Shown in pieces: positions 1 through 64,000 of a stretch of DNA of 64,000 bases; positions within the stretch are counted from its first letter, which is position 1, and every line of letters starts with the position of its first letter. A program made the position numbers and the translations under genes. Where the stretch lies: positions 3,166,733-3,230,732 of the forward strand of contig CP070812.1 in assembly GCA_020344015.1 (NCBI GenBank), in the 5' to 3' direction. The stretch comes from Gemmatimonadota bacterium (lineage in GTDB: Bacteria > Gemmatimonadota > Gemmatimonadetes > Palauibacterales > KS3-K002). Below the pieces are notes generated by a model. That model saw only the letters and a list, made by a program, of their open reading frames with translations. It was not told the DNA's origin and did no database searches.

Positions 1-158
1 AAGACCTCGCCGATCACGTACCAGGGTAGCCCCTTGCCGACCAGGTCGCCGAATCGTTTGGCCAGCTGGTTGAGCAGCATCAGGCCCGTGAGAACGCCGG
101 TCGCCGCGATGAAGGGCCCCATGTGCTCGCGAAGTATGTAGCGCCTCAGTATCTTCAT
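1..158 (-). CDS. LptF/LptG-type LPS export permease, N-terminal fragment
   Basis: The reverse strand encodes an open 52-codon start that runs off the left edge of the window. It begins MKILRRYILREH and continues into a hydrophobic stretch (FIAATGVLTGLMLLNQLAKRF). This is the usual opening of YjgP/YjgQ permeases: a short basic leader, then the first transmembrane helix. In the family, LptF and LptG form the inner-membrane channel that, with LptB, passes lipopolysaccharide to the LptC-LptA bridge. The gene diverges from the SprA-like gene with only 59 bases between the two starts. Too little is visible to separate LptF from LptG. No clear ribosome binding site lies upstream of the ATG. Confidence 0.8.
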   Translation of the reverse strand, partial: MKILRRYILREHMGPFIAATGVLTGLMLLNQLAKRFGDLVGKGLPWYVIGEV

Positions 159-217
159 TGTCTGTCGAGAACTCAGTGGAATCCGTCCCGAGCTAATACA
201 CCTAATACGGCCATAAG

Positions 218-3200
218 GTGCGCCTGAAGCTCGCTCTCTCCGGCGGCGTTTCTGTCATTCTGGCCTTGGGATGGCCCCCGGGGCAAGCCGGTGCTGGTCA
301 TGTTGCCGCCCCTGCACGCCCATCCGCCCAGGACACTGCCGTTCAGCCTCACCGCCCGGCGGGCCTAGCGATCGGGCTCAAGCCGCTGCCGCTCCCCTTT
401 CCCATCGATCTGGCCTCCCGGTTGCCCGATCCGGTGCAGCAGCGGCCGGAGCTGAGGTCGCGAGCCCGCAGCTTCGGGGCTGCTTGGGCGGGTGAGCTGG
501 CGGCAAAGTCGCAGGAGTGGGCAGCGGCGCTCTGGGTCCGCAGTCGCCCGCTGGCGGGCCCCACATCCCGGGTCGCCGAACGTCCCGGGCCGCCGGCTGA
601 CCCGGGGGCGCGGGCGGCGGAGGAGCCTGCGCCTCGCGAGGAGGCTGCCGCGCCACCCGTAGAAGTCGTGTCGCCGGAGGGGCAGGAGACGATCTCGGAC
701 GTGCTGGGTGAATACGCGGATCTGGGGTTCGAGGTCGAGGGGCGGGTCGAGCTGGGTGGCGGCTGGAACCGTTTTCGCCCATGCGATGTGACGATTCAGA
801 CGAACTGCAGCCCCAGCCTGATCCCGACGCTCAAGCCGGACATCCAGGTGGGTGCGCGTGTGGGAGGCACGATCTCGCAGCGCGTCAACGTGAGCGTCGA
901 CTACGACAACCGGCGCGAGTTCGACGCCGCCAACAACATCAACGTCTTCTATCAGGGTTTCGAGGACGAGATCCTGCAGAGGCTCGAGGTTGGCGACGTC
1001 AGCTTCCCACTGCCGCACAGTCGCTACCTGACTCGGGGCATCCCCGCCGGGAACTTCGGCGTCCGCGCGGCCGGCCAGATGGGCCCCGTCGACTTCCAGG
1101 CGGTTTGGGCTCAACAGCGAGGCGATCTTGGCAGCCGGGAGCTACAGGTCGGCGGCACAGGCCAGGGCTTCGAACAGAACGCGACGACGATCCTCGATGA
1201 CGCGGACTACGAGCGCGGAAGGTTCTTCTTCCTCTTCAGCCCGACGCGGCTCTTCGATTATCCTCACGTCGATATCCAACGGCTGCTCGCCAGCGATGCC
1301 GAGTCAAATGTGCGGCCAGCCTCGGTCGTCAAGCTCTACCGTTATGAGGTCCTTGGCGTGGATATCGGTGCGCAGATCCCCGAGGGTTTCATCACGGCGG
1401 TTGCGGTAGCCGACGATACGCTGGAGACGGACCTGGGGGTCGATACGGTCGTCGTCGATACGCTCACCGGACTGTTCCGGCCGCTCATCGAAGGTGAGGA
1501 CTACGCCCTCCACCAGAGCGGCCTGTGGCTCCAGCTGCGGAACACACTTCCTCCCCAGGAAGGGTTGGCGGTCACCTACATCAACGCCGACGGGGAGGAG
1601 GTGGGCACATTCGATGCCGAGCGGGCGTCGGATGCCCACAACGCCGATCCTGATAACAACCCACCGCCGGTCCTCGAGCTGATCAAGGGCGTAAACCACC
1701 GGCCGGGCACGGCTACTTGGCGGCGCGAGATGCATCACATTTATCGCGTATCGGTCAGCCCTGGGGTGGTGCTCTCGAGCGTGACGCTGGCGATCTCGCA
1801 GGGCGACCCCGAGGTGGGCAACACGTTTCGCTCGACGCCGAGCGGCACACAGCTCGAGTTCCTGAAGATTTTCGGACTCGACGATAATCCGACCGACAAC
1901 GTTCTGGACGCCTCGCGGGTCTACGACGTGGGCGAAACGGGCGGTGACGGGACGACGGGGCCGACCGGTACCTACATCGTGCCGCCCACCCTCGAACCCT
2001 TCCGGGCCCCGCCACCGTTGAGGGGCGTCAGCGATCCAGCGGGCGGCCTGCCGTTCCCGCTCGCAGCCGGCGATCAGAACAACGCGATCTACGACGAGGC
2101 CAACGATCAGATCCGCCTCGGCTCGAATCTCTACCTGCTGTCTGTCAACTACAGACAGAGGTTCGAGGGCTTCCTCTCCACTATATCGCTGGGCTTCGGC
2201 GGTGTTCGCGAAGGCAGCGAGCGCGTCCTCATAGATGACCGCGAGCTCACACGCGGCGAAGACTACATCATCGACTACGACATCGGGCAAATCGAGCTGC
2301 GAGATCCCGAGCGCTTGTTCCTCGACAACCCCGATGCCAGGCTTCGTGTGACCTTCGAGCAGAAGCCTTTGTTCCAACTGGCGCCGACTTCGGTCTTCGG
2401 GCTGCAAGCCCGCTATGAGCTCGGCGCCGCAGGTGAGCTCAACTTCATCGGCCTGTCGCAGTCCGAGAAGACGCTGCAGACGCGGCCCGAGCTAGGGCTC
2501 GAACCGAGTGCCGTACGATTGGGTGGCGTCTCTGCTCGATTGAACTTCAGGCCAGAGTGGCTGACCGGCTTGGCGAACGCACTACCCGGCGTGGATTCAG
2601 ATGCCCCCTCATCGATCGCGCTCGACGGCGAGCTCGCGCTGTCGCTGCCGAGCACCAACACACAGGGGGTTACTTACGTCGAGGACTTCGAAGGTGGGTC
2701 CGGCTTCGCCGTGTCCATGCTCTCGCGCGGCTGGAAGCTGGGCGCGGCGCCGGCGTCCAATGCGGGCGCAGAGACCGTCGCTCCGCAGATCTTCGACGAG
2801 AACAACGCGGCGGAGCTCGTTTGGCAGGACCAGTACACTGTGCAGACTGTCGAAGGTGAAGTGGTGTTCGGTGGCCTCTTCCCGCGGCAGGTCGACGATC
2901 AACTTCTTGTACAGGGGCAGACCAGACCCGAGCCGGTCCTCACTATGACGCTGAGGATGCCGGAGAACCGCAGGCTGGCGCCGAACCCCGACCCCGCACC
3001 CGGCCGCGCCTGGGCGTCGTTCACGAACGTGCTGGCTGCCAACGGCCAGAACTTCACCACCATCGAGTTCCTCGAGTTCTACGTCGCCGTGGATGATGAG
3101 CTCGTGGATTCGACGGATCTGATCATTGATTTGGGGACTGTCAGCGAGGATGCCTTCGCGATCGACTCGTTGGGTCTGCCCGCCGGGCTGGGCGAGCTAG

Positions 3201-6200
3201 ACCGCGAGGTAGATCCTCCTCAGATCTGGAGCAACGCCGACGACGTCGGACTCTGGGGCACCGGCTGCGAGGCCGAGCCCGGTACGCGCATCTATCGGCG
3301 CGGTGATGTCGCCGCCAACTGTACCCGTAACAACGGGCTCGAGGATTCCGAGGACCTCAACCAGAACAGCGTTCTGGACGGCGAAGAGAGGTTCTTCCGC
3401 TACACGCTCGAGATCGGCGACGCCACCAGCCCCTACTTCGTTCGCGAGGCGAGCGAGATCGACGGTGGCCGGTTTCGCCTCTATAGAATCCCGCTGCGCA
3501 GACCCGATCACAGCGAGCGATTCAGCGACGCCGACCTTCAGAACGTGCGTCACCTCCGCCTGACTGCGGTGTCCGATGCCGATAACAAGCTCATCCTGGC
3601 GCGCGTGCGATTCCTCGGCTCCCGCTGGCTAAAACGCGGCAGCAGCGGCGTGGTCGACGGTCTGACCGACACGACCACCGTCGCAGTCCTCGAAACCCCG
3701 GTCGAAGTAGGCCCGATCAGCACGCTCGACGCCCGCTACCAACCGCCTCCGGGTGTCACCGATCAGGTGGCCAACCAAACCGATCAGTTTGGGTTCGGCG
3801 GCGTCACGATCAACGAACAGTCGCTGAGTGTCCGGTTCACCGACCTCGGCCCGGAGCAGCGGGCGGAGGTCTACCTGCAGTACCTACAGACACCCCGCAA
3901 CTTTCTCTCCTACCGCGGACTGCGGGTCTGGGCTCTCGGCATCGACGGCCCCTGGGGCATCGGCGGCGCGCCGCTGCGCTTTTTCGTGAAGCTCGGCGAG
4001 GATATCGGCAACTACTACTTGTACCAGACCGAGCTCAGGGAGGTACCGCCGGGCGCGGAAGGCGAGGGGTTGCGGCGCGCCTGGCAGCCGGAGCTGACGG
4101 TCGACCTCGACCGCTTCATCGCGCTGCGCGCTCGGGCTGAGGACATCATGCTGAGACGAGGCGGACTGCCTGGTGACAGCACGCTGAAGATCTGGGACGT
4201 GGATGTCTTCCCAGACGGGGACAGCACGTACGCGATCGTTATCGGCCAGCGCTCGCGTGCGCCCAATCTGGCGGCGATCCGCCAGATCTCACTGGGCGCT
4301 CACAACGCGAGCCTCGACCCGTTCATCTCCGGTGAGATCTGGATAGACGATCTGCGTCTCGATCTTCCGGTGGACGATGCGGGGTTGGTCGGACGGATAG
4401 ACATGGACGTCCGGGCGTCCGACGTTCTCGGCTTCAACTTCTCGTACTCCAGCGAGAACCCGTATTTCCGGCAACTGGCGCAGGATCCTAGCTTCCGGTC
4501 CGCCGGCGAATACTCCGTTGGCGGCCGGCTCGAGTTCGGGCGTATGCTCCCGGATTCGTGGAGTCTCAACATGCCCCTCAACGTTACGTATCTGAAGTCG
4601 GCTACCAAACCTCTACTTCTGCCGCGCACCGACATAGCGGCGGAGCAATTGCCGGGTCTGCGCGCGCCCGAGAGTCGCAACTTCCGAATGGATCTCACGC
4701 TGAGCAAGCGTCCTTCAGCGGTCGCGCCAGGGGCCGGCTGGTTTGTCGACAATTCGTCGGTGAGACTCACTTACGACAAGCGCTCCGGTCGGACGTCGCG
4801 CTCGGAGACCGAGTCCGCGGGTTTCACGGCGAGTTACGGCTTCCGCGACCAAGTCGGTGAGATATCGATTCCGTTTTTCCCGGGCCCGCTGGAGTATCTC
4901 GTCTTCTTCCTCCCCGAGTCGGTGCGGCAATCGCGCTTGCGTCTCACACCGACTTCGCTACAGCTCGGCGCGACGTACATCGATAGCGAAGCACAAACGC
5001 AGCGGTTCGAGGAGATCGTAGGGCTGCCCGCCGACACGGGCGTGGTGCCGGTCCTCACGTTCGACAAGCGCTTGCAGACGGTAACGACGCTCAATTTGGA
5101 GCCGGTCTCCGATCTAACCGGCCGTTTCTTCTTCACCCAGGGCCGCGATCTGGTACCGACCGAGAAGGTCGTGCAGGGGAGTCGTGGTCAGGAGCTCATC
5201 AATGCCGAGCGTGCAAGCGTTCTCGGGGTCGACCTCGGTTGGGTCGTCGCACGCAGCCTTGATGTGAACTGGACCTACCGGCCGGGTATAGCGCCCTGGC
5301 TGACGCCGCAGTTCGCCTTCGATACCCGCTTCGATCTCAATACCGGGCCATCGTTCGTCGGTGACCAGGAGGGTGATACGGTCCTGACCCGCGATTTCGG
5401 TAGTTCGCGGAGCCTGCGGCTCTCGGCTGGGTTCAACACGTCGGCCTTCTTAAGCTCAGTCGCCGGTCAGGAGCGCTCCGGCATCGTGGGAGCGGTACTC
5501 GAGTTGACGGACCGAATCGATCTTTTCTCGGTGACCTGGGTCAAGACCCTAGGCTCGAGCTTCCGGCGCCGCGCGGTCAGTCCTTCCTTGGGCTACCAGC
5601 TAGGTTTTGGAGGGCTCGATGATTTCCGGATCCAGCGAGGGGACACGGCCAGCCGCGTCGCGGACACGGAGACGCTTGCACTCAGTACCGGCTTCCGGCT
5701 TCCGCTGGGAGCCGGCTTGAACGTCGACTACTCGACCAGCGACCTGTTTTCGTGGTCGCCGCGCACCCAGATGCGGACCCGGCGGACGACCTGGCCGAAC
5801 CTGAGCCTCAGTTGGAACCGGCTGCCGATTCCGGGCTTTTTGCAGGGTTTGGTGGCCGGGCTCGGCCTCCGTGCCGGCTACACGGTCCGCGACAATCGGA
5901 ACGTGATCGTCGATGCGAACCAGGATCGCGGCAGCGAGATCCGGACGATCCCCTTCAGCGTCGACCTCGTTTTGACGACCCAGTGGTCCATCAGCTATAG
6001 CGTGACCTTTACCGAGGAGGAGCGCTTCGACCCGACCGGTGTGACCTTCAGGGATCAGACGGGGCACACCCTCCAACTCACCGGCCAGTTGCAGCCGCTG
6101 AGCACGGCTGGGCGCCTTCGCAACCCGCTCCGCTTCTCGCTTCGCTTCTCGCAGAACGACCAGAACCAGTGCCGGCGCCTGCAGTCCGCCTTCCTGGCCC

Positions 6201-6424
6201 TGCCGCCAGTGCCCGACCCGGACCTGCCGCCCTGCGAGGCGTTCACCGACCTGGTCATCCGCGATTTGGGGTTGACCGTCAACACCGATGTCACGCCGTT
6301 CGTGGTCGGACTTCAGGCATTCTGGCGCGACACTCAGAGCGAGCTTGGCCAGCGGCCCGGATCGACGCAGCTTGAGATATCGCTATTCGGACAGTTCCTC
6401 TTCGAGACAGGAGAGATCCGTTGA
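218..6424 (+). CDS. sprA: SprA-like giant outer-membrane protein (type IX secretion translocon family)
   Basis: This 2068-residue secreted protein has a plausible signal peptide (residues 1 to about 26), an Ala/Pro-rich linker to about 150, then long alternating beta-strand sequence to the C-terminus. The segment at about 225-370 (NVSVDYDNRREFDAANN, then a GDVSFPLP-type turn, then a DYERGRFFFLF-type motif) matches the N-terminal SprA domain pattern of Bacteroidota, where SprA/Sov forms the very large beta-barrel conduit of the type IX secretion system. Bacteroidota SprA is usually about 2400 residues, so this is somewhat shorter. The start is GTG; an in-frame TAA lies five codons upstream at 203-205. 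The stop overlaps the TTG start of the next gene. No other T9SS gene is in the window, so the family call is firmer than the function call. Confidence 0.8.
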   Translation: MRLKLALSGGVSVILALGWPPGQAGAGHVAAPARPSAQDTAVQPHRPAGLAIGLKPLPLPFPIDLASRLPDPVQQRPELRSRARSFGAAWAGELAAKSQEWAAALWVRSRPLAGPTSRVAERPGPPADPGARAAEEPAPREEAAAPPVEVVSPEGQETISDVLGEYADLGFEVEGRVELGGGWNRFRPCDVTIQTNCSPSLIPTLKPDIQVGARVGGTISQRVNVSVDYDNRREFDAANNINVFYQGFEDEILQRLEVGDVSFPLPHSRYLTRGIPAGNFGVRAAGQMGPVDFQAVWAQQRGDLGSRELQVGGTGQGFEQNATTILDDADYERGRFFFLFSPTRLFDYPHVDIQRLLASDAESNVRPASVVKLYRYEVLGVDIGAQIPEGFITAVAVADDTLETDLGVDTVVVDTLTGLFRPLIEGEDYALHQSGLWLQLRNTLPPQEGLAVTYINADGEEVGTFDAERASDAHNADPDNNPPPVLELIKGVNHRPGTATWRREMHHIYRVSVSPGVVLSSVTLAISQGDPEVGNTFRSTPSGTQLEFLKIFGLDDNPTDNVLDASRVYDVGETGGDGTTGPTGTYIVPPTLEPFRAPPPLRGVSDPAGGLPFPLAAGDQNNAIYDEANDQIRLGSNLYLLSVNYRQRFEGFLSTISLGFGGVREGSERVLIDDRELTRGEDYIIDYDIGQIELRDPERLFLDNPDARLRVTFEQKPLFQLAPTSVFGLQARYELGAAGELNFIGLSQSEKTLQTRPELGLEPSAVRLGGVSARLNFRPEWLTGLANALPGVDSDAPSSIALDGELALSLPSTNTQGVTYVEDFEGGSGFAVSMLSRGWKLGAAPASNAGAETVAPQIFDENNAAELVWQDQYTVQTVEGEVVFGGLFPRQVDDQLLVQGQTRPEPVLTMTLRMPENRRLAPNPDPAPGRAWASFTNVLAANGQNFTTIEFLEFYVAVDDELVDSTDLIIDLGTVSEDAFAIDSLGLPAGLGELDREVDPPQIWSNADDVGLWGTGCEAEPGTRIYRRGDVAANCTRNNGLEDSEDLNQNSVLDGEERFFRYTLEIGDATSPYFVREASEIDGGRFRLYRIPLRRPDHSERFSDADLQNVRHLRLTAVSDADNKLILARVRFLGSRWLKRGSSGVVDGLTDTTTVAVLETPVEVGPISTLDARYQPPPGVTDQVANQTDQFGFGGVTINEQSLSVRFTDLGPEQRAEVYLQYLQTPRNFLSYRGLRVWALGIDGPWGIGGAPLRFFVKLGEDIGNYYLYQTELREVPPGAEGEGLRRAWQPELTVDLDRFIALRARAEDIMLRRGGLPGDSTLKIWDVDVFPDGDSTYAIVIGQRSRAPNLAAIRQISLGAHNASLDPFISGEIWIDDLRLDLPVDDAGLVGRIDMDVRASDVLGFNFSYSSENPYFRQLAQDPSFRSAGEYSVGGRLEFGRMLPDSWSLNMPLNVTYLKSATKPLLLPRTDIAAEQLPGLRAPESRNFRMDLTLSKRPSAVAPGAGWFVDNSSVRLTYDKRSGRTSRSETESAGFTASYGFRDQVGEISIPFFPGPLEYLVFFLPESVRQSRLRLTPTSLQLGATYIDSEAQTQRFEEIVGLPADTGVVPVLTFDKRLQTVTTLNLEPVSDLTGRFFFTQGRDLVPTEKVVQGSRGQELINAERASVLGVDLGWVVARSLDVNWTYRPGIAPWLTPQFAFDTRFDLNTGPSFVGDQEGDTVLTRDFGSSRSLRLSAGFNTSAFLSSVAGQERSGIVGAVLELTDRIDLFSVTWVKTLGSSFRRRAVSPSLGYQLGFGGLDDFRIQRGDTASRVADTETLALSTGFRLPLGAGLNVDYSTSDLFSWSPRTQMRTRRTTWPNLSLSWNRLPIPGFLQGLVAGLGLRAGYTVRDNRNVIVDANQDRGSEIRTIPFSVDLVLTTQWSISYSVTFTEEERFDPTGVTFRDQTGHTLQLTGQLQPLSTAGRLRNPLRFSLRFSQNDQNQCRRLQSAFLALPPVPDPDLPPCEAFTDLVIRDLGLTVNTDVTPFVVGLQAFWRDTQSELGQRPGSTQLEISLFGQFLFETGEIR

Positions 6425-7386
6425 ACAGTGTGGCTAGACCCGCATTCTCGCTGGCGCTGCTGACTGCCGCCGCGCTCGCCGTCGTCGCCTGCGGCCGCGC
6501 CGACGGTGAGGCAAACGCCGACGCCGCCCAGCCGGCCCTCACCTCGTATCCGCGCTTCGACGGCTCGGCCGCCTACCAGCTGGTGCGGCGCCAGGTCCGC
6601 TTCGGCCCGCGCATCCCAGGTAGCGAGGGCCATCGCGCGATGGCCGCGTGGGTCCGGGAGCACCTGGCGGAGCGGGCTGATACGTTGATCTTGCAGCGCT
6701 TCGACCACGTCACGACCGCTGGCGACACTCTACCGCTGGTCAATTTCCTGGCCCGCTTCCGGCCCGACGCTGCTCCCTCGCTCCTGTTGCTCGCTCACTG
6801 GGACACCCGTCCTGTCTCCGACCAGGCCCGCAACCTGCTGGACCGCGAAAAGCCGGTCCCCGGCGCGAACGACGGAGCGTCGGGGACAGCGATCCTCTTG
6901 GAGCTGGCGTCGATGATGCGCGATTCGCCTCCGCCGCGCGGTGTCGATCTGCTGCTGGTGGACGGCGAGGACTACGGCGACTTCACCGCGGACCGCGACG
7001 TGTTTCTCGGTTCCCGCTACTTCGCCGGCAACCTGCCCGAGGGGCTCGAGCCCGAGTTCGGTGTGCTGCTGGACATGGTGGGCGACCGGGATCTCGATCT
7101 GTACGTGGAGGGCTACTCGAACAGCTACGCACCCGAGATCGTCGACCGGGTCTGGAATATCGCCCACAACATGGGGTTCGGCGACGTCTTCCACCGGTCG
7201 GTCGGTACCTCCGTACGTGACGACCATATACCCCTCAATGAAGTGGGAATTCCCACCATCAATGTTATCGATTTCTACGACTACCCCTATTGGCACACGC
7301 CGGATGACACACCCGACAAGGTGTCGGCCTCGAGCCTCGAGGTCGTCGGCGCTGTGATGACGCGGCTCATCTATCGCGGGCGCTGA
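6421..7386 (+). CDS. M28-fold lipoprotein, probable glutaminyl-peptide cyclotransferase
   Basis: This 321-residue lipoprotein has a lipobox VVAC with the modified Cys at 24. The rest is an M28 zinc-hydrolase fold. Putative single-zinc ligands are D151 (GANDGAS), E183 (DGEDYG) and H292 (YWHTPDD). D218 (LLDMVGD) and the DDHIP motif at 267-271 match glutaminyl cyclase active-site positions better than aminopeptidase ones, because glutaminyl cyclases use one zinc ion and carry a DDH element. It would convert N-terminal Gln of exported proteins to pyroglutamate on the periplasmic side; M28 aminopeptidase is the alternative. The TTG start overlaps the sprA stop and is preceded by GGAGAG at good spacing, so the two genes are translationally coupled. 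Confidence 0.75.
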   Translation: MNSVARPAFSLALLTAAALAVVACGRADGEANADAAQPALTSYPRFDGSAAYQLVRRQVRFGPRIPGSEGHRAMAAWVREHLAERADTLILQRFDHVTTAGDTLPLVNFLARFRPDAAPSLLLLAHWDTRPVSDQARNLLDREKPVPGANDGASGTAILLELASMMRDSPPPRGVDLLLVDGEDYGDFTADRDVFLGSRYFAGNLPEGLEPEFGVLLDMVGDRDLDLYVEGYSNSYAPEIVDRVWNIAHNMGFGDVFHRSVGTSVRDDHIPLNEVGIPTINVIDFYDYPYWHTPDDTPDKVSASSLEVVGAVMTRLIYRGR

Positions 7387-7705
7387 GCCCTCACTCATGT
7401 CGCGTGGTGGTCGGGTACGGCCTGAGTCCCTCGCTTCATTGTCGCGCGGCTTCAGGCTGGGAACCGGACCGGGCAGCGGCGCGCCAAATGTCCGCTCCGG
7501 ACCTCAGGCCGCAACCTCCCTATCGCGGTACAGGGGCGGAATTTCAAACGCTGCAGCGCCCCTCGGGTTGACAATCCGTTGACCCGTTCTCTCCACGTTA
7601 AGGGGCATCGTGAGAACGGCCGGTTCCATTCTCAATTTAGATGCTCTGATGCTCGAGTAGTCGATTAGTCATGGATTCCCGAATTCCCATCTTTGAAGGA
7701 TCTGC
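7387..7705. other. 319-nt intergenic region with a repeat at its right end
   Basis: No convincing gene was found. The region holds two TTGAC(A/C) boxes at about 7569 and 7580 without well-placed -10 partners. Its last 55 bases hold a copy of the dispersed GAATTCCC repeat, followed at once by the GAAGGA ribosome binding site of the ComEA-like gene. Confidence 0.5.
7652..7690. repeat. Dispersed GAATTCCC-type repeat, copy 1
   Basis: This 39-nt copy reads CTCGAGTAGTCGATTAGTCA followed by GGATTCCCGAATTCCCAT with one or two bases between. It aligns, with small indels, to the right arm of the element at 33985-34104: same order of CTCGAGTA, TTAGTCA and TCCCGAATTCCCAT blocks. It ends about 5 nt before the ribosome binding site of the next gene. 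Only the right-arm half is present. Confidence 0.6.
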
Positions 7706-8374
7706 GTGACCCTCACCGAGAGCGAAACCAGGGCACTGCTCGCTAGCTCGGTGCTCGTCCTCTTGGCGGCCGTGGGCCGCGTGCTGTTGGCGCCCTCTGA
7801 TCCCGGCGTGGCCGACCGCGGCCTGGCGATCATGAGTGAAGTGGACGCTGCGCTGGCGGTAGCGGAATCGATCCGCGCCGAAGAGGAGCGCCGGCGTCGC
7901 CCGCTGGCGGAGGGCGAACGAATCGACGTCAACACGGCCAGCGAGATCGACCTCGACCGACTGCCCGGCGTCGGTCCGACCCTGGCGCAGGCGATCCTGG
8001 ACCACCGTCAGAGGGAGGGGCCATATTGGGATCTGGGTGAGTTGGAACGGGTGCCGGGGCTGGGGAGTAGTACGGTAAGACGCCTGGCTCCGTACACCAC
8101 CCTGTCGGCGGCGGCGGGCGGCGGCGCGCCAGGCGGCGAGGCAGGCAGGTCGGGGCCCGCCGGCCCGCCGGGAGCGGCGGTGGTCGACCTTAACCGCGCC
8201 TCGGTTAAGGAGTTGCAGGCTCTGCCGGGCATCGGCCCGGCCCGCGCCAGCGCCATCGTGCGGTGGCGTGGAGAGCACGGCTCCTTTGAGACGGTCGACG
8301 ATCTGCTGGAGGTGCCGGGGATCGGACCGGCGACGCTGGAGCGGCTGCGCGCCCTGGTCGTCGTTGGACCTTGA
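7706..8374 (+). CDS. ComEA-like membrane-anchored DNA-binding protein with two HhH units
   Basis: The protein has 222 residues. A transmembrane anchor lies near the N-terminus (about residues 9-29), followed by a charged segment and two ComEA-type helix-hairpin-helix regions (about 72-130 and 155-215). Each region starts with the DVNTAS / DLNRAS signature and holds LPGVGP or LPGIGP plus VPGLG or VPGIGP hairpins. ComEA proteins bind double-stranded DNA in the periplasm during transformation and work with a type IV pilus; the pilus ATPase genes start 89 nt downstream. ComEA usually has one such region, so the duplication is notable. The GTG start is supported by GAAGGA five bases upstream. Role in uptake is inferred from family and context. 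Confidence 0.85.
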   Translation: MTLTESETRALLASSVLVLLAAVGRVLLAPSDPGVADRGLAIMSEVDAALAVAESIRAEEERRRRPLAEGERIDVNTASEIDLDRLPGVGPTLAQAILDHRQREGPYWDLGELERVPGLGSSTVRRLAPYTTLSAAAGGGAPGGEAGRSGPAGPPGAAVVDLNRASVKELQALPGIGPARASAIVRWRGEHGSFETVDDLLEVPGIGPATLERLRALVVVGP

Positions 8375-8462
8375 CACTTCCCGTAACTTCTAGCAGCTTT
8401 GTAACTTGCTGTTATCTCCCCCCGCCACGGGTTAATGCTTCGTAGTCAAGATTCCGATCAAC

Positions 8463-10184
8463 ATGGCGACCCGAACTAAAGCTAGCGACCTAATCGGCGA
8501 CCTTCTGGTACGCGAAGGTCTGATCACGGAGGACCAGCTGCGGAGCGCGCTTCAGGAACAGCGCTCCAACGGCCACCGCCTCGGCTACACGCTCGTGGCG
8601 ATGGGCATGGTCTCCGAGACCGACCTGACCCGCGTGCTCGCCCGAAAGTACCGCGTCAAGGCGGTGGACCTGTCGCGGATCGACAATATCGACAAGCGTG
8701 TGATCAAGCTGGTCAAGCCGGAGATCTCGGTTCGGCACTTGATCTTGCCGCTGCGCCGGGTCGGTCGGACGCTGACGGTGGCGATGGCGAACCCCACCAA
8801 CCTGGAAGCCATCGACGAGCTCAGGTTCTCGACCGGCTATGACATCGAGCCGGTCGTGGCCGGCGAGTACTCGCTGCGCAAGGCGGTCGAGAAGTACTAC
8901 GAGACGACCGAAGACAACCTCCAGGACTTGCTCAAGGAGTTCGACGAGGAAGAGATCGAGGTCGTCGACGAGCATTCGGCCGAAGACGAGATGTCCGTCA
9001 CGGCGCTACAGGCACAGGTCGAGGAGGCACCCGTTGTCAAGCTGATCAACGGGATCCTTACCAGCGCTGTCTCGAAGGGCGCCAGCGACATCCACATCGA
9101 GCCCTACGAGAAGGAGATCCGGGTCCGCTTCCGGGTCGATGGCGCCCTGCGCGAGATCATGCGGCCGCCGCTCAAGATGAAGGCCGCACTGACTAGCCGC
9201 GTGAAGATCCTCGCCGATCTCAACATCGCCGAGCGCCGCGTCCCGCAGGACGGCCGCATCAAGATGCGGATGGGCAAGCGCGTCATCGACTTCCGTGTCT
9301 CGACGCTGCCCGGCATCTTCGGCGAGAAAATCGTGCTGCGTATCCTCGACAAGTCGAACCTGCAGCTCGATCTCGAGCAGTTCGGCATGGAGCCCCAGTC
9401 CGAGAAGGACTTCCTCCACGCGATACACAACCCCTACGGCATGGTGTTGGTCACCGGACCGACGGGCTCTGGTAAAACCACCACTCTGTACTCGGCGATC
9501 ACCAAGATCAACAAGGAAGAGGTCAACATCATGACCGCGGAGGATCCGGTCGAGTACAACCTCCGCGGCATCAACCAGACACAGGTCAGACCCGAGATCG
9601 GCCTGACTTTCGCTGCGGCGCTGCGCGCCTTCTTGCGCCAGGACCCGAACATCATTCTGGTCGGTGAGATTCGAGACATGGAGACGGCCTCGATCGCCAT
9701 CAAGGCCGCGCTCACTGGCCCCCTCGTCCTATCGACCCTGCATACCAACGACGCGGCGTCCACCATCACGCGTCTGATCGATATCGGAGTGGAGCCCTTC
9801 AACGTGGCCTCGGCGGTCAATCTCGTGACGGCCCAGCGGCTCGTGCGCCGAATCTGCTCCACTTGCCGGGCCGAGACCACGTATGAGGCGGATATATTGG
9901 AGGCCGCGGAGATACCCCCAGAGAAATCCGCGCAGATTAAGTTCCACAAGGGTGAGGGATGCGATCACTGCGACGGTACGGGCTATAGGGGTCGCCAGGG
10001 CCTCTACGAGGTCATGCCGGTCACTGCCAAGATCCGCCGCATGATCATGCACGGGGACAGCGCCGACGTCATGAAACAGCAGGCCATCGACGACGGAATG
10101 CTGACCCTGCGCGACGACGGGTTGATCAAGGTTAACAGGGGGATTACGACGCTGGAGGAGATTCTCAAGGAGACTGCGGCGTAA
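8463..10184 (+). CDS. pilB: Type IV pilus extension ATPase PilB
   Basis: PilB powers pilin polymerisation at the inner membrane. The 573-residue protein opens with an MshEN/GspE N-terminal region (about 1-150, LIGDLLVREGLIT start) and continues with the secretion ATPase core. That core shows Walker A GPTGSGKTT near 333, the Asp box around VEYNLRG, Walker B-like ILVGEIRDMET and the His box STLHTNDA. The tetracysteine zinc site (CSTC near 465 and CDHCDGTGYRGR near 500) is typical of PilB/GspE and absent from PilT. It starts a pilB-pilT-pilC run. No Shine-Dalgarno sequence is evident before the ATG. Confidence 0.95.
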   Translation: MATRTKASDLIGDLLVREGLITEDQLRSALQEQRSNGHRLGYTLVAMGMVSETDLTRVLARKYRVKAVDLSRIDNIDKRVIKLVKPEISVRHLILPLRRVGRTLTVAMANPTNLEAIDELRFSTGYDIEPVVAGEYSLRKAVEKYYETTEDNLQDLLKEFDEEEIEVVDEHSAEDEMSVTALQAQVEEAPVVKLINGILTSAVSKGASDIHIEPYEKEIRVRFRVDGALREIMRPPLKMKAALTSRVKILADLNIAERRVPQDGRIKMRMGKRVIDFRVSTLPGIFGEKIVLRILDKSNLQLDLEQFGMEPQSEKDFLHAIHNPYGMVLVTGPTGSGKTTTLYSAITKINKEEVNIMTAEDPVEYNLRGINQTQVRPEIGLTFAAALRAFLRQDPNIILVGEIRDMETASIAIKAALTGPLVLSTLHTNDAASTITRLIDIGVEPFNVASAVNLVTAQRLVRRICSTCRAETTYEADILEAAEIPPEKSAQIKFHKGEGCDHCDGTGYRGRQGLYEVMPVTAKIRRMIMHGDSADVMKQQAIDDGMLTLRDDGLIKVNRGITTLEEILKETAA

Positions 10185-10385
10185 TTCGCGCGGCCAACCC
10201 GGCCCGGGCCGGCCTCATCGCTTCGGCCTCAAGTCCGGGAACTACCTCCCCTGCCGCGAGTACCATAGCCTCATGAATCATTCGGCCGCCGCCGAGTAGT
10301 CTGGCTGGTGGCCAGGCGTAAGAACTCCGAAGCAAAAAGGCCGCCGGCAGCCTCGCCACGAGGCGCGAATTACGGGCACGAGCAT

Positions 10386-11465
10386 ATGGTGACACTAAGC
10401 GTACGCGGATTACTCGAGGAGATGATCGATCGGGGCGCTTCCGATCTCCACCTGACCGCAGGCGACCGGCCGAAGCTTCGGGTCGATGGCGACCTGACCA
10501 GCGCCAACGTCGATCATGTGCTCACTCCCAAGGACACTCTGCAGCTCACCTATTCGATATTGACCGAGAGCCAGAAGAAGAGGTTCGAGCAGGAAGATGA
10601 GCTCGACTTCTCATTCGGGATTCAGAACCTGGCGCGCTTCCGCGGCAACGCTTACCGGCAACGTGGCTGTGTGGCATTGGCGATCCGCCTCATCCCGTTC
10701 AACATTCAGACATTCGAGCAACTCGGACTACCGCCGATCCTCAGGAGGCTGTCGGAGCGTCCGCGCGGGTTGGTCCTTGTCACCGGGCCCACCGGGTCCG
10801 GTAAGTCGACTACGCTCGCCGCGATGGTTGATCACATCAACAAGACGCGCAAGGGCCACATCATCACGATCGAGGAGCCGATCGAGTTCATCCACCGGCA
10901 CCAGAACTGCATGATCAATCAGCGCGAGGTGGGTAGCGACACGCAGAGCTTCGCAAACGCGCTCAAGTACGCTTTGCGGCAGGACCCGGATGTCCTGCTG
11001 GTCGGTGAGATGCGCGATCTGGAGACGATCGCGATGACGCTGACGGCGGCCGAGACCGGTCACCTGGCGCTGGCCACCTTGCACACCAATTCGGCGGCGG
11101 AGAGCATCAACCGAATCATCGACGTCTTTCCGTCGCACCAGCAGTCGCAGGTGCGCGCGCAGCTCTCGTTTGTGCTCGAGGGTGTAGTGACCCAGACGCT
11201 CCTGCCCAAAGCGCGCGGACGCGGGCGCGCCGTGGCGTGCGAGGTACTCGTCGCCACGCCCGCCATTCGCTCTGTGATCCGTGAAGCGAAGGTCCAGCAG
11301 ATCTACGGACTGATGCAGGCGGGTAAGAAACACGGGATGCTGACGCTGAACGATGCTCTCTATCAGCTCTACCTGAACGGTGAGGTCAAGCTGGAAGAGT
11401 GCTTGAAACGTTCTTCGGATCCGAACGAATTGCTGAGATTGGCGGGTGAGCCCGTTCCGGCGTAG
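10386..11465 (+). CDS. pilT: Type IV pilus retraction ATPase PilT
   Basis: PilT drives pilus depolymerisation and so twitching and DNA uptake. The sequence has the PilT opening (LLEEMIDRGASDLHLTAGDRP), Walker A GPTGSGKST, the Asp box TIEEPIEF, Walker B LVGEMRDLET, the His box ATLHTNSAAESINRIIDVFP and the retraction-specific AIRSVIREAK motif (AIRNLIRE in others). It lacks the zinc cysteines of PilB. The ATG at 10386 gives 359 residues, matching the family. An upstream in-frame GTG at 10308 would add 26 basic residues with no PilT counterpart; neither start has a good ribosome binding site. A perfect 14-nt palindrome lies at 10199-10212 in the pilB-pilT gap. Confidence 0.95.
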   Translation: MVTLSVRGLLEEMIDRGASDLHLTAGDRPKLRVDGDLTSANVDHVLTPKDTLQLTYSILTESQKKRFEQEDELDFSFGIQNLARFRGNAYRQRGCVALAIRLIPFNIQTFEQLGLPPILRRLSERPRGLVLVTGPTGSGKSTTLAAMVDHINKTRKGHIITIEEPIEFIHRHQNCMINQREVGSDTQSFANALKYALRQDPDVLLVGEMRDLETIAMTLTAAETGHLALATLHTNSAAESINRIIDVFPSHQQSQVRAQLSFVLEGVVTQTLLPKARGRGRAVACEVLVATPAIRSVIREAKVQQIYGLMQAGKKHGMLTLNDALYQLYLNGEVKLEECLKRSSDPNELLRLAGEPVPA

Positions 11466-11529
11466 AATTAGTAGAGGTGCGACACCGGGTCGCGCGACGC
11501 CACGGCAACCGGCATGTGGGGACTAACAG

Positions 11530-12732
11530 ATGCCAGTTTACATTTACAGCGCAAAGACTGTAACCGGAGAGATACAGACCGGTAACGTCGACCTGCCGAA
11601 TCGCGAAGCCGTCATCGGCTATCTCAGGCGGCAGCGACTCATCCCCGTGACGGTCAGGGAGAAGCCGAAAGACATCAGCTTCGTAATCGGCCGTCGCGTA
11701 AAGATGAAGGAGACGGTGCACTTCACCAGGCAGTTCGCCACCATGGTGAACTCGGGCCTGCCACTGGTGCAGTGTCTGGAGATCCTCGGTCAGCAAACGG
11801 AGAACAAGTTTCTGGCCACCTCCATCAAGGAGGTCCAGGCCGACGTCGAGTCGGGCGCTACGCTAGCCGACGCGCTCCGCAACCACCCGAAGGTCTTTAC
11901 CGAGCTGTATGTGAACATGGTGGCGGCGGGTGAGGCCGGTGGTATCCTGGACACGGTTCTGCTGCGACTGTCGGTGTTCCTGGAGAAGAACGAAGCGCTA
12001 ATGCGCAAGGTAAAAGGTGCGATGATCTACCCGGCGGTCATCCTCGCCGTGGCAGTGATCGCAGTCACCGTATTGCTCGTCTTTGTAATCCCCACCTTCG
12101 AAAACATGTTCTCGAGCGTCAACCTGGAGTTGCCCGCCCCGACACGTCTCGTGATCTGGATGTCAGACATGCTCCAGACGTACTGGTGGCTGATGCTCGG
12201 TCTAATCGCCGCCGGTATCTACAGCATACGCGTGTATTACAAGACATCCGCTGGTCGGCTCGCTCTCGACAGGCTGATGCTGCGGGTGCCCATCCTTGGT
12301 GATCTGCTACGCAAGACTGCCGTCGCCCGCTTCACGCGGACGCTCGGTACGCTCTTGTCGTCGGGCGTCTCGATACTCGACGGTCTCGAGATCACGGCTC
12401 GTACCGCCGGTAACCGCGTGATCCACGACGCCGTGATGCGCAGTCGCTCGTCGATCGCCGGCGGGGAGACAATCGCCGAACCGCTTAAGCAGTCGGGCGT
12501 GTTCCCGCCGATGGTCACTCAGATGATCAACGTCGGCGAGCAGACCGGTACCATCGACGAGATGCTGGACAAGATTGCCGACTTCTACGACGACGAAGTC
12601 GACACAGCAGTCGAGGCCCTGCTCGCGGCAATGGAGCCCATGCTGATCGTCTTCCTCGGCGTGGTCGTTGGCGGTATGATCGTCTCGATGTACCTGCCGA
12701 TCTTCGACATGATCAACGTCGTCGGTCAGTAG
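11530..12732 (+). CDS. pilC: Type IV pilus inner-membrane platform protein PilC
   Basis: PilC is the polytopic platform on which PilB and PilT act. The 400-residue protein has two copies of the GspF/PilC cytoplasmic domain (about 65-190 and 265-390). Each is followed by hydrophobic segments: one near 165-190, one near 215-235 and one at the C-terminus (about 370-390). Recognisable motifs include FTRQFATMVNSGLPLVQ, VAAGEAGG, FTRTLGTLLSSGVSILDGL and INVGEQTGTID. It closes the pilB-pilT-pilC run. GGGGA lies about 8 nt before the ATG. Confidence 0.95.
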   Translation: MPVYIYSAKTVTGEIQTGNVDLPNREAVIGYLRRQRLIPVTVREKPKDISFVIGRRVKMKETVHFTRQFATMVNSGLPLVQCLEILGQQTENKFLATSIKEVQADVESGATLADALRNHPKVFTELYVNMVAAGEAGGILDTVLLRLSVFLEKNEALMRKVKGAMIYPAVILAVAVIAVTVLLVFVIPTFENMFSSVNLELPAPTRLVIWMSDMLQTYWWLMLGLIAAGIYSIRVYYKTSAGRLALDRLMLRVPILGDLLRKTAVARFTRTLGTLLSSGVSILDGLEITARTAGNRVIHDAVMRSRSSIAGGETIAEPLKQSGVFPPMVTQMINVGEQTGTIDEMLDKIADFYDDEVDTAVEALLAAMEPMLIVFLGVVVGGMIVSMYLPIFDMINVVGQ

Positions 12733-12964
12733 ACATACGGCCGGCTCGACCGTCTCATACACGGAGCAATGCCCAGCTGGTGGAGGAGTTTTCCGCCGCC
12801 CGTTGGCGCCGAGCAGGGCTGCACGAGCCCAGTCGCTGATTCATCATGTCGAATCCCGTGATCGCCCGGTTGCAGGCGACGGCCGGTTCACGCAAGCCCA
12901 CTGATACTCCGCCGTGTCCGCAACGGACGACGGAGATGGGTGTCTGTCGAGAAGGTCCATCCCT

Positions 12965-13570
12965 ATGTTGAGGCTCCTGGGACACCTGCATCGCGAGTTC
13001 GTGTTCCAGCGTCGAGTCAGGGTCCTTGCCGGAATCCTCTCTGATCTTCTGCCGCGGGACGCGAAGGTACTTGACGTCGGCTGCGGCGATGGGCTCATCG
13101 ACCGCCTCATCGCGGAAAGACGTTCAGACGTCAGAATTCACGGCATCGATGTGGCAACGCGCTCCGATGCATGCATCCCCGTCGAGCTCTTCGACGGTGC
13201 CACTATTCCATACCCCGATGGCGGTGTGGATGTCGTGATGTTCGTGGATGTGCTTCATCACACCACGGATCCCGAGGCACTCCTACGAGAGGGACTCAGG
13301 GTGGCTCGCGAGTACGTGGTTCTCAAAGACCACCTGCGAGAGGGTTGGCTGGCGGGTCCGACTCTGCGACTCATGGATTGGGTGGGCAACGCACCGCATG
13401 GCGTCGATCTCCCTTATAACTACTGGCCCAAGGAGCGCTGGCGAGAAAGTTTCGCCCGGTTGGGTGCGAGGCCGACCAGGTGGATCGACCGACTCGGGCT
13501 CTATCCTGCGCCCGCCAGTTTGCTGTTCGACCGGCACTTGCATTTCGTGGCGAGCTTGCACCGTATTTGA
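12965..13570 (+). CDS. Class I SAM-dependent methyltransferase
   Basis: The 201-residue protein carries motif I VLDVGCGDG (SAM binding) and an acidic residue at the end of beta 2 (HGIDV). It also has the post-II/III pattern VDVVMFVDVLHHTTDP, which is common in methyltransferases of surface glycans and small molecules. Substrate cannot be read from sequence. The ATG at 12965 follows AAGGT at useful spacing; a GTG at 12914 would add 17 poorly hydrophobic residues. It lies between pilC and a sulfotransferase gene, and with the glycosyltransferases it probably contributes to a modified surface glycan. The 232 nt upstream of it show no clear feature. Confidence 0.8.
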   Translation: MLRLLGHLHREFVFQRRVRVLAGILSDLLPRDAKVLDVGCGDGLIDRLIAERRSDVRIHGIDVATRSDACIPVELFDGATIPYPDGGVDVVMFVDVLHHTTDPEALLREGLRVAREYVVLKDHLREGWLAGPTLRLMDWVGNAPHGVDLPYNYWPKERWRESFARLGARPTRWIDRLGLYPAPASLLFDRHLHFVASLHRI

Positions 13571-13617
13571 CGGAGTAGAACCTGCGCGATCATCGGATTC
13601 GACCTGCCGATAGCGAG

Positions 13618-14553
13618 ATGGCCGAGGCACTCCCAACGAAGCTGTTGTACATAGCGGGAACTGGCCGAAGCGGGAGTACCCTGCTGGAGTGTATTCTCGG
13701 CCAGCTTCCGGGCGTGTTCGCGGCCGGTGAAGTCACTCATATCTGGGACCGGGGTTACAGGCAGAACCAGCTATGCGGCTGTGGGGAACCCTTCAGAGAT
13801 TGCGCCTTCTGGTTGGCAGTCACCCGGGAGGCCTTCGGGGGATCCGATAGGCTGGACTATTCGGCGCTGATCGAGTTGCGCGGCGTCATCTGCTCGCTGA
13901 CCAGGGTGCCGCAATTGCTCAAACCGCGGCTGAGAACGAAGTCCTTTCAATCGAAACTGGACATCTATCGCGAGCATCTTGCGAAGCTGTACAGCGCGAT
14001 TCGCACAGTGTCGGGTTGTGAGCTAATAGTCGACTCTTCGAAGTATCCGGCCGAACTCTTCCTTCTGAAGTCGATTGATGCCGTTGACCTGTCAGTGGCA
14101 CATATCGTTCGCAACAGCAACGCCGTTGCTTATGCTTGGCAAAAACGGAAGGTTAGACCGGAGATCTTCTGGACTACTGAGCACTTCGCCCGATACTCCT
14201 TTCTGAAGACTGCAGTAGCCTGGAACGTCTTCAATCTAGTTATCGGGTCCGTCGAGAGGCTGAATGTGCCCTATGCGATGGTTCGGTACGAGGATCTGGT
14301 CGAGCGGCCGGCCGCGACGATTCGGGAGCTGATCGAGCTACTGGGCAGGGACGGAGAGGATCTCGACTTCATCGGCGAGACGAGCGTGCAGATGCGCGGC
14401 AATCACACCGTATCGGGCAATCCATCGCGATTCAAAACGGGTGAGGTCTCGCTGAGACTTGACACGGAATGGCAGGAAAAGTGCCCGCCCCTGCAAAAGC
14501 TTTTGGTCGATCTCGTTACCTTGCCGGTGCGGAAGAGGTACGATTACCGGTGA
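13618..14553 (+). CDS. PAPS-dependent sulfotransferase family protein
   Basis: The 311-residue protein begins with the 5'-phosphosulfate binding loop AGTGRSGSTLLE (about 14-25) and the CGCGEPFRDCAFW segment seen in bacterial carbohydrate sulfotransferases. The 3'-phosphate element is likely VDSSKYPAEL followed by HIVRNSNAVAYAW. It would transfer sulfate from PAPS to a hydroxyl, most likely on a sugar. Base composition is unusual: lines around 14041-14160 are near 50-52 percent G+C against low-to-mid 60s in neighbours, suggesting recent acquisition. It sits 47 nt after the methyltransferase. Confidence 0.85.
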   Translation: MAEALPTKLLYIAGTGRSGSTLLECILGQLPGVFAAGEVTHIWDRGYRQNQLCGCGEPFRDCAFWLAVTREAFGGSDRLDYSALIELRGVICSLTRVPQLLKPRLRTKSFQSKLDIYREHLAKLYSAIRTVSGCELIVDSSKYPAELFLLKSIDAVDLSVAHIVRNSNAVAYAWQKRKVRPEIFWTTEHFARYSFLKTAVAWNVFNLVIGSVERLNVPYAMVRYEDLVERPAATIRELIELLGRDGEDLDFIGETSVQMRGNHTVSGNPSRFKTGEVSLRLDTEWQEKCPPLQKLLVDLVTLPVRKRYDYR

Positions 14554-14754
14554 GACAACTGCTTGGGCGGTCCACAAGGGAGGGCGTTGGACTCCGGCCG
14601 GTCGCGACGCGATGCCACACGCAAAGTGACGCGAGTTCGCCGCTTGTGGCGGGGAACAAGCGATTAGAGGGGACGTAAAAGACGGAGCAGAAGCGGTTCA
14701 CCGCTCGACTCGGCAGGTGGCGCGTGAGCCGTTCTTAGAGGGAGCAAACTCATC

Positions 14755-15945
14755 ATGCTTGGTGCCCCGATCGACAGTCCTCCAACGTCTGGCACCGCCT
14801 GCGAATTGACCGTTCTGATCCCGTGCCTCAATGAGGCGGAGACGATCGGCATCTGTATCGAGAAGGCGAGCAAGTACTTCGAGAGTCGGAATATCGTCGG
14901 CGAGGTACTGGTCGCTGACAACGGGAGCACGGACGGCTCGCAGGAGATCGCGGGGCGACTGGGCGCTCGAGTCATCGACGTTGCGGAGCCTGGCTACGGT
15001 GCAGCGCTGATGGGAGGCATCGCGGCGGCTTGTGGTCGGTTTGTCATCATGGGTGACGCGGACGACAGCTACGACTTCGGCAACCTGGATCCGTTTGTTG
15101 AGAAGTTGCGGGATGACTACGAGTTGGTGATGGGCAACCGGTTCCTGGGGGGCATAGAGCCGGACGCCATGCCGTTCCTCCACCGCTACCTCGGTAATCC
15201 GGTGCTGAGCTGGCTTGGCCGACTTTTGTTCAAAAGTCCGGTCAAGGACTTTCACTGCGGGTTGCGAGGTTTTGATAAGCAAGCGATTCAGCGACTCGGC
15301 TTGACGACCACGGGAATGGAGTTCGCCAGTGAGATGGTCGTGAAGGCGACGCTGCAGAAACTCAAGATCACTGAGGTTCCGACGACGCTCGCGCCCGACG
15401 GGCGGAGCACGCCGCCGCATCTGCGAACCTGGCGCGACGGCTGGCGGCACCTGAGGTTCTTGTTGCTGTTTAGTCCGCGCTGGCTGTTCCTCTACCCCGG
15501 GCTGATCCTCATGACGCTCGGGCTGGTTTCGATGATTTGGCTGCTGCCCGGCCCGCGCCGCATCGGCTCGCTCGGTTTGGACGTGAACACTCTGGTCTAT
15601 AGTGGCGCGGCCGTGATCCTCGGCTTCCAGGTGGTAGCGTTTGCGGTCTTCGCTAAGATCTTTGCCATGAACGCCGGGCTGTTGCCGGACGACCCACGAT
15701 TCCGCCGACTGAGCAGGTTGTTCAACCTCGAGGTGGGGATCGTTGTCGGGCTGGTTTTGGTCATCGGGGGCTTGGCCGCCTCCGGCTACGCGGTCGGGTT
15801 TTGGGGTCGATTCTCCTTCGGCGCGCTGGATCCGCGTGTATCGCTCCGGATCGTCGCCCCATCGGTGACCGCTCTGGTGTTAGGACTGCAGATCGTGTTC
15901 TCGAGCTTCTTCGTCAGCGTACTGGAGCTGCCGCAGAAGACCTAG
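14755..15945 (+). CDS. GT2 glycosyltransferase with C-terminal membrane segments (dolichyl/polyprenyl-phosphate sugar synthase type)
   Basis: The N-terminal half is a GT-A fold of family 2. It shows LIPCLNEAETIG (nucleotide binding), ADNGSTDGS, GDADDSYDFG (DxD-like metal site near 98-101) and a GLRGFDKQAI acceptor-side motif. From about residue 240 there are four hydrophobic helices. This is the layout of polyprenyl-phosphate sugar synthases, which load a lipid-linked sugar donor. Such a donor is what GT-C enzymes use, and six GT-C genes follow in the same cluster; the functional link is inference. GGGAG stands 11 nt upstream of the ATG. Its stop overlaps, tail to tail, the stop of the reverse-strand gene. 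Confidence 0.85.
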   Translation: MLGAPIDSPPTSGTACELTVLIPCLNEAETIGICIEKASKYFESRNIVGEVLVADNGSTDGSQEIAGRLGARVIDVAEPGYGAALMGGIAAACGRFVIMGDADDSYDFGNLDPFVEKLRDDYELVMGNRFLGGIEPDAMPFLHRYLGNPVLSWLGRLLFKSPVKDFHCGLRGFDKQAIQRLGLTTTGMEFASEMVVKATLQKLKITEVPTTLAPDGRSTPPHLRTWRDGWRHLRFLLLFSPRWLFLYPGLILMTLGLVSMIWLLPGPRRIGSLGLDVNTLVYSGAAVILGFQVVAFAVFAKIFAMNAGLLPDDPRFRRLSRLFNLEVGIVVGLVLVIGGLAASGYAVGFWGRFSFGALDPRVSLRIVAPSVTALVLGLQIVFSSFFVSVLELPQKT

Positions 15946-18017
15946 CGAGCCTCGAGCGGCGCCGGTAACGAATCGCTCGGCTCCGAACTTCGGCTCCTAA
16001 CCCGAAGTAAGACCACGGTGAGGTCCTCGAGAATCGGCTCCAGACAGCGCCCGGCGAACTGCTGGAACGCACTCCAACGGACGTGCTCGGGATCCAGCCC
16101 TCCCCGAAAGTAGTGACTCAGCGGTCCCAGTCCGAGCAGGACGTGGCTCACACCCACCGATTCGAGGCACTCGTCCTCGTCGATCACGGAAGAGATCAAG
16201 GGCCAGTTGGTCCCCTTGTTGTCTTGTAGGACCGTCCGCTCGAAATAGTAGCCTCGGGCGTCGAACAGCATGAGAATGCGGCTGTCCGCCGCCAGTTGAG
16301 TCTCGGTCAGTCTCAGCACCTCCAGGTTTCCCGGTCCTAGCCAGTTGCTCAAGTAGTCCTCTGCGGAGGCTGTGCCCACGAAGTGTTCGACCCCGCGAAT
16401 CTTGGTCAGCCAGTCGCGCACCATTATCGCGGATGGAACCAGGGCCATGCCGGTGAGGCCCACAAGTAGTATCCGGGCGGCCTGCTTCGAGAAGAGTCGC
16501 TCGCTAGTGGCGACCAGGACGTGGGCCACGACGATGGTGAGTGGGACCGCCGCCGGGATCAGGTAGCGCAGATTCGGGGTGGGTTGAATGACGAGGACGA
16601 TCAACAGGAAAATCAGCACGGGGAACACCAGCCAGCTGAGCGTCTTGTTCCTGACGAACATCAGCCAGAGCGGCAGGAGCAGGAGCGCGGGGCAGGGATA
16701 GTAGTAGCCGCCCTCAGCTTCGATGGCTAGTTGACCGGGCGTGAAAAATGCGTCGCGCAGGTTGAAAGGCGCTCGCAGTTCCCAGATGAAGCTGAGCACG
16801 TCGGGATCAACACTGGCCGGCCAGGCAGCGCTCCCGAACAGTGGACGAAGCCAGGGTTGCAGCACAGGGTCGGCCAAGAACGGGTAGAACGGCGCTCCCA
16901 GCAGTGCCCAGTTCTTGATCAACCAGGGCAGACCGGCCGCCAGGAAGCACAGACCGAAGAGAAACAGGCTCTGCAGCGAGTTCGCCACGGTGCGCGTGCG
17001 ATGGTAGGCGATCCAGGCGACGAGCGGGCTGAGGCCAGCAATATAGGGGAGGGCTGTTAGTTTCACGCCGACGGCGAAGCCGAGGAGAGCTGCGGCCAGA
17101 AAGAAGAGCTTCCGCCACTCCGGCTGCGAGAGCGCCAAGAGCAGCGCGTAGTGGGCCAGGAACAGGTAGAGCGTCAGCGACACGTCCACGCGCGGACTGA
17201 TGGCAACCAACAGGATCGTCGTCGTGCCCCACATCAAACCGAGGCTGAGGCTGGCTGTCTTCTCACCCAACAGGCGTACGCAGAAGGCGAAGACGGCGAT
17301 TCCCAGGAGCGCGGCGAGGACTGCAGCGAGCGTCGCCGGGCCGGCCGAGCTGGAAAGAGCCAGCAGCGGCAGGTACAGCATGTGAACGAGTCCGACTCGA
17401 GAGACGTGCAGATTGTCGGTCGGGAGGTAGATCCGGCGGTGTTCGAGGAACTGCTGGGGCACTCGCAGGTGGTACATCAGTGCGTCCCAGTCCATCGGCG
17501 GCGCAAGAGCGTACAGCGACATGAAGACAACCGCCGCCGCGAAAACGGCTATCCCGAAACCCCAGAGCACGCGGTCCCCGTTCTTTTGCTGCAGCTGGCG
17601 GACCGCCTGCACTGAGAGTCGGGGCAGATCTCGCAACTCCCGGTGGGCCACGAGGCCCAGCGAAACCGGCAGGAGGAGCACGGCCCCTGGATGAAGACCG
17701 CCGAGCAACCCGAGGATCAGGGTTGCCAGCGAGAGCACGCCGACTCCGAGTGCGACGGCGAAGACGAGGTCGTCCAACAGGTCGAGTTCGACCTTGATCC
17801 GCCGCAGCCAGAAGAGGCCGACGGCCGTGCAGATCGCTATCAGGACGAGCACGGCGGCCAGCACGAACAGGTGTTCGAAGAAGAGAAGCGGGCCGCTGTA
17901 CTCGAGACCCTGGCGGCTCACGTGCACGTGGACGGCCGTCAGTCCGCCGGCCCCACCGAGAGCGGCCAGGAGTATCGGAATCCGCTTAGCGATCATCGAC
18001 CTCGACATGGTCGCCAT
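15942..18017 (-). CDS. GT-C (GT39-like) multi-pass membrane glycosyltransferase
   Basis: This 691-residue protein is mostly hydrophobic with about a dozen predicted helices. The first large external loop carries MDWDALMYHLRVPQQ, the acidic motif position used by GT39/ArnT-type enzymes. NLHVSRVGLVHMLYLPLL follows, and a soluble C-terminal region runs from about 540. Such enzymes take sugars from polyprenyl phosphate on the outer face of the inner membrane. It is the only gene on the minus strand between 218 and 56956. The start is uncertain: ATG at 18017, 18008 and 17999 are all in frame, the last preceded by GAGG. Acceptor and sugar are unknown. Confidence 0.75.
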   Translation of the reverse strand: MATMSRSMIAKRIPILLAALGGAGGLTAVHVHVSRQGLEYSGPLLFFEHLFVLAAVLVLIAICTAVGLFWLRRIKVELDLLDDLVFAVALGVGVLSLATLILGLLGGLHPGAVLLLPVSLGLVAHRELRDLPRLSVQAVRQLQQKNGDRVLWGFGIAVFAAAVVFMSLYALAPPMDWDALMYHLRVPQQFLEHRRIYLPTDNLHVSRVGLVHMLYLPLLALSSSAGPATLAAVLAALLGIAVFAFCVRLLGEKTASLSLGLMWGTTTILLVAISPRVDVSLTLYLFLAHYALLLALSQPEWRKLFFLAAALLGFAVGVKLTALPYIAGLSPLVAWIAYHRTRTVANSLQSLFLFGLCFLAAGLPWLIKNWALLGAPFYPFLADPVLQPWLRPLFGSAAWPASVDPDVLSFIWELRAPFNLRDAFFTPGQLAIEAEGGYYYPCPALLLLPLWLMFVRNKTLSWLVFPVLIFLLIVLVIQPTPNLRYLIPAAVPLTIVVAHVLVATSERLFSKQAARILLVGLTGMALVPSAIMVRDWLTKIRGVEHFVGTASAEDYLSNWLGPGNLEVLRLTETQLAADSRILMLFDARGYYFERTVLQDNKGTNWPLISSVIDEDECLESVGVSHVLLGLGPLSHYFRGGLDPEHVRWSAFQQFAGRCLEPILEDLTVVLLRVRSRSSEPSDSLPAPLEAR

Positions 18018-18405
18018 TCAGGATCGATTTGGTCAGCGCTTGTAAGCAGGCGTCACCGTGGACGACTTGGAGGAACGCCGGCGTCCCATTCTCCTTGGCG
18101 CTTCCGCGATGAACTCGGCCGGCACCGCAAAACCGACTGTCCGACCAGACTTTCGGCAGGCACCGAGGCCATCTCCCGCGACCCGCCGTGAAGATACAGG
18201 GCGGCGGGAAACTCGACCAGGATAGCATCTGTCAGCTGGCCCACCGCCGCGCTCCTCGCTCTTGCATTTTGCAAGACTGCGTGTTATCCTTTTTGCCGCT
18301 GGTTCGTCCCGATGCGGCCACAGGACGGCTTCCTTGATGTCCCTTCCCCCTAGCGATTAGTGATACCTAAGCGGGCGTCGCTTATGCGACAAAGAGGTTT
18401 TCGTC
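18018..18405. other. 388-nt divergent intergenic region
   Basis: The region separates the reversed GT-C gene from pilS. Apart from the candidate sigma-70 promoter listed next I see no gene, RNA or repeat. Short open frames here have no protein-like character. Confidence 0.5.
18262..18290 (+). promoter_or_regulatory. Candidate sigma-70 promoter for pilS-pilR
   Basis: TTGCAT at 18262-18267 and TATCCT at 18285-18290 are separated by 17 nt. This would leave a leader of roughly 110 nt before pilS. Both boxes match at four or five of six positions. Confidence 0.4.
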
Positions 18406-20207
18406 ATGCTCGTGCCGGCATCCGAGCCGGAGCGCCAATTGGTGAGCGGGCGGTCGACCGGCGTGGGTGAGGCGGGCACGGCAGGTGCCGGCGTTGACCA
18501 AGCATCCTCGAGGCAGCCGACCGCTGAGAGCTGGATGGGGGCCGGGGCGTGGAGGGGAGCACGGGGCCTCGAGATCCTGCGCTGGGTCTACATGGCGCGG
18601 TTGGGGCTGGCCGGAGGCGTCTTCGCGGCAGCGGTGTTCATGTGGGCGGCTGCCGCACCAACCAAGACGCTGGCGGCAACCCTGGCTCTCGTCGTCACGC
18701 TAATCCACACGCCAGCTTCCTACTGGTACACTCACATACGCGAGCAACGTCCCGGGACGAGCTTCTTCTACGGGCAAGCCGTTCTCGACGTTGTGCTGGT
18801 CACGCTTGTCGTGGACACCACTGGAGGTAGTCAGAGTGTGGTGTCGCCGCTCTATATCCTCCTGATCAGCGCCTACACGCTGTTGCTGCCTTTGCGCAGC
18901 GGCCTGCTCGTGACGTTGCTGGCCTGCGTGGCGTATATCGCCGATGTGGTGTGGGCACAGGGTACCACGTTGAACATGGTGGTGGCCCTGCAGTTGGGGA
19001 TCTTCGTGTCCGTGGCTCTCGTGGTCGGCTTGATCGGTACGAAGCTACGCGAGACGGGCGCCGAGCTGAGCTCGATGGAGGACGCACTGGAGCAGTTGCG
19101 CCTGGATACAGGAGATATTCTAGGCAACATCCCCACAGCCGTCCTTACCATCGATGGCGGGGGTCGGCTCGCCTATGCGAACCCAGCTGCTCAGAACCTC
19201 CTCGGTATCTCGCTCGTCGAGTGGCTCGACCGGCCGATCATGGAACAGCTCGGCCGCTGCTCCACCGGTCTGCGCACCGTAATGGACCGGACGCTCAAAC
19301 ATCGCATACCGGTAGCCAGCGCCGAAGTCCGGGTGCAGCACGGCGGCGCGGACGTACCCGTCGGCATCAGCACTGCGGTGCTGGAACGGCGCGACGGGCC
19401 ACCCTCGGTCACTGCGATTATGCGTGATATCTCGGATCGGGTGCGGATGGAAAGGCTCAGGCAGCGAACCGAGCGCTTGGAAGCGGTGGCGGAGCTCTCG
19501 GCCTCGCTCGCCCACGAGATCAAGAACCCGCTCGCGTCGATCAGTAGCTCGGTTCAGCAGCTAGGGCTCGGCGACGGTGTGGACGAAGATGATCGGCTGC
19601 TGTCACAGCTGATTCTCAAGGAGTCCGATCGACTCTCCCGCTTGCTGAGCGATTTCATCGATTTCGCCCGTGTCCACGTCGAGCGGACCCGAGAGCTGGA
19701 CCTGCGGCACATCGTTAGCCACGCGCTGCAGGCGGTCCAGCAGCATCCGGATTATAGCGAGGATGTCGAGATCCGGGTCTCGCTGGAGGAGGACCCGGTC
19801 CTTTTCGAGGGAGACGAGGAGTTGATGCACCGCGTGGTAACCAACCTGGTCCTCAACGCGATGCAAGCGGCGGAGGCCGATAGCAAGACGGTGGTTGACG
19901 TCGAAGTTCGCAACGCGGGAAGCGATTCGGCCCAGCCGGGCATAGATATCATCGATCCGGTCATCCTACAGGTCGCCGACAATGGCCCGGGTATCGAGGA
20001 GAACGATCTCAAGCGGATCTTCGATCCGTTCTTCACTAAGCGGCGCGGCGGCAGCGGACTCGGACTGGCTATCGTACATCGGGCGGTACGCGAGCACCGG
20101 GGTACCGTCCTCGTCGCATCGAGTCCTGAAGCGGGCACCCGGTTCACCGTCTGCCTACCTAGCAAGAGAGCCCCCGCCCCAACTGAAGTTGCAGGGGAGA
20201 AGAGGTC

Positions 20208-20211
<4 letters not shown>
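18406..20211 (+). CDS. pilS: Sensor histidine kinase PilS
   Basis: PilS is the membrane kinase that controls pilin transcription through PilR. The 601-residue protein has an N-terminal low-complexity tail (about 1-55), six hydrophobic segments (about 60-210, PilS-like) and a PAS domain (about 225-340, DILGNIPTAVLTIDGGGRL). HisKA follows with the phospho-acceptor H370 (SLAHEIKNPLAS), then HATPase with N (NLVLNAMQAA), G1 (DNGPGI), F (FDPFFT) and G2 (GSGLGLAIV) boxes. Its stop overlaps the pilR start by GTGA. PilS in Pseudomonas senses pilin level in the membrane; the same logic is plausible here but unproven. Confidence 0.9.
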
Positions 20212-21558
<1,347 letters not shown>

Positions 21559-21575
<17 letters not shown>

Positions 21576-23304
21576 TGGGCATGTTGCGGTGCGCCTCGCC
21601 GGCGCGGTCGCCGCAGCGCTCGTAGCTCGCTGCTTCTTCTTCTGGCTCCGCGGCGAGTATCTCGATTGGGACGAGGCGATGTACCTGCTCATCGCCCGGA
21701 GCATGCTTGAGGGTGGTGGCCCACAGCTCAACGGACTCGATCACACCGCCCTCGGACCGTTCGTGCCGCTACTGAGTGCTGCTCTAGCCCAACTCTCGGG
21801 ACTCGAGATACTCGTCGCCCAGCGTGTCATCTCAGTCCTCGCCGGCGGGTTCCTGATCGTCCCAGTCTGGTACCTCCTGCGGCGTAACGCCGGCGATCGA
21901 GTCGCCTGGACGGCGGTTCCCCTTCTGGTCGCTTGGCCGGCGTTGATCGATGTGGCGCCGAAACTCGGCCCCATGTGGCTTCACATGTACGCAGGGACCG
22001 AGCCGACATACCTCTTCTTCCTGTTCGCGGCACTGGCTTGCGGGGAGTGGGCCCTCGAGCGGCGCGGCTGGTCGGCACACCTCGTGGCATGGGTGGCTGG
22101 GAGCTTGATGGCCTGTGCCTACCTGACGCGGGCCGAGGCCGTCGCCTTCGCCGGAATCTACCTGGTCGCCCGGGGCGCGCGGTGGGTCCGTGCCCGCGGT
22201 GACGTGCGGGGGTTGACGGTTCCCTCCCTGGCCGTCCTCGCCTTCCTGGTCACCGCTGGTCCGCACCTTTACTACCTGCGTCAGGCGAGCGGCGAATGGA
22301 TGCTGAGCGGCCAGCCGGCGACGATGAAGCCGATGGCAGAGACGCTTCAGGACACCTTCAGGGATGACGCGTACCTGCCGAACTTCGTGCGGGCTTGGTA
22401 TCGGCTGGATGCAGGCCATCGGTACTTCCAGAACCCGTACTGGGGAACGCCGGAGGGTGTCTCGCGAGACGTGCAGAAGAGCCAGTTCGCTGGGCTGGCG
22501 GCGGCCGGGACGCCGGTGGAGCGCGGGTTGTTGGGGCGTGTCGGGAACCGGCTGCTCAACTATGGATACGCGTTCTGGACGTTGTGCGGATTTCTGTTCT
22601 TACCATTCGTCATCGTTGGGATCGTCGAGGAACGCAAGCGGGGGCTTCCGACGTTGGCGTTGGCGGGATTCGGCGCCGGCCTCGTGGTCAGCCTGTACCT
22701 CGCCGCCCTGCCGCGTTTCTTTCTCTACCTGGTGCCGGTTCTGGCGCTGTGGGCGGCGAGTGGCGTTCTGGCCATCGCCGATCGCTTGCCTCGGCTCAAG
22801 GAACTCACGACTCGCTGCCTGGTGGTTGCCCTCGTTGTCGTCTCGCTGGTCGGCGTCGGCCGTCGGTCGATGGGAGAACTGGCCCAGAGCCTCTTTCTGG
22901 TGGCGGACGAGGATCGCTGGGCCGGAGAGGCGCTGTCCGAGGCCCTGCCCGATGCCGACCGAGTTATCCACTGGCACCCGCGTTTTGCCTACTGGGCCGG
23001 CTGGGATTGGCGGACGATGCCGTACGGCACGCTCGATGATATAGCTCACTACGCCGTGACTCAGGACGCGAAGTACGTCTTGCTCGCGCGCGGCGGGTTC
23101 TCGCCGTTGACCGCAGAAGTCTCGCACATACTCGTGATCCTGGACGAAGCGCTTCTCGCTGCATTGAGGGCGCAGCGGTCCGATTCAAACGGCAGGCATA
23201 CGCATCCGCAGATGCTATTAAGCGAGGTCAACCCCGTAGCCGGATACGCGAGCGGGGTGCTCAGTCTGGACCGGCGGGGAGAGGTGAATGGTCGAAGTGA
23301 CTGA
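21559..23304 (+). CDS. GT-C membrane glycosyltransferase, tandem paralogue A
   Basis: This polytopic protein of about 580 residues resembles the ArnT/PMT-like superfamily (GT39 / RgtA-D type). The first external loop holds LDWDEAMYLLIARSML with the acidic pair that contacts the lipid-phosphate donor. Later landmarks are DVAPKLGPMWLHMYAGTEPT, YLTRAEAVAF and LPRFFLYLVPVLALWAA. The C-terminal soluble part includes HWHPRFAYWAGWDWRTMPYG. It overlaps the pilR 3' end; the TTG at 21559 is one possible start and the GTG at 21589 another. The next gene is a paralogue with the same motifs in the same order, so the pair arose by duplication. Confidence 0.8.
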
Positions 23305-25063
23305 GTCGATCGAGCCGGTTCGTGCCGCGGCGGACAGGCAGACGGTGGTGCGGCTGGCTCTGGCGGTGATCGCCGCCTTCGCCCTGCGCGCCGTACTGCT
23401 CTGGCTGCGTGGCGACTTTCTCGATTATGACGAGTCGATGTATCTGCTCATCGCGCGCAGCATGCTCGAGGGAGATGGAGTGACGCTCAATGGGCTGCCG
23501 CACACCGCACTCGGGCCGTTCGTGCCCGCTGCCACAGCGACGCTGGCGCGGCTTACCGGAACCGCGTTGCTGACGTCCCAGCGCATCTTGACGGCGCTCT
23601 GCGGCGCGCTGGCGCTGATCCCGATCTGGTATCTGCTGCGGCTGTACGCTCGCGATCAGGTCGTTTGGATAGCGGTCTCGCTCCTTGCCGTCTGGCCGGC
23701 TCTCATCGATGTGGCGCCGAAGTACGGTGTGATGTGGCACGACATGTACGCCGGCACGGAGCCGACCTTCCTCCTGTTGTTGTTCGCGTCGCTCGCCGCC
23801 GGTGAAGCGGCTCTCAGGCGTAGAGGCTGGCTGGGGCTCGCCCTCGCGGCACTCGCAGGAGCATCTCTGGCGCTCGCCTACACGACCCGCGCCGAGGCAA
23901 TCGTCTTCGCGGGATTGTATTTCGTGATCCGAGTCTTGCAGTCGATCCGTGCGGGCGTTGCCGATCGTCGGAGGCTCGCGTTGGCTGTTATGGCTTTGCT
24001 GGGGTTCTTCGTGTTCGCGTCACCTCAGCTTGCATACCTGCACAGAGCTACAGGCGAGTGGATGCTGAGCGGCCAGCCGGCAGTCATGCGACCGGCGGCT
24101 GAGGCGCTGCAGGAGAGTTTCCGCTTCCGCGACAGGGAGGCGGCGCTGAGTTTCCTGCGCACCTGGTACTGGCTGGATGAAGGGCACACGTATCTGCTCA
24201 ATCCCTACTTCGGCACGCCTGAGGGGGTCTCGCGGGCGGGACAGAAGCGTGAGTACGCAGAGTTCGCGGCGGCGGAAGCTCCGACGCAGCGAAGACTCCC
24301 GGCCCGTGTTGCGAACCGGCTGAAGAACTATGGGCTCGCACTCTGGGCGGTGTGCGGGTTGCTGTTTCTCCCGTTCGCTTTGCTTGGGATCATCCGCGAG
24401 CGGAGGCGCCTGATTCCGCCATTCGTTGCGGCAGCCTTCGCGGCCAGCGTCCTGACTTCCGTTTACCTGGCGGCACTGCCGCGGTTCTTTCTCTATCTGG
24501 CTCCGGCGTTCGCGCTCTGGGCTGCACACGGCGTGGTCGGTCTCGGCGAATACCTAAGGCGTTTCGGCGATGGCCGCCGTTTCACTCCCCACATTCAGGT
24601 AGCACTGATCGTCGTCGCCGCGCTTAGCGTGTTGCGAGTGGCTGGCGGTGCAGGGGCGCGCTACTTGGAGTCGGTGGCGGGTGAGGATCGCGAGGTCGCC
24701 GAGAGCCTGGCTGGGGCGCTTCCGGAGGGTGACCCGGTCATGCACTGGCATCCCAAGTTTGCCTTCTGGGGCGGTTGGGAGTGGCGGACGATGCCGCTGG
24801 CACCGCTCGATGACATCGCCCACTACGCCGCCACCCTCGAAGTGCGGCACGTTCTCTTGGCGCGAGGCGGCTACACGCCGGTCAGGGCGGAACTGGAATA
24901 CCTCTACGTCGCCCTGGACCCCGATCTGCTGGCGGTGCTGCTGGCGAGCGGCGCCGCTGACAGCGTAGCGCACGAGCATCCGGCTATGGACCTGAGGCCG
25001 GCTCTACTGACCGGCGGCCAGGAGACGGCCGCGCTGATCCTCGACGACGGGCAGGTCGAATGA
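23288..25063 (+). CDS. GT-C membrane glycosyltransferase, tandem paralogue B
   Basis: The 591-residue protein parallels the preceding one along its whole length: LDYDESMYLLIARSML, DVAPKYGVMWHDMYAGTEPT, YTTRAEAIVF, LPRFFLYLAPAFALWAA and HWHPKFAFWGGWEWRTMPLA. The conserved soluble HWHPxFAxWxGW segment near residue 480 is shared only by this pair in the window and may form a common acceptor or regulatory surface. The ATG follows a strong GGGAGAGG ribosome binding site and overlaps the previous gene by 17 nt; its own end overlaps the next start (ATGA). Function as a lipid-linked sugar transferase is inferred from the family. Confidence 0.8.
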   Translation: MVEVTESIEPVRAAADRQTVVRLALAVIAAFALRAVLLWLRGDFLDYDESMYLLIARSMLEGDGVTLNGLPHTALGPFVPAATATLARLTGTALLTSQRILTALCGALALIPIWYLLRLYARDQVVWIAVSLLAVWPALIDVAPKYGVMWHDMYAGTEPTFLLLLFASLAAGEAALRRRGWLGLALAALAGASLALAYTTRAEAIVFAGLYFVIRVLQSIRAGVADRRRLALAVMALLGFFVFASPQLAYLHRATGEWMLSGQPAVMRPAAEALQESFRFRDREAALSFLRTWYWLDEGHTYLLNPYFGTPEGVSRAGQKREYAEFAAAEAPTQRRLPARVANRLKNYGLALWAVCGLLFLPFALLGIIRERRRLIPPFVAAAFAASVLTSVYLAALPRFFLYLAPAFALWAAHGVVGLGEYLRRFGDGRRFTPHIQVALIVVAALSVLRVAGGAGARYLESVAGEDREVAESLAGALPEGDPVMHWHPKFAFWGGWEWRTMPLAPLDDIAHYAATLEVRHVLLARGGYTPVRAELEYLYVALDPDLLAVLLASGAADSVAHEHPAMDLRPALLTGGQETAALILDDGQVE

Positions 25064-27105
25064 ACCTGAGGCGCTGGCGCGGCTGGGGAACGGTCTGCTT
25101 GGCCACGCTGACGGTGGCGCTGTTGCTCGTCACATTTTTGCCGTGGTCGACGTGGCTCGGGTTCACCGACGCTGAGGAGGTTCTGGGCTACGCCAGTACG
25201 TTCCGCGCGTGGCTGCTCTGGACGGCGGCGATTCTGGCGGTGGCGCTCACGCTGAACGTCAAGTGGCGCGACGGTCTCGAGCGATACCTGGAGCGCTGGC
25301 GTATCAAGGTGCTCGGCGTACCCGATCGTGGCTACGTAGTCGTTTGCGCCCTCGCCCTACTTGCAGCCGCCGCTCTGCTCTCGAGCGTGCTCTTTGCGCG
25401 AAACCCACACAACGTCGATAGCATCGCGCAGCTGTTCCAAGCCCGCATCTTTCTCGGCGGCAGCCTCACGGCACCGGCGCCCGAGTACCCGGAGTTCTTC
25501 GGTGCCACGCACCTGGTGACCCACGAGGGACGGTGGTTCTCGCAGTATCCGCCGGGTCACCCGGCGCTTCTCGTTCTCGGGGTGCTCGCCGGCCTGCCGT
25601 GGCTCGTTAATCCTCTGTTCGCTGCGGGCACGTTGGCGCTCGTCTTCGCGGCGGCGCGCCGCCTGCTCGGCGAGGGTGGTGCCAGGCTGTCTGCCGCGCT
25701 CTACCTGGTTTCGCCGTTCGCCCTGTTCCTGAGCGCCAGCTACATGAACCATGTGACCTGCGGCTTCTTCCTCGCTCTCGCGCTTTACGCGGCGGTTTGC
25801 GCGGACGGTGGGGCCAAAGGTTCGGGCTGGCTGCTCGTGACCGGCGCCGCGCTGGCGTCCGCCGCCACGATTCGACCGCTCGAGGCGGCGGCGTGGGCCA
25901 GCGTCCTGGGAATCTGGATCGTGCTTCGCAGGGGTTGGAAGCCGGCGGTAGTGATCGGGGCGGCGTGTCTGGTCGGACTGGCTCCGCTTCTTCTGTATAA
26001 CGGCTTGACGACTGGGCACCCTCTGCGCTTCGGGTACAGCTTGCTCTGGGGCGCCGGCCATGGTCTCGGCTTTCACACCGATCCGTGGGGCCAGCCGTTC
26101 ACACCGATTGTGTCGTTCGCGAACACAGCGCTCGATTTCCAGCGGCTCAATGTGCTTCTATTTCTTTGGCCGTTCCCGTCGCTGATCTTCGTCTTCGTGG
26201 CGCTCCTTTACGCTGTCAGGGCTGACGGGTCGCGCGGAGCCGTCGCTCTGCTCGCCGCCCTGCTGCTCGCAGCGCCGCTCGCCTATTTCTTCTACTGGCA
26301 TCGTGACAACTACCTCGGGCCGCGATTCGTATTCGCTTCGCTGGTGCCGGCCGTGATGCTTACCACGGCAGGTATACTCGCGCTCGACCGGCGGCTGGGC
26401 CGCTGGCGCGGCGCCCTCTGGGTGGCCTTGCTGAGCGGGGCCGTGGTGGGCCTTACAGTGTACTTCCCACAGAGCGCGGGGCGCTTCGCTGGTCGCATGC
26501 TCGAGCGGAAACTGCATCCCGAGCTCGAGGCCGAGCGTGCCGGGATCCGTGATGCGCTCGTCTTCGTGAAGGTCGGTTGGGGTAGTCGGCTGATACCGCG
26601 GCTCTGGGCGTGGGGGGTTAGCGCTTCCGAGACAGAGCGGACGTACCGCGCCGTGGACGGCTGCCGTCTGCAGGGTGCCCTGGAACGGGCGGACTCGCTG
26701 CTGGCGGCTGGCGCCGATTCGAGCTCGGCGCGCGCGGCTCTCACGTCGCAGTTGCGGACCTGGCGTGACATGGATCTGGCTGTCGTCCGGGACGTGCTCC
26801 CGGATGCGTCGGTTCGCGTCGACACGAGCGCGGCATTGCCCGAACGCTGCTACCGCGAGGTCCTGCAGGACGAAGCGGGGTTCACCGTATACGGGACGCT
26901 CATCTGGCGAAACGATCCGTGGTTGACGAAGGGAACAGTGTACGCGCGTGACTTCGGCCCGGAACGGAATAGCCGACTCCAGGCGCGCTATCCGGGACGT
27001 CGATCCTACCTTTATGCGCCGTTGAGCGGTGAGCCCGGCGCGCAGCCGGTGTTGAGTCCGCTGGCCGCACCCAGTCGCCGGGTCGGCGCTTCGGAGGCCG
27101 AATGA
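25060..27105 (+). CDS. GT-C membrane glycosyltransferase family protein
   Basis: The 681-residue protein has two N-terminal helices (about 10-65) and an amphipathic basic stretch. A GT39-like core follows from about 95. The first loop carries NVDSIAQLFQARIF, and HEGRWFSQYPPGHPALL follows; the latter resembles the YPPGHP-type loop of bacterial GT-C proteins that act on cell-surface glycans. A long soluble C-terminal domain begins near 490 and has two Cys in Cys-Arg contexts (DGCRLQ, ERCYRE). It overlaps both neighbours by ATGA, so the four GT-C genes form one translational unit. It is not closely similar to paralogues A and B. Sugar and acceptor are unknown. Confidence 0.72.
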   Translation: MNLRRWRGWGTVCLATLTVALLLVTFLPWSTWLGFTDAEEVLGYASTFRAWLLWTAAILAVALTLNVKWRDGLERYLERWRIKVLGVPDRGYVVVCALALLAAAALLSSVLFARNPHNVDSIAQLFQARIFLGGSLTAPAPEYPEFFGATHLVTHEGRWFSQYPPGHPALLVLGVLAGLPWLVNPLFAAGTLALVFAAARRLLGEGGARLSAALYLVSPFALFLSASYMNHVTCGFFLALALYAAVCADGGAKGSGWLLVTGAALASAATIRPLEAAAWASVLGIWIVLRRGWKPAVVIGAACLVGLAPLLLYNGLTTGHPLRFGYSLLWGAGHGLGFHTDPWGQPFTPIVSFANTALDFQRLNVLLFLWPFPSLIFVFVALLYAVRADGSRGAVALLAALLLAAPLAYFFYWHRDNYLGPRFVFASLVPAVMLTTAGILALDRRLGRWRGALWVALLSGAVVGLTVYFPQSAGRFAGRMLERKLHPELEAERAGIRDALVFVKVGWGSRLIPRLWAWGVSASETERTYRAVDGCRLQGALERADSLLAAGADSSSARAALTSQLRTWRDMDLAVVRDVLPDASVRVDTSAALPERCYREVLQDEAGFTVYGTLIWRNDPWLTKGTVYARDFGPERNSRLQARYPGRRSYLYAPLSGEPGAQPVLSPLAAPSRRVGASEAE

Positions 27106-28712
27106 GCGGGCCGGACGGTCGGCGCTGGAGAGTGAATCTCCTGCTGGCGGTGCTGGTCGGGATCGTCGTTGCCGCCGTGGGGGTTTGGGCGCAGAACGAG
27201 TCGCTGGTCGGCGTCAATTACGACGACGGGATCTACGCGCTTCTGGCCAAGGCTCTCTCGGACGGCGAGGGTTACCGGGTGACGTTTCTTCCGGTGGATG
27301 TCCCCGGTGTGAAGTACCCGCCGCTCTACCCGATGAGCCTCGTCCCCTTCTGGGTGTTCAGCGGATCCCAGGAGGCGGCCCTCTCCGCTATGAAGGTAGC
27401 GAACGGTATCTACATCGGCGTCGCCGCGGGCCTCTTCGTCTTCCTGCTTGTGGACCTCGGTATCCTCGTCACACCGTTGGCGGTGGTGGTCGCGCTCATC
27501 GGTTTTGTGGCGGGCTCGATGATGCTGGTGACCAGCGGCCTGCTATCGGAGCCGCTTTATCTGGTTCTCCTGTTCCTCACCCTCTGGCTGGCGGATCGAC
27601 CGGGCGAGAAACCGACGTACGGTTGGCTTGTCGCGGTCGGAGCTCTAGCGGGAGTCGTGGTGCTCACCCGCACCGTCGGCTTGGCGCTCGTGGGAGCCGT
27701 GCTGTTGGCGACCTGGCTCCGCTGGGGTCGCCGCTCCGCGCTCATCGCCGGGTCTGCGGCGCTCCTCGTTGCTGCCCCCTGGATCGTGTATGCGCTCTTC
27801 CGGTCGGGTCGTGTGCCGGACCTCCTCGTCCCCGGTTACGGGTCGTACGGGCGGTTGTACCTGGCTTTGATCGCTGACACGCCGGTCGCCGCTCTCGACG
27901 TTGCGGTCACCAACGTGGGAGCCACGCTGCAGATTCTGGGTGGCAAGCTCGTGCCCGAGGCGGGAGCAACCGTCGAGTCGTTCGTCGGAGCCGTGTTGAT
28001 CGTGCTCGCGGCATTCGGCTCGCGCCGGATCTTTCGCCGAGCCCCGGCGACGGCGACCTATGCGTGGCTCTACCTGGTCCTGGTCGCTCTCTGGGTATTT
28101 CCACCCTTCCGTTTCGTCTTCATCCTCTTCCCGCTGCTACTCGCCCTCGCCGCCGTCGGCTTTCTGGCTCTGGCTCGGCGCGCCGAGGAGAAAGCGGAGG
28201 CCAGGCTGCGTACCGGTTTCCGAGTCGGCTTTCTCATCGCCGGAACGGCTGTCCTCGTCCACCAGGCCTACCTGGAGTTCGGTGCGGTGCGCGCCCGGGT
28301 GTGGGACGGTGGGCAGCTGATCAAGTCGGCAGCGGGCCAGGAGCTGATCGACTGGGTCGCCGAGAACACTGAGGGGGATGCTGTGGTGGCGTTCGAGTTC
28401 GATCCGCTCATCGCCCTGCACACCGGCAGGCGGGCCGTCCCGAACAACTATTTGCCTGTGCATGCGTGGTATAGTCGCGGTGATCCGCCGGCGGAAAGCC
28501 TGGCGCGACTGTTCGCCGGGATGGAGGTGGACTATGTGGCGGTGAGGCGGCACGTGCCGGCAGCGACCGAACCGATCGATCGGCTGCTGGGAGCGTACCC
28601 GGGGAGCCTCGAGCTCGACTACGTGACGCCGGGGGGCGTTTTGGTCTTCAAAGCCCATCTCCAGGTACTGTGGGAGTCGGGGGTTCGGGGAATCGGGGAT
28701 TCGGGGAGGTAG
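27102..28712 (+). CDS. GT-C membrane glycosyltransferase family protein with repeat-derived C-terminus
   Basis: The 536-residue polytopic protein carries the loop motif VNYDDGIYALLAKALS and then VKYPPLYPM, both placed as in GT39/GT83-like enzymes. About ten hydrophobic helices and a short soluble C-terminal domain (from about 410, FEFDPLIALHTGRRAVPNNY) follow. The last 12 or so codons (ESGVRGIGDSGR) are encoded by a GGGGATTCGGGG-type repeat that continues to the stop, so the native C-terminus has probably been replaced or extended by repeat insertion. It starts within the previous gene (ATGA). Confidence 0.72.
   Translation: MSGPDGRRWRVNLLLAVLVGIVVAAVGVWAQNESLVGVNYDDGIYALLAKALSDGEGYRVTFLPVDVPGVKYPPLYPMSLVPFWVFSGSQEAALSAMKVANGIYIGVAAGLFVFLLVDLGILVTPLAVVVALIGFVAGSMMLVTSGLLSEPLYLVLLFLTLWLADRPGEKPTYGWLVAVGALAGVVVLTRTVGLALVGAVLLATWLRWGRRSALIAGSAALLVAAPWIVYALFRSGRVPDLLVPGYGSYGRLYLALIADTPVAALDVAVTNVGATLQILGGKLVPEAGATVESFVGAVLIVLAAFGSRRIFRRAPATATYAWLYLVLVALWVFPPFRFVFILFPLLLALAAVGFLALARRAEEKAEARLRTGFRVGFLIAGTAVLVHQAYLEFGAVRARVWDGGQLIKSAAGQELIDWVAENTEGDAVVAFEFDPLIALHTGRRAVPNNYLPVHAWYSRGDPPAESLARLFAGMEVDYVAVRRHVPAATEPIDRLLGAYPGSLELDYVTPGGVLVFKAHLQVLWESGVRGIGDSGR
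28672..28709. repeat. Dispersed GGATTCGGGG-type repeat, copy 2
   Basis: Four to five degenerate units of the type GG(A/G)(A/T)TCGGGG run in tandem up to the stop codon of the preceding gene. They match, in inverse orientation, the right part of the 53456-53690 element (CCCGAATCCCCGAATC). This copy is translated. Confidence 0.6.
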
Positions 28713-28718
28713 GGACGA

Positions 28719-30575
28719 ATGAGAGGTCTCTCGTTTCGAGAGTTGTCGGCGGATCCGAAGAGGGCGCAGATCTTCATGGTGATCTGCGTGGCGCTGGCGT
28801 CCGTGGCCGTCTACGCCAACTCGCTCGGCAACAAGTTCGCTTACGACGATGTGGTGATCATCGAAACTCGGGAGACAGCTCACAGTGTTGGCGACATCCC
28901 CGAGCTCATCACCGAGCCTTACTGGGTCGAGGATTATTTCCCGGGTGGCATCTACCGGCCGTTGACCATGGCCAATTTCGCCATCGACTGGTCGATCTGG
29001 AACGGGAACCCATTCGGATTCCACCTGCTGAACGTCGTATTGCACGCCGCCGTTAGCGCGCTGGTCGCTCTTCTCCTGCTGCTCTTCTTCCCCTGGTGGG
29101 CGGCGCTGGCCGGCGGCCTCGTGTTCGCCGTGCACCCGGTTCATACCGAGGCCGTCGCCAACATCGTCGGCCGGGCGGAGATGCTCACCGCCATCTTCGT
29201 CCTCACGGCGACAATCGTATACATCCGCTCGGGGAGGAGGGGGCAATTCTCAGCCGTCACTGTCCTGGTGATCGCCGTCTGCTACGCGCTGGCCAGCTTC
29301 TCGAAGGAGATCGGTGTGGTTCTGCCCGGGCTGCTGCTGGCCACGGACCTTACACTCCCGTCACGAGAACCATCTCAGACGTTCAAGGGATACGTTCGAG
29401 CGAGGTTCCCGCTGTTCGCTGTCTTGACCGGGGTGCTGCTGCTCGTTTTCGTCGTCCGCTGGGCGGTCCTTGGGGCCGCGGTCGAGAGCGTGCAACACAC
29501 GACCTTCGCACTGGACAACAGCTTCACGACGCGGCTCTTCACGATGGCTCGAATATGGCCGCGTTACCTCGAGCTGTTCTTGTTCCCCTTGAACATGTTG
29601 GCCGACTATTCGCCGCCGATCGTGCTGCCGGTCGAGGGGCTGACCGCACTGGGGGCGCTGGGTTTCCTGCTCCTGTTCGGCAGCCCTGCCATAGCGATCG
29701 TCGTCTACCGCCGGGCACCCGAGGTCAGTATGGCTCTGGCCTGGGCAGTACTCGCCATCCTTCCGGTATCGAATCTGATCATCACCGCGGAGATCGTATT
29801 GGCCGAGCGTACTCTCTATCTCCCATCCGTGGCCGTATCGATCATCGCGGCTCTAGCGTTGGCGAAAGCCGCCCCAACTCGGCGAAGCTGGCTGGTCGCC
29901 GGGCTGGCCGTCTGGCTGGCCGGTTTCTCCGTCGTGACTGTGAAGCGCAATCCGGTGTGGTACGACACGGACTCGCTGTTCGAGGATCTGGGCGAGAAGC
30001 ACCCCGAGTCGATTCGCCTTCTCTATACGAAGGCTCTCGACTATTACAAAATGGGAGCATGGGAGCTGGCGCGAGAGTACTTCGATATGTGGATCGACAT
30101 CTGGCCCCACCACGCGCCCTGGCTGGGCCAGTACGCCGCGGCGCTGGCCGATTTCGGAGACTTCGAGAAAGCCGACAGCGTGATCAGCGTCGCTATCCGC
30201 ATGAAGCCAAACGTCACCACTTTCCACCGTCTGCGCGCGATCATGCTGCTCGACGGCGGCAACCCGGAGCGCGCCTTGCAAGCTATCGACGAGGCCGTCG
30301 CGATCGTTGGGGTCGATCCCGACTTCGAGGGACTGCGAGCGGAGGCCTATGAGCGACTCGGCCGACTGCCCGATGCGCTTGAGGCGCAGGAAGCGGCGCT
30401 GCAGGGCTGGGAGGACGAGGCCACGTGGCACGGCTGGTTTCGCCTGGCGCGGCTAAAGGCCGCGGCGGGCGATACTGCTGCCGCCCTAGAAGCGCTGGCC
30501 GTAGCCCGGGGCAGGCCCGGAGCGCTGCCAGAGGTCGCCGACTCGGTCGAGCGAGCCTGGAGGCGGCTACCTTGA
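28719..30575 (+). CDS. TMTC-like membrane protein with TPR repeats, probable O-glycosyltransferase
   Basis: The 618-residue protein has two parts. Residues 1 to about 400 are polytopic with SLGNKFAYDDVVII in the first loop (the DD pair of TMTC/GT-C enzymes), GIYRPLTMANFAIDW, FHLLNVVLHA and FAVHPVHTEAVANIVGRAEM. From about 415 to the end there are tandem TPR helices (LYTKALDYYKMGAWELAREYF, then two or three further units). In animals the TMTC family O-mannosylates cadherin domains; bacterial homologues are mostly uncharacterised. A protein-substrate glycosyltransferase next to pilA would suit pilin or adhesin decoration. GGAGG stands 7-10 nt before the ATG. Confidence 0.82.
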   Translation: MRGLSFRELSADPKRAQIFMVICVALASVAVYANSLGNKFAYDDVVIIETRETAHSVGDIPELITEPYWVEDYFPGGIYRPLTMANFAIDWSIWNGNPFGFHLLNVVLHAAVSALVALLLLLFFPWWAALAGGLVFAVHPVHTEAVANIVGRAEMLTAIFVLTATIVYIRSGRRGQFSAVTVLVIAVCYALASFSKEIGVVLPGLLLATDLTLPSREPSQTFKGYVRARFPLFAVLTGVLLLVFVVRWAVLGAAVESVQHTTFALDNSFTTRLFTMARIWPRYLELFLFPLNMLADYSPPIVLPVEGLTALGALGFLLLFGSPAIAIVVYRRAPEVSMALAWAVLAILPVSNLIITAEIVLAERTLYLPSVAVSIIAALALAKAAPTRRSWLVAGLAVWLAGFSVVTVKRNPVWYDTDSLFEDLGEKHPESIRLLYTKALDYYKMGAWELAREYFDMWIDIWPHHAPWLGQYAAALADFGDFEKADSVISVAIRMKPNVTTFHRLRAIMLLDGGNPERALQAIDEAVAIVGVDPDFEGLRAEAYERLGRLPDALEAQEAALQGWEDEATWHGWFRLARLKAAAGDTAAALEALAVARGRPGALPEVADSVERAWRRLP

Positions 30576-30745
30576 TATTTCACAAGGGCTTAGGGTACCG
30601 GGTCCGGGGCCACCTGACGGCGTTGCGGGATGCCAAGACCGTTGCAGAATGCGGCTTCGCAGGCCCCCTATGACCTCGCGGCAGGCTGCCATCCCGCGCC
30701 CCTAATTCATTATTTTGTAATGACTTGTGTCGTTCGGTCCGGAGT

Positions 30746-30761
30746 TGGTCCCGAGCTTGCA
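30746..30761 (+). promoter_or_regulatory. Sigma-54 promoter of pilA
   Basis: TGGTCCCGAGCTTGCA matches the sigma-54 consensus TGGCACG-N4-TTGCA. The invariant GG (30747-30748) and GC (30759-30760) have exact spacing, and the -12 element TTGCA is perfect. Transcription would start near 30772, leaving about a 50-nt leader with an AGGAGG ribosome binding site before pilA. It agrees with the PilS/PilR pair encoded in the same cluster. Confidence 0.8.
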
Positions 30762-30821
30762 AGGTAGCGGGCGGAAGGAATTGTTCGAACCCGGGCGAGA
30801 ACGCGAATAGGAGGGTTTAAC

Positions 30822-31211
30822 ATGTCACGCAAGGGTTTCACGTTGATCGAGCTTCTGATTGTGGTCGTGATTATCGGCATTCTGGCCGCGATCGCGATTC
30901 CGAAGTTCGCCAACACCAAGGAGAAGGCCTACGTCTCGGCCATGAAGTCGGACCTGAGGAACCTGGCCGCTGCTGAGGAAGCTTACTTCGCAGATGAGCT
31001 GAGCTACACCACCACGGTGGCTAACCTCGACTTCAACACGACGAACCAGGTCAACATCGCCGTGTCGGAAGGGACCGCCAAGGGTTGGGGCGCTTCGGCG
31101 ACGCATGACGGCCTGCAGAGTGGCAGCAAGTGCTCGATCTACTATGGAGGTGCCTCGGCTGTAGCTCCGGCGACTCTGGAAGGTGTGATCGAGTGCACCA
31201 TCGTGAAGTAA
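30822..31211 (+). CDS. pilA: Major type IVa pilin PilA
   Basis: This 129-residue prepilin has a five-residue basic leader cut at G5-F6. The mature sequence FTLIELLIVVVIIGILAAIA has the conserved Glu at mature position 5 (E10) and the hydrophobic assembly helix. The globular part is small, and the C104-C125 pair could form the C-terminal disulfide loop. Ser/Thr-rich stretches (SYTTT, NTTNQ) could accept O-linked sugars, which would suit the glycosyltransferases around it, but no site can be proven from sequence. An AGGAGG site stands about 7 nt before the ATG. A sigma-54 promoter lies upstream and a strong terminator downstream, so it forms its own transcript. Confidence 0.96.
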   Translation: MSRKGFTLIELLIVVVIIGILAAIAIPKFANTKEKAYVSAMKSDLRNLAAAEEAYFADELSYTTTVANLDFNTTNQVNIAVSEGTAKGWGASATHDGLQSGSKCSIYYGGASAVAPATLEGVIECTIVK

Positions 31212-31250
31212 CGGTGCGATAGGCAAAATCTCGCACGTTACGAGAGAGGG

Positions 31251-31283
31251 TAGCGCGGAGGGCCACCTCCGCGCTATTCTTTT
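31251..31283 (+). terminator. Rho-independent terminator of pilA
   Basis: TAGCGCGGAGG and CCTCCGCGCTA form a perfect 11-bp stem with a GCCA loop, followed by TTCTTTT. It lies 40 nt after the pilA stop and separates it from the downstream two-component genes. Confidence 0.88.
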
Positions 31284-31363
31284 AGGGCAGGGCACCCCCC
31301 GCCAGGTCGGCGCGGCCGATCGGAAGATCCCCCACAGGATACTAGGAAGAGCGCTGGAGTTCG

Positions 31364-32620
31364 GTGAAGCGGGTTGCCTCACTGCGTCGCGAGCTGATCG
31401 TGGCATTGGCTCTAATACTGGTGGCAGCACTCGGGCTGGCGGCCGTCGGCGTCGTGCTGTGGCTGCCCGTGGGCGGGTCGACTGCCAGCATCGTGCTGTT
31501 CCTGGCCATCCTCGTCGCACTCGATGTCGGTATATTCCTGATCCTCGGCGACTACCTCATGCGCCAGATGGTGCTGAAGCCGGTGCGGGCGATCGTACAC
31601 GGCGCCGAGGCCATCGCCCGAGAGGACTTCTCGCGTCGGATCCGGGTGGAAGGTGCTCGGGAGCTGGAGCGCCTGGCAATCAGCGTCAACGAGATGGCGG
31701 AGAAGCTGATCCAGAACCAGAGACGCTTGACGGACAACATTCAGTCGCTGAACGAGGTGAACCGAGCGTTGACCGAGGCGCGGGACGAATTGGTGCGGGC
31801 CGAGAAGTTGGCGTCGGCGGGCCAGCTGGCGGCCGGCATCGCTCACGAAATCGGCAACCCGCTCGGTGCGATTCTCGGCTATCTCGAGATCGCCGAGCGT
31901 CGACCGACCATCAAACAGGAGATCGTTGACGACATGCGCCGCGAGGCCAGGCGCATCGATAGGATCGTCAAAGGCCTGCTCGACTACGCCCGACCGCGGC
32001 AACCGGCGCGGCGACCGATCGAGGTCAACGAAGTGGTCACCGGCGCCATCGGCCTGGTCGAGGCGCAGGGCCACTTCAAGCACGTTGAACTGGATCTGGA
32101 GCTCAGTGAAGACGTCACAACGGTGCACGCCGATCCGCACCAGTTGGAGCAGATCATGGTCAATCTGCTCCTCAACGCCGCGCAGGCCGTCGACGGCGGC
32201 AGCGGAAGCTCTATCAAGGTGGTCACCGAGACGATGCCGTTTGAGGCCAGTCAGCCGGCTGCCAGACGGCGCGACGACCCGCCGGGCATCGACTACTCGC
32301 ACCTGCGGCGCCTGCAGGCCCGGCGCGAGGGGCATACTCCGCCCCCCTTCAGCGCCGGCGCCAAGATCGTGCGTATCTCGGTGCTCGACAACGGGCCGGG
32401 CATCCCGCAGGAAATCCTCGACCGTGTCTTCGACCCGTTCTTCAGCACCAAGGAGACGGGGCAGGGCACCGGACTAGGACTGGCCGTCTCGGCCCGGTTG
32501 ATCGAGGCGATGGGTGGTACGATCGCCGTCGATAGCTCGGAGGAAGGCGGCGCCTGCTTCTCTATCGTCTTGCCGGCCGCGCGGGCCGAGAGAGCGTCCG
32601 CAATAGAGGAAGAGGACTAA
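31364..32620 (+). CDS. Sensor histidine kinase with HAMP domain (NtrB/ZraS-like)
   Basis: The 418-residue kinase has two N-terminal membrane helices (about 12-33 and 40-62) with almost no periplasmic loop between them. HAMP (about 65-120), a short coiled linker, HisKA with H161 (GIAHEIGNPLGA) and a HATPase domain (NLLLNAAQAV, DNGPGI, FDPFFSTK, GTGLGLAV) follow. An insert of about 40 residues rich in Arg and Pro (about 295-330) interrupts the ATPase domain. It is followed directly by its cognate regulator with no gap (TAA then GTG). The nearly absent sensor loop suggests sensing within or at the inner face of the membrane. The signal is unknown. Confidence 0.88.
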   Translation: MKRVASLRRELIVALALILVAALGLAAVGVVLWLPVGGSTASIVLFLAILVALDVGIFLILGDYLMRQMVLKPVRAIVHGAEAIAREDFSRRIRVEGARELERLAISVNEMAEKLIQNQRRLTDNIQSLNEVNRALTEARDELVRAEKLASAGQLAAGIAHEIGNPLGAILGYLEIAERRPTIKQEIVDDMRREARRIDRIVKGLLDYARPRQPARRPIEVNEVVTGAIGLVEAQGHFKHVELDLELSEDVTTVHADPHQLEQIMVNLLLNAAQAVDGGSGSSIKVVTETMPFEASQPAARRRDDPPGIDYSHLRRLQARREGHTPPPFSAGAKIVRISVLDNGPGIPQEILDRVFDPFFSTKETGQGTGLGLAVSARLIEAMGGTIAVDSSEEGGACFSIVLPAARAERASAIEEED

Positions 32621-33985
32621 GTGAAGGTACTCGTTGTAGACGACGAAGCCGGGGTGCGTCGCACCCTGTCGATGATCCTCGAGGATGAGGGGTATCAGGT
32701 CATCACCGCCTCCGACGGCAAGGAAGGCCTGGATCGTGCCCTGAAGGAGGAGCCCGACCTCATCCTCTGCGACATCCGCATGCCGCGGATGGATGGGCTC
32801 GAGTTCCTCGAACAATACCGCAAGAAGAACGGGCAGGCACTCGTTATCACGATTACCGCCTACGGCAGCACCGAGTTGGCCGTCGAGGCGATGAAAAAGG
32901 GCGCCTACGACTACCTGCCGAAGCCGTTCACCACCGCCGAGGTCGTGCTCACGCTCCGCAAAGCCGAGGAACGCGAGAAACTGCGTCGCGAGGTCACCCG
33001 GCTACGCAAACGCGTCAAAGCCGACCAACGCTACCCCGAGATCGTTGCCAAGAGTTCCGGGATGCGTGAGGCCGTCGAGCTCGCCACAAAGGTCGCACAG
33101 CATCCTTCCACCGTCCTGATTACCGGTGAAAGCGGTACCGGCAAAGAGCTCATCGCCCGGCTGATCCACGGCGCCAGCCCGCGGGCTAGCCGCGAGTTCG
33201 TGCCGATCAACTGCGGCGCGATCCCCGAGAACCTGCTGGAGTCGGAACTGTTCGGCCACGTCAAGGGCGCCTTTACCGGCGCTCACGTCGACCGGGCCGG
33301 GCTGTTCGAGGAGGCTGATGGCGGCTCCCTGTTCCTCGACGAGATCGGCGAGCTACCGTCCCAGCTCCAAGTCAAGCTGCTGCGTGCCCTCCAGGAGGGT
33401 GAGATCCGGCGCGTCGGTGACAGCGCCGCCCGCAAGGTAGATGTCCGGCTCGTAGCTGCGACTGCCCGCGATCTCGAGCAAGAGGTTCGCGAAGGAAATT
33501 TCCGCTCCGACCTCTACTACCGGATCAACGTGGTGCGCATTCACCTGCCACCGCTGCGACAGAGGACGGAGGATATTCCGCCGCTCACCCGCCACTTCAT
33601 AGAGCGCTTCGCGAGGCAGCTGGCCATCGACGTGACCGGCTTCGAGCCCGGAGCGATGAAGCTCCTGCTCGGCCACCCTTGGTACGGAAACGTGCGGCAG
33701 CTGGAGAACGTCGTCGAGCGGGCGATGGTGCTGGCCGAGGGATCGACCGTCAAGCCGGAGGATCTGCCGGACTTCATCCGCCACCCGGAGACGGCGGTGG
33801 AGGGGCCGTTCGAGTCGTTGCCGGCCGACGAACTCTCGATCAAGAAGCAGACGGCCGAGTTGGAGCGACGCCTCATCGGCCGTGCCCTTCAAGTGACCGA
33901 CGGCAACCGCACCAAGGCGGCAGAGCTGCTCGATCTGAGCTACCGGGCGCTGCTGTACAAGATCCGCGACTACGGCCTGGGGTAG
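32621..33985 (+). CDS. Sigma-54 dependent response regulator (NtrC family)
   Basis: The 454-residue activator has a receiver with D7-D8 and phospho-acceptor D51 ([13 protein letters not shown]). The AAA+ domain has GESGTGKE, an intact GAFTGA sigma-54 loop and [11 protein letters not shown] Fis-type HTH follows ([20 protein letters not shown]). It pairs with the adjacent kinase. Located between pilA and the minor pilins, it is a second candidate regulator of the pilus genes. No close sigma-54 site was found just upstream of the minor pilins, so its targets are unknown. Its stop codon is the first base-triplet of a repeat element. Confidence 0.9.
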
Positions 33986-34104
33986 GGAATTCGGCAATCC
34001 ATGACTACTTGAATACCTGACTACTCGACTTTGGCATAGCCCGGTTCTGATCTCGAGTATTCGAGTATTGAATTAGTCAGGTAAGCATTGAATCCCGAAT
34101 TCCC
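33985..34104. repeat. Dispersed inverted-repeat element, copy 3
   Basis: The 120-nt element is bounded by a perfect 10-bp inverted pair, GGGAATTCGG (33985-33994) and CCGAATTCCC (34095-34104). Inside, the arms continue imperfectly (GACTACTTGAATACCTGACTA against TTGAATTAGTCAGGTAAGC). It starts at the last base of a stop codon. Its right arm aligns with the copy at 7652. It may fold as a long hairpin in the mRNA or serve as a boundary element. Confidence 0.65.
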
Positions 34105-34252
34105 ATTCCACTCGCACCGCCTACTCCACGATCCTCTTCCCGGTGTTGATCTTTCTTTGATGCCCCACCGCTAATCTTGCTCCAGAATGAAGGGCCGTCG
34201 TGCCCACTCGAGGGCCGGCCGAGCGAAGAAGACAACTTGCCAGATGGTGTGT

Positions 34253-34732
34253 ATGCGATCGACGAAGGGAGTATCGCTCGCTGAGGTCGCGGTCGTAGTA
34301 GTCGTCGTCGGTATCGTGCTGCTTGTTGCGCTGCCCAGTCTGGGGCGGGCTCGGGCGCGGGTAGAGGTGATGGCGGCTCGCGAGAGCTTCGCCGCCCTGC
34401 ACGCGTTGGCTCGCCAGATCTCTGCGCAATACGGCCGGACCAGCAAGCTCCACCTCGATCCGGCCGGCAGTCGGGTCTGGGTGACGGTTGACACGAGCAG
34501 TCAGGCGGGCTCCGAGGTTCTGGACACGATCGGTGGGATCGCGCTCAACGGTGGAGCGGTCGGCCGGGGCGTCCGGCTCGAGGGAACGCCGCGAACCTTC
34601 TGCTTCGATCCCCGGGGGTTGGCGACGGCGCGGGGTGATTGCGATCTGCCGAACGCCACACTCGTGTTCCGCAGCGGCGCTGTCGCCGACACGATAACCG
34701 TGTCGCGGCTTGGGAGGGTGCTGAGGCGATGA
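34253..34732 (+). CDS. Minor pilin / pseudopilin of the FimT-GspH type
   Basis: The 159-residue prepilin has a six-residue leader (MRSTKG) and then VSLAEVAVVVVVVGIVLLVALPSL, the class III signal with Glu at mature position 5. The globular part ends in a beta-rich region with two Cys (TFCFDPRG, RGDCDLP), as in FimT/GspH proteins that prime pilus assembly. Some FimT proteins bind DNA. In-frame ATGs at 34244 and 34187 are alternative starts, but the short leader favours 34253. Its stop overlaps the next start (ATGA), opening a four-gene minor pilin run. Confidence 0.82.
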   Translation: MRSTKGVSLAEVAVVVVVVGIVLLVALPSLGRARARVEVMAARESFAALHALARQISAQYGRTSKLHLDPAGSRVWVTVDTSSQAGSEVLDTIGGIALNGGAVGRGVRLEGTPRTFCFDPRGLATARGDCDLPNATLVFRSGAVADTITVSRLGRVLRR

Positions 34733-35088
34733 GGGGGGGAGATCGCGCCGCTGGTCGGGTGGGTTTCACCTTGGTCGAAGTCGTTGTGGCCCTGACGGTG
34801 CTCACAGTGGGGATGCTCGGGCTCTCGGCGACGGTCGCCGTTGTGGCTTCGAGGATGAGCTCTTCCCTCCTGGAGACCCGGGTGAGGACCTGCGCGCAAG
34901 CCGAGCTGGAGGGTATGCTCGCCCACGGACTGGACTGGCCTGCCTCGGTAGAGCGGCAGCAGTGTGATCTGGAGGTAAGTTGGCAGGTGAGCGGTGGTGA
35001 TCTGAAGGAGATAATTGTCGTTGTGGGCGGCCAGCTCGCCGGTTCCGAGTTCGCGGATACCCTGTCTATGTTGGTGCGCCTGCGGTGA
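34729..35088 (+). CDS. pilV: Minor pilin PilV / GspI-like
   Basis: The 119-residue prepilin begins with a basic leader ending in RVG. FTLVEVVVALTVLTVGMLGLSA follows, with the cut after Gly and Glu at mature 5; the V-x-x-L-T-V-x-x-x-G-M-L-G pattern is typical of PilV/GspI. It starts inside the previous stop (ATGA) and ends inside the next start (GTGA). Open frame continues upstream to 34639, but that part overlaps the previous pilin and has no leader. Confidence 0.82.
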   Translation: MRGGDRAAGRVGFTLVEVVVALTVLTVGMLGLSATVAVVASRMSSSLLETRVRTCAQAELEGMLAHGLDWPASVERQQCDLEVSWQVSGGDLKEIIVVVGGQLAGSEFADTLSMLVRLR

Positions 35089-35948
35089 GCGATCGGCCAG
35101 GCCGGCAGCGGCAATCGCCCGGCTATGTGCTGGTCGAGGTGTTAGTCGTGCTTCTCCTGGTCTCGCTGCTCACGACGTCCGCCTTTGCCGTGCTCTCGAG
35201 CCAACGCCGCTTCTACGTCGCGCAGCTCGCAATCGCCACGACGCGGGATGTGGCCCGGGTTGCATTGGCTGTTTTGACCGTTGAGCTCAGGGCGGCGAGC
35301 CCGGTGGCGGGGGACCTGTACGCGATCGCTGCCGACAGCGTAGCGCTCCGCTCGTACACGGGGTTCGGTGTGGTTTGCCGGGTCGACGGGGACGAGATCA
35401 TGCTCCGTCGGATTGCGGGGATCTTCTCCGGCTCGTCCAACGACAGCATTCTCGTCTATCTCGGGCCCCGTGTCGCTTCGTGGGGTCGTGCGGCGGTCGC
35501 GGGTTCACGCAAGCCGACCGGCGGTCGCTGCCCGGATGGCCGCCGCCCCGACGTGGTGGTGAGGGTTGTCAGAGCAATAGACGGTGCCGTGGCCGGCGCG
35601 CCCGCGCGTGGGTTCCGGCCCTATGTCTATCGGCTCTACCGGGGGGGCGATGGCCGCTGGTGGTTGGGGCAGAAGCTTCGCGGCGGTCGCTTCCAACCGG
35701 TGGTAGGGCCGTTCGCCGATCCGGCGGCTGGAGGCCTAGAATTCGAGTTCGTCGACGGCGTCGGGCGTCCAGCCGGGGACGCGCGTGCGGCCATTCGGGT
35801 GCGTGTGTCTGTGGTGGCGCAGAGCGGGCGGCGCGTTCCGGTGAGATGGGGATCCCGCTTCTTCCACGTTACCCTGTCTACCGTCGTCTTGTTCAGGAAC
35901 TCGTGCGGTGCTGGGGCCCGGTTAGAGGGATGCCCGGGTCCGCCGTGA
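35085..35948 (+). CDS. pilW: Minor pilin PilW / GspJ-like
   Basis: The 287-residue protein has the prepilin signal SPG then YVLVEVLVVLLLVSLLTTSAFA, with Tyr instead of Phe at mature position 1 and Glu at 5. The large beta-rich globular domain and gene position after the PilV-like gene are those of PilW/GspJ. The conserved LFR-type C-terminal region contains two Cys. The GTG start overlaps the previous stop (GTGA), and its stop overlaps the next ATG (TGATG). Confidence 0.78.
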   Translation: MSDRPGRQRQSPGYVLVEVLVVLLLVSLLTTSAFAVLSSQRRFYVAQLAIATTRDVARVALAVLTVELRAASPVAGDLYAIAADSVALRSYTGFGVVCRVDGDEIMLRRIAGIFSGSSNDSILVYLGPRVASWGRAAVAGSRKPTGGRCPDGRRPDVVVRVVRAIDGAVAGAPARGFRPYVYRLYRGGDGRWWLGQKLRGGRFQPVVGPFADPAAGGLEFEFVDGVGRPAGDARAAIRVRVSVVAQSGRRVPVRWGSRFFHVTLSTVVLFRNSCGAGARLEGCPGPP

Positions 35949-37129
35949 TGCCGCCGCAGAGACTGGCCGTGGCCCGGCCGGGCGATCGCCGCGGGCTGGC
36001 TCTGCTGGTGATGGTATTAGCCCTCGTTATCGTCGCCGCCATGGTGTCAGTCGGCTACATGGCGGCAGCCCAGCAGTTCCGGGTCGGCGTCGCTGGTCGG
36101 CAGGGCAGTACGGCCTTCTATGCCGCGGAGGCCGGGTTGGCAGCCGCGCTATCAGGTTGGGACTCTACGATAGCCACGCTTCAACCGGGCGCCACGAGGC
36201 AACTAGCTGCGGAGCGGTTGAGCTCGGGTGACGCCTTCGAGGTCCGGCTCACCCGCATCGATGCGGGGCTGGCCGAGGGGGTAGCCCACTACCTGATGGT
36301 CTCCACCGGTCGGGCTCGGGGGGCGTGGGGCGGCCGACGCCAGGTTGCTTTGTTCCTCCGCGCGCGGAGTCCGAACCGGTTTTGCTGTGACGCGGCGTTG
36401 TCGACCGGCGGCGACCTCATCGTTGGCGACGCGGCCGTGATCTCCGGCATCGAGCACGTACCTGAAGCCTGGTCCTCGGTTCCCGGAGTCTGCCAGCCCT
36501 CCGCTGACAGCTCCGGCCCTGGGGTCGCCGTATACGGGGATGGGTCCGTGAGCGAGATGCGGGGAGCCGCGGTCCTCGGCCGGCCGGCGACTCGTCGACA
36601 GGCCGACGAGCAGGCGGACTTCCTCAAGTCAGCTGATCGGTGGTTCGCTGACCTAGCCGAGCTCGCCGATCTGCGCCTCACGGGAGGTGCCGTTCGGGAC
36701 CGACTTGAACCGGCGGTCGGCCCTGGGCAGACGTGTGACCGCAGCGTCGCTTGGAACTGGGGCGCGCCCGAGGCTCCCGGTCACCCCTGCTTCGAGCACC
36801 TGCCGATCATTTACTCGATCGGTGACCTGCGCATCGCTGCCGGTGGCAAGGGTCAGGGCGTCCTCTTGGTTGAGGGTGACCTGGAGATCGATGACGGGTT
36901 TGAGTTCTTCGGGCTCGTCGTCGTCCGGGGTTCGCTGAGTGTCGGCGGAGAGGGCACCCGGCTGTACGGTGCGGTTATCGTTCTTGATGCCGCTCGCGAG
37001 GGTAATGAGGTGACTTCAGGGGCCCGAATCGACCTCTCCAACTGCCCCCTTACCCGGGCACTCCGAGGCCCGAAACTCTATTTACCGCACCCCCTTGCGG
37101 AATTCGCCTGGTTAGAGATATTGGAGTGA
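35948..37129 (+). CDS. PilX-like minor pilus assembly protein
   Basis: The 393-residue protein begins with GDRRGLALLVMVLALVIVAAM and then QQFRVGVAGRQGSTAFYAAEAGL, the PilX N-terminal pattern with FYAAEAG following the membrane helix. It has no Glu at mature position 5 and PilX proteins are often atypical there. The C-terminal part (about 130-393) is extracytoplasmic, with repeated short hydrophobic strands (VLLVEGDLEIDDGFEFFGLVVV) like a beta-solenoid. The start at 35948 overlaps the pilW stop; a longer open frame reaching back to 35375 lies over pilW and is not used. It completes the FimT-V-W-X set. No PilY1 adhesin follows. Confidence 0.78.
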   Translation: MPPQRLAVARPGDRRGLALLVMVLALVIVAAMVSVGYMAAAQQFRVGVAGRQGSTAFYAAEAGLAAALSGWDSTIATLQPGATRQLAAERLSSGDAFEVRLTRIDAGLAEGVAHYLMVSTGRARGAWGGRRQVALFLRARSPNRFCCDAALSTGGDLIVGDAAVISGIEHVPEAWSSVPGVCQPSADSSGPGVAVYGDGSVSEMRGAAVLGRPATRRQADEQADFLKSADRWFADLAELADLRLTGGAVRDRLEPAVGPGQTCDRSVAWNWGAPEAPGHPCFEHLPIIYSIGDLRIAAGGKGQGVLLVEGDLEIDDGFEFFGLVVVRGSLSVGGEGTRLYGAVIVLDAAREGNEVTSGARIDLSNCPLTRALRGPKLYLPHPLAEFAWLEILE

Positions 37130-37171
37130 GGCTGCTCCCGGGCAGCCTGGTCTAACTCCCCCCCGCCGTAG

Positions 37172-37200
37172 TTGACAAAGTGACCGCGGGGGGTTATCAT
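37172..37200 (+). promoter_or_regulatory. Sigma-70 promoter of pilMNOPQ
   Basis: TTGACA at 37172-37177 is a perfect -35 box. TATCAT at 37195-37200 follows after exactly 17 nt. It lies 106 nt upstream of pilM and is the strongest sigma-70 match in the window. Confidence 0.75.
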
Positions 37201-37305
37201 ACAAGGCCCTACCCCTAGGTCCCACTACAGCTTAGTCACCTTCGCTTTCACCGTTGCATGAGGTCGAGGGAGCTTTCACCTTAAGAACCTAGCCTTTCGA
37301 CAATT

Positions 37306-38352
37306 ATGGCTCTCATCGGAATGGGCCGCAGCAAGCGGACCGTAGGACTCGACATCGGTAGCGGCTACATCAAGCTGGTGGTCATGCAGCACGGCAAAGG
37401 CCGCCCGCGCATCGTCAAGGCGGCGGCCACCCCGTTGGTCGCTGACGCCATTGTCGAGGGCGAGGTCATGGACCCGACCCTTGTAGCCAGCACGATACGC
37501 TCGCTGACCGAGACGGCAGGAGTGAAGGACAAGAAGGTGGTGACGGCGGTCGGCGGCCGCGACGTCATCATCAAGCGGATCCAGATGGATCGGATGAAAG
37601 AATCCGATGCCCGCGAGGTGATCCGCTGGGAGGCCGAGCAGCACGTGCCCTTCGATATGGAGAGCGTCGAGCTCGATTTCCAGATCCTCGATCCCATGGA
37701 CGAGGGGCTGCAGATGTCGGTGCTGCTCGTGGCCGCCAAACGTGAGCTGGTCGAGAACAAGGTCGCTCTGCTTCTCGATGCCGGCCTCGAGCCCGAGGTC
37801 ATCGACATCGATGCCTTCGCCCTCCATAACGCCTTCGAGCTGAATTACCCCGAAGCTATGACGGGTGTCGTCGGGTTCGTGAACATCGGACACGAGACGA
37901 CCAACGTGAACCTGCTGGAGAATGGTGTCCCCGTCCTCACTCGGGACCTGGCCTTCGGGACACGGCGACTCCGGGAAAGCCTCCAGCGCGAACGCGGTCT
38001 AACCGCTGACCAGGCGGAGGATGTGCTGGAGGGCCGAACCAGCGATCCGGAGCTGGAGGATTTCATCGGCCAGCGGGCCGAAGAGGTCGCGCTGGGTGTC
38101 GAGCGAGCCGCGGCTTTCTTACAGGCGAGCTCCACTCAGGCCGGCCTCTCCAGGATCTACGTCTGCGGCGGCGGTGCCCGCGTCCTTCGGATGGCTGAGG
38201 CGTTGGCCGACCGACTGCAGGTCCCCGCCGAGATCGCCAATCCTGTCCAGCGCGTCGACGTGGATCCGGGAGCTTTCGATCTGATATCAATCGCCGACAT
38301 GGGTCCGATGCTGATGCTCCCAGTCGGCCTCGCGTTGCGGCGTGCCGCGTGA
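37306..38352 (+). CDS. pilM: Type IV pilus assembly protein PilM
   Basis: PilM is a cytoplasmic actin-fold ATPase-like protein that binds the N-terminus of PilN and couples the alignment complex to the motors. The 348-residue sequence shows phosphate-1 VGLDIGSGYIKLV, the helix with EVIRWEAEQHVPFD (a PilM signature), phosphate-2 VGFVNIGHETTNV and the adenosine loop VCGGGARVLRM. It heads pilM-N-O-P-Q, the usual order. Confidence 0.95.
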   Translation: MALIGMGRSKRTVGLDIGSGYIKLVVMQHGKGRPRIVKAAATPLVADAIVEGEVMDPTLVASTIRSLTETAGVKDKKVVTAVGGRDVIIKRIQMDRMKESDAREVIRWEAEQHVPFDMESVELDFQILDPMDEGLQMSVLLVAAKRELVENKVALLLDAGLEPEVIDIDAFALHNAFELNYPEAMTGVVGFVNIGHETTNVNLLENGVPVLTRDLAFGTRRLRESLQRERGLTADQAEDVLEGRTSDPELEDFIGQRAEEVALGVERAAAFLQASSTQAGLSRIYVCGGGARVLRMAEALADRLQVPAEIANPVQRVDVDPGAFDLISIADMGPMLMLPVGLALRRAA

Positions 38353-38396
38353 TAGAACGCAACCGACGCTGAACTCAACCTCGGACGGGTGCTGAG

Positions 38397-39065
38397 ATGC
38401 TGGCCTTGATCGAGATGAACCTACTCCCCGGTGGAAAGCGGGGAGTCGCGCGGCCGAAGGGCGGGCGTAAACCGTCCCTCCCGAAATTCGAGGGGCTGCG
38501 CGACATGATCAAAGGCGATCCCTGGGTCATCGGGGTGGCTGTCCTCGCGATCATCGCAGTGCTCCATCTCGGGTTTACCTGGTTCGCCCAGGGCGTGTCG
38601 CTCAGTGGGGTAGAGGAGCAGTTGGAGATCGAGCGCCAGGATTCGGTTCGTTATGCCGAAGCCATCGCCGCTGCGGATAGCCTCCAGGCTCGCCAGGACA
38701 CCCTGCAGCGCAAAGAGGCCATCATCCGCGAGATCGATGCCGATCGGTTCGTCTGGCCGCACATCTTGGACGAGATCAGCGAGGCGCTGCCCGAGTACAC
38801 CTGGCTCACCGGCGTCGCGCAGACCGCCGGTGCCGGCAGCAACATTGAGTTCCGTATCGACGGGATGACCGGACAGACCCCGGCACTCACACGCTTCATG
38901 CGCAATCTGGAAGACTCGCCCTTCATTCAGGACGTCCGCTTGTCTAACGACGAGCAGATACAGCAGGGGGCGAGATTGGTGCACAGTTTCGTACTGACGG
39001 CTCGCTACCAGATCCCCGATCCAGCGGTGATCGTAACCGAGCCGATCATCCTGGCAGGGGAGTAG
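38397..39065 (+). CDS. pilN: Type IV pilus alignment protein PilN
   Basis: The 222-residue bitopic protein begins with the PilM-binding motif IEMNLLPGG. One transmembrane helix (about 48-68), a coiled-coil periplasmic stretch and a ferredoxin-like fold (WPHILDEISEALPEYTWLTG) follow. PilN pairs with PilO in the periplasm. It is separated from pilM by 44 nt and from pilO by 4 nt. Confidence 0.93.
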   Translation: MLALIEMNLLPGGKRGVARPKGGRKPSLPKFEGLRDMIKGDPWVIGVAVLAIIAVLHLGFTWFAQGVSLSGVEEQLEIERQDSVRYAEAIAAADSLQARQDTLQRKEAIIREIDADRFVWPHILDEISEALPEYTWLTGVAQTAGAGSNIEFRIDGMTGQTPALTRFMRNLEDSPFIQDVRLSNDEQIQQGARLVHSFVLTARYQIPDPAVIVTEPIILAGE

Positions 39066-39069
39066 AGCC

Positions 39070-39681
39070 GTGGCCCTACTACCGGCTGATCCCAAAGGAC
39101 GTAAGCAGGCGCTGCTCCTGATCATGGCTCTCGTCGGCGCGGGCTGGTACGTCGGCAAGATGTACGCCCTCGACCCGCGGCAGACGGAGATCAATGTCTT
39201 GAGGGGCCAGTTGGAGAACCTCCAGACCCAGAACCGGCGTTCCCGGGCTCTGGCGGCTCGCAGGGATGATCTCCACGCCCGTATGGAGTTGCAGGAGCGC
39301 CAGCTCAGGATCTTCGAGGAGCTCATCCCGGAATCTGAGGAGGTGGCCGAGCTACTCGATGCCATCTCCGCCGAGGCGCGGCTCACGGGTATCGAGATGC
39401 AGCGCTTCCGGCCCCAGGCCGATGAACCCGGTGACTTCTACACCAAGCGGATCTGGGAACTCACTCTGCTCGGTGAGTACCACGATATCGGCAGATACCT
39501 GGCACGCGTCGCCTCGCTGCCGCGGATCATAAAGCCGGCTGGCGTGAGCATCGGCATGGCGCCACGCAGCCGCGCGACTCGGGATATGACAGCTCCGCTG
39601 GAAATGTCGTTGAGAATCGAAACTTTCGTACTCGGAGGCCTCGCCGGCCGGCAGCCGGGAGAAGGCCAGGGAGCGTCCTAA
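39070..39681 (+). CDS. pilO: Type IV pilus alignment protein PilO
   Basis: The 203-residue bitopic protein has a single N-terminal membrane helix (about 13-30), a coiled coil (about 38-80) and a PilO ferredoxin-like core. The core includes IFEELIPESEEVAELLDAIS and WELTLLGEYHDIGRYLARVA, the last being the conserved PilO motif. It forms heterodimers with PilN and contacts PilP. The GTG start lies 4 nt after the pilN stop. Confidence 0.92.
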   Translation: MALLPADPKGRKQALLLIMALVGAGWYVGKMYALDPRQTEINVLRGQLENLQTQNRRSRALAARRDDLHARMELQERQLRIFEELIPESEEVAELLDAISAEARLTGIEMQRFRPQADEPGDFYTKRIWELTLLGEYHDIGRYLARVASLPRIIKPAGVSIGMAPRSRATRDMTAPLEMSLRIETFVLGGLAGRQPGEGQGAS

Positions 39682-39682
39682 A

Positions 39683-40132
39683 TTGGCTAACGCCGCCTTG
39701 ATATTCGTCTTGGCGCTCGCCAGCCTGGCGGCCGGTCCATCTCCCGACCCGCCGGTAGTCCAGGACTCCGCCACTGCTGGCCAGACGTCTGAGCAGCAAG
39801 CCGTCTATCGGCGCGAAAAGTTCGTCTATCCGTCGGACAACCGCCGTAATCCGTTCATCAGCCTGATCGGACCCGACATCGACTCGGGCCCGATCTTCGA
39901 TGACCTCGACCTGATGGGGATCATCTTTGGAGGCTCGGCTGGCAGTGTTGCCACCGTCATTGACCGCGCGACCGAGAAACGATACCGCGTACGCCGTGGC
40001 GACTTGATCGGTACGGCCCGCGTGGTCGAAATCAGGCCCGACGCAGTCGTCTTCCAGGTCACCGAGTTCGGCGTGACCCGCAGCGAGACGCTGCGCATTA
40101 GGCGAGGTGAAGAAGAGGAGGAGCAAGGATGA
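39683..40132 (+). CDS. pilP: PilP-like pilot/alignment protein
   Basis: The 149-residue exported protein has a short signal sequence (about 1-18). A flexible linker with NRRNPFISL follows, the usual PilP lead-in to the HR domain, and then a beta-sandwich core (DLDLMGIIFGG, ATVIDRATEKRYRVRRGD). PilP links PilNO to the secretin PilQ. Classical PilP is a lipoprotein; no lipobox Cys is seen here. The TTG start lies just after the pilO stop, and its end overlaps the pilQ start. Confidence 0.85.
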   Translation: MANAALIFVLALASLAAGPSPDPPVVQDSATAGQTSEQQAVYRREKFVYPSDNRRNPFISLIGPDIDSGPIFDDLDLMGIIFGGSAGSVATVIDRATEKRYRVRRGDLIGTARVVEIRPDAVVFQVTEFGVTRSETLRIRRGEEEEEQG

Positions 40133-41985
40133 TGCTCCATACGCTGTTGTTCTTGTGGGCAGCGGCAGGCGGCGACGACCCTGCCAACGTGACCGAGCTG
40201 CGGGTCGTCCCCGCAGCTGCTGGCTATACCGAGGTCGTCGTCCGCATGAGCGGGGAGGTCAGTTACTCCGACTTCCTGCTCACCGACCCGCCCCGGTTGA
40301 TCGTCGATCTCAAAGGCGCCCGCCATGCGCTACCACGGGACAACTTTGAGAACATCAATCGCGGCGGCGTGATCCGTCTGCGCACGAGCCAGTTCCGAGA
40401 TGACGTGGTCCGCATCGTCGTGGAACTCGAAGAGCCGACGAGCTACACCCTCGTTCGTCAGGGCGGCGAAATCCGAGTCTCCTTCCCTAACCTGGCGGGC
40501 GTAGCGTTCGACTCATGGGGCAGCGAACCGAATTCACCGGTCGCCGATGTCCCAGCACCCGCTCGGCCGGTGGCGGCCACGCCGCGCCAGGCGCAGGAAC
40601 GGGCTGCCGCTCAGCAGGAGGAATCGCCGTTCCAGACACGCGCGAGTCCGGTGAGCCAGATGCCGCGCATCACCGTCACGTTCGAGAACACGGACATACG
40701 CGATGTGCTGAACAACTTCGCCGACTTCACCGGCAAGTCGTTTGTCCCCGGTGCCGGCGTAGAGGGCAACGTCACGGCGAACATCCGGAATCAGCCGTGG
40801 GACCTGGCCCTCAAGGCGATACTCGAAGCTCACGGCCTCACCGCCGTCGAGACGGCGACCGGCATCATCCGCGTTGACCGGCTGGAGAACTTGCAGGAGC
40901 GACAGCAGCTAATCCAACTGGAGACCCAGATCCTCAAGGTTAACTACGCTCCGGTCGCCGATGTCGCCGCCGCCCTCGCGCCGGCACTCTCCGAGCGGGG
41001 CCAGGCAATCGCCAACGTCGCCACGAACTCGATCATCGTGACCGACCTGCCGGAAAACGTCGAAATCGCCCGGCAAATGGTGACTGACCTCGATGTGCGT
41101 ACACCCCAGGTCGTAATATCCGCCAAGATCATCTTCGTCGACCGCACGGACATCGAGGAGTTCGGTGTCTCTTGGGACCTCAAGGATACCAGCGGCAATC
41201 AGATCAACTTGCTCACCCCGGGACCGTCGACGGATCCCCGGGATTGGGAGATCGTCGACGCCGATTTCGATGGAGTTCCCGAAACCGTCGTCAAGGAACT
41301 GGTGAACGAAAACCAGGTCTCGTTCGCCGGAGCATCGCTCGCCGCACTCGCCAACGCCAGGGACCGCCCGGCTTCACCAGCGCTGACACTGCTCACGTCG
41401 ACCGCCATCGGCGACTTCAGGCTGTTCAACTTCATCGAGGCGCTCGAACGCATGGAACTGTCTGACATTGTCGCGGCTCCGACGATCCAGACGATGGACA
41501 ACCAGCAGGCCCAGATCCTCGTCGGCGAAAGAACGCCGGTGCGGGTCGTCGACGCGGGCGCCGGTGGTGGCCTCGGAGCTGCAGGGGCCCAGCAGGGCGC
41601 GCAGGCCCAGTTCCCGCAGGCGACCGTCGACTATCAGGAGACCGGCATCAAGTTGGAGGTAACGCCGCATATCACCTTCGACCGGCAGATCGTCATGGAT
41701 CTGCACGCCGAGCGCTCGGGCGTCGCGATAGCGCCGGGCGACATCGGCTTCACCTTCCGTACCCAGGAAGGGAGTACCCGCCTCATTCTGGCTGACGGCG
41801 AGACCGGAGTCATTGGCGGTCTCACCATCACCGATGTGACCGAGGCCGAAAGTGGCATTCCGATTCTGATGGACCTCCCCCTTGTCGGGCCACTATTCCG
41901 GACCACCAGGTCCAATGAGAAGAAGCAGGACCTGTTGATCCTGGTGACGCCACACATCGTGGACGAACCAGTGGCAGCACGCTAG
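40129..41985 (+). CDS. pilQ: Type IV pilus secretin PilQ
   Basis: PilQ forms the outer-membrane pore for the pilus. The 618-residue protein has a signal sequence (1 to about 15), one AMIN domain (about 20-120, peptidoglycan binding) and a Pro/Ala/Gln linker. The secretin N0 domain (about 183-245, VTFENTDIRDVLNNFADFTGKSFV), an N1-type domain (about 255-325) and the C-terminal secretin barrel (about 400-610, ending VGPLFRTTRSNEKKQDLLILVTPHI) follow. It has one AMIN domain, fewer than Neisseria or Pseudomonas PilQ with two or three. The start overlaps pilP by four bases. Confidence 0.95.
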   Translation: MMLHTLLFLWAAAGGDDPANVTELRVVPAAAGYTEVVVRMSGEVSYSDFLLTDPPRLIVDLKGARHALPRDNFENINRGGVIRLRTSQFRDDVVRIVVELEEPTSYTLVRQGGEIRVSFPNLAGVAFDSWGSEPNSPVADVPAPARPVAATPRQAQERAAAQQEESPFQTRASPVSQMPRITVTFENTDIRDVLNNFADFTGKSFVPGAGVEGNVTANIRNQPWDLALKAILEAHGLTAVETATGIIRVDRLENLQERQQLIQLETQILKVNYAPVADVAAALAPALSERGQAIANVATNSIIVTDLPENVEIARQMVTDLDVRTPQVVISAKIIFVDRTDIEEFGVSWDLKDTSGNQINLLTPGPSTDPRDWEIVDADFDGVPETVVKELVNENQVSFAGASLAALANARDRPASPALTLLTSTAIGDFRLFNFIEALERMELSDIVAAPTIQTMDNQQAQILVGERTPVRVVDAGAGGGLGAAGAQQGAQAQFPQATVDYQETGIKLEVTPHITFDRQIVMDLHAERSGVAIAPGDIGFTFRTQEGSTRLILADGETGVIGGLTITDVTEAESGIPILMDLPLVGPLFRTTRSNEKKQDLLILVTPHIVDEPVAAR

Positions 41986-42044
41986 AACGGTCGGGCGCCT
42001 ATGGCGCCACGACTCGCTCTGCTTACAACTGAGGGAGTAGTCTT

Positions 42045-44687
42045 ATGCTAAGCGTACGGGGTTGGGCACGGCTGTTGATGGGGACAATGGCCGTGACCGT
42101 CATAGGACTCGCGGCCTGCCAGGAGGATGACGCGCTCTACGGACCGCTCGTCGACACGGCACCACCCGTCGTCTCGATAACCGACGCCCAAACAGCGGGC
42201 GACACACTGACGACGACGGTCGATGCCGAGGACTTCATCGCCCTGGCATTCGTGGTCACCGAGATTCGCCGCACGGATCAGTTCGAGACCGTAATCACGG
42301 AAGCCGGCGACACGATCGTGCTCGGCCGGCTGATCGCCGTCGACACGACGCGCTTCGTCGGGCGGACGGTCCAGGCCACTGTGTCTGTCACGTTCTTCAC
42401 TGGCTTCACTACCCCGACCAACGTGCAGATACGGGCGATCGCCGTGGACTCGCAGGACAACGAGGCGACAGCCTCGGCGGTCGTGACCGTTGCTGGTACC
42501 ACGGGTGGCCCGTTGGGTGCGCCCACGATATCGATCTATTCGCCGCTGCCCAACTCGACTGTGCGCGACAACACGCTCATCCGAGTCGGTGTGCGGGCGA
42601 CCGATCCATCGGGGCTCCAGCAGCTCAACGTGGTTCTGACCAATCCCGCCGCCAGTCCGCCGGCCATCCCGGCGGCCGACACCATTCGCTTTGCAGTGTT
42701 CCGCACCGATGTGGACACGCTGCTGGATTTTTTTATTCCCCAGGGGGCCTTGGGGACGCTGACCATCACTGCTGAGGCGATCAACCTCAATACGCTCAGC
42801 GCGCAGGCTCAGATCAGCGTTACCGTGGCGACAGAGGTCCCCGACGATACCAACCCGCCAATTGTCAGCATGCTGGTGACCGGTGGTACGCAGCGGCGAA
42901 CGGACGAGCCGCCGCGCATGGAGGTCGACGACTCGCTGCTGTTCAACATCACCGCACTGGACCAGGAAACCGCGATCACCCGCGTCGGCGTGACCGTCAT
43001 CGTTCGGAATGATAAGACGACCGGGACGGTCATCGATACGATCTTCATGGACAGCGTGATGAGCCCGGCAATCAGCGGGACGGTCCCGGTGAATTTCGGT
43101 ATGATGCCGCTGGACCTGCCGGCGACCGTCTTCACGGAGGCTGATGTCCCCGACACGCTGTTCTTCCAGCTGACCGGCTGGGCGTTCGATGCGGCGACGC
43201 CGACCGCTAACTGCGGCGCTACGGTTGACCCGGAGGGCTCCGTGGCGAGCCTCGCCTGTTCGGGCGGCGGCCCGGTCCACGCCCTGGGTGTTCAGGGCGG
43301 GTTCCTGGAGCGGCTCATCGTTGCGGGCCGAACGGTTGGGATCCCACAAGGCGCGTTGATCGCGGACGCCGTGGTGGACACGATCCGCGAGCTGATGCTG
43401 CTCTCCGACTTCAACTTTGGAATCGTGCGGCCGTTCGATCTGCGCAACGAGGTCTTCCTCGATAACGTCCCGGTAGGCTCTGATCCCTGGGGTGTGGGGA
43501 TCGATCTCACCGAGGACCGGCTGCTGGTCGGGAACTCGGGCGGCACCAACATATCGGTGGTGGATCTCGGGCCCCGCTCGCCGGGCGCCCCGGCCGTCGG
43601 AAACGAGATCGATCGATTCCAGACCCAGGACATCAAAGTCTTCAGGGTCGAAGAGAAACCGGATGCTCTCTTTGTAAAGATCTTCCCCGTCACTCCCTTC
43701 GATTACTCCGACCGTCCGCAGTTCCTCGCTCAGGCGGCGAACGGCTTCATTCTATTCTCGACAGTCCCGGCGAAGGCAGGCCTGGCGGGTACAATCCGCG
43801 AGTACGATCCGATCGATAGGGAGATCCGCTTCTTCGTCGACTATGCGGACCGCGCCAGTTTCGCAAACCCGCAGATTCAGATCATCAACGCCGACTCGGT
43901 GCTCGAGATCAACGGTGCCCGGCAGTTCGCCGTCTGCGATCACACGCGGGGCAATTTCGGCAATCCGTCGTGCATCATCGCCAATGACTCGCTGGCCGAC
44001 GCCACGCTTCAGGTCGCGGCCAAGATCTTGAGCGATGGTTGGGACGTGGAGATCTTCTCCAACCTGGATATCGGGAGCATCGCCCTCACCGATACGACCC
44101 TCGTGGCCGCCAGTGGCGACAGGGAGTACATCGCTTTCGGTGAAGGGGACACACCCGGTCGGGCGGGCCGCGTGATGCTCTACCGTTCGGCGGACGAGTC
44201 GCTCAGCAACGGCCTACAGGTCACCGACCTCACCGGTAACGCCGAGGAGAAGGTCTTCGGGCTTGCGCTCAACCTCGATGGCAGTGTCGGTGTTGTGCGA
44301 GGCACTATGGCCTACTTCTTCGGCCCGGACCCGAGCGGGATTAACGTGCTGAGGATGCTCGGCACCAACGACAGGATCAATCCGGACGGCGCGGGTGCTG
44401 CACTGCATCCCGACAACGACATCACTGCGGCTCCGCCTGCCGGCAACGATCCGTCCAGGCGTCTCACGTTCCTGGGCTCCGGCGATGCGCGGGTCGAGAT
44501 CGTCGACGCCTTCCACTACGAGGTGCCACGAGGGAACTTGCTGATCCGCGATCCGATCCTCGGGCCGCTGCGGATTAGTCGGAGGTTGCCTCCCGATCCG
44601 GCGGGGGTCATTCTGAAGCTGTACGGCATCACGGCAAACGGTGTGGTCGTGATTCCGGTTAAGGACACCGATATTATTCCATTCTAG
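42045..44687 (+). CDS. Large lipoprotein with Ig-like and beta-propeller-like regions, function unknown
   Basis: The 880-residue lipoprotein has a lipobox LAAC with Cys25. Three Ig-like beta-sandwich units appear at about 40-150, 158-270 and 278-400; each opens with a P-P-V/I-V/I-S or PTISI edge strand and holds short DxxGL or DNEATA turns. From about 425 to the end, blades such as [20 protein letters not shown] and [17 protein letters not shown] suggest a beta-propeller. It is not a recognised Pil protein. It starts 59 nt after pilQ behind GAGGGAG and probably shares the pilM-Q transcript. It may be an outer-membrane or surface factor attached to the secretin, an adhesin, or a member of a lineage-specific family. 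Function is open. Confidence 0.7.
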
Positions 44688-44705
44688 GGCCGCGCAGCCG
44701 CGGCC
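44688..44705 (+). terminator. GC-rich hairpin after the pilus operon
   Basis: GGCCGCG-CAGC-CGCGGCC forms a perfect 7-bp hairpin directly after the stop codon. No T-tract follows, so it may act only as a 3' stabiliser or weak terminator. Confidence 0.3.
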
Positions 44706-44817
44706 CCGACACCGGGCAGCCGAGCCGCCCGACCAAGCCCGGGCCACCAGACGCGGCCGATGCCGTCGTCGCTGGCCCGGGGGTGGCCAGGCGGCTTTCC
44801 CTTGTTGGGGAGGTTGG

Positions 44818-46020
44818 ATGCTGCAACGCTTCAAGTTCGTGACTGCAGGTGAGTCGCACGGCCGGGGATTGGTCGCCATCGTCGAGGGCGTGCCTGCCGG
44901 CGTGCCGCTGGATGCCGAGGCGATCCGCCTCGAGCTGGCCCGCCGCCAACAGGGACACGGCCGCGGCGGCCGAATGAAGATCGAGCAGGACGCGGCTGAG
45001 ATCATCTCCGGCGTGCGGCTGGGCGAGGCGCTCGGGTCGCCGATCGCTCTGCTGATCCCCAATCGCGATTGGGAGAATTGGCAGCTGGCTATGTCGGTGG
45101 AGCCGCAGCTGGGTGCGGACGACGTCGAGCTGAGACGTGTCAGGCTGCCGCGGCCGGGTCACGCCGATCTTGCGGGGCTCCTCAAGTACGATCGGCACGA
45201 CGCACGCGACATACTCGAGCGGTCCAGCGCCCGCGAGACGGCGGCGCGCGTTGCCACCGGTGCGGTGGCCAAGCGGCTACTGGCCGAATTCGGTATCAGC
45301 GTGGCCAGCCACGTCGTTTCGCTCGCTGGCGTCGAGGCACGTCGGCTGGAGCCGGACGACTACCCAGACGACATCAACGCGGCCGCCGACGCATCGCCGG
45401 TGCGCTGCCTGGACGGCGAAGCGGAAGCGCGGATAATTGCGGCCATCGACGAGGCGACCGCAGCAGGAGACACAGTAGGTGGCATCTTTGAGGTCGTGGC
45501 GCGGGGGCTCCCGGTGGGGCTCGGTAGCCACGTGTCGGGGGACCGTCGGCTCGACGCCCGGCTCGCCGGTGCCCTCGTGTCGATCCAGGCGATGAAGGGG
45601 GTCGAGATCGGTCTCGGGTTCGAGGCGAGCCGACTTCGCGGCTCCCAGGTCCATGACGAGATCGAGGCAGCGCCCGAGAGCCGGCGAGCCGGTGGCTTCC
45701 GGCGCCGGACAAACCGTGCCGGCGGCCTTGAAGGCGGCATGACGAACGGTGAGCCGCTGACGCTGCGCGTTGCGATGAAGCCACTCTCCACTCTGATGAG
45801 GCCCTTGGCCAGCGTCGACCTCGATACGGGGGAGGCGGCAGCAGCAGTCAGGGAGCGCAGCGATGTGACCGCTGTCCCGGCGGCCGGAGTAGTCGGAGAG
45901 TCGATGGTGGCGATCGTTCTGGCCGACGCGCTGCGCGAGAAATTCGGCGGCGATTCGCTCGCCGAGATGCGGCGGAACTTCGACGGCTATCTCGAGCGTT
46001 TGGCGCGCCGCGGTGATTGA
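44818..46020 (+). CDS. aroC: Chorismate synthase
   Basis: AroC converts 5-enolpyruvylshikimate 3-phosphate to chorismate using reduced FMN, the last step of the shikimate pathway. The 400-residue protein has the family opening ([20 protein letters not shown]), the [14 protein letters not shown] signature 1 and the [11 protein letters not shown] (signature 2 region) motif. [16 protein letters not shown] is signature 3. A GGGGAGG ribosome binding site precedes the ATG. The next gene, aroK, starts 8 nt before this stop. Confidence 0.96.
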
Positions 46021-46540
46021 GCGAATCGTTCTCATCGGCTTCATGTGTTCCGGCAAATCGACAGTCGGGCGTCTTCTGGCCGAGCGGCTCGGCTGGGGCC
46101 TTATCGACTTCGATGAGACTATCGAGCGCCGCGAGGATCGGCGCATCGCCGATATCTTCGATGAGCACGGTGAGGCTCATTTCCGCCGGCTCGAGGCACA
46201 GCTCACCAGGCAGGTCGAAGCTCGCACGGGCGTCGTCCTCGTGCCGGGCGGCGGCTGGGTGACGCAGCAAGGCCTGGTCGAGCTCCTACGGCCTTCCAGC
46301 CTGTTCGTCTGGCTCCGAGTTCGGCCCGACACGGTCTACGACCGCCACTCCCGGCTCGGGCGCGGGGACCGGCCGCTGCTCGCCGGCGACGACCCGCAGG
46401 CGGCCATCCAAGAGCTGTTGGCGGCCCGCGAGCCTCTCTATCAGCTGGCGGACGTCACGATCGACGCAGACACCCGACAGGCCGAGGATATCGCCGAGCA
46501 GATCGTCGGGCTGCTGCGACCTGGGGGCCCGAAGGACTGA
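46013..46540 (+). CDS. aroK: Shikimate kinase
   Basis: AroK phosphorylates shikimate at O3. The 175-residue protein has the P-loop GFMCSGKST (9-17), the shikimate-binding D34 (DFDETIE) and R58-region FRRLEAQ. The GGG motif (VPGGGW) and the lid region (GRGDRPLL) with its catalytic Arg follow. It is translationally linked to aroC (8-nt overlap, GTG start). Length is typical. Confidence 0.94.
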
Positions 46541-46656
46541 AATGAGGCTCAGTGTTGACAAGCCGTTGATTCTTGTTAGCCATCCTCAGCGCCGGAGGCC
46601 CGTGGAAACCAGCGGGCCGGGTTTGGGGTAAGCGGTGGACGGGATGGACTGAGGAT

Positions 46657-49122
46657 ATGGCTGAGAGGAAAAAGAAAGGGACGGTCAGGCGAGCCAAGAA
46701 GGCCAAGACCGGCGCCAGCGAGTCCAGGTTGCTCGTCGTCGAGTCGCCGGCCAAGGCACGCACGCTCGGCCGATATCTCGACGACAGCTACGTCGTCAAA
46801 GCGTCGGTAGGACACATCCGCGACCTCCCAAGGCGTGACCTCGGCGTCGATATCGCAAACGGATTCGAGCCCGACTACGTCACGATCCGCGGCAAGGGTA
46901 AGGTCATCAGGGAACTGAAACGGGCGGCCAAGGCCGCAGACGTCGTTCTTCTGGGGACCGATCCGGACCGCGAGGGCGAGGCGATCGCCTACCATGTCGC
47001 CGAGCAGCTGGGTTATCGGTCGAAGAACGGCAGGCGCTTCAGGCGCGTGCTGTTCGAGGAGATAACTCCGGACGGCGTCGCGCAGGGTCTCGAGAACCTG
47101 ACCGAGATCGATTTTCGCAAGGTCGACGCGCAGCAGGCGCGTCGTATCCTCGACCGCCTGGTCGGATACAAGGCCAGCCCCTTCCTCTGGAAACCTATAC
47201 GCCCTGGACTATCCGCCGGCCGCGTTCAGACCGTCGCCTTGCGACTGATCTGGGAACGTGAGGAAGCAATCCGCGGATTCGTGCCGCGCGAGTATTGGAC
47301 GGTCGAAGCGCTGCTCGAGAAAGACGGCCAGCGCTTCACCGCCAAGCTGCACCACGTTGACAAAGGTAAGCCCGATCTGCCCAATGAGGCGGCTGCGGCT
47401 GCAGTGCTCGACGCGGTCAAGGATGTTCCCTTCCAGATAACGAAGATCCGTCGCAAAGAGCGCAGGAAGAACCCGGCGGCGCCGTTCACCACCTCGACTC
47501 TGCAGCAGGAAGCGGCAAAGCGGTTGCGATTCTCGGCCAAGCGCACCATGCGTATCGCCCAACAGCTGTACGAGGGCGTCGAGGCGGCCGGCGAAGCCAT
47601 CGGTCTTATCACCTATATGCGGACGGACTCGACGCGCATCGCGGCGTCGGCGGCAAGCCGGGCACGCGCCTACATCGAGAACGAATTCGGAAGCGGCTAC
47701 ATCCCGAAGTCACCCCGGCTCTACACGGGCAAGCAGCAGAAGGGCGCACAGGAGGCGCACGAGGCGATCCGGCCCACCTCGGTCCGGCGAACACCCGAAT
47801 CGCTCAAAGGAGACCTCGATTCGAACCAACTCAAGCTATACAGCCTGATCTGGCAGCGGTTCGTCGCTTCGCAGATGTCGCCGGCGGTCTACGATACCAC
47901 CACCGTAGATTTCGATCTCTCCGGCAAGGATCAGCGTCACTACCTGTTCCGCTCCACGGGCTCCGTGCTCAAGTTCGATGGCTTCACACGCCTCTACAAG
48001 GGCGTCTACGAGAAAGAGGAGGGCCGGCACCTCGACGATCTCGAGCGGCTACCTGAGTTGGTCGAAGGTGAGATCATGAAGCTAATCGAGTTGGGCAAGA
48101 CCCAGCACTTTACCGAGCCGCCGGCCCGGTTCAGCGAGGCTAGCCTGGTCAAGGAGCTGGAGAAGCTGGGCATCGGCCGGCCGTCGACTTATGCCCAGAT
48201 CCTGGCGACTCTGGTCGAGCGCACGTACGTGGAGCTTGAGAACCGCCGCTTCGCGCCGACGGCGCTGGGCGAAACGGTAGTCCAGGTGCTGATCCGTGTC
48301 TTCCCCGATACTTTCGACGTGGACTTCACGAGCAACATGGAGGCTAACCTAGACCGCATCGAGGAAGGCGAGCTGGAGTGGCACCAGGTGCTGGAGAGCT
48401 TTTACGCGGCCTTCAGCAAGCGGCTCGCGGAAGGTGAGGCGAAGAGCGAAGAGATCATCAAGGAGATCGTCCAGGCGGAGGGTGCGATCTGCGATCTCTG
48501 CAACTCGCCGATGGTGGTGAAGTGGAACCGGTACGGCCGTTTCCTCGGCTGCTCTGCCTACCCGGACTGCCGGAACACCAAGCCGATCGACGGGCTGCCC
48601 GACGTCGACCTCGGGGACGAGCCGTGTCCTCAGTGTGGCGGCGAACTGGTATTGAAGAGTGGACGCTTCGGCCCCTTCGTTGCCTGCTCCAATTACCCCG
48701 ACTGCCGGTTCACACGCGCAGTGGACGGCAAAAAGAACGATGCGGCTGCCGATGCGAAATGTCCGGAGTGTGGCAGCCCGCTGGCGGTGAAGACCGGTCG
48801 GTACGGCGAGTTCCTCGCCTGCACCGCGTACCCCAAGTGCAAGCACACGCAGGCAATAAGCTTGGGCCTGGATTGCCCGACCTGTAAGGATGGTGATGTG
48901 GTCAAGCGACGCACCCGTCGCGGACGCATTTTCTACGGGTGCACGCGTTACCCGGAATGCGATTGGTCCAGCTGGGACACGCCGGTCGCCTTCGACTGCC
49001 CCCAGTGCGGTGCGCAGGTCGCGCTTCAGAAGACATCGAAGCGCAAGGGCGATTTTCTGAGGTGCGCCGTCTGCGGCCACGAGTCGGTCCCGGAGGGTGC
49101 GGTCGATTCGGGCTCGGACTGA
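46657..49122 (+). CDS. topA: DNA topoisomerase I
   Basis: TopA relaxes negative supercoils by a type IA mechanism. From the ATG at 46657 the protein has 821 residues. It has a basic tail, the TOPRIM domain (LLVVESPAKA to GTDPDREGEAI with the DxDxE acid cluster) and the active-site Tyr320 in GLITYMRTDS. The C-terminus has five Cys4 zinc ribbons (CDLC, CPQC, CPEC, CPTC and CPQC starts, from about 610 on). The last ribbon has a CxxC partner instead of the YPxC form. E. coli TopA has three such fingers plus two degenerate ones. An earlier TTG at 46573 would add 28 residues without family support. Confidence 0.96.
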   Translation: MAERKKKGTVRRAKKAKTGASESRLLVVESPAKARTLGRYLDDSYVVKASVGHIRDLPRRDLGVDIANGFEPDYVTIRGKGKVIRELKRAAKAADVVLLGTDPDREGEAIAYHVAEQLGYRSKNGRRFRRVLFEEITPDGVAQGLENLTEIDFRKVDAQQARRILDRLVGYKASPFLWKPIRPGLSAGRVQTVALRLIWEREEAIRGFVPREYWTVEALLEKDGQRFTAKLHHVDKGKPDLPNEAAAAAVLDAVKDVPFQITKIRRKERRKNPAAPFTTSTLQQEAAKRLRFSAKRTMRIAQQLYEGVEAAGEAIGLITYMRTDSTRIAASAASRARAYIENEFGSGYIPKSPRLYTGKQQKGAQEAHEAIRPTSVRRTPESLKGDLDSNQLKLYSLIWQRFVASQMSPAVYDTTTVDFDLSGKDQRHYLFRSTGSVLKFDGFTRLYKGVYEKEEGRHLDDLERLPELVEGEIMKLIELGKTQHFTEPPARFSEASLVKELEKLGIGRPSTYAQILATLVERTYVELENRRFAPTALGETVVQVLIRVFPDTFDVDFTSNMEANLDRIEEGELEWHQVLESFYAAFSKRLAEGEAKSEEIIKEIVQAEGAICDLCNSPMVVKWNRYGRFLGCSAYPDCRNTKPIDGLPDVDLGDEPCPQCGGELVLKSGRFGPFVACSNYPDCRFTRAVDGKKNDAAADAKCPECGSPLAVKTGRYGEFLACTAYPKCKHTQAISLGLDCPTCKDGDVVKRRTRRGRIFYGCTRYPECDWSSWDTPVAFDCPQCGAQVALQKTSKRKGDFLRCAVCGHESVPEGAVDSGSD

Positions 49123-49144
49123 GCGTTGAGGCCAGGCCTGGCCA

Positions 49145-50476
49145 GTGTCTGAGATCGTAGTTGTAGGCGGCGGCCTGGCGGGAACCGAGGCCGCCTTTCA
49201 GCTTGCGCAGCGAGGACATCGAGTCGTGCTGCACGAGATGCGCCCCCGGGTATCCACGCCAGCACATCAAACCGACGGGCTTGCCGAGCTCGTTTGCAGC
49301 AACTCCTTCAAGTCTGAAGAACCGGCCAACGCACACGGGCTTCTGAAGGCCGAGCTGCGGGAGGCCGGCTCACTCCTTCTCGAGGTCGCCGACGCGGTGC
49401 GGGTACCTGCGGGCGCGGCGCTCGCCGTCGACCGCGAGCTATTCAGTCGGGGCGTCGGCCAGGCGATCGAGGCGCACCCCAACATAAGGGTATGCCGGGA
49501 GGAGATTCGTGAGTTACCTCCTGCTCCGGCTGTTATCGCCACCGGCCCTCTCACATCCGATTTGCTCGCCGACTCGATACGTCGCCGCTTGGGTGCGGAG
49601 AGTTTGCACTTCTTCGACGCGATAGCGCCAATCGTGTCGGCCGAGTCAGTCGACGAAGGCAAGAGCTTCCGTGCCTCGCGCTACGGTAAGGGCAGGGACG
49701 ACGCTTACGTCAACTGCCCCCTGACACCCGAGGGCTACGAAGTGTTGCGCGAGGCGCTGGTGAGCGGCGAGATCTACCATACCCACGATTGGGACCGAGT
49801 TCCTTACTTCGAGGGTTGCCTCCCCATCGAGGTGATTGCCGCTCGCGGAAAGGACACCCTTCGCTTCGGTCCCCTCAAGCCCGTCGGACTCGAGGACCCA
49901 CGCACCGGCACCATACCCTATGCGGTCGTCCAGCTGCGCCAGGAGGACCGTGACGGGCGCATGTGGGGCCTGGTCGGCTTCCAGACACGCCTCCGGTATC
50001 CGGAGCAACGCCGCGTGATCGGACTGATCCCGGCTCTCGAGCACGCCGAAATCTTGCGCTACGGTCAGATCCATAGGAACAGCTACATCAACTATCCGGC
50101 TCTGTTGACGCCCCACGGCTCGCCGCCGGACGAGCCGGCATTGGTCTTCGCCGGCCAGCTGACCGGGGTGGAAGGGTACATAGAATCGACGGCCACCGGA
50201 CTGCTCGCCGCTTTGAACGTCGATCGGCTGCAGCGCGGCCTCGAGCCGGCGTTGCCACCGCCGACAACCATGCTGGGCGGTCTGCTTCGCTACCTCCGGG
50301 AGGCCGATCCGAGTAACTTCCAACCGATGAACGCGAACTTCGGGCTCCTCGATCCTCTGGCGCAACGCGTCCGTGGCCGGCGAGCTCGCCGGGAAGAACT
50401 GGCGGCGCGGGCGCTGAGGGAGATTCGAGCCTGGATGGCCGGTACGCTGAGCCCTACGGCCGACGCGTCGCTTTGA
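49145..50476 (+). CDS. trmFO: Methylenetetrahydrofolate-tRNA (uracil-5-)-methyltransferase TrmFO
   Basis: TrmFO methylates U54 of tRNA using methylenetetrahydrofolate and FAD. The 443-residue protein has the FAD-binding VGGGLAGTEAA motif (7-17), the CSNSFKSE segment with a conserved catalytic Cys and the FEGCLPIEV segment with the second Cys. NANFGLLDP closes the family signature. Bacteria with TrmFO usually lack the SAM-dependent TrmA. The GTG start follows topA by 22 nt, and xerC starts inside its stop. Confidence 0.95.
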   Translation: MSEIVVVGGGLAGTEAAFQLAQRGHRVVLHEMRPRVSTPAHQTDGLAELVCSNSFKSEEPANAHGLLKAELREAGSLLLEVADAVRVPAGAALAVDRELFSRGVGQAIEAHPNIRVCREEIRELPPAPAVIATGPLTSDLLADSIRRRLGAESLHFFDAIAPIVSAESVDEGKSFRASRYGKGRDDAYVNCPLTPEGYEVLREALVSGEIYHTHDWDRVPYFEGCLPIEVIAARGKDTLRFGPLKPVGLEDPRTGTIPYAVVQLRQEDRDGRMWGLVGFQTRLRYPEQRRVIGLIPALEHAEILRYGQIHRNSYINYPALLTPHGSPPDEPALVFAGQLTGVEGYIESTATGLLAALNVDRLQRGLEPALPPPTTMLGGLLRYLREADPSNFQPMNANFGLLDPLAQRVRGRRARREELAARALREIRAWMAGTLSPTADASL

Positions 50477-51414
50477 GCGGTGATGGACCGGGCGAGGTCG
50501 CGATGACGCGAGATGAGGTTCGGGACTACCTGCGGAATCTAAGAGACGAGCGTCAGCTCTCCCCGCATACCGTGGAGGCCTACCGGCGCGATCTCCGGGA
50601 CCTGAGCGTGTTCCTGGACGGCTATTACGGCAGCAGACAGTGGTCTTGGGCCGACGTCGACCGGCTGGCCGTCAGGGCATTTCTCAGCCATCTGACGATG
50701 GCCGCGCTCAAGAAGAGAACCATCGCTCGGAAGCTCTCGGCGGTTCGCAACTTCTTCCGCTTCCTTCAGCGCGAGGAAATCGTGGCCGCCAACCCTGCCC
50801 GCCATGTCCGGGCGCCGCGGGAGGGCCGGGCCTTGCCGGGCTACCTGACCCAGCGGGAGATGTCGCGCCTCTTCGAGCTCGCCTCGCAGAAGGCGGCCGA
50901 GCCGGGCTGGCGCGGACTGAGAGACCAGGCCTTGATGGAGCTGCTTTACTCCGCCGGCCTGCGTCTCTCGGAGGCACACGCGCTGAATCTGGCGCACGTC
51001 GACCTCGCAGCTGGACGCGTCAAGGTGCTTGGCAAGGGACGCAAGGAGCGGATCGTGCCCATCGGCGGTCATGCAGTCGACGCCCTGCGCGCCTATGAAC
51101 GCGAGCGAGCACAGCAGTTCGGGGCAGCGGCGCGCAGCGCCCCGCTCTTTGTCTCAGACCGTGGCAGCCGATTGTCACGGCGGCAGATCCAGCGAGTCGC
51201 TACCCGTTATATCGCGCTCGTCGCCGAGGAGAGTGGTCTCAGCACCCATTCGGTCCGTCACTCGTTCGCAACGCACCTCCTGGACGAGGGCGCGGACTTG
51301 ATGGCGATCAAGGAGTTGCTCGGGCACGCGTCGCTCTCGACGACCCAGATGTACGCACATACCTCCCGGGAAAGGCTGAGACAGGTGTACCGGGCGGCAC
51401 ACCCCAGAAGCTGA
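50473..51414 (+). CDS. xerC: Tyrosine recombinase XerC/XerD type
   Basis: This enzyme resolves chromosome dimers at dif. Counting from the TTG start, catalytic residues are R164 (AGLRLSE), K188 (GKGRKER), H259 and R262 ([10 protein letters not shown]), H285 (LGHASL) and Y294 (TQMYAH). The N-terminal SAM-like domain holds the [10 protein letters not shown] core. The ATG at 50503 (MTRDEV) is an alternative start. Its place in a topA-trmFO-xerC-hslV-hslU run supports the housekeeping XerC role rather than an integrase. Start and stop neighbours overlap or lie close. Confidence 0.9.
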
Positions 51415-51434
51415 CGGAAGCGGAAGTCCGGCAT

Positions 51435-51986
51435 ATGGACGACATGAGAATGCGTGGAACGACAATCGTCGCAGTCCGACGTGACAAAAGCGTCGCGCTT
51501 GGCGGCGACGGCCAGGTGACCGTTGGGGACACCATCGTAAAGACCCAGGCGAGCAAGGTGCGCGCTCTCAAGGACGGAGCTGTGCTCGCCGGCTTCGCCG
51601 GGTCGGTCGCCGACGCGCTGACGCTGTTCGAGAAATTCGAGGAGAAGCTCGATCGCTTTCCGGGCAATCTGCCCCGTGCCGCGGTCGAGCTGGCGAAGGA
51701 TTGGCGGAGCGATCGAATCTTGCGTCGCCTGGAGGCGCTCCTCGCGGTCGTCGATGCGAATCGTTCGTACCTGCTGTCCGGTAGCGGCGAGGTCATCGAG
51801 CCCGACGATGATATCTTGGCCATCGGCAGCGGTGGCCCGATGGCGTTGGCGGCGGCGCGGGCGCTGAGTGCACATTCCGAACTGAGCGCGCCGGAGATCG
51901 TTCGCCGCAGCCTCGAGATCGCCGGCGAAATCTGCATTTACTCGAACACAGAAATCACCGTACTGGAGCTTGGAAAAAAGAGCTGA
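51435..51986 (+). CDS. hslV: ATP-dependent protease subunit HslV
   Basis: HslV is the proteasome-related peptidase of the HslUV complex. The sequence carries [12 protein letters not shown], where removal of the leader exposes the catalytic N-terminal Thr. [23 protein letters not shown], the [14 protein letters not shown] pattern and the C-terminal TVLEL follow. It has 183 residues, near the usual size. Met codons at 51435, 51444 and 51450 precede the Thr; GGAAG suits the first. Its stop overlaps hslU (TGATG). Confidence 0.95.
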
Positions 51987-53455
51987 TGAACGACTCGCTT
52001 CCCTCCCAGCCCGAGAGCCTGGTCGACGAGGTGCGCGGTAGCAGGCCGGTACTTCACGACGAGCTGACACCGCGGCAGATCGTCGCCGAACTCGACAAGT
52101 ACGTTATCGCGCAGGACGCGGCGAAGAAGGCTGTGGCGATCGCCCTCAGAAACCGTTGGCGGCGACAGCAAGTCGCGGAGGACCTCAGGGACGAGATCTT
52201 GCCCAACAACATCATCATGATCGGTCCCACCGGGGTAGGTAAGACCGAGATCTCGCGCCGCCTGGCCCGGCTGGCCGGCGCGCCCTTCATCAAGGTCGAG
52301 GCTTCCAAGTTCACCGAAGTCGGCTACGTGGGGCGCGATGTCGAGTCCATGGTGCGAGACCTCGTCGACATCTCCGTCAACATGGTGCGCGGTGAACGTG
52401 AGGACGAAGTTCAGGACGTGGCTGATGAGCGTGTCGAGGAGCGATTGCTCGATCTGCTCCTGCCGAGAGGTGAGGAGAAGAGCGCGGCGCCGGCGGCCTT
52501 TGTGGTGTCGCCGCGCGGCGAAGCCCTGGACCAGCGGCCCCAACCCGAGGAAGAAGACGAAGAGGCGCTCAAGGAGCGACGCAAGCGGACCCGCGAGAAG
52601 CTGCGAAGCCTGCTGCGGGATGGGAAGCTCGAGAACAAAGAGATCGAGATCGAAGTCACGCAGACGTCGTTCCCCGTCGTCGAGTTCCCCGGCATGGAGG
52701 GGATGGATTACAACGTCTCCGAGATGCTCCAGGAGATGTTGCCGAAGCGTAGCAAGAAGCGCTCGGTGTCTGTTTCGGAAGCGCGGCGCATCCTGCTCGC
52801 CGATGAGCTCGACAAGCTTGTCGATATGGACGACGTGGTGAACGAAGCGCTCGACCGAGTAGAGCAGATGGGGATCGTCTTCCTCGACGAGCTGGACAAG
52901 ATCGCCGGCGAACGAGGACCCGCTGGTGGGCCGGACGTCTCGCGGGGCGGCGTCCAGCGCGACCTGCTACCCGTGGTGGAAGGGTCGAACGTGCAGACCA
53001 AGTACGGCATGGTTCGGACCGACCACATACTCTTCATCGCCGCCGGCGCGTTCCATACCGCCAAGCCCTCGGACCTCATCCCGGAGCTCCAGGGACGTTT
53101 TCCGATCCGTGTCGAGCTTGCTTCGCTGACCGAAGCCGATTTCGTCAAGATCCTGACTGAGCCGAAGAATGCCCTGCTCACCCAGTATCGCGCACTCGTC
53201 GAGACAGAAGGGGCAGGCCTGCAGTTCAGCGACAGCGGCGTCGCCGAAGTCGCCCGAATCGCCGCCGATGTAAACCAGCGGATGGAGAACATCGGCGCGC
53301 GCCGACTCCACACCGTCCTTACAACCCTGCTCGAGGACATCATGTTCGATCTCCCCGAACTCGGCCCCAAGAAGATCCTCGTTGACGACGAGATGGTCCG
53401 CGAGCGGCTCGCCAAGGTCGTCAAGGACGAAGACCTGCGCCGCTACATTTTGTAG
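51986..53455 (+). CDS. hslU: HslU, ATPase subunit of the HslUV protease
   Basis: HslU unfolds substrates for HslV. The 489-residue AAA+ protein has Walker [10 protein letters not shown] (about 79-87), the pore motif GYVGRD, a charged intermediate domain (about 125-270) with a Glu/Arg-rich low-complexity stretch, Walker [11 protein letters not shown] and the sensor [15 protein letters not shown]. The C-terminal RRYIL tail docks into HslV. A tandem repeat array starts one base after the stop codon. Confidence 0.95.
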
Positions 53456-53690
53456 GGGAATCCGGGAATCCGGGAATCCGGGAATTCGAGATTCAGGAAT
53501 TCCGGGACGAGGGGACTGGAGAAGGCAAGTATCCGTGGAATCCGTGGAATCCGTGGAATTCGCCGAATTCCCGAATCCCCGGATACCACGGACTCCACGG
53601 ATGCCTCGGATTCTAGCCTTCTCCTGCCCCCAATCCCGAACTCCCAATCCCCGAATCCCCGAATCTACTGGTGCCAATTCCCGTTCCTGC
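53456..53690. repeat. Repeat-rich foldback region between hslU and gcvT, copy 4
   Basis: Four tandem 8-mers (three GGGAATCC, one GGGAATTC) cover 53456-53487. Three tandem 9-mers ATCCGTGGA cover 53531-53557. The latter can pair with CCACGGACTCCACGGAT (53586-53602, 16 of 17 bases), nested in GGAGAAGGC (53518-53526) and GCCTTCTCC (53616-53624). The right flank holds AATCCCGAACTCCC and CCGAATCCCCGAATC, complementary in type to the left 8-mers. The whole stretch therefore folds back on itself. Confidence 0.75.
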
Positions 53691-53754
53691 TAAATTGGCA
53701 GTCAGTGGTCTTCCGACGACAATTCTACTCGCTTTACGAATGACAGAGGGACCG

Positions 53755-54870
53755 ATGGCCAGCGACCTCAAGCGAACACCACTGTACGAGGAGCACTTGA
53801 AGCTGGGCGGCAAGATCATCCCCTTCGCCGGCTTTGAGATGCCTGTCCAATACCCGGCTGGAGTGTCGGCGGAACACCAGGCGGTGCGCGAGCACGCCGG
53901 GCTCTTCGACGTGTCGCACATGGGAGAGTTTCTGCTTGAGGGGGAGAGGGCCGCTGAGTTCGTGGACTATCTGGTGGCGAATGACATCTCGCGCCGCGAG
54001 TCGTGGCAGGCGACCTACTGTGTCATGTGCAATGAGCAGGGAGGGGTCGTTGACGATCTGCTGGTCTACAAGTTTCCGGATCGATTCCGGCTGGTAGTCA
54101 ACGCGGCGAACATGGAGAAGGACTTCGACTGGGTCTCCAGGTGCCTGGAGCGGTTCGGGCCAGACGGGGTCGAGCTCGTGAATGAGAGCGACGCCATCGC
54201 GCTCCTGGCGCTGCAGGGCCCCGATAGCGAGGCGATACTCACGCCACTCTCCGAGCTCGATCCGTCGACCCTCGGCTACTATCGGTTTGCCGAGTCGCGA
54301 GTGGCTGGTGAACCCTGCGTGGTGAGCCGGACCGGCTACACGGGCGAGGATGGCTTCGAGCTGTATTGCGGGCCAGACAGCGCGGCCAAGCTGTGGAACG
54401 CGCTGCTCGAGGCGGGCGGTGAGCGAATCCACCCGGTAGGACTGGGCGCGCGGGATACGCTCCGACTCGAGGCCGGGCTCGCGCTCTACGGGAGCGATAT
54501 CGACGATGAGACAACGCCGCTCGAGGCCGGCCTCGGTTGGACCGTCAAACTGGACAAAGGCGAGTTCGTCGGTCGGGACGCCCTGCTGGCTCAGAAAGAG
54601 AAGGGCCTGAAGCGCAAGCTCTGCGGCTTCGTCCTCGAGTCTCGCGGCTTCCCGCGCCCGGGCTACGAGATCCGCTGCGGCGGCGAGGCTGTCGGCACCG
54701 TCCGCAGCGGTACATTCGGACCCACGCTGGGCCAGGGGATCGGGACAGGCTACTTGCTGCCCGAGCTGGCGAAACCGGGCACCGAGTTAGAGATCGTGAT
54801 CAGGCAAGTGCCCAATGCTGGGGAGGTTGTGAAGATGCCCTTCTATAAGGAGGGCTCCGTCAAACGGTGA
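53755..54870 (+). CDS. gcvT: Aminomethyltransferase, glycine cleavage T protein
   Basis: GcvT transfers the methylene group from the aminomethyl-lipoyl H protein to tetrahydrofolate. The 371-residue protein has the usual landmarks: LYEEHLKLGGKIIPFAGFEM, DVSHMGEF, TYCVMCNEQGGVVDD and SRTGYTGEDGFE. GARDTLRLEAGLALYGSD carries the conserved folate-site Arg/Asp region. The ATG at 53755 is preceded by GAGGGA; an upstream in-frame ATG at 53671 would add 28 residues read from the repeat flank. The gcvH and gcvP genes are not in the window. Confidence 0.95.
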   Translation: MASDLKRTPLYEEHLKLGGKIIPFAGFEMPVQYPAGVSAEHQAVREHAGLFDVSHMGEFLLEGERAAEFVDYLVANDISRRESWQATYCVMCNEQGGVVDDLLVYKFPDRFRLVVNAANMEKDFDWVSRCLERFGPDGVELVNESDAIALLALQGPDSEAILTPLSELDPSTLGYYRFAESRVAGEPCVVSRTGYTGEDGFELYCGPDSAAKLWNALLEAGGERIHPVGLGARDTLRLEAGLALYGSDIDDETTPLEAGLGWTVKLDKGEFVGRDALLAQKEKGLKRKLCGFVLESRGFPRPGYEIRCGGEAVGTVRSGTFGPTLGQGIGTGYLLPELAKPGTELEIVIRQVPNAGEVVKMPFYKEGSVKR

Positions 54871-55349
54871 TCCGCGTCGCAATTCTGACGGTGAGCGACG
54901 GCGTCGCCGCCGGGAAGCGGGAGGATACCTCCAGCGAGGTGCTCGTTGCTTGGCTCGAGCAGCGCGGTTGGTCTCTTGCCGAGCGTCGGGTGGTCCCCGA
55001 TGAAGCGCCCGAGATCGCCGCCGTACTCACCGGCTGGGCTGACCGTGCCAAGCTGGACCTCGTCCTCACCACGGGCGGCACCGGGTTCGGACCTCGCGAC
55101 GTGACGCCCGAAGCGACGTCGGGCGTGCTCGAGCGTCCTGCCCCTGGCCTGGCGGAGGCGCTGCGGGCGGCCGGCATGCAGAGCACCCCGTTCGCTGCTT
55201 TGAGCCGCGGAGTGGCGGGAATCCGTGGCAGCTGTCTGATAGTCAACCTGCCGGGAAGTGAGGGCGCGGTTCGCGAGAGCCTGGAAGTCCTCGACCGCGT
55301 AGTCCCGCACGCCGTTGACCTGCTGGCCGGCAGGACGGATCACTCCTGA
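54867..55349 (+). CDS. MogA/MoaB-family molybdenum cofactor biosynthesis protein
   Basis: The 160-residue protein is a single MoCF domain with VAILTVSDGVAAGKREDTS, the substrate-binding TTGGTGFGPRDVTPEAT and VNLPGSEGAVRE. Such proteins adenylylate molybdopterin before metal insertion. MogA and MoaB cannot be told apart safely here. It overlaps gcvT by GTGA, so the two are co-translated although their pathways are unrelated. Confidence 0.9.
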   Translation: MIRVAILTVSDGVAAGKREDTSSEVLVAWLEQRGWSLAERRVVPDEAPEIAAVLTGWADRAKLDLVLTTGGTGFGPRDVTPEATSGVLERPAPGLAEALRAAGMQSTPFAALSRGVAGIRGSCLIVNLPGSEGAVRESLEVLDRVVPHAVDLLAGRTDHS

Positions 55350-55351
55350 GA

Positions 55352-56956
55352 ATGGTGAGAATACTCGTAACTACCGCCGACCTGGATAGAGCGGCTCCGC
55401 TGCAGCAGGCGCTCGAGTCGGTCGGCGCGATCCAGCTCTTGGCGAGCGCCGAAGACGTCAGGGCCGCCCTCGGATCGGGCGACGAGGAGCGGCTGGCGGT
55501 CGTGGTGTCCGGTGGCTTGGGCGAGCCGGATACCGAGGCATTGATCGCGGCGGTCTACGAGGCGGCACCTCAGGTCCCGGTCGTGGCCTTGCTCGGTGAA
55601 GGAGAAGCGCACCCCGGCGACGCAGGCGTGTACGTCGGAGTCGACGAGTACATGGAGGCACCACTCGATCACGAGGAGGTTGCACTCGTCATTCGCCGAC
55701 TCATCGATCGCAAGGCCCTCAAGGGGGAATTGGGGATCGTCGGGAAATCGGCCGCCATCCAGGAGGTCGTCGAGAAGGTCGCGCAAATCGCCCCCGTGGG
55801 TTCGACCGTGCTGATCACGGGTGAAAGCGGGACTGGCAAAGAGCTGGTTGCACGAGGGCTTCACCGGCTCTCACCGAGACGCGGGAGACCCTTCATCGCC
55901 GTCAACATCGCCGCCTTGCCGGAGACGCTGCTCGAGTCGGAGCTGTTCGGCCACGAAAAAGGCGCCTTCACCGGCGCCAACTCGCTCCGCAAAGGCATTT
56001 TCGAGCTGGCCAACGGTGGCACGGTCTTCCTCGACGAGATTGCCGAAATGCCGCCCGGCCCACAGACCCGATTGCTGAGGGTTCTAGAGCAGCGGGAGTT
56101 CATGCGTGTCGGCGGTGGCGAAACCCTCAGGGTCGACGTCCGCGTGATAGCCGCCACGAATCGTGATTTGCGGCAGGCCGTGGAGTTGGGCGAGTTCCGG
56201 CGCGACCTGTATTACCGCTTGGATGTTCTGAACATTCATCTGCCGCCACTGCGCGAGCGGCATGAGGACATCCCGCTACTGGTGCACGCGTTCATCCAGG
56301 AGCTGAGCCGCGAGCACCAGCGAGAGTTCAAAGGGATCGCGCCGGAGGCGATGGATATCCTCGTGGGCTACGATTGGCCGGGTAACGTGCGCGAGCTGAG
56401 AAACCTGGTCGAGTCGATGGTCGTCCTTGCGCCCGGATCGATTATTCGGCCTGTCGATATACCCCCCGATGTGCGACAGGGAGCGGGGCGCACCCTGCCG
56501 AGCCCCGTCGTCAGCAGTGCGGTATTGCCCCAGCCCGGGCTGGCGAGCGATAGCCCTGCCCGGCTACCCCAGATGGAGTTCATCTTCCGTACGCTCGTCG
56601 ACCTCAAGTTCGATGTCGAGGATCTGCGCAGGGAGTTCGAGCTCTACAAACGCAGGCATCCCGAGTTGACCTCCGCCCGTGAGGCTGCCGTGGTTGAAGT
56701 GCCGCCGCAGCCGACGCCGGAACGCCAGCCACCGGAAGAACTCGAGGTGGATCTCGCCGCGGCGCAGGAGGCTGCAGCAAAGGGAGGTCAGGGGATTGAG
56801 TTCCATATCGGGATGACCATGGAAGAGCTGGAACGGGCGGCGATCATCGCCACACTGAAGTCGGTCGGCGGCAACCGCCGACGCGCCTCCGACATGCTGG
56901 GGATTGGAGAGCGGACGCTCTATCGGAAGCTGAAGGAATACGAGATCGACGCCTGA
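55352..56956 (+). CDS. Sigma-54 activator with degenerate receiver domain
   Basis: The 534-residue protein has three parts. Residues 1 to about 120 fold like a receiver, but the acidic pair after beta 1 is TTAD, the phospho-acceptor position reads VVVSGG, the beta 4 Thr/Ser site reads ALLG and the beta 5 Lys site reads EAP. None of the phosphotransfer residues remain. The AAA+ domain (about 130-365) is intact, with [14 protein letters not shown] and [11 protein letters not shown] long linker (about 370-485) leads to a Fis HTH ([20 protein letters not shown]). It is likely controlled by protein contact or level, not by phosphorylation. It starts 2 nt after the MoCF gene. Confidence 0.88.
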
Positions 56957-56970
56957 GTCTGGGAACGGGT

Positions 56971-57606
56971 TCAGCCTTCGGCGCGGCTCATCACCCGCCC
57001 GCGCTCGGCCTGAAGTAGGCGGATAATCCCCGCCCAGGCCAGCGACCGGCGTCCCTGATACTCCACCTCGAACGTCACGTCGAGATCCACGGCGGGGTCG
57101 AACACATAGAGTGCCGACTGCGTCTCCTCTTGCCGCACCTGCTGCCGACCCCACTCGGGCGTGAGCGGCAGGATCCCCGCTGGCCGGTAGAGAATCCCCT
57201 TGCTCAAGAGCTGAACGTTGGTCGGCTCGTACGTGGCTTGCTTCGCCCGCGTGAAGAAGGAAACCAGAAAGACCGCCGGCTCGCCCCTTAGTCCGGCGCT
57301 ATACGCCGCGCCCAGGAGGCGCTCCCTGCGCGAATCGACAAGCCCGTGCAACCGCTGGTAGGTGTCGGGTGCAGCAAGCCGGATGACGGCCTCGTCCAGC
57401 GGGGTGACCTTCAGTTGTGTGTCACCCGACTGAAGCGCGACGGTGAAGTCGTCCTGTCTCAGCGTCCCGTATCCGGGGGGCGGCAGGGTCTGCGCCTCCG
57501 AGCCGAACTCGGGCGCTGCCTCTTGGGGAGGCGATGCCGCTGAGCAGGCGGCAAGCAGTATCACGGCAGCTGCGCCGCAGACGAATAGTTGTTTATCGTT
57601 GTACAT
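56971..57606 (-). CDS. Small lipoprotein downstream of clpX, function unknown
   Basis: The 211-residue lipoprotein has a lipobox LAAC with Cys21, a low-complexity linker and a predicted beta-rich domain (about 45-190). I recognise no family. The gene lies 18 nt after clpX on the same strand, so it is likely the last gene of the tig-clpP-clpX transcript. It is convergent with the sigma-54 activator gene, 14 nt away. Confidence 0.7.
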   Translation of the reverse strand: MYNDKQLFVCGAAAVILLAACSAASPPQEAAPEFGSEAQTLPPPGYGTLRQDDFTVALQSGDTQLKVTPLDEAVIRLAAPDTYQRLHGLVDSRRERLLGAAYSAGLRGEPAVFLVSFFTRAKQATYEPTNVQLLSKGILYRPAGILPLTPEWGRQQVRQEETQSALYVFDPAVDLDVTFEVEYQGRRSLAWAGIIRLLQAERGRVMSRAEG

Positions 57607-57624
57607 ACGACGTATACCTTTGGC

Positions 57625-58890
57625 TCAAGCCTCCTTCCGCTGAGCTCCCGGCTCCAGGATGAGCATGGGCGGGGCTTTGCGTTCGACGCACTCCTCGGTG
57701 ATGACCACCTCCAGCACATCGTCACGAGCTGGAAGCTCGAACATCAGGTCGAGCATCAGCTCTTCAATGATCGCGCGCAGGCCGCGTGCGCCGGTACCGC
57801 GGTCGATGGCCTTGCACGCGATAGCGCGCAGGGCGCCGGGCTCGAACCTGAGCCGAATGTCCTCCAGTTCCACCATCTTCTGGTACTGCTTGGTGAGCGC
57901 GTTCTTCGGCTTCTCGAGTATGTCGACGAGGGCATCCTCGCTCAAATCGTCGAGGGCAACGACCACGGGCAGGCGGCCCACGATCTCGGGGATCAGCCCG
58001 TAACGGATGAGGTCCTCCGGTTCCACATAGTAGAACGGGTTGCAGTCCTCTTCCTCCTCACCGACACCGGCCCGCGTCAGGTTCTCGTTCGTGCGCGCGA
58101 AGCCGATCTGCCGCGTCCCGATCCGCGATTCGATGATCTTCTCGAGCCCCGCGAATGCGCCGCCGCAGATGAACAGAATGTTGCGCGTGTCGATCTGGAT
58201 GTACTCCTGCTGCGGGTGCTTCCGGCCGCCTTGGGGCGGGACGTTCGCGACCGTGCCCTCGAGGATCTTCAGCATTGCCTGTTGGACACCTTCACCGGAG
58301 ACATCGCGGGTAATCGACGGGTTCTCCGATTTGCGGGAGATCTTGTCCAGCTCGTCGATGTAGACTATGCCGCGCTCGGTTTCCGCGATGTTGTAATCGC
58401 CCGCCTGGAGTAACTGGACGAGGATGTTCTCGACGTCTTCACCTACGTATCCGGCTTCGGTGAGCGTCGTCGCGTCGGCGATAGTAAACGGCACATCCAG
58501 AAGGCGAGCCAGGGTGCGGGCCAGCAACGTCTTGCCGACTCCCGTAGGACCGAGCAGCAGGATATCCGACTTCTCGATCTCGACGTCCTCGACGAAGCCC
58601 TGGTTGTTGATCCGCTTGTAATGGTTGTAGACGGCAACGGATAGCGACTTCTTCGCCTGCTCTTGCCCGATGACGTACTGGTCGAGCGTCTCCTTGATCT
58701 CGGTCGGCTTGGGGATGTGGGTCAGGCTCTCCGCAGCCGACAGCTCATCCTCCTCGGCCAGGATCTCGTTGCACAGCGAGATGCACTCATTGCAGATATA
58801 GACGTTAGGCCCGGAGATGAACTTCTTGACGCTCTCCTTCGATTTCCCGCAGAAGGAGCAACGCAGGTGCTTGTCGCCCGGCATCGTCAT
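57625..58890 (-). CDS. clpX: ClpX, ATPase subunit of ClpXP protease
   Basis: ClpX recognises and unfolds substrates for ClpP. The 421-residue protein has an N-terminal zinc-binding domain with C11, C14, C33 and C36, Walker A GPTGVGKT, the pore loop GYVGED, Walker [10 protein letters not shown] and the RKH-type substrate loop (GGRKHPQQE). It also has an IGF loop (RQIGFAR region) that docks ClpP. The gene follows clpP with about 15 nt between them. Confidence 0.96.
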
Positions 58891-58905
58891 TCTGTCCTCC
58901 TACCC

Positions 58906-59523
58906 CTACTTTTTCTTGTCGTCGTCCGTGACGACGTCCCCTTTGTTGACGATAATCTCGTCGATCAGACCGTACTCCTTGGCCTCCGCCGGGGACATGA
59001 AGCGATCGCGGTCTGCGTCATCGGCGACCTTCTCGAGCGGCTGCTTGGTGTGCTTCGCGAGGATCTCGTTGATGCGCTCCCGGGCGTAGAGGATCTCTTT
59101 CGCCTGGATCTCGATGTCGGCGGCAGTTCCCTGCGAGCCGCCCGACGGCTGGTGAATCATGATACGCGAGTTCGGCAACGCTGACCGTTTGCCTTCGGTG
59201 CCAGCGGCCAGCAGCAGCGCTCCCATCGATGCTGCCATACCCATGCAGATGGTCGATACCGGGGCCGTCATGTACTGGATCGTGTCGTATATCGCGAGGC
59301 CCGCATAGACACCTCCGCCGGGGCAGTTGATATAGAGGTATACGTCTTTCTCGGCGTTTTCCGCCTGGAGGAAGAGGAGCTGCGCGATGATGACGTTGGC
59401 AACCTCGTCGTTGATCGGGGAACCCATGAACACGATCCGATCCATCAGCAGGCGCGAGAAGATGTCGTAGACCTTTTCACCGCGGCTGGAACGCTCGATC
59501 ACGTACGGTGCGTATAGCGGCAT
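58906..59523 (-). CDS. clpP: ClpP peptidase subunit
   Basis: The 205-residue serine peptidase has catalytic S99 (MGMAASMGA), H124 (MIHQPSGG) and D173 (DRDRFMS). It starts at [16 protein letters not shown] and ends in a charged tail. It forms the tetradecameric barrel for ClpX. Order tig-clpP-clpX is the standard one. Confidence 0.97.
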
Positions 59524-59563
59524 GGCTCTGCCTTTACTCCGTTGGGTGACGCCGGCGGCGTCC

Positions 59564-60835
59564 TCAGGACCCGCCGATCGATATCTCGGACTGTTCCTTC
59601 AGGTACTCGAAGACCTTCTCCTCCGTGATGCGTCGCTCGAGCTCACGCAGCTCTCCTGACTTTGCCATTCGGGCTCGGACTTCGCCCGGCTGCCTGCCCA
59701 TTCGCTTGGCCAGCTGCTGCAGTCGCTCCTGTACGTCTTCTTTGGTCGCCTCCAGACCCTGGTCCTCGGCCACCCGCTGGATTACTAGCGTCCGTCTAAT
59801 ACCCCACTCGGCCGCCGGACGTGCCTGCTCTCGGGCCTGGTCGGCCATATCGGGGTCGGCGTCCTCGGGCGGCGGCCCGACCAGCGCATCCAAGTATCGC
59901 TCGATCATCGAGTCTGGCACTTCGAAGGGGTTAGCCTGGATGATGCTATCGACGATCTCGTGGTCGAGCTTCGCCTCCACCTCCTGCTCCTTATGGTGGA
60001 GGAGGTCTTTGGCCACCGTCTCCCGCAGAGCCTCGAGATCTTCGAAGTCACCGAGCGACTGGGCGAACTCGTCGTCGAGCGTCGGCAGTTCCTGCTCCAA
60101 CACCTGTCTCAGCTCGATCTGTAAGCGCCGACTCTTGCCCCGCTGCTCCTCGTCCTCGAAGTCGTCCGGGAAGGTCACGGTGAACTCGGCCGTGCTCCCG
60201 GGGTCCAGTGTCATGATCGCCGCTTCCACGTCGGGGATCGCTCGCCCCTCGCCGAGGGTGAAGCGGTACGGCTGGCTCTCCGACTCGCCTGTCTCCTGCT
60301 CCAGCGGTGTGATCGCTACCTCCACGCTATCGCTGGCCGCCGGCCTGCGCTCCACGGGTTTCCACAGAGCCTGCTGCTGGCGCAGCATGGCCAGCTGCGC
60401 GTCGATCTCTTCGTCCCCGACCGTCACCTCCGGCCGGCTCAACCGGAAACCACTCACTCGGTCCAGCTTGATCTCAGGACGGATGTCAAACATCACCTCG
60501 AACGTGAGCTCCGAATCCCGGTCGTAGCTCACCTTCGCCACTCGCGGCGCGCTGATCGGGTCCAACTCCTTGGCCTTGACCGCCTCGCTGAAGGCCGCGT
60601 CGATCACCTTCTGCTGTGTCTGCCGGTCGATCTCTGCCCCGAAGCGCGACTCCAGGTGCGACAGGGGGACCTTTCCCTTCCGGAAGCCCGGAACCTTGAC
60701 CCGCTTGGACAGCTGCCTAGCGACCTTGGCCCGTTCCGACTTCACTCGGCCCTCGGGTACGGTGACGACGAGCTTACGGCTCCAGGCGGCCGTCTCTTCG
60801 ACTGAGATTTGCAGGTTGGTTGTAGCTTGGGACAC
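59564..60835 (-). CDS. tig: Trigger factor
   Basis: Trigger factor is the ribosome-bound chaperone that receives nascent chains. The 423-residue protein has the ribosome-docking signature GFRKGKVP (about 51-58) in the N-terminal domain, a PPIase-like middle domain (about 150-245) and a helical C-terminal domain. The GTG start is followed by [13 protein letters not shown], typical of the family. tRNA-Leu lies 35 nt upstream on the same strand and may share its promoter. Confidence 0.94.
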
Positions 60836-60870
60836 AGATTTCCGCCTGTCCGTGACGCCGCCGCGAGAAG

Positions 60871-60954
60871 TGCGAAAGGGGGGACTCGAACCCCCACGGC
60901 CAAATGGCCACCAGCTCCTAAGGCTGGCGCGTCTACCGATTCCGCCACTTTCGC
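60871..60954 (-). tRNA. tRNA-Leu, anticodon UAG
   Basis: The reverse strand folds into a full class II tRNA. The acceptor GCGAAAG pairs with CTTTCGC, and the discriminator is A. The anticodon stem CCAGC/GCTGG encloses loop CTTAGGA (anticodon TAG, reading CUA/CUN). A variable stem GGCCATTTGGCC is typical of Leu, and the T-arm GGGGGTTCGAGTCCCCC is complete. CCA is not encoded. Length is 84 nt. Confidence 0.96.
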
Positions 60955-60977
60955 AAGAAGCGATCAGGCCGTTCCTT

Positions 60978-61005
60978 ACATTACTTGAAAGGGCGGAAAG
61001 GTCAA
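60978..61005 (-). promoter_or_regulatory. Candidate sigma-70 promoter for tRNA-Leu and tig-clpPX
   Basis: On the minus strand TTGACC (61005-61000) and TAATGT (60983-60978) are spaced by 16 nt, about 24 nt before the tRNA. It lies just after the degP terminator. Confidence 0.45.
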
Positions 61006-61049
61006 GGAAAATGCGGGCGGTGGCGGGCGAATCTCGTACCCGCCACCGC
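61006..61049 (-). terminator. Rho-independent terminator of degP
   Basis: On the minus strand GCGGTGGCGGG and CCCGCCACCGC form a perfect 11-bp stem around an 11-nt loop, followed by CCGCATTTTCC. It stands 11 nt after the degP stop. Confidence 0.75.
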
Positions 61050-61060
61050 TCCGAGAGCCC

Positions 61061-62680
61061 TCACTCGTCGGGGATGAGGATGTTGATGATTCTGTAGCCT
61101 AGTGTACCGTTCTGATCGATGAGGGCCGTGTCGAGCGAGACCACGTCGCCGGGTTGCACTTCCTCGAGAGCCCGATCGAAATCGGCCACGCTGCCGATGG
61201 CCGTCCCGTTAACTCTCTGGATCACCAGATTCTGGCGAAGTCCGGCGTTCCAGGCGGGGCCGTATTGGGCCACTCGGGTGACCAGGACGCCCTGCAGGTC
61301 CGAATCGAACCCGTAGCGGTTGCGCACGGCCGCGTCGATGTCAGCGACCTGAATTCCCAGCATCATGTTGCTGGGGGCGGCCGCTTCAGCTGCGCGACTC
61401 GGCTCGGGCTGCGGGATGTCGGCCTCGGCGAGTCTGACGTTGAAGCGGATCTCGTCGCCGTAACGGATGACGGTAACGCTCACCCTGTCGTCGGGCTCGT
61501 AGGAAGCGACGACGCGCTGGAGCTGACCGACGCGCTCGACGGCATTGTCATCGATAGCGATGATGACATCGCCGCGCTGGATGCCGGCCTTCTCGGCGGG
61601 GCTGTCGTCAGGGAAGCCTTCGACGACTGCGCCCCGGGGCTGTGGCAGCCCAAACGCCATGGCGTCGGCGCGGGTCACCTCGCGGACCTGGACGCGGAGT
61701 GCGGCGCGGCGGACGCGGCCGTACTCGATCAGGTCCTCCATCACATCCCTGGCGAGGCTGATGGGGATGGCGAAGCCATAGCCCTGGTAGAAACCGGTCG
61801 TGCTCTGGATGGCCATATTCACGCCGATGACCTCGCCGCGGTAGTTGACGAGGGGACCACCGGAGTTGCCGGGGTTGATCACGGCGTCGGTCTGTAGGAG
61901 ATCCTCGATGGCGTAGTCACTGCCGGAGGTCGATTGGATGAGGCGGAGATTGCGACCCTTGGCGCTTACGATGCCAGCGGTGACGGTGAACGGCAGTTCC
62001 GAGCCCAGCGAGGTGCCGGGATTGCCAACGGCGAGGACGAACTCGCCAACAGCGGTGGTCTCGGATTCGCCCAGCTTGACGGTCGGAAGGTTGTCTTCGT
62101 CGATCTTGAGGACGGCGATGTCGGTGGTCGGGTCGCGCCCGACCAGTTCGGCTTGGAATTGCCGCCCATCCGGCAGCTGGACAGTGATCCGCTCGGCGGC
62201 CGCCACGACATGGTTGTTGGTGATCACGTAGCCGTCGTCGGAGACGATGAAGCCCGACCCCCGGCCGAGCGGCACGTCGTAGGGCGTGTCGAGTTCCGGG
62301 TGCTGGGGTCCGAACAGCTCCTCGAACCGCTGGGGCAGGCGGGCGCGTTGTGGTGTGCCCCGCGTGTCCACCGATACGACCGCCGGCGTGACGGTCTGGG
62401 CGATGGCGACGAACGCCTGGCTCACCTCGGCCAGTTCACGTAAGGCGGCTGGAACCGTTGCGGGTTGCTGTGCCCCGACCTCCGGCTCGTTGGCGAGCTC
62501 GGGTGTGGCCGTCTCGGTGAGGTTGGCCGGTGTCTCGAACTGCTGTGGTGCCGTGTTCGCCGTCGTGGCCGCTTCGCCACCTTTGGCCCAGTGGAAGCCC
62601 GAGGCCAGTCCGAGGCCCAGCGCCAGAGCGAGGGCCGTAAAGAGGACGAAACGGAGCTTGCTGCGCAGTGGATCGCTCAT
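61061..62680 (-). CDS. DegP/HtrA-family periplasmic serine protease
   Basis: The 539-residue protease-chaperone has an N-terminal membrane anchor or signal (about 10-33), a Thr/Pro/Glu-rich linker, then the chymotrypsin-fold domain. The triad is H157 (TNNHVVAA), D187 (TTDIAVLK) and S273 (NPGNSGGPLV). Two PDZ domains follow (about 325-415 and 445-535). It degrades or refolds damaged envelope proteins. The ATG at 62680 follows AGGAAGG; an upstream in-frame start at 62761 would add 27 residues. DegP, DegQ and DegS/HtrA types cannot be separated beyond the two PDZ domains, which favour DegP/DegQ. Confidence 0.93.
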   Translation of the reverse strand: MSDPLRSKLRFVLFTALALALGLGLASGFHWAKGGEAATTANTAPQQFETPANLTETATPELANEPEVGAQQPATVPAALRELAEVSQAFVAIAQTVTPAVVSVDTRGTPQRARLPQRFEELFGPQHPELDTPYDVPLGRGSGFIVSDDGYVITNNHVVAAAERITVQLPDGRQFQAELVGRDPTTDIAVLKIDEDNLPTVKLGESETTAVGEFVLAVGNPGTSLGSELPFTVTAGIVSAKGRNLRLIQSTSGSDYAIEDLLQTDAVINPGNSGGPLVNYRGEVIGVNMAIQSTTGFYQGYGFAIPISLARDVMEDLIEYGRVRRAALRVQVREVTRADAMAFGLPQPRGAVVEGFPDDSPAEKAGIQRGDVIIAIDDNAVERVGQLQRVVASYEPDDRVSVTVIRYGDEIRFNVRLAEADIPQPEPSRAAEAAAPSNMMLGIQVADIDAAVRNRYGFDSDLQGVLVTRVAQYGPAWNAGLRQNLVIQRVNGTAIGSVADFDRALEEVQPGDVVSLDTALIDQNGTLGYRIINILIPDE

Positions 62681-62778
62681 CAGTTGTACCTTCCTGGGAT
62701 ATCCAACGCTGACAAAGGCTCGCCTAATACTACGTAGACCCGGGTGCCATGGTTCCGGCACCGGCCGAAATATACAAG

Positions 62779-62805
62779 AGCAGGGCCCCTTGTGGGGGCC
62801 CCGCT
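62779..62805 (-). terminator. Probable terminator of dnaK
   Basis: AGCGGGGCCCC and GGGGCCCTGCT (minus strand) pair over 11 positions with one mismatch around a short loop. CTTGTATATTT follows. It lies 38 nt after the dnaK stop, before degP. Confidence 0.55.
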
Positions 62806-62842
62806 ATTCTAGATGCGCACGACGGCCGAAACGTTGCCGCCG

Positions 62843-64000
62843 CTACTCCTCATCCTCTTTCTTCTCCTTGCCCTCGTCGACGATCTCGTAATCGGCCTCC
62901 ACGACTTCGGGCTCGGCTTCGCCCTCAGTCGCACCTTCGGCAGCGGCGCCGCTGGCACCCGCCGTGGCCGCCTGCGCTTCATATAGCTTCTGGCCGGCGG
63001 CCGAGAAGGCCTGCATGAGCTCGTCGTGAGCGCGGTTGAGATCTGGAAGCTCCTGGCTTTCCTTTAGCGCCTTTTTGCCACCCTCGATCGCTTCGTCGAG
63101 ACGCTTCTTGGTGTCCTCGTCGAGCTTGTCCACCCATTCCGCCGAGTCTTTCTCGACGCGGTAGATCAGCGTGTCGAGCTTGTTACGCAATTCGATGAGC
63201 TCGCGGGCCGATTGGTCTTCCTTGGAGTGCTCCTCCGCGTCTTTCACCATCCGCTCGATCTCGGCATCGCTCAGGCCGGAGGTCGCCTCGATGCGAATCG
63301 ATTGCTCCTTCCCGGTAGCCCGATCCTTCGCCGAGACGTGCAAGATGCCGTTGGCGTCGATGTCGAACGTGACCTCGACCTGTGGCATGCCGCGTGGGGC
63401 AGGTGGGATGCCGGTGAGCTGGAATCGCCCGATCGTCTTGTTCTGGAGCGCCATCGGCCGCTCACCCTGAAGCACGTGGATGTCCACCGTGGTTTGGTTG
63501 TCCTCGGCGGTCGAGAAAACCTCCATCTTCTTGGTCGGGATCGTCGTGTTACGCGGGATCAGCACGGTCATCACGCCGCCCAGCGTCTCTATGCCCAGCG
63601 ACAGCGGCTCAACGTCCAGCAGCAGGACCTCGCTCACCTCGCCGGCTAGCACGCCCGCCTGGATAGCGGCGCCGACCCCTACGACCTCGTCCGGGTTAAC
63701 ACCCTTGTGGGGATCCTTGCCGAAGAAGTCGCGCACGATCTCCTGGATCTTCGGGATGCGTGTCGAACCGCCGACCAGGATCACCTCGTCAATGTTCTCC
63801 TGCTTGAGCTTCGCATCCTCGAGCGCCTTCTGCATCGGCGGATTCACCGCCTGCATCAAGTCGTCGGTCAGCTGCTCCAGCTTCGCTCGCGTCAGCCTCA
63901 TGTTAAGGTGCTTCGGTCCCGACTGATCCGCGGTCACGAACGGCAGGTTGATATCGGTCTCCATCGTCGTCGAGAGCTCGCACTTCGCTTTCTCTGCTGC
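62843..64000 (-). CDS. dnaK: Chaperone DnaK (Hsp70), C-terminal two thirds
   Basis: The gene runs off the right edge; 385 codons remain. The frame continues through the window end as [21 protein letters not shown], a DnaK nucleotide-domain sequence. Visible landmarks are [13 protein letters not shown] (ATP site), the interdomain linker [16 protein letters not shown], the substrate-binding NTTIPTKK and [30 protein letters not shown] and the acidic tail ending EKKEDEE complete it. The methionine seen at 63964 is internal, not the start. The gene is followed by degP on the same strand, giving a stress-response neighbourhood. Confidence 0.97.

Follow-up and report, generated by a model that had tools for sequence, protein, structure and literature searches.

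An ORF-less tandem-repeat hairpin behind hslU in a Gemmatimonadota bacterium and its probable kinship with IVP-bearing elements

Between the hslU and gcvT genes of a Gemmatimonadota bacterium lies a spacer filled with short tandem and inverted repeats, and the question raised by this locus is what kind of element it holds. The locus belongs to a window of 64,000 nt, the whole stretch of DNA that was analysed, which corresponds to positions 3166733-3230732 of a 4.8 Mb, single-contig genome (G000). The reading that fits best, and that we consider rather probable, is that the hairpin is an ORF-less intergenic member of a family of IVP hairpins (after the "23S rRNA-intervening-sequence protein", IVP) related to the rRNA IVS, presumably transcribed, cut by RNase III and spread or maintained in trans. 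The features of the locus are the following (window coordinates):

51986..53455, plus strand: hslU, ATP-dependent protease ATPase subunit, the upstream neighbour (ORF and coding score; orthologues in 9 relatives)
53456..53666, no strand: whole element, a nested quasi-palindrome without an ORF (repeats and fold)
53456..53507, plus strand: outer left arm, tandem 8-mers GGGAATCC/GGGAATTC, four clean units
53508..53530, plus strand: left spacer GACGAGGGGACTGGAGAAGGCAA, purine-rich, with its pairing partner at 53612-53631 (inverted repeat; counterpart in the ORF-bearing copy)
53531..53559, plus strand: inner left arm, the core, three 9-mers ATCCGTGGA (tandem-repeat analysis)
53555..53581, no strand: tip, inner 8-mers or small palindrome GGAATTCGCCGAATTCCCGAATCCCC
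53580..53611, minus strand: inner right arm, inverted 9-mers (CCACGGA...)
53612..53631, minus strand: right spacer TAGCCTTCTCCTGCCCCCAA, pairing with the left spacer
53627..53666, minus strand: outer right arm, inverted 8-mers CCCCGAAT
53671..54870, plus strand: gcvT, glycine cleavage T protein (longest ORF, with a GTG start at 53671 inside the spacer)

The first-pass annotation had described nested tandem and inverted repeats over 53456-53690, and these are present, except that the repeat ends at about 53666 and the last ~24 nt of the 235-nt region lie outside it. Three copies of GGGAATCC followed by GGGAATTC occupy 53456-53487, and the array then decays up to 53507 (6.5 copies, 79%); the 9-mer array is perfect (ATCCGTGGA x3.2 at 53531-53559, 100% identity). 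One inverted pair joins 53511-53562 to 53580-53631 (52 nt, 83% complementary) and a second joins 53489-53507 to 53648-53666; the layers follow one another as outer 8-mers, purine-rich spacer, three 9-mers and inner 8-mers. The annotation was also right that the element starts directly behind hslU: the stop codon TAG is at 53453-53455 and the first GGGAATCC at 53456, which leaves a gap of 0 nt. The non-repeat tail contains TCTACTGGTGC, common to the sister species G001, whose spacer is free of the palindrome. On the downstream side, an alignment with G001 read by eye displays a conserved MASDLKRTPLYEEH and a preceding GAGGGA, which makes ATG 53755 a likelier start of gcvT than GTG 53671. A search of the window with Rfam returned a tRNA as its sole match and nothing on the element.

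The element is not alone in its genome. As a query against G000 it retrieved 109 matching pieces, which bears out the earlier suggestion of one repeat type with further genomic copies. A pattern of paired 9-mers matched 94 times in G000 against 5 for the reversed control pattern, and a pattern of three 8-mers matched 132 times against 0 for its control. Clustering of the matches yielded at least 48 dispersed elements, 34 of which contain the 9-mer core, that is, two or more 9-mer matches; 34 are two-armed and 14 one-armed. Viral contigs searched with the 8-mer array gave 0 matches. Across the wider set of genome contigs the 9-mer pattern occurs at 100 loci or more, many of them chance matches within coding sequence, and some of the loci listed are intergenic hairpins in Verrucomicrobiota, Bacteroidota, Kiritimatiellota and Bacillota. 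Because the 9-mer turns up both at chance coding sites and in distant phyla, it is in itself no proof of common descent.

Other repeats were noticed within the window. A hairpin behind a stop codon at 33985-34104 (TAGGGAATTCGGCAATCC...GAATCCCGAATTCCCA) has the same ends and another core, made of TCGAGTAT or GACTACT units, and the right half of this second hairpin family recurs at 7620-7690 (CTCGAGTAGTCGATTAGTCATGGATTCCCGAATTCCCA). At 28672-28707 there is a G-rich 8-mer array (GGGGATTCG x4.5) that lacks a clear right arm.

The most informative copy lies at positions 2500324-2500990 of G000, where both arms, in the same layer order, surround an ORF of 128 aa. Its product belongs to PF05635 (E 1.4e-15) and TIGR02436 (1.4e-22), the four-helix-bundle IVP, with 2RLD as the closest solved structure; the tip of the hslU element (53555..53581) is the position that this gene occupies in the ORF-bearing copy. 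Over almost their full length, the left and right arms at hslU match their counterparts in the ORF-bearing copy, with local scores of 99 and 120; when the left arm of that copy, the one arm that was shuffled, was randomised 200 times, it scored 39 at most against the hslU left arm. The arms of 11 other IVP genes scored 14-56 against the hslU arms, and one of the four IVP genes of G000 has arms of the hslU type. Membership of the proposed IVP-hairpin grouping goes by arms homologous to IVP-flanking arms of the same genome and by arms made of short tandem repeats, and the hslU element has both, the latter as 8-mers and 9-mers. With a 23S rRNA IVS it shares inverted terminal repeats that form a long stem; no IVP/S23p ORF lies between its arms, and its site is a spacer between protein genes rather than a 23S rRNA helix. 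The hslU copy is thus outside the 23S rRNA IVS class, being neither in rRNA nor ORF-bearing, and is best named an ORF-less IVP-hairpin element.

The association between IVP genes and inverted arms extends well beyond this genome. Inverted complementary arms (score 30 or higher, no further than 300 nt from the IVP gene) were found at 46 of 55 loci, compared with 2 of 110 control windows taken from the same loci (Fisher p 3e-29). Among relatives of the same class, chosen by PF05635 alone, 27 of 29 loci had arms; in other phyla the figure was 19 of 26, in a set partly selected, since it was reached via genomes containing the 9-mer. Plasmid records of named organisms (cyanobacteria, Azospirillum and Gemmatirosa), a set of 16 IVP genes not chosen by repeats, gave 9 with arms, including examples in Nostoc edaphicum, Nostoc UHCC 0302 and Azospirillum lipoferum, and a further set gave 7 of 12. 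The separate counts add up to 62 loci with arms among 83 IVP genes from several phyla, and to 3 among 166 control windows. The repeat unit is specific to the locus, with a best period of 7 in 22 and of 8 in 9 of the 38 arms above the threshold, and the IVP proteins are mainly basic (median pI 9.2). In the family f1, arms of G3-type 8-mers track one IVP clade (L192, L199, L203 and L205, with L198/L193 close; supports 97-98) and other clades bear other units; the clade members L187 and L204 are exceptions.

The association has its gaps. Nine of the 55 IVP genes have no arms, as is the case for some plasmid IVP genes in conserved operons, and IVP was not detected in 9 of 23 genomes with matching 9-mers, nor in Stenotrophomonas. 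In the order-mates f2 (~34 genomes), neither IVP genes nor 8-mer arms, the one repeat searched for there, were found. On cyanobacterial plasmids, IVP genes stand amid co-functional genes: cas10, IVP, cmr3 in one case, cas6, IVP, cas4 in another, and ribonucleotide reductase beta, IVP, alpha in a third. In Nostoc edaphicum the arms are built of TAGGGAG units and the IVP gene lies between the two ribonucleotide reductase genes. Among loci with such neighbours (L337, L328 and L326), the arms reach the threshold in L328 and L326 and fall below it in L337. The IVP genes of L327, L329, L330 and L331 lie within conjugative-plasmid clusters and lack arms; armless genes of this kind may represent a domesticated, non-element branch.

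How such elements change over time was approached by reading 22-odd gene ends of G000 by eye against their orthologues in G001. About nine of the G001 ends have an 8-mer hairpin minus the 9-mer core, about eight are empty, two have a hairpin of another family and two a short remnant. The hslU site is such a remnant (GGGAA...TTCCC), from which the palindrome is absent. These differences indicate that sites are gained, lost and reused and that cores turn over by species. At the empty orthologous sites, no clear target-site duplication or sharp boundary was seen by eye. At one gene end the two species have different hairpin families: the G001 locus (L323), orthologous to L225 of G000, contains a GGTGGTC hairpin like the arms of a G001 IVP gene (L183). 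The earlier idea that the hslU spacer is a composite of several insertions is answered in part by these comparisons. Several independent insertions are not favoured, since the layered order recurs in the ORF-bearing copy and the element looks inherited as a unit; a history in layers does survive, because elements of the relatives at these sites lack the 9-mer core, which must at some point have been gained within older 8-mer hairpins.

The same observations could in principle be explained by repeats that make themselves, in the absence of any mobile element: G-rich units would expand by slipped-strand mispairing, template switching would carry them between arms, and the products would be retained at gene ends as harmless or useful. 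Very similar G-rich units near stop codons vary in length between species and form stem-loops when inverted (PMC4692102), the different cores at shared sites of G000 and G001 fit a turnover in place, and one-armed copies (14 of the at least 48) are consistent with it too. However, the presence of a specific 9-mer core at 34 unlinked sites, together with a layer order common to the IVP-bearing copy, calls for a copying process, and arms of this type around IVP genes in many phyla would not be expected. Turnover of the repeats in place with later co-option is therefore an alternative that we regard as unlikely.

Still less probable is a miniature element of the REP/REPIN or MITE type, a palindrome moved in trans by a Y1 (RAYT) or DDE transposase. 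The hslU element is dispersed, palindromic, intergenic and multi-copy, and orthologous sites are empty in the sister species, all of which would suit such an origin. Yet Y1_Tnp (PF01797) is absent from G000, in a search whose control set was positive in 6 genomes; the arms lack fixed termini and are built instead of tandem repeats whose number varies, and the ORF-bearing copy codes for IVP and no transposase.

Of 39 element ends that face the 3' end of a gene, 29 are at most 18 nt from its stop codon, against 5 of 48 ends that face a 5' end and lie as close to it (p 7e-10). Genes for this count were called with a home-made codon-score caller checked on the hslU region, and genes whose overlap with an element exceeded 25 nt, commonly ORFs that extend across stop-free repeats, were left aside. 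The stops of several neighbouring genes fall inside the first repeat itself, for instance GGGAATTAG|GGATTCGGGG. The position next to stop codons yields a prediction on targeting or tolerance, one open to counting in any genome.

The claim that the region may act as an RNA structure gained support from folding. The 235 nt reach -118 kcal/mol as plus-strand RNA (shuffles -83.7 +/- 4.8, z -7.15), -144.4 kcal/mol as minus-strand RNA (z -9.1) and -64.6 kcal/mol as single-stranded DNA (z -7.3), and 0 of 200 shuffles matched the native stability in each of the three cases. Both outcomes that the annotation had named as refuting, a lack of other copies in the genome and a fold no stronger than that of shuffled sequence, are thus contradicted by the results. 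Arms pair slightly better with their own partner than with arms of other copies (mean -103 vs -94 kcal/mol, p 0.018), and the own partner ranked first in just 2 of 26 copies. This near equality indicates that the stem consists largely of consensus units common to the copies and that the compensatory signal is not strong. A transcription boundary had also been proposed for this region; as an intrinsic terminator it is unsupported, because a T-tract, looked for 3' of the hairpin, is absent. Hairpins of this size can protect mRNA 3' ends. The placement behind stop codons would suit an element recruited by the host, be it a terminator, an mRNA-stabilising hairpin or a nucleoid-protein site. The paired tandem 8-mer sites of Geobacter have been interpreted as IHF/HU sites (PMC2700814). 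The missing T-tract tells against the first of these roles, and at many loci the site is empty or otherwise filled in G001, which also argues against host recruitment; a regulatory origin of this kind has, in our judgement, very little chance of being correct. A reverse transcriptase acting in trans was rejected as well, PF00078 being absent from G000, G001, G004, G045 and G054.

The ORF-less IVP-hairpin element would probably operate like an IVS. In the mechanism that we propose, the complete form would consist of an IVP/S23 gene between inverted arms of short tandem repeats, on the plan of the 23S rRNA IVS but between protein genes. The hslU-gcvT transcript would fold the element into one long RNA hairpin, which RNase III would be expected to cut, and the cut hairpin would separate, and perhaps stabilise, the hslU 3' end. 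An insertion next to a stop codon would in that way be nearly harmless to both messages. ORF-less copies would be non-autonomous, being spread or homogenised via IVP encoded elsewhere, with IVP as the proposed recogniser of the repeat units. Mobility, the action of IVP in trans and a selfish or near-neutral nature are thus properties that such an element would be predicted to have.

That the best-matching copy carries an IVP gene suggests that hairpins of this sort form a widespread and little-noticed kind of intergenic element. A bolder generalisation, which we put forward tentatively and rate as somewhat less than probable, is that IVP genes mark a pan-bacterial class of tandem-repeat hairpins of which the 23S rRNA IVS is a special case. 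IVP would recognise and propagate its own unit without bringing along a transposase or reverse transcriptase, and ORF-less offspring would account for a large share of those bacterial tandem-repeat palindromes that lack an explanation (cyanobacterial heptamers, GGGNATC repeats, Geobacter octamers and ATCCGTGG hairpins). Families of such hairpins have so far been reported piecemeal and explained ad hoc, and for more than 25 years it has been an open question what rRNA IVS and the common 'four helix bundle protein' genes do and where they come from (PMC4990558). If IVP genes as a rule lie within inverted tandem-repeat arms, the IVS, the four-helix-bundle genes and the repeat hairpins become one puzzle. 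No description of IVP genes with tandem-repeat arms outside rRNA was found in a literature search to which subscription papers did not belong.

Several known systems resemble the element in part. The DGR accessory protein Avd has a PF05635-like fold, a homology noted in PMC10053308; the lack of PF00078 in the five genomes named above sets the element apart from the DGR. REP/REPIN sequences with their RAYT are likewise small dispersed palindromes behind genes, but RAYT is absent from G000 and the element has no tagged unit of 20-40 nt. Similar in design are the paired octanucleotide sites (classes 1-3) of Geobacter metallireducens, where 3-5 tandem 7-8-mers lie on opposite strands with variable spacing in dozens of places (PMC2700814); they differ in unit sequences and in their interpretation as IHF/HU sites.

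In Xanthomonas and Nostoc, GGGNATC and GGGGA(C/T)T units are enriched within 50 bp of stop codons, where they occupy the coding strand and also run over the stop itself; from one species to another the GGGNATC quadruplex repeats at a given site differ strongly in length, and inverted units form stem-loops (Rehm et al. 2015; PMC4692102). The element resembles them in its G-rich tandem units, often about four, its position next to stops and the differences from species to species at shared sites (PMC4692102). In contrast to these 7-mers, described as simple, it has 8-mers (GGGAATCC/GGGAATTC) and no 7-nt GGGNATC unit, and it adds a full hairpin, a 9-mer layer and an IVP-bearing relative. The 23S rRNA IVS of Coxiella burnetii has a 28-bp terminal stem, with tandem GACAGAT heptamers in its 5' region just ahead of the S23p ORF, and is excised by RNase III (PMC4990558). 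The hslU element differs in that it lies between protein genes, is layered from 8-mers and 9-mers, has no ORF, exists in tens of dispersed copies within one genome and would be cut by RNase III by analogy. The Coxiella IVS and the element family nevertheless have in common a long stem from terminal inverted repeats, short tandem repeats, an IVP/S23p ORF in the complete form and copies in which this ORF has decayed (PMC4990558).
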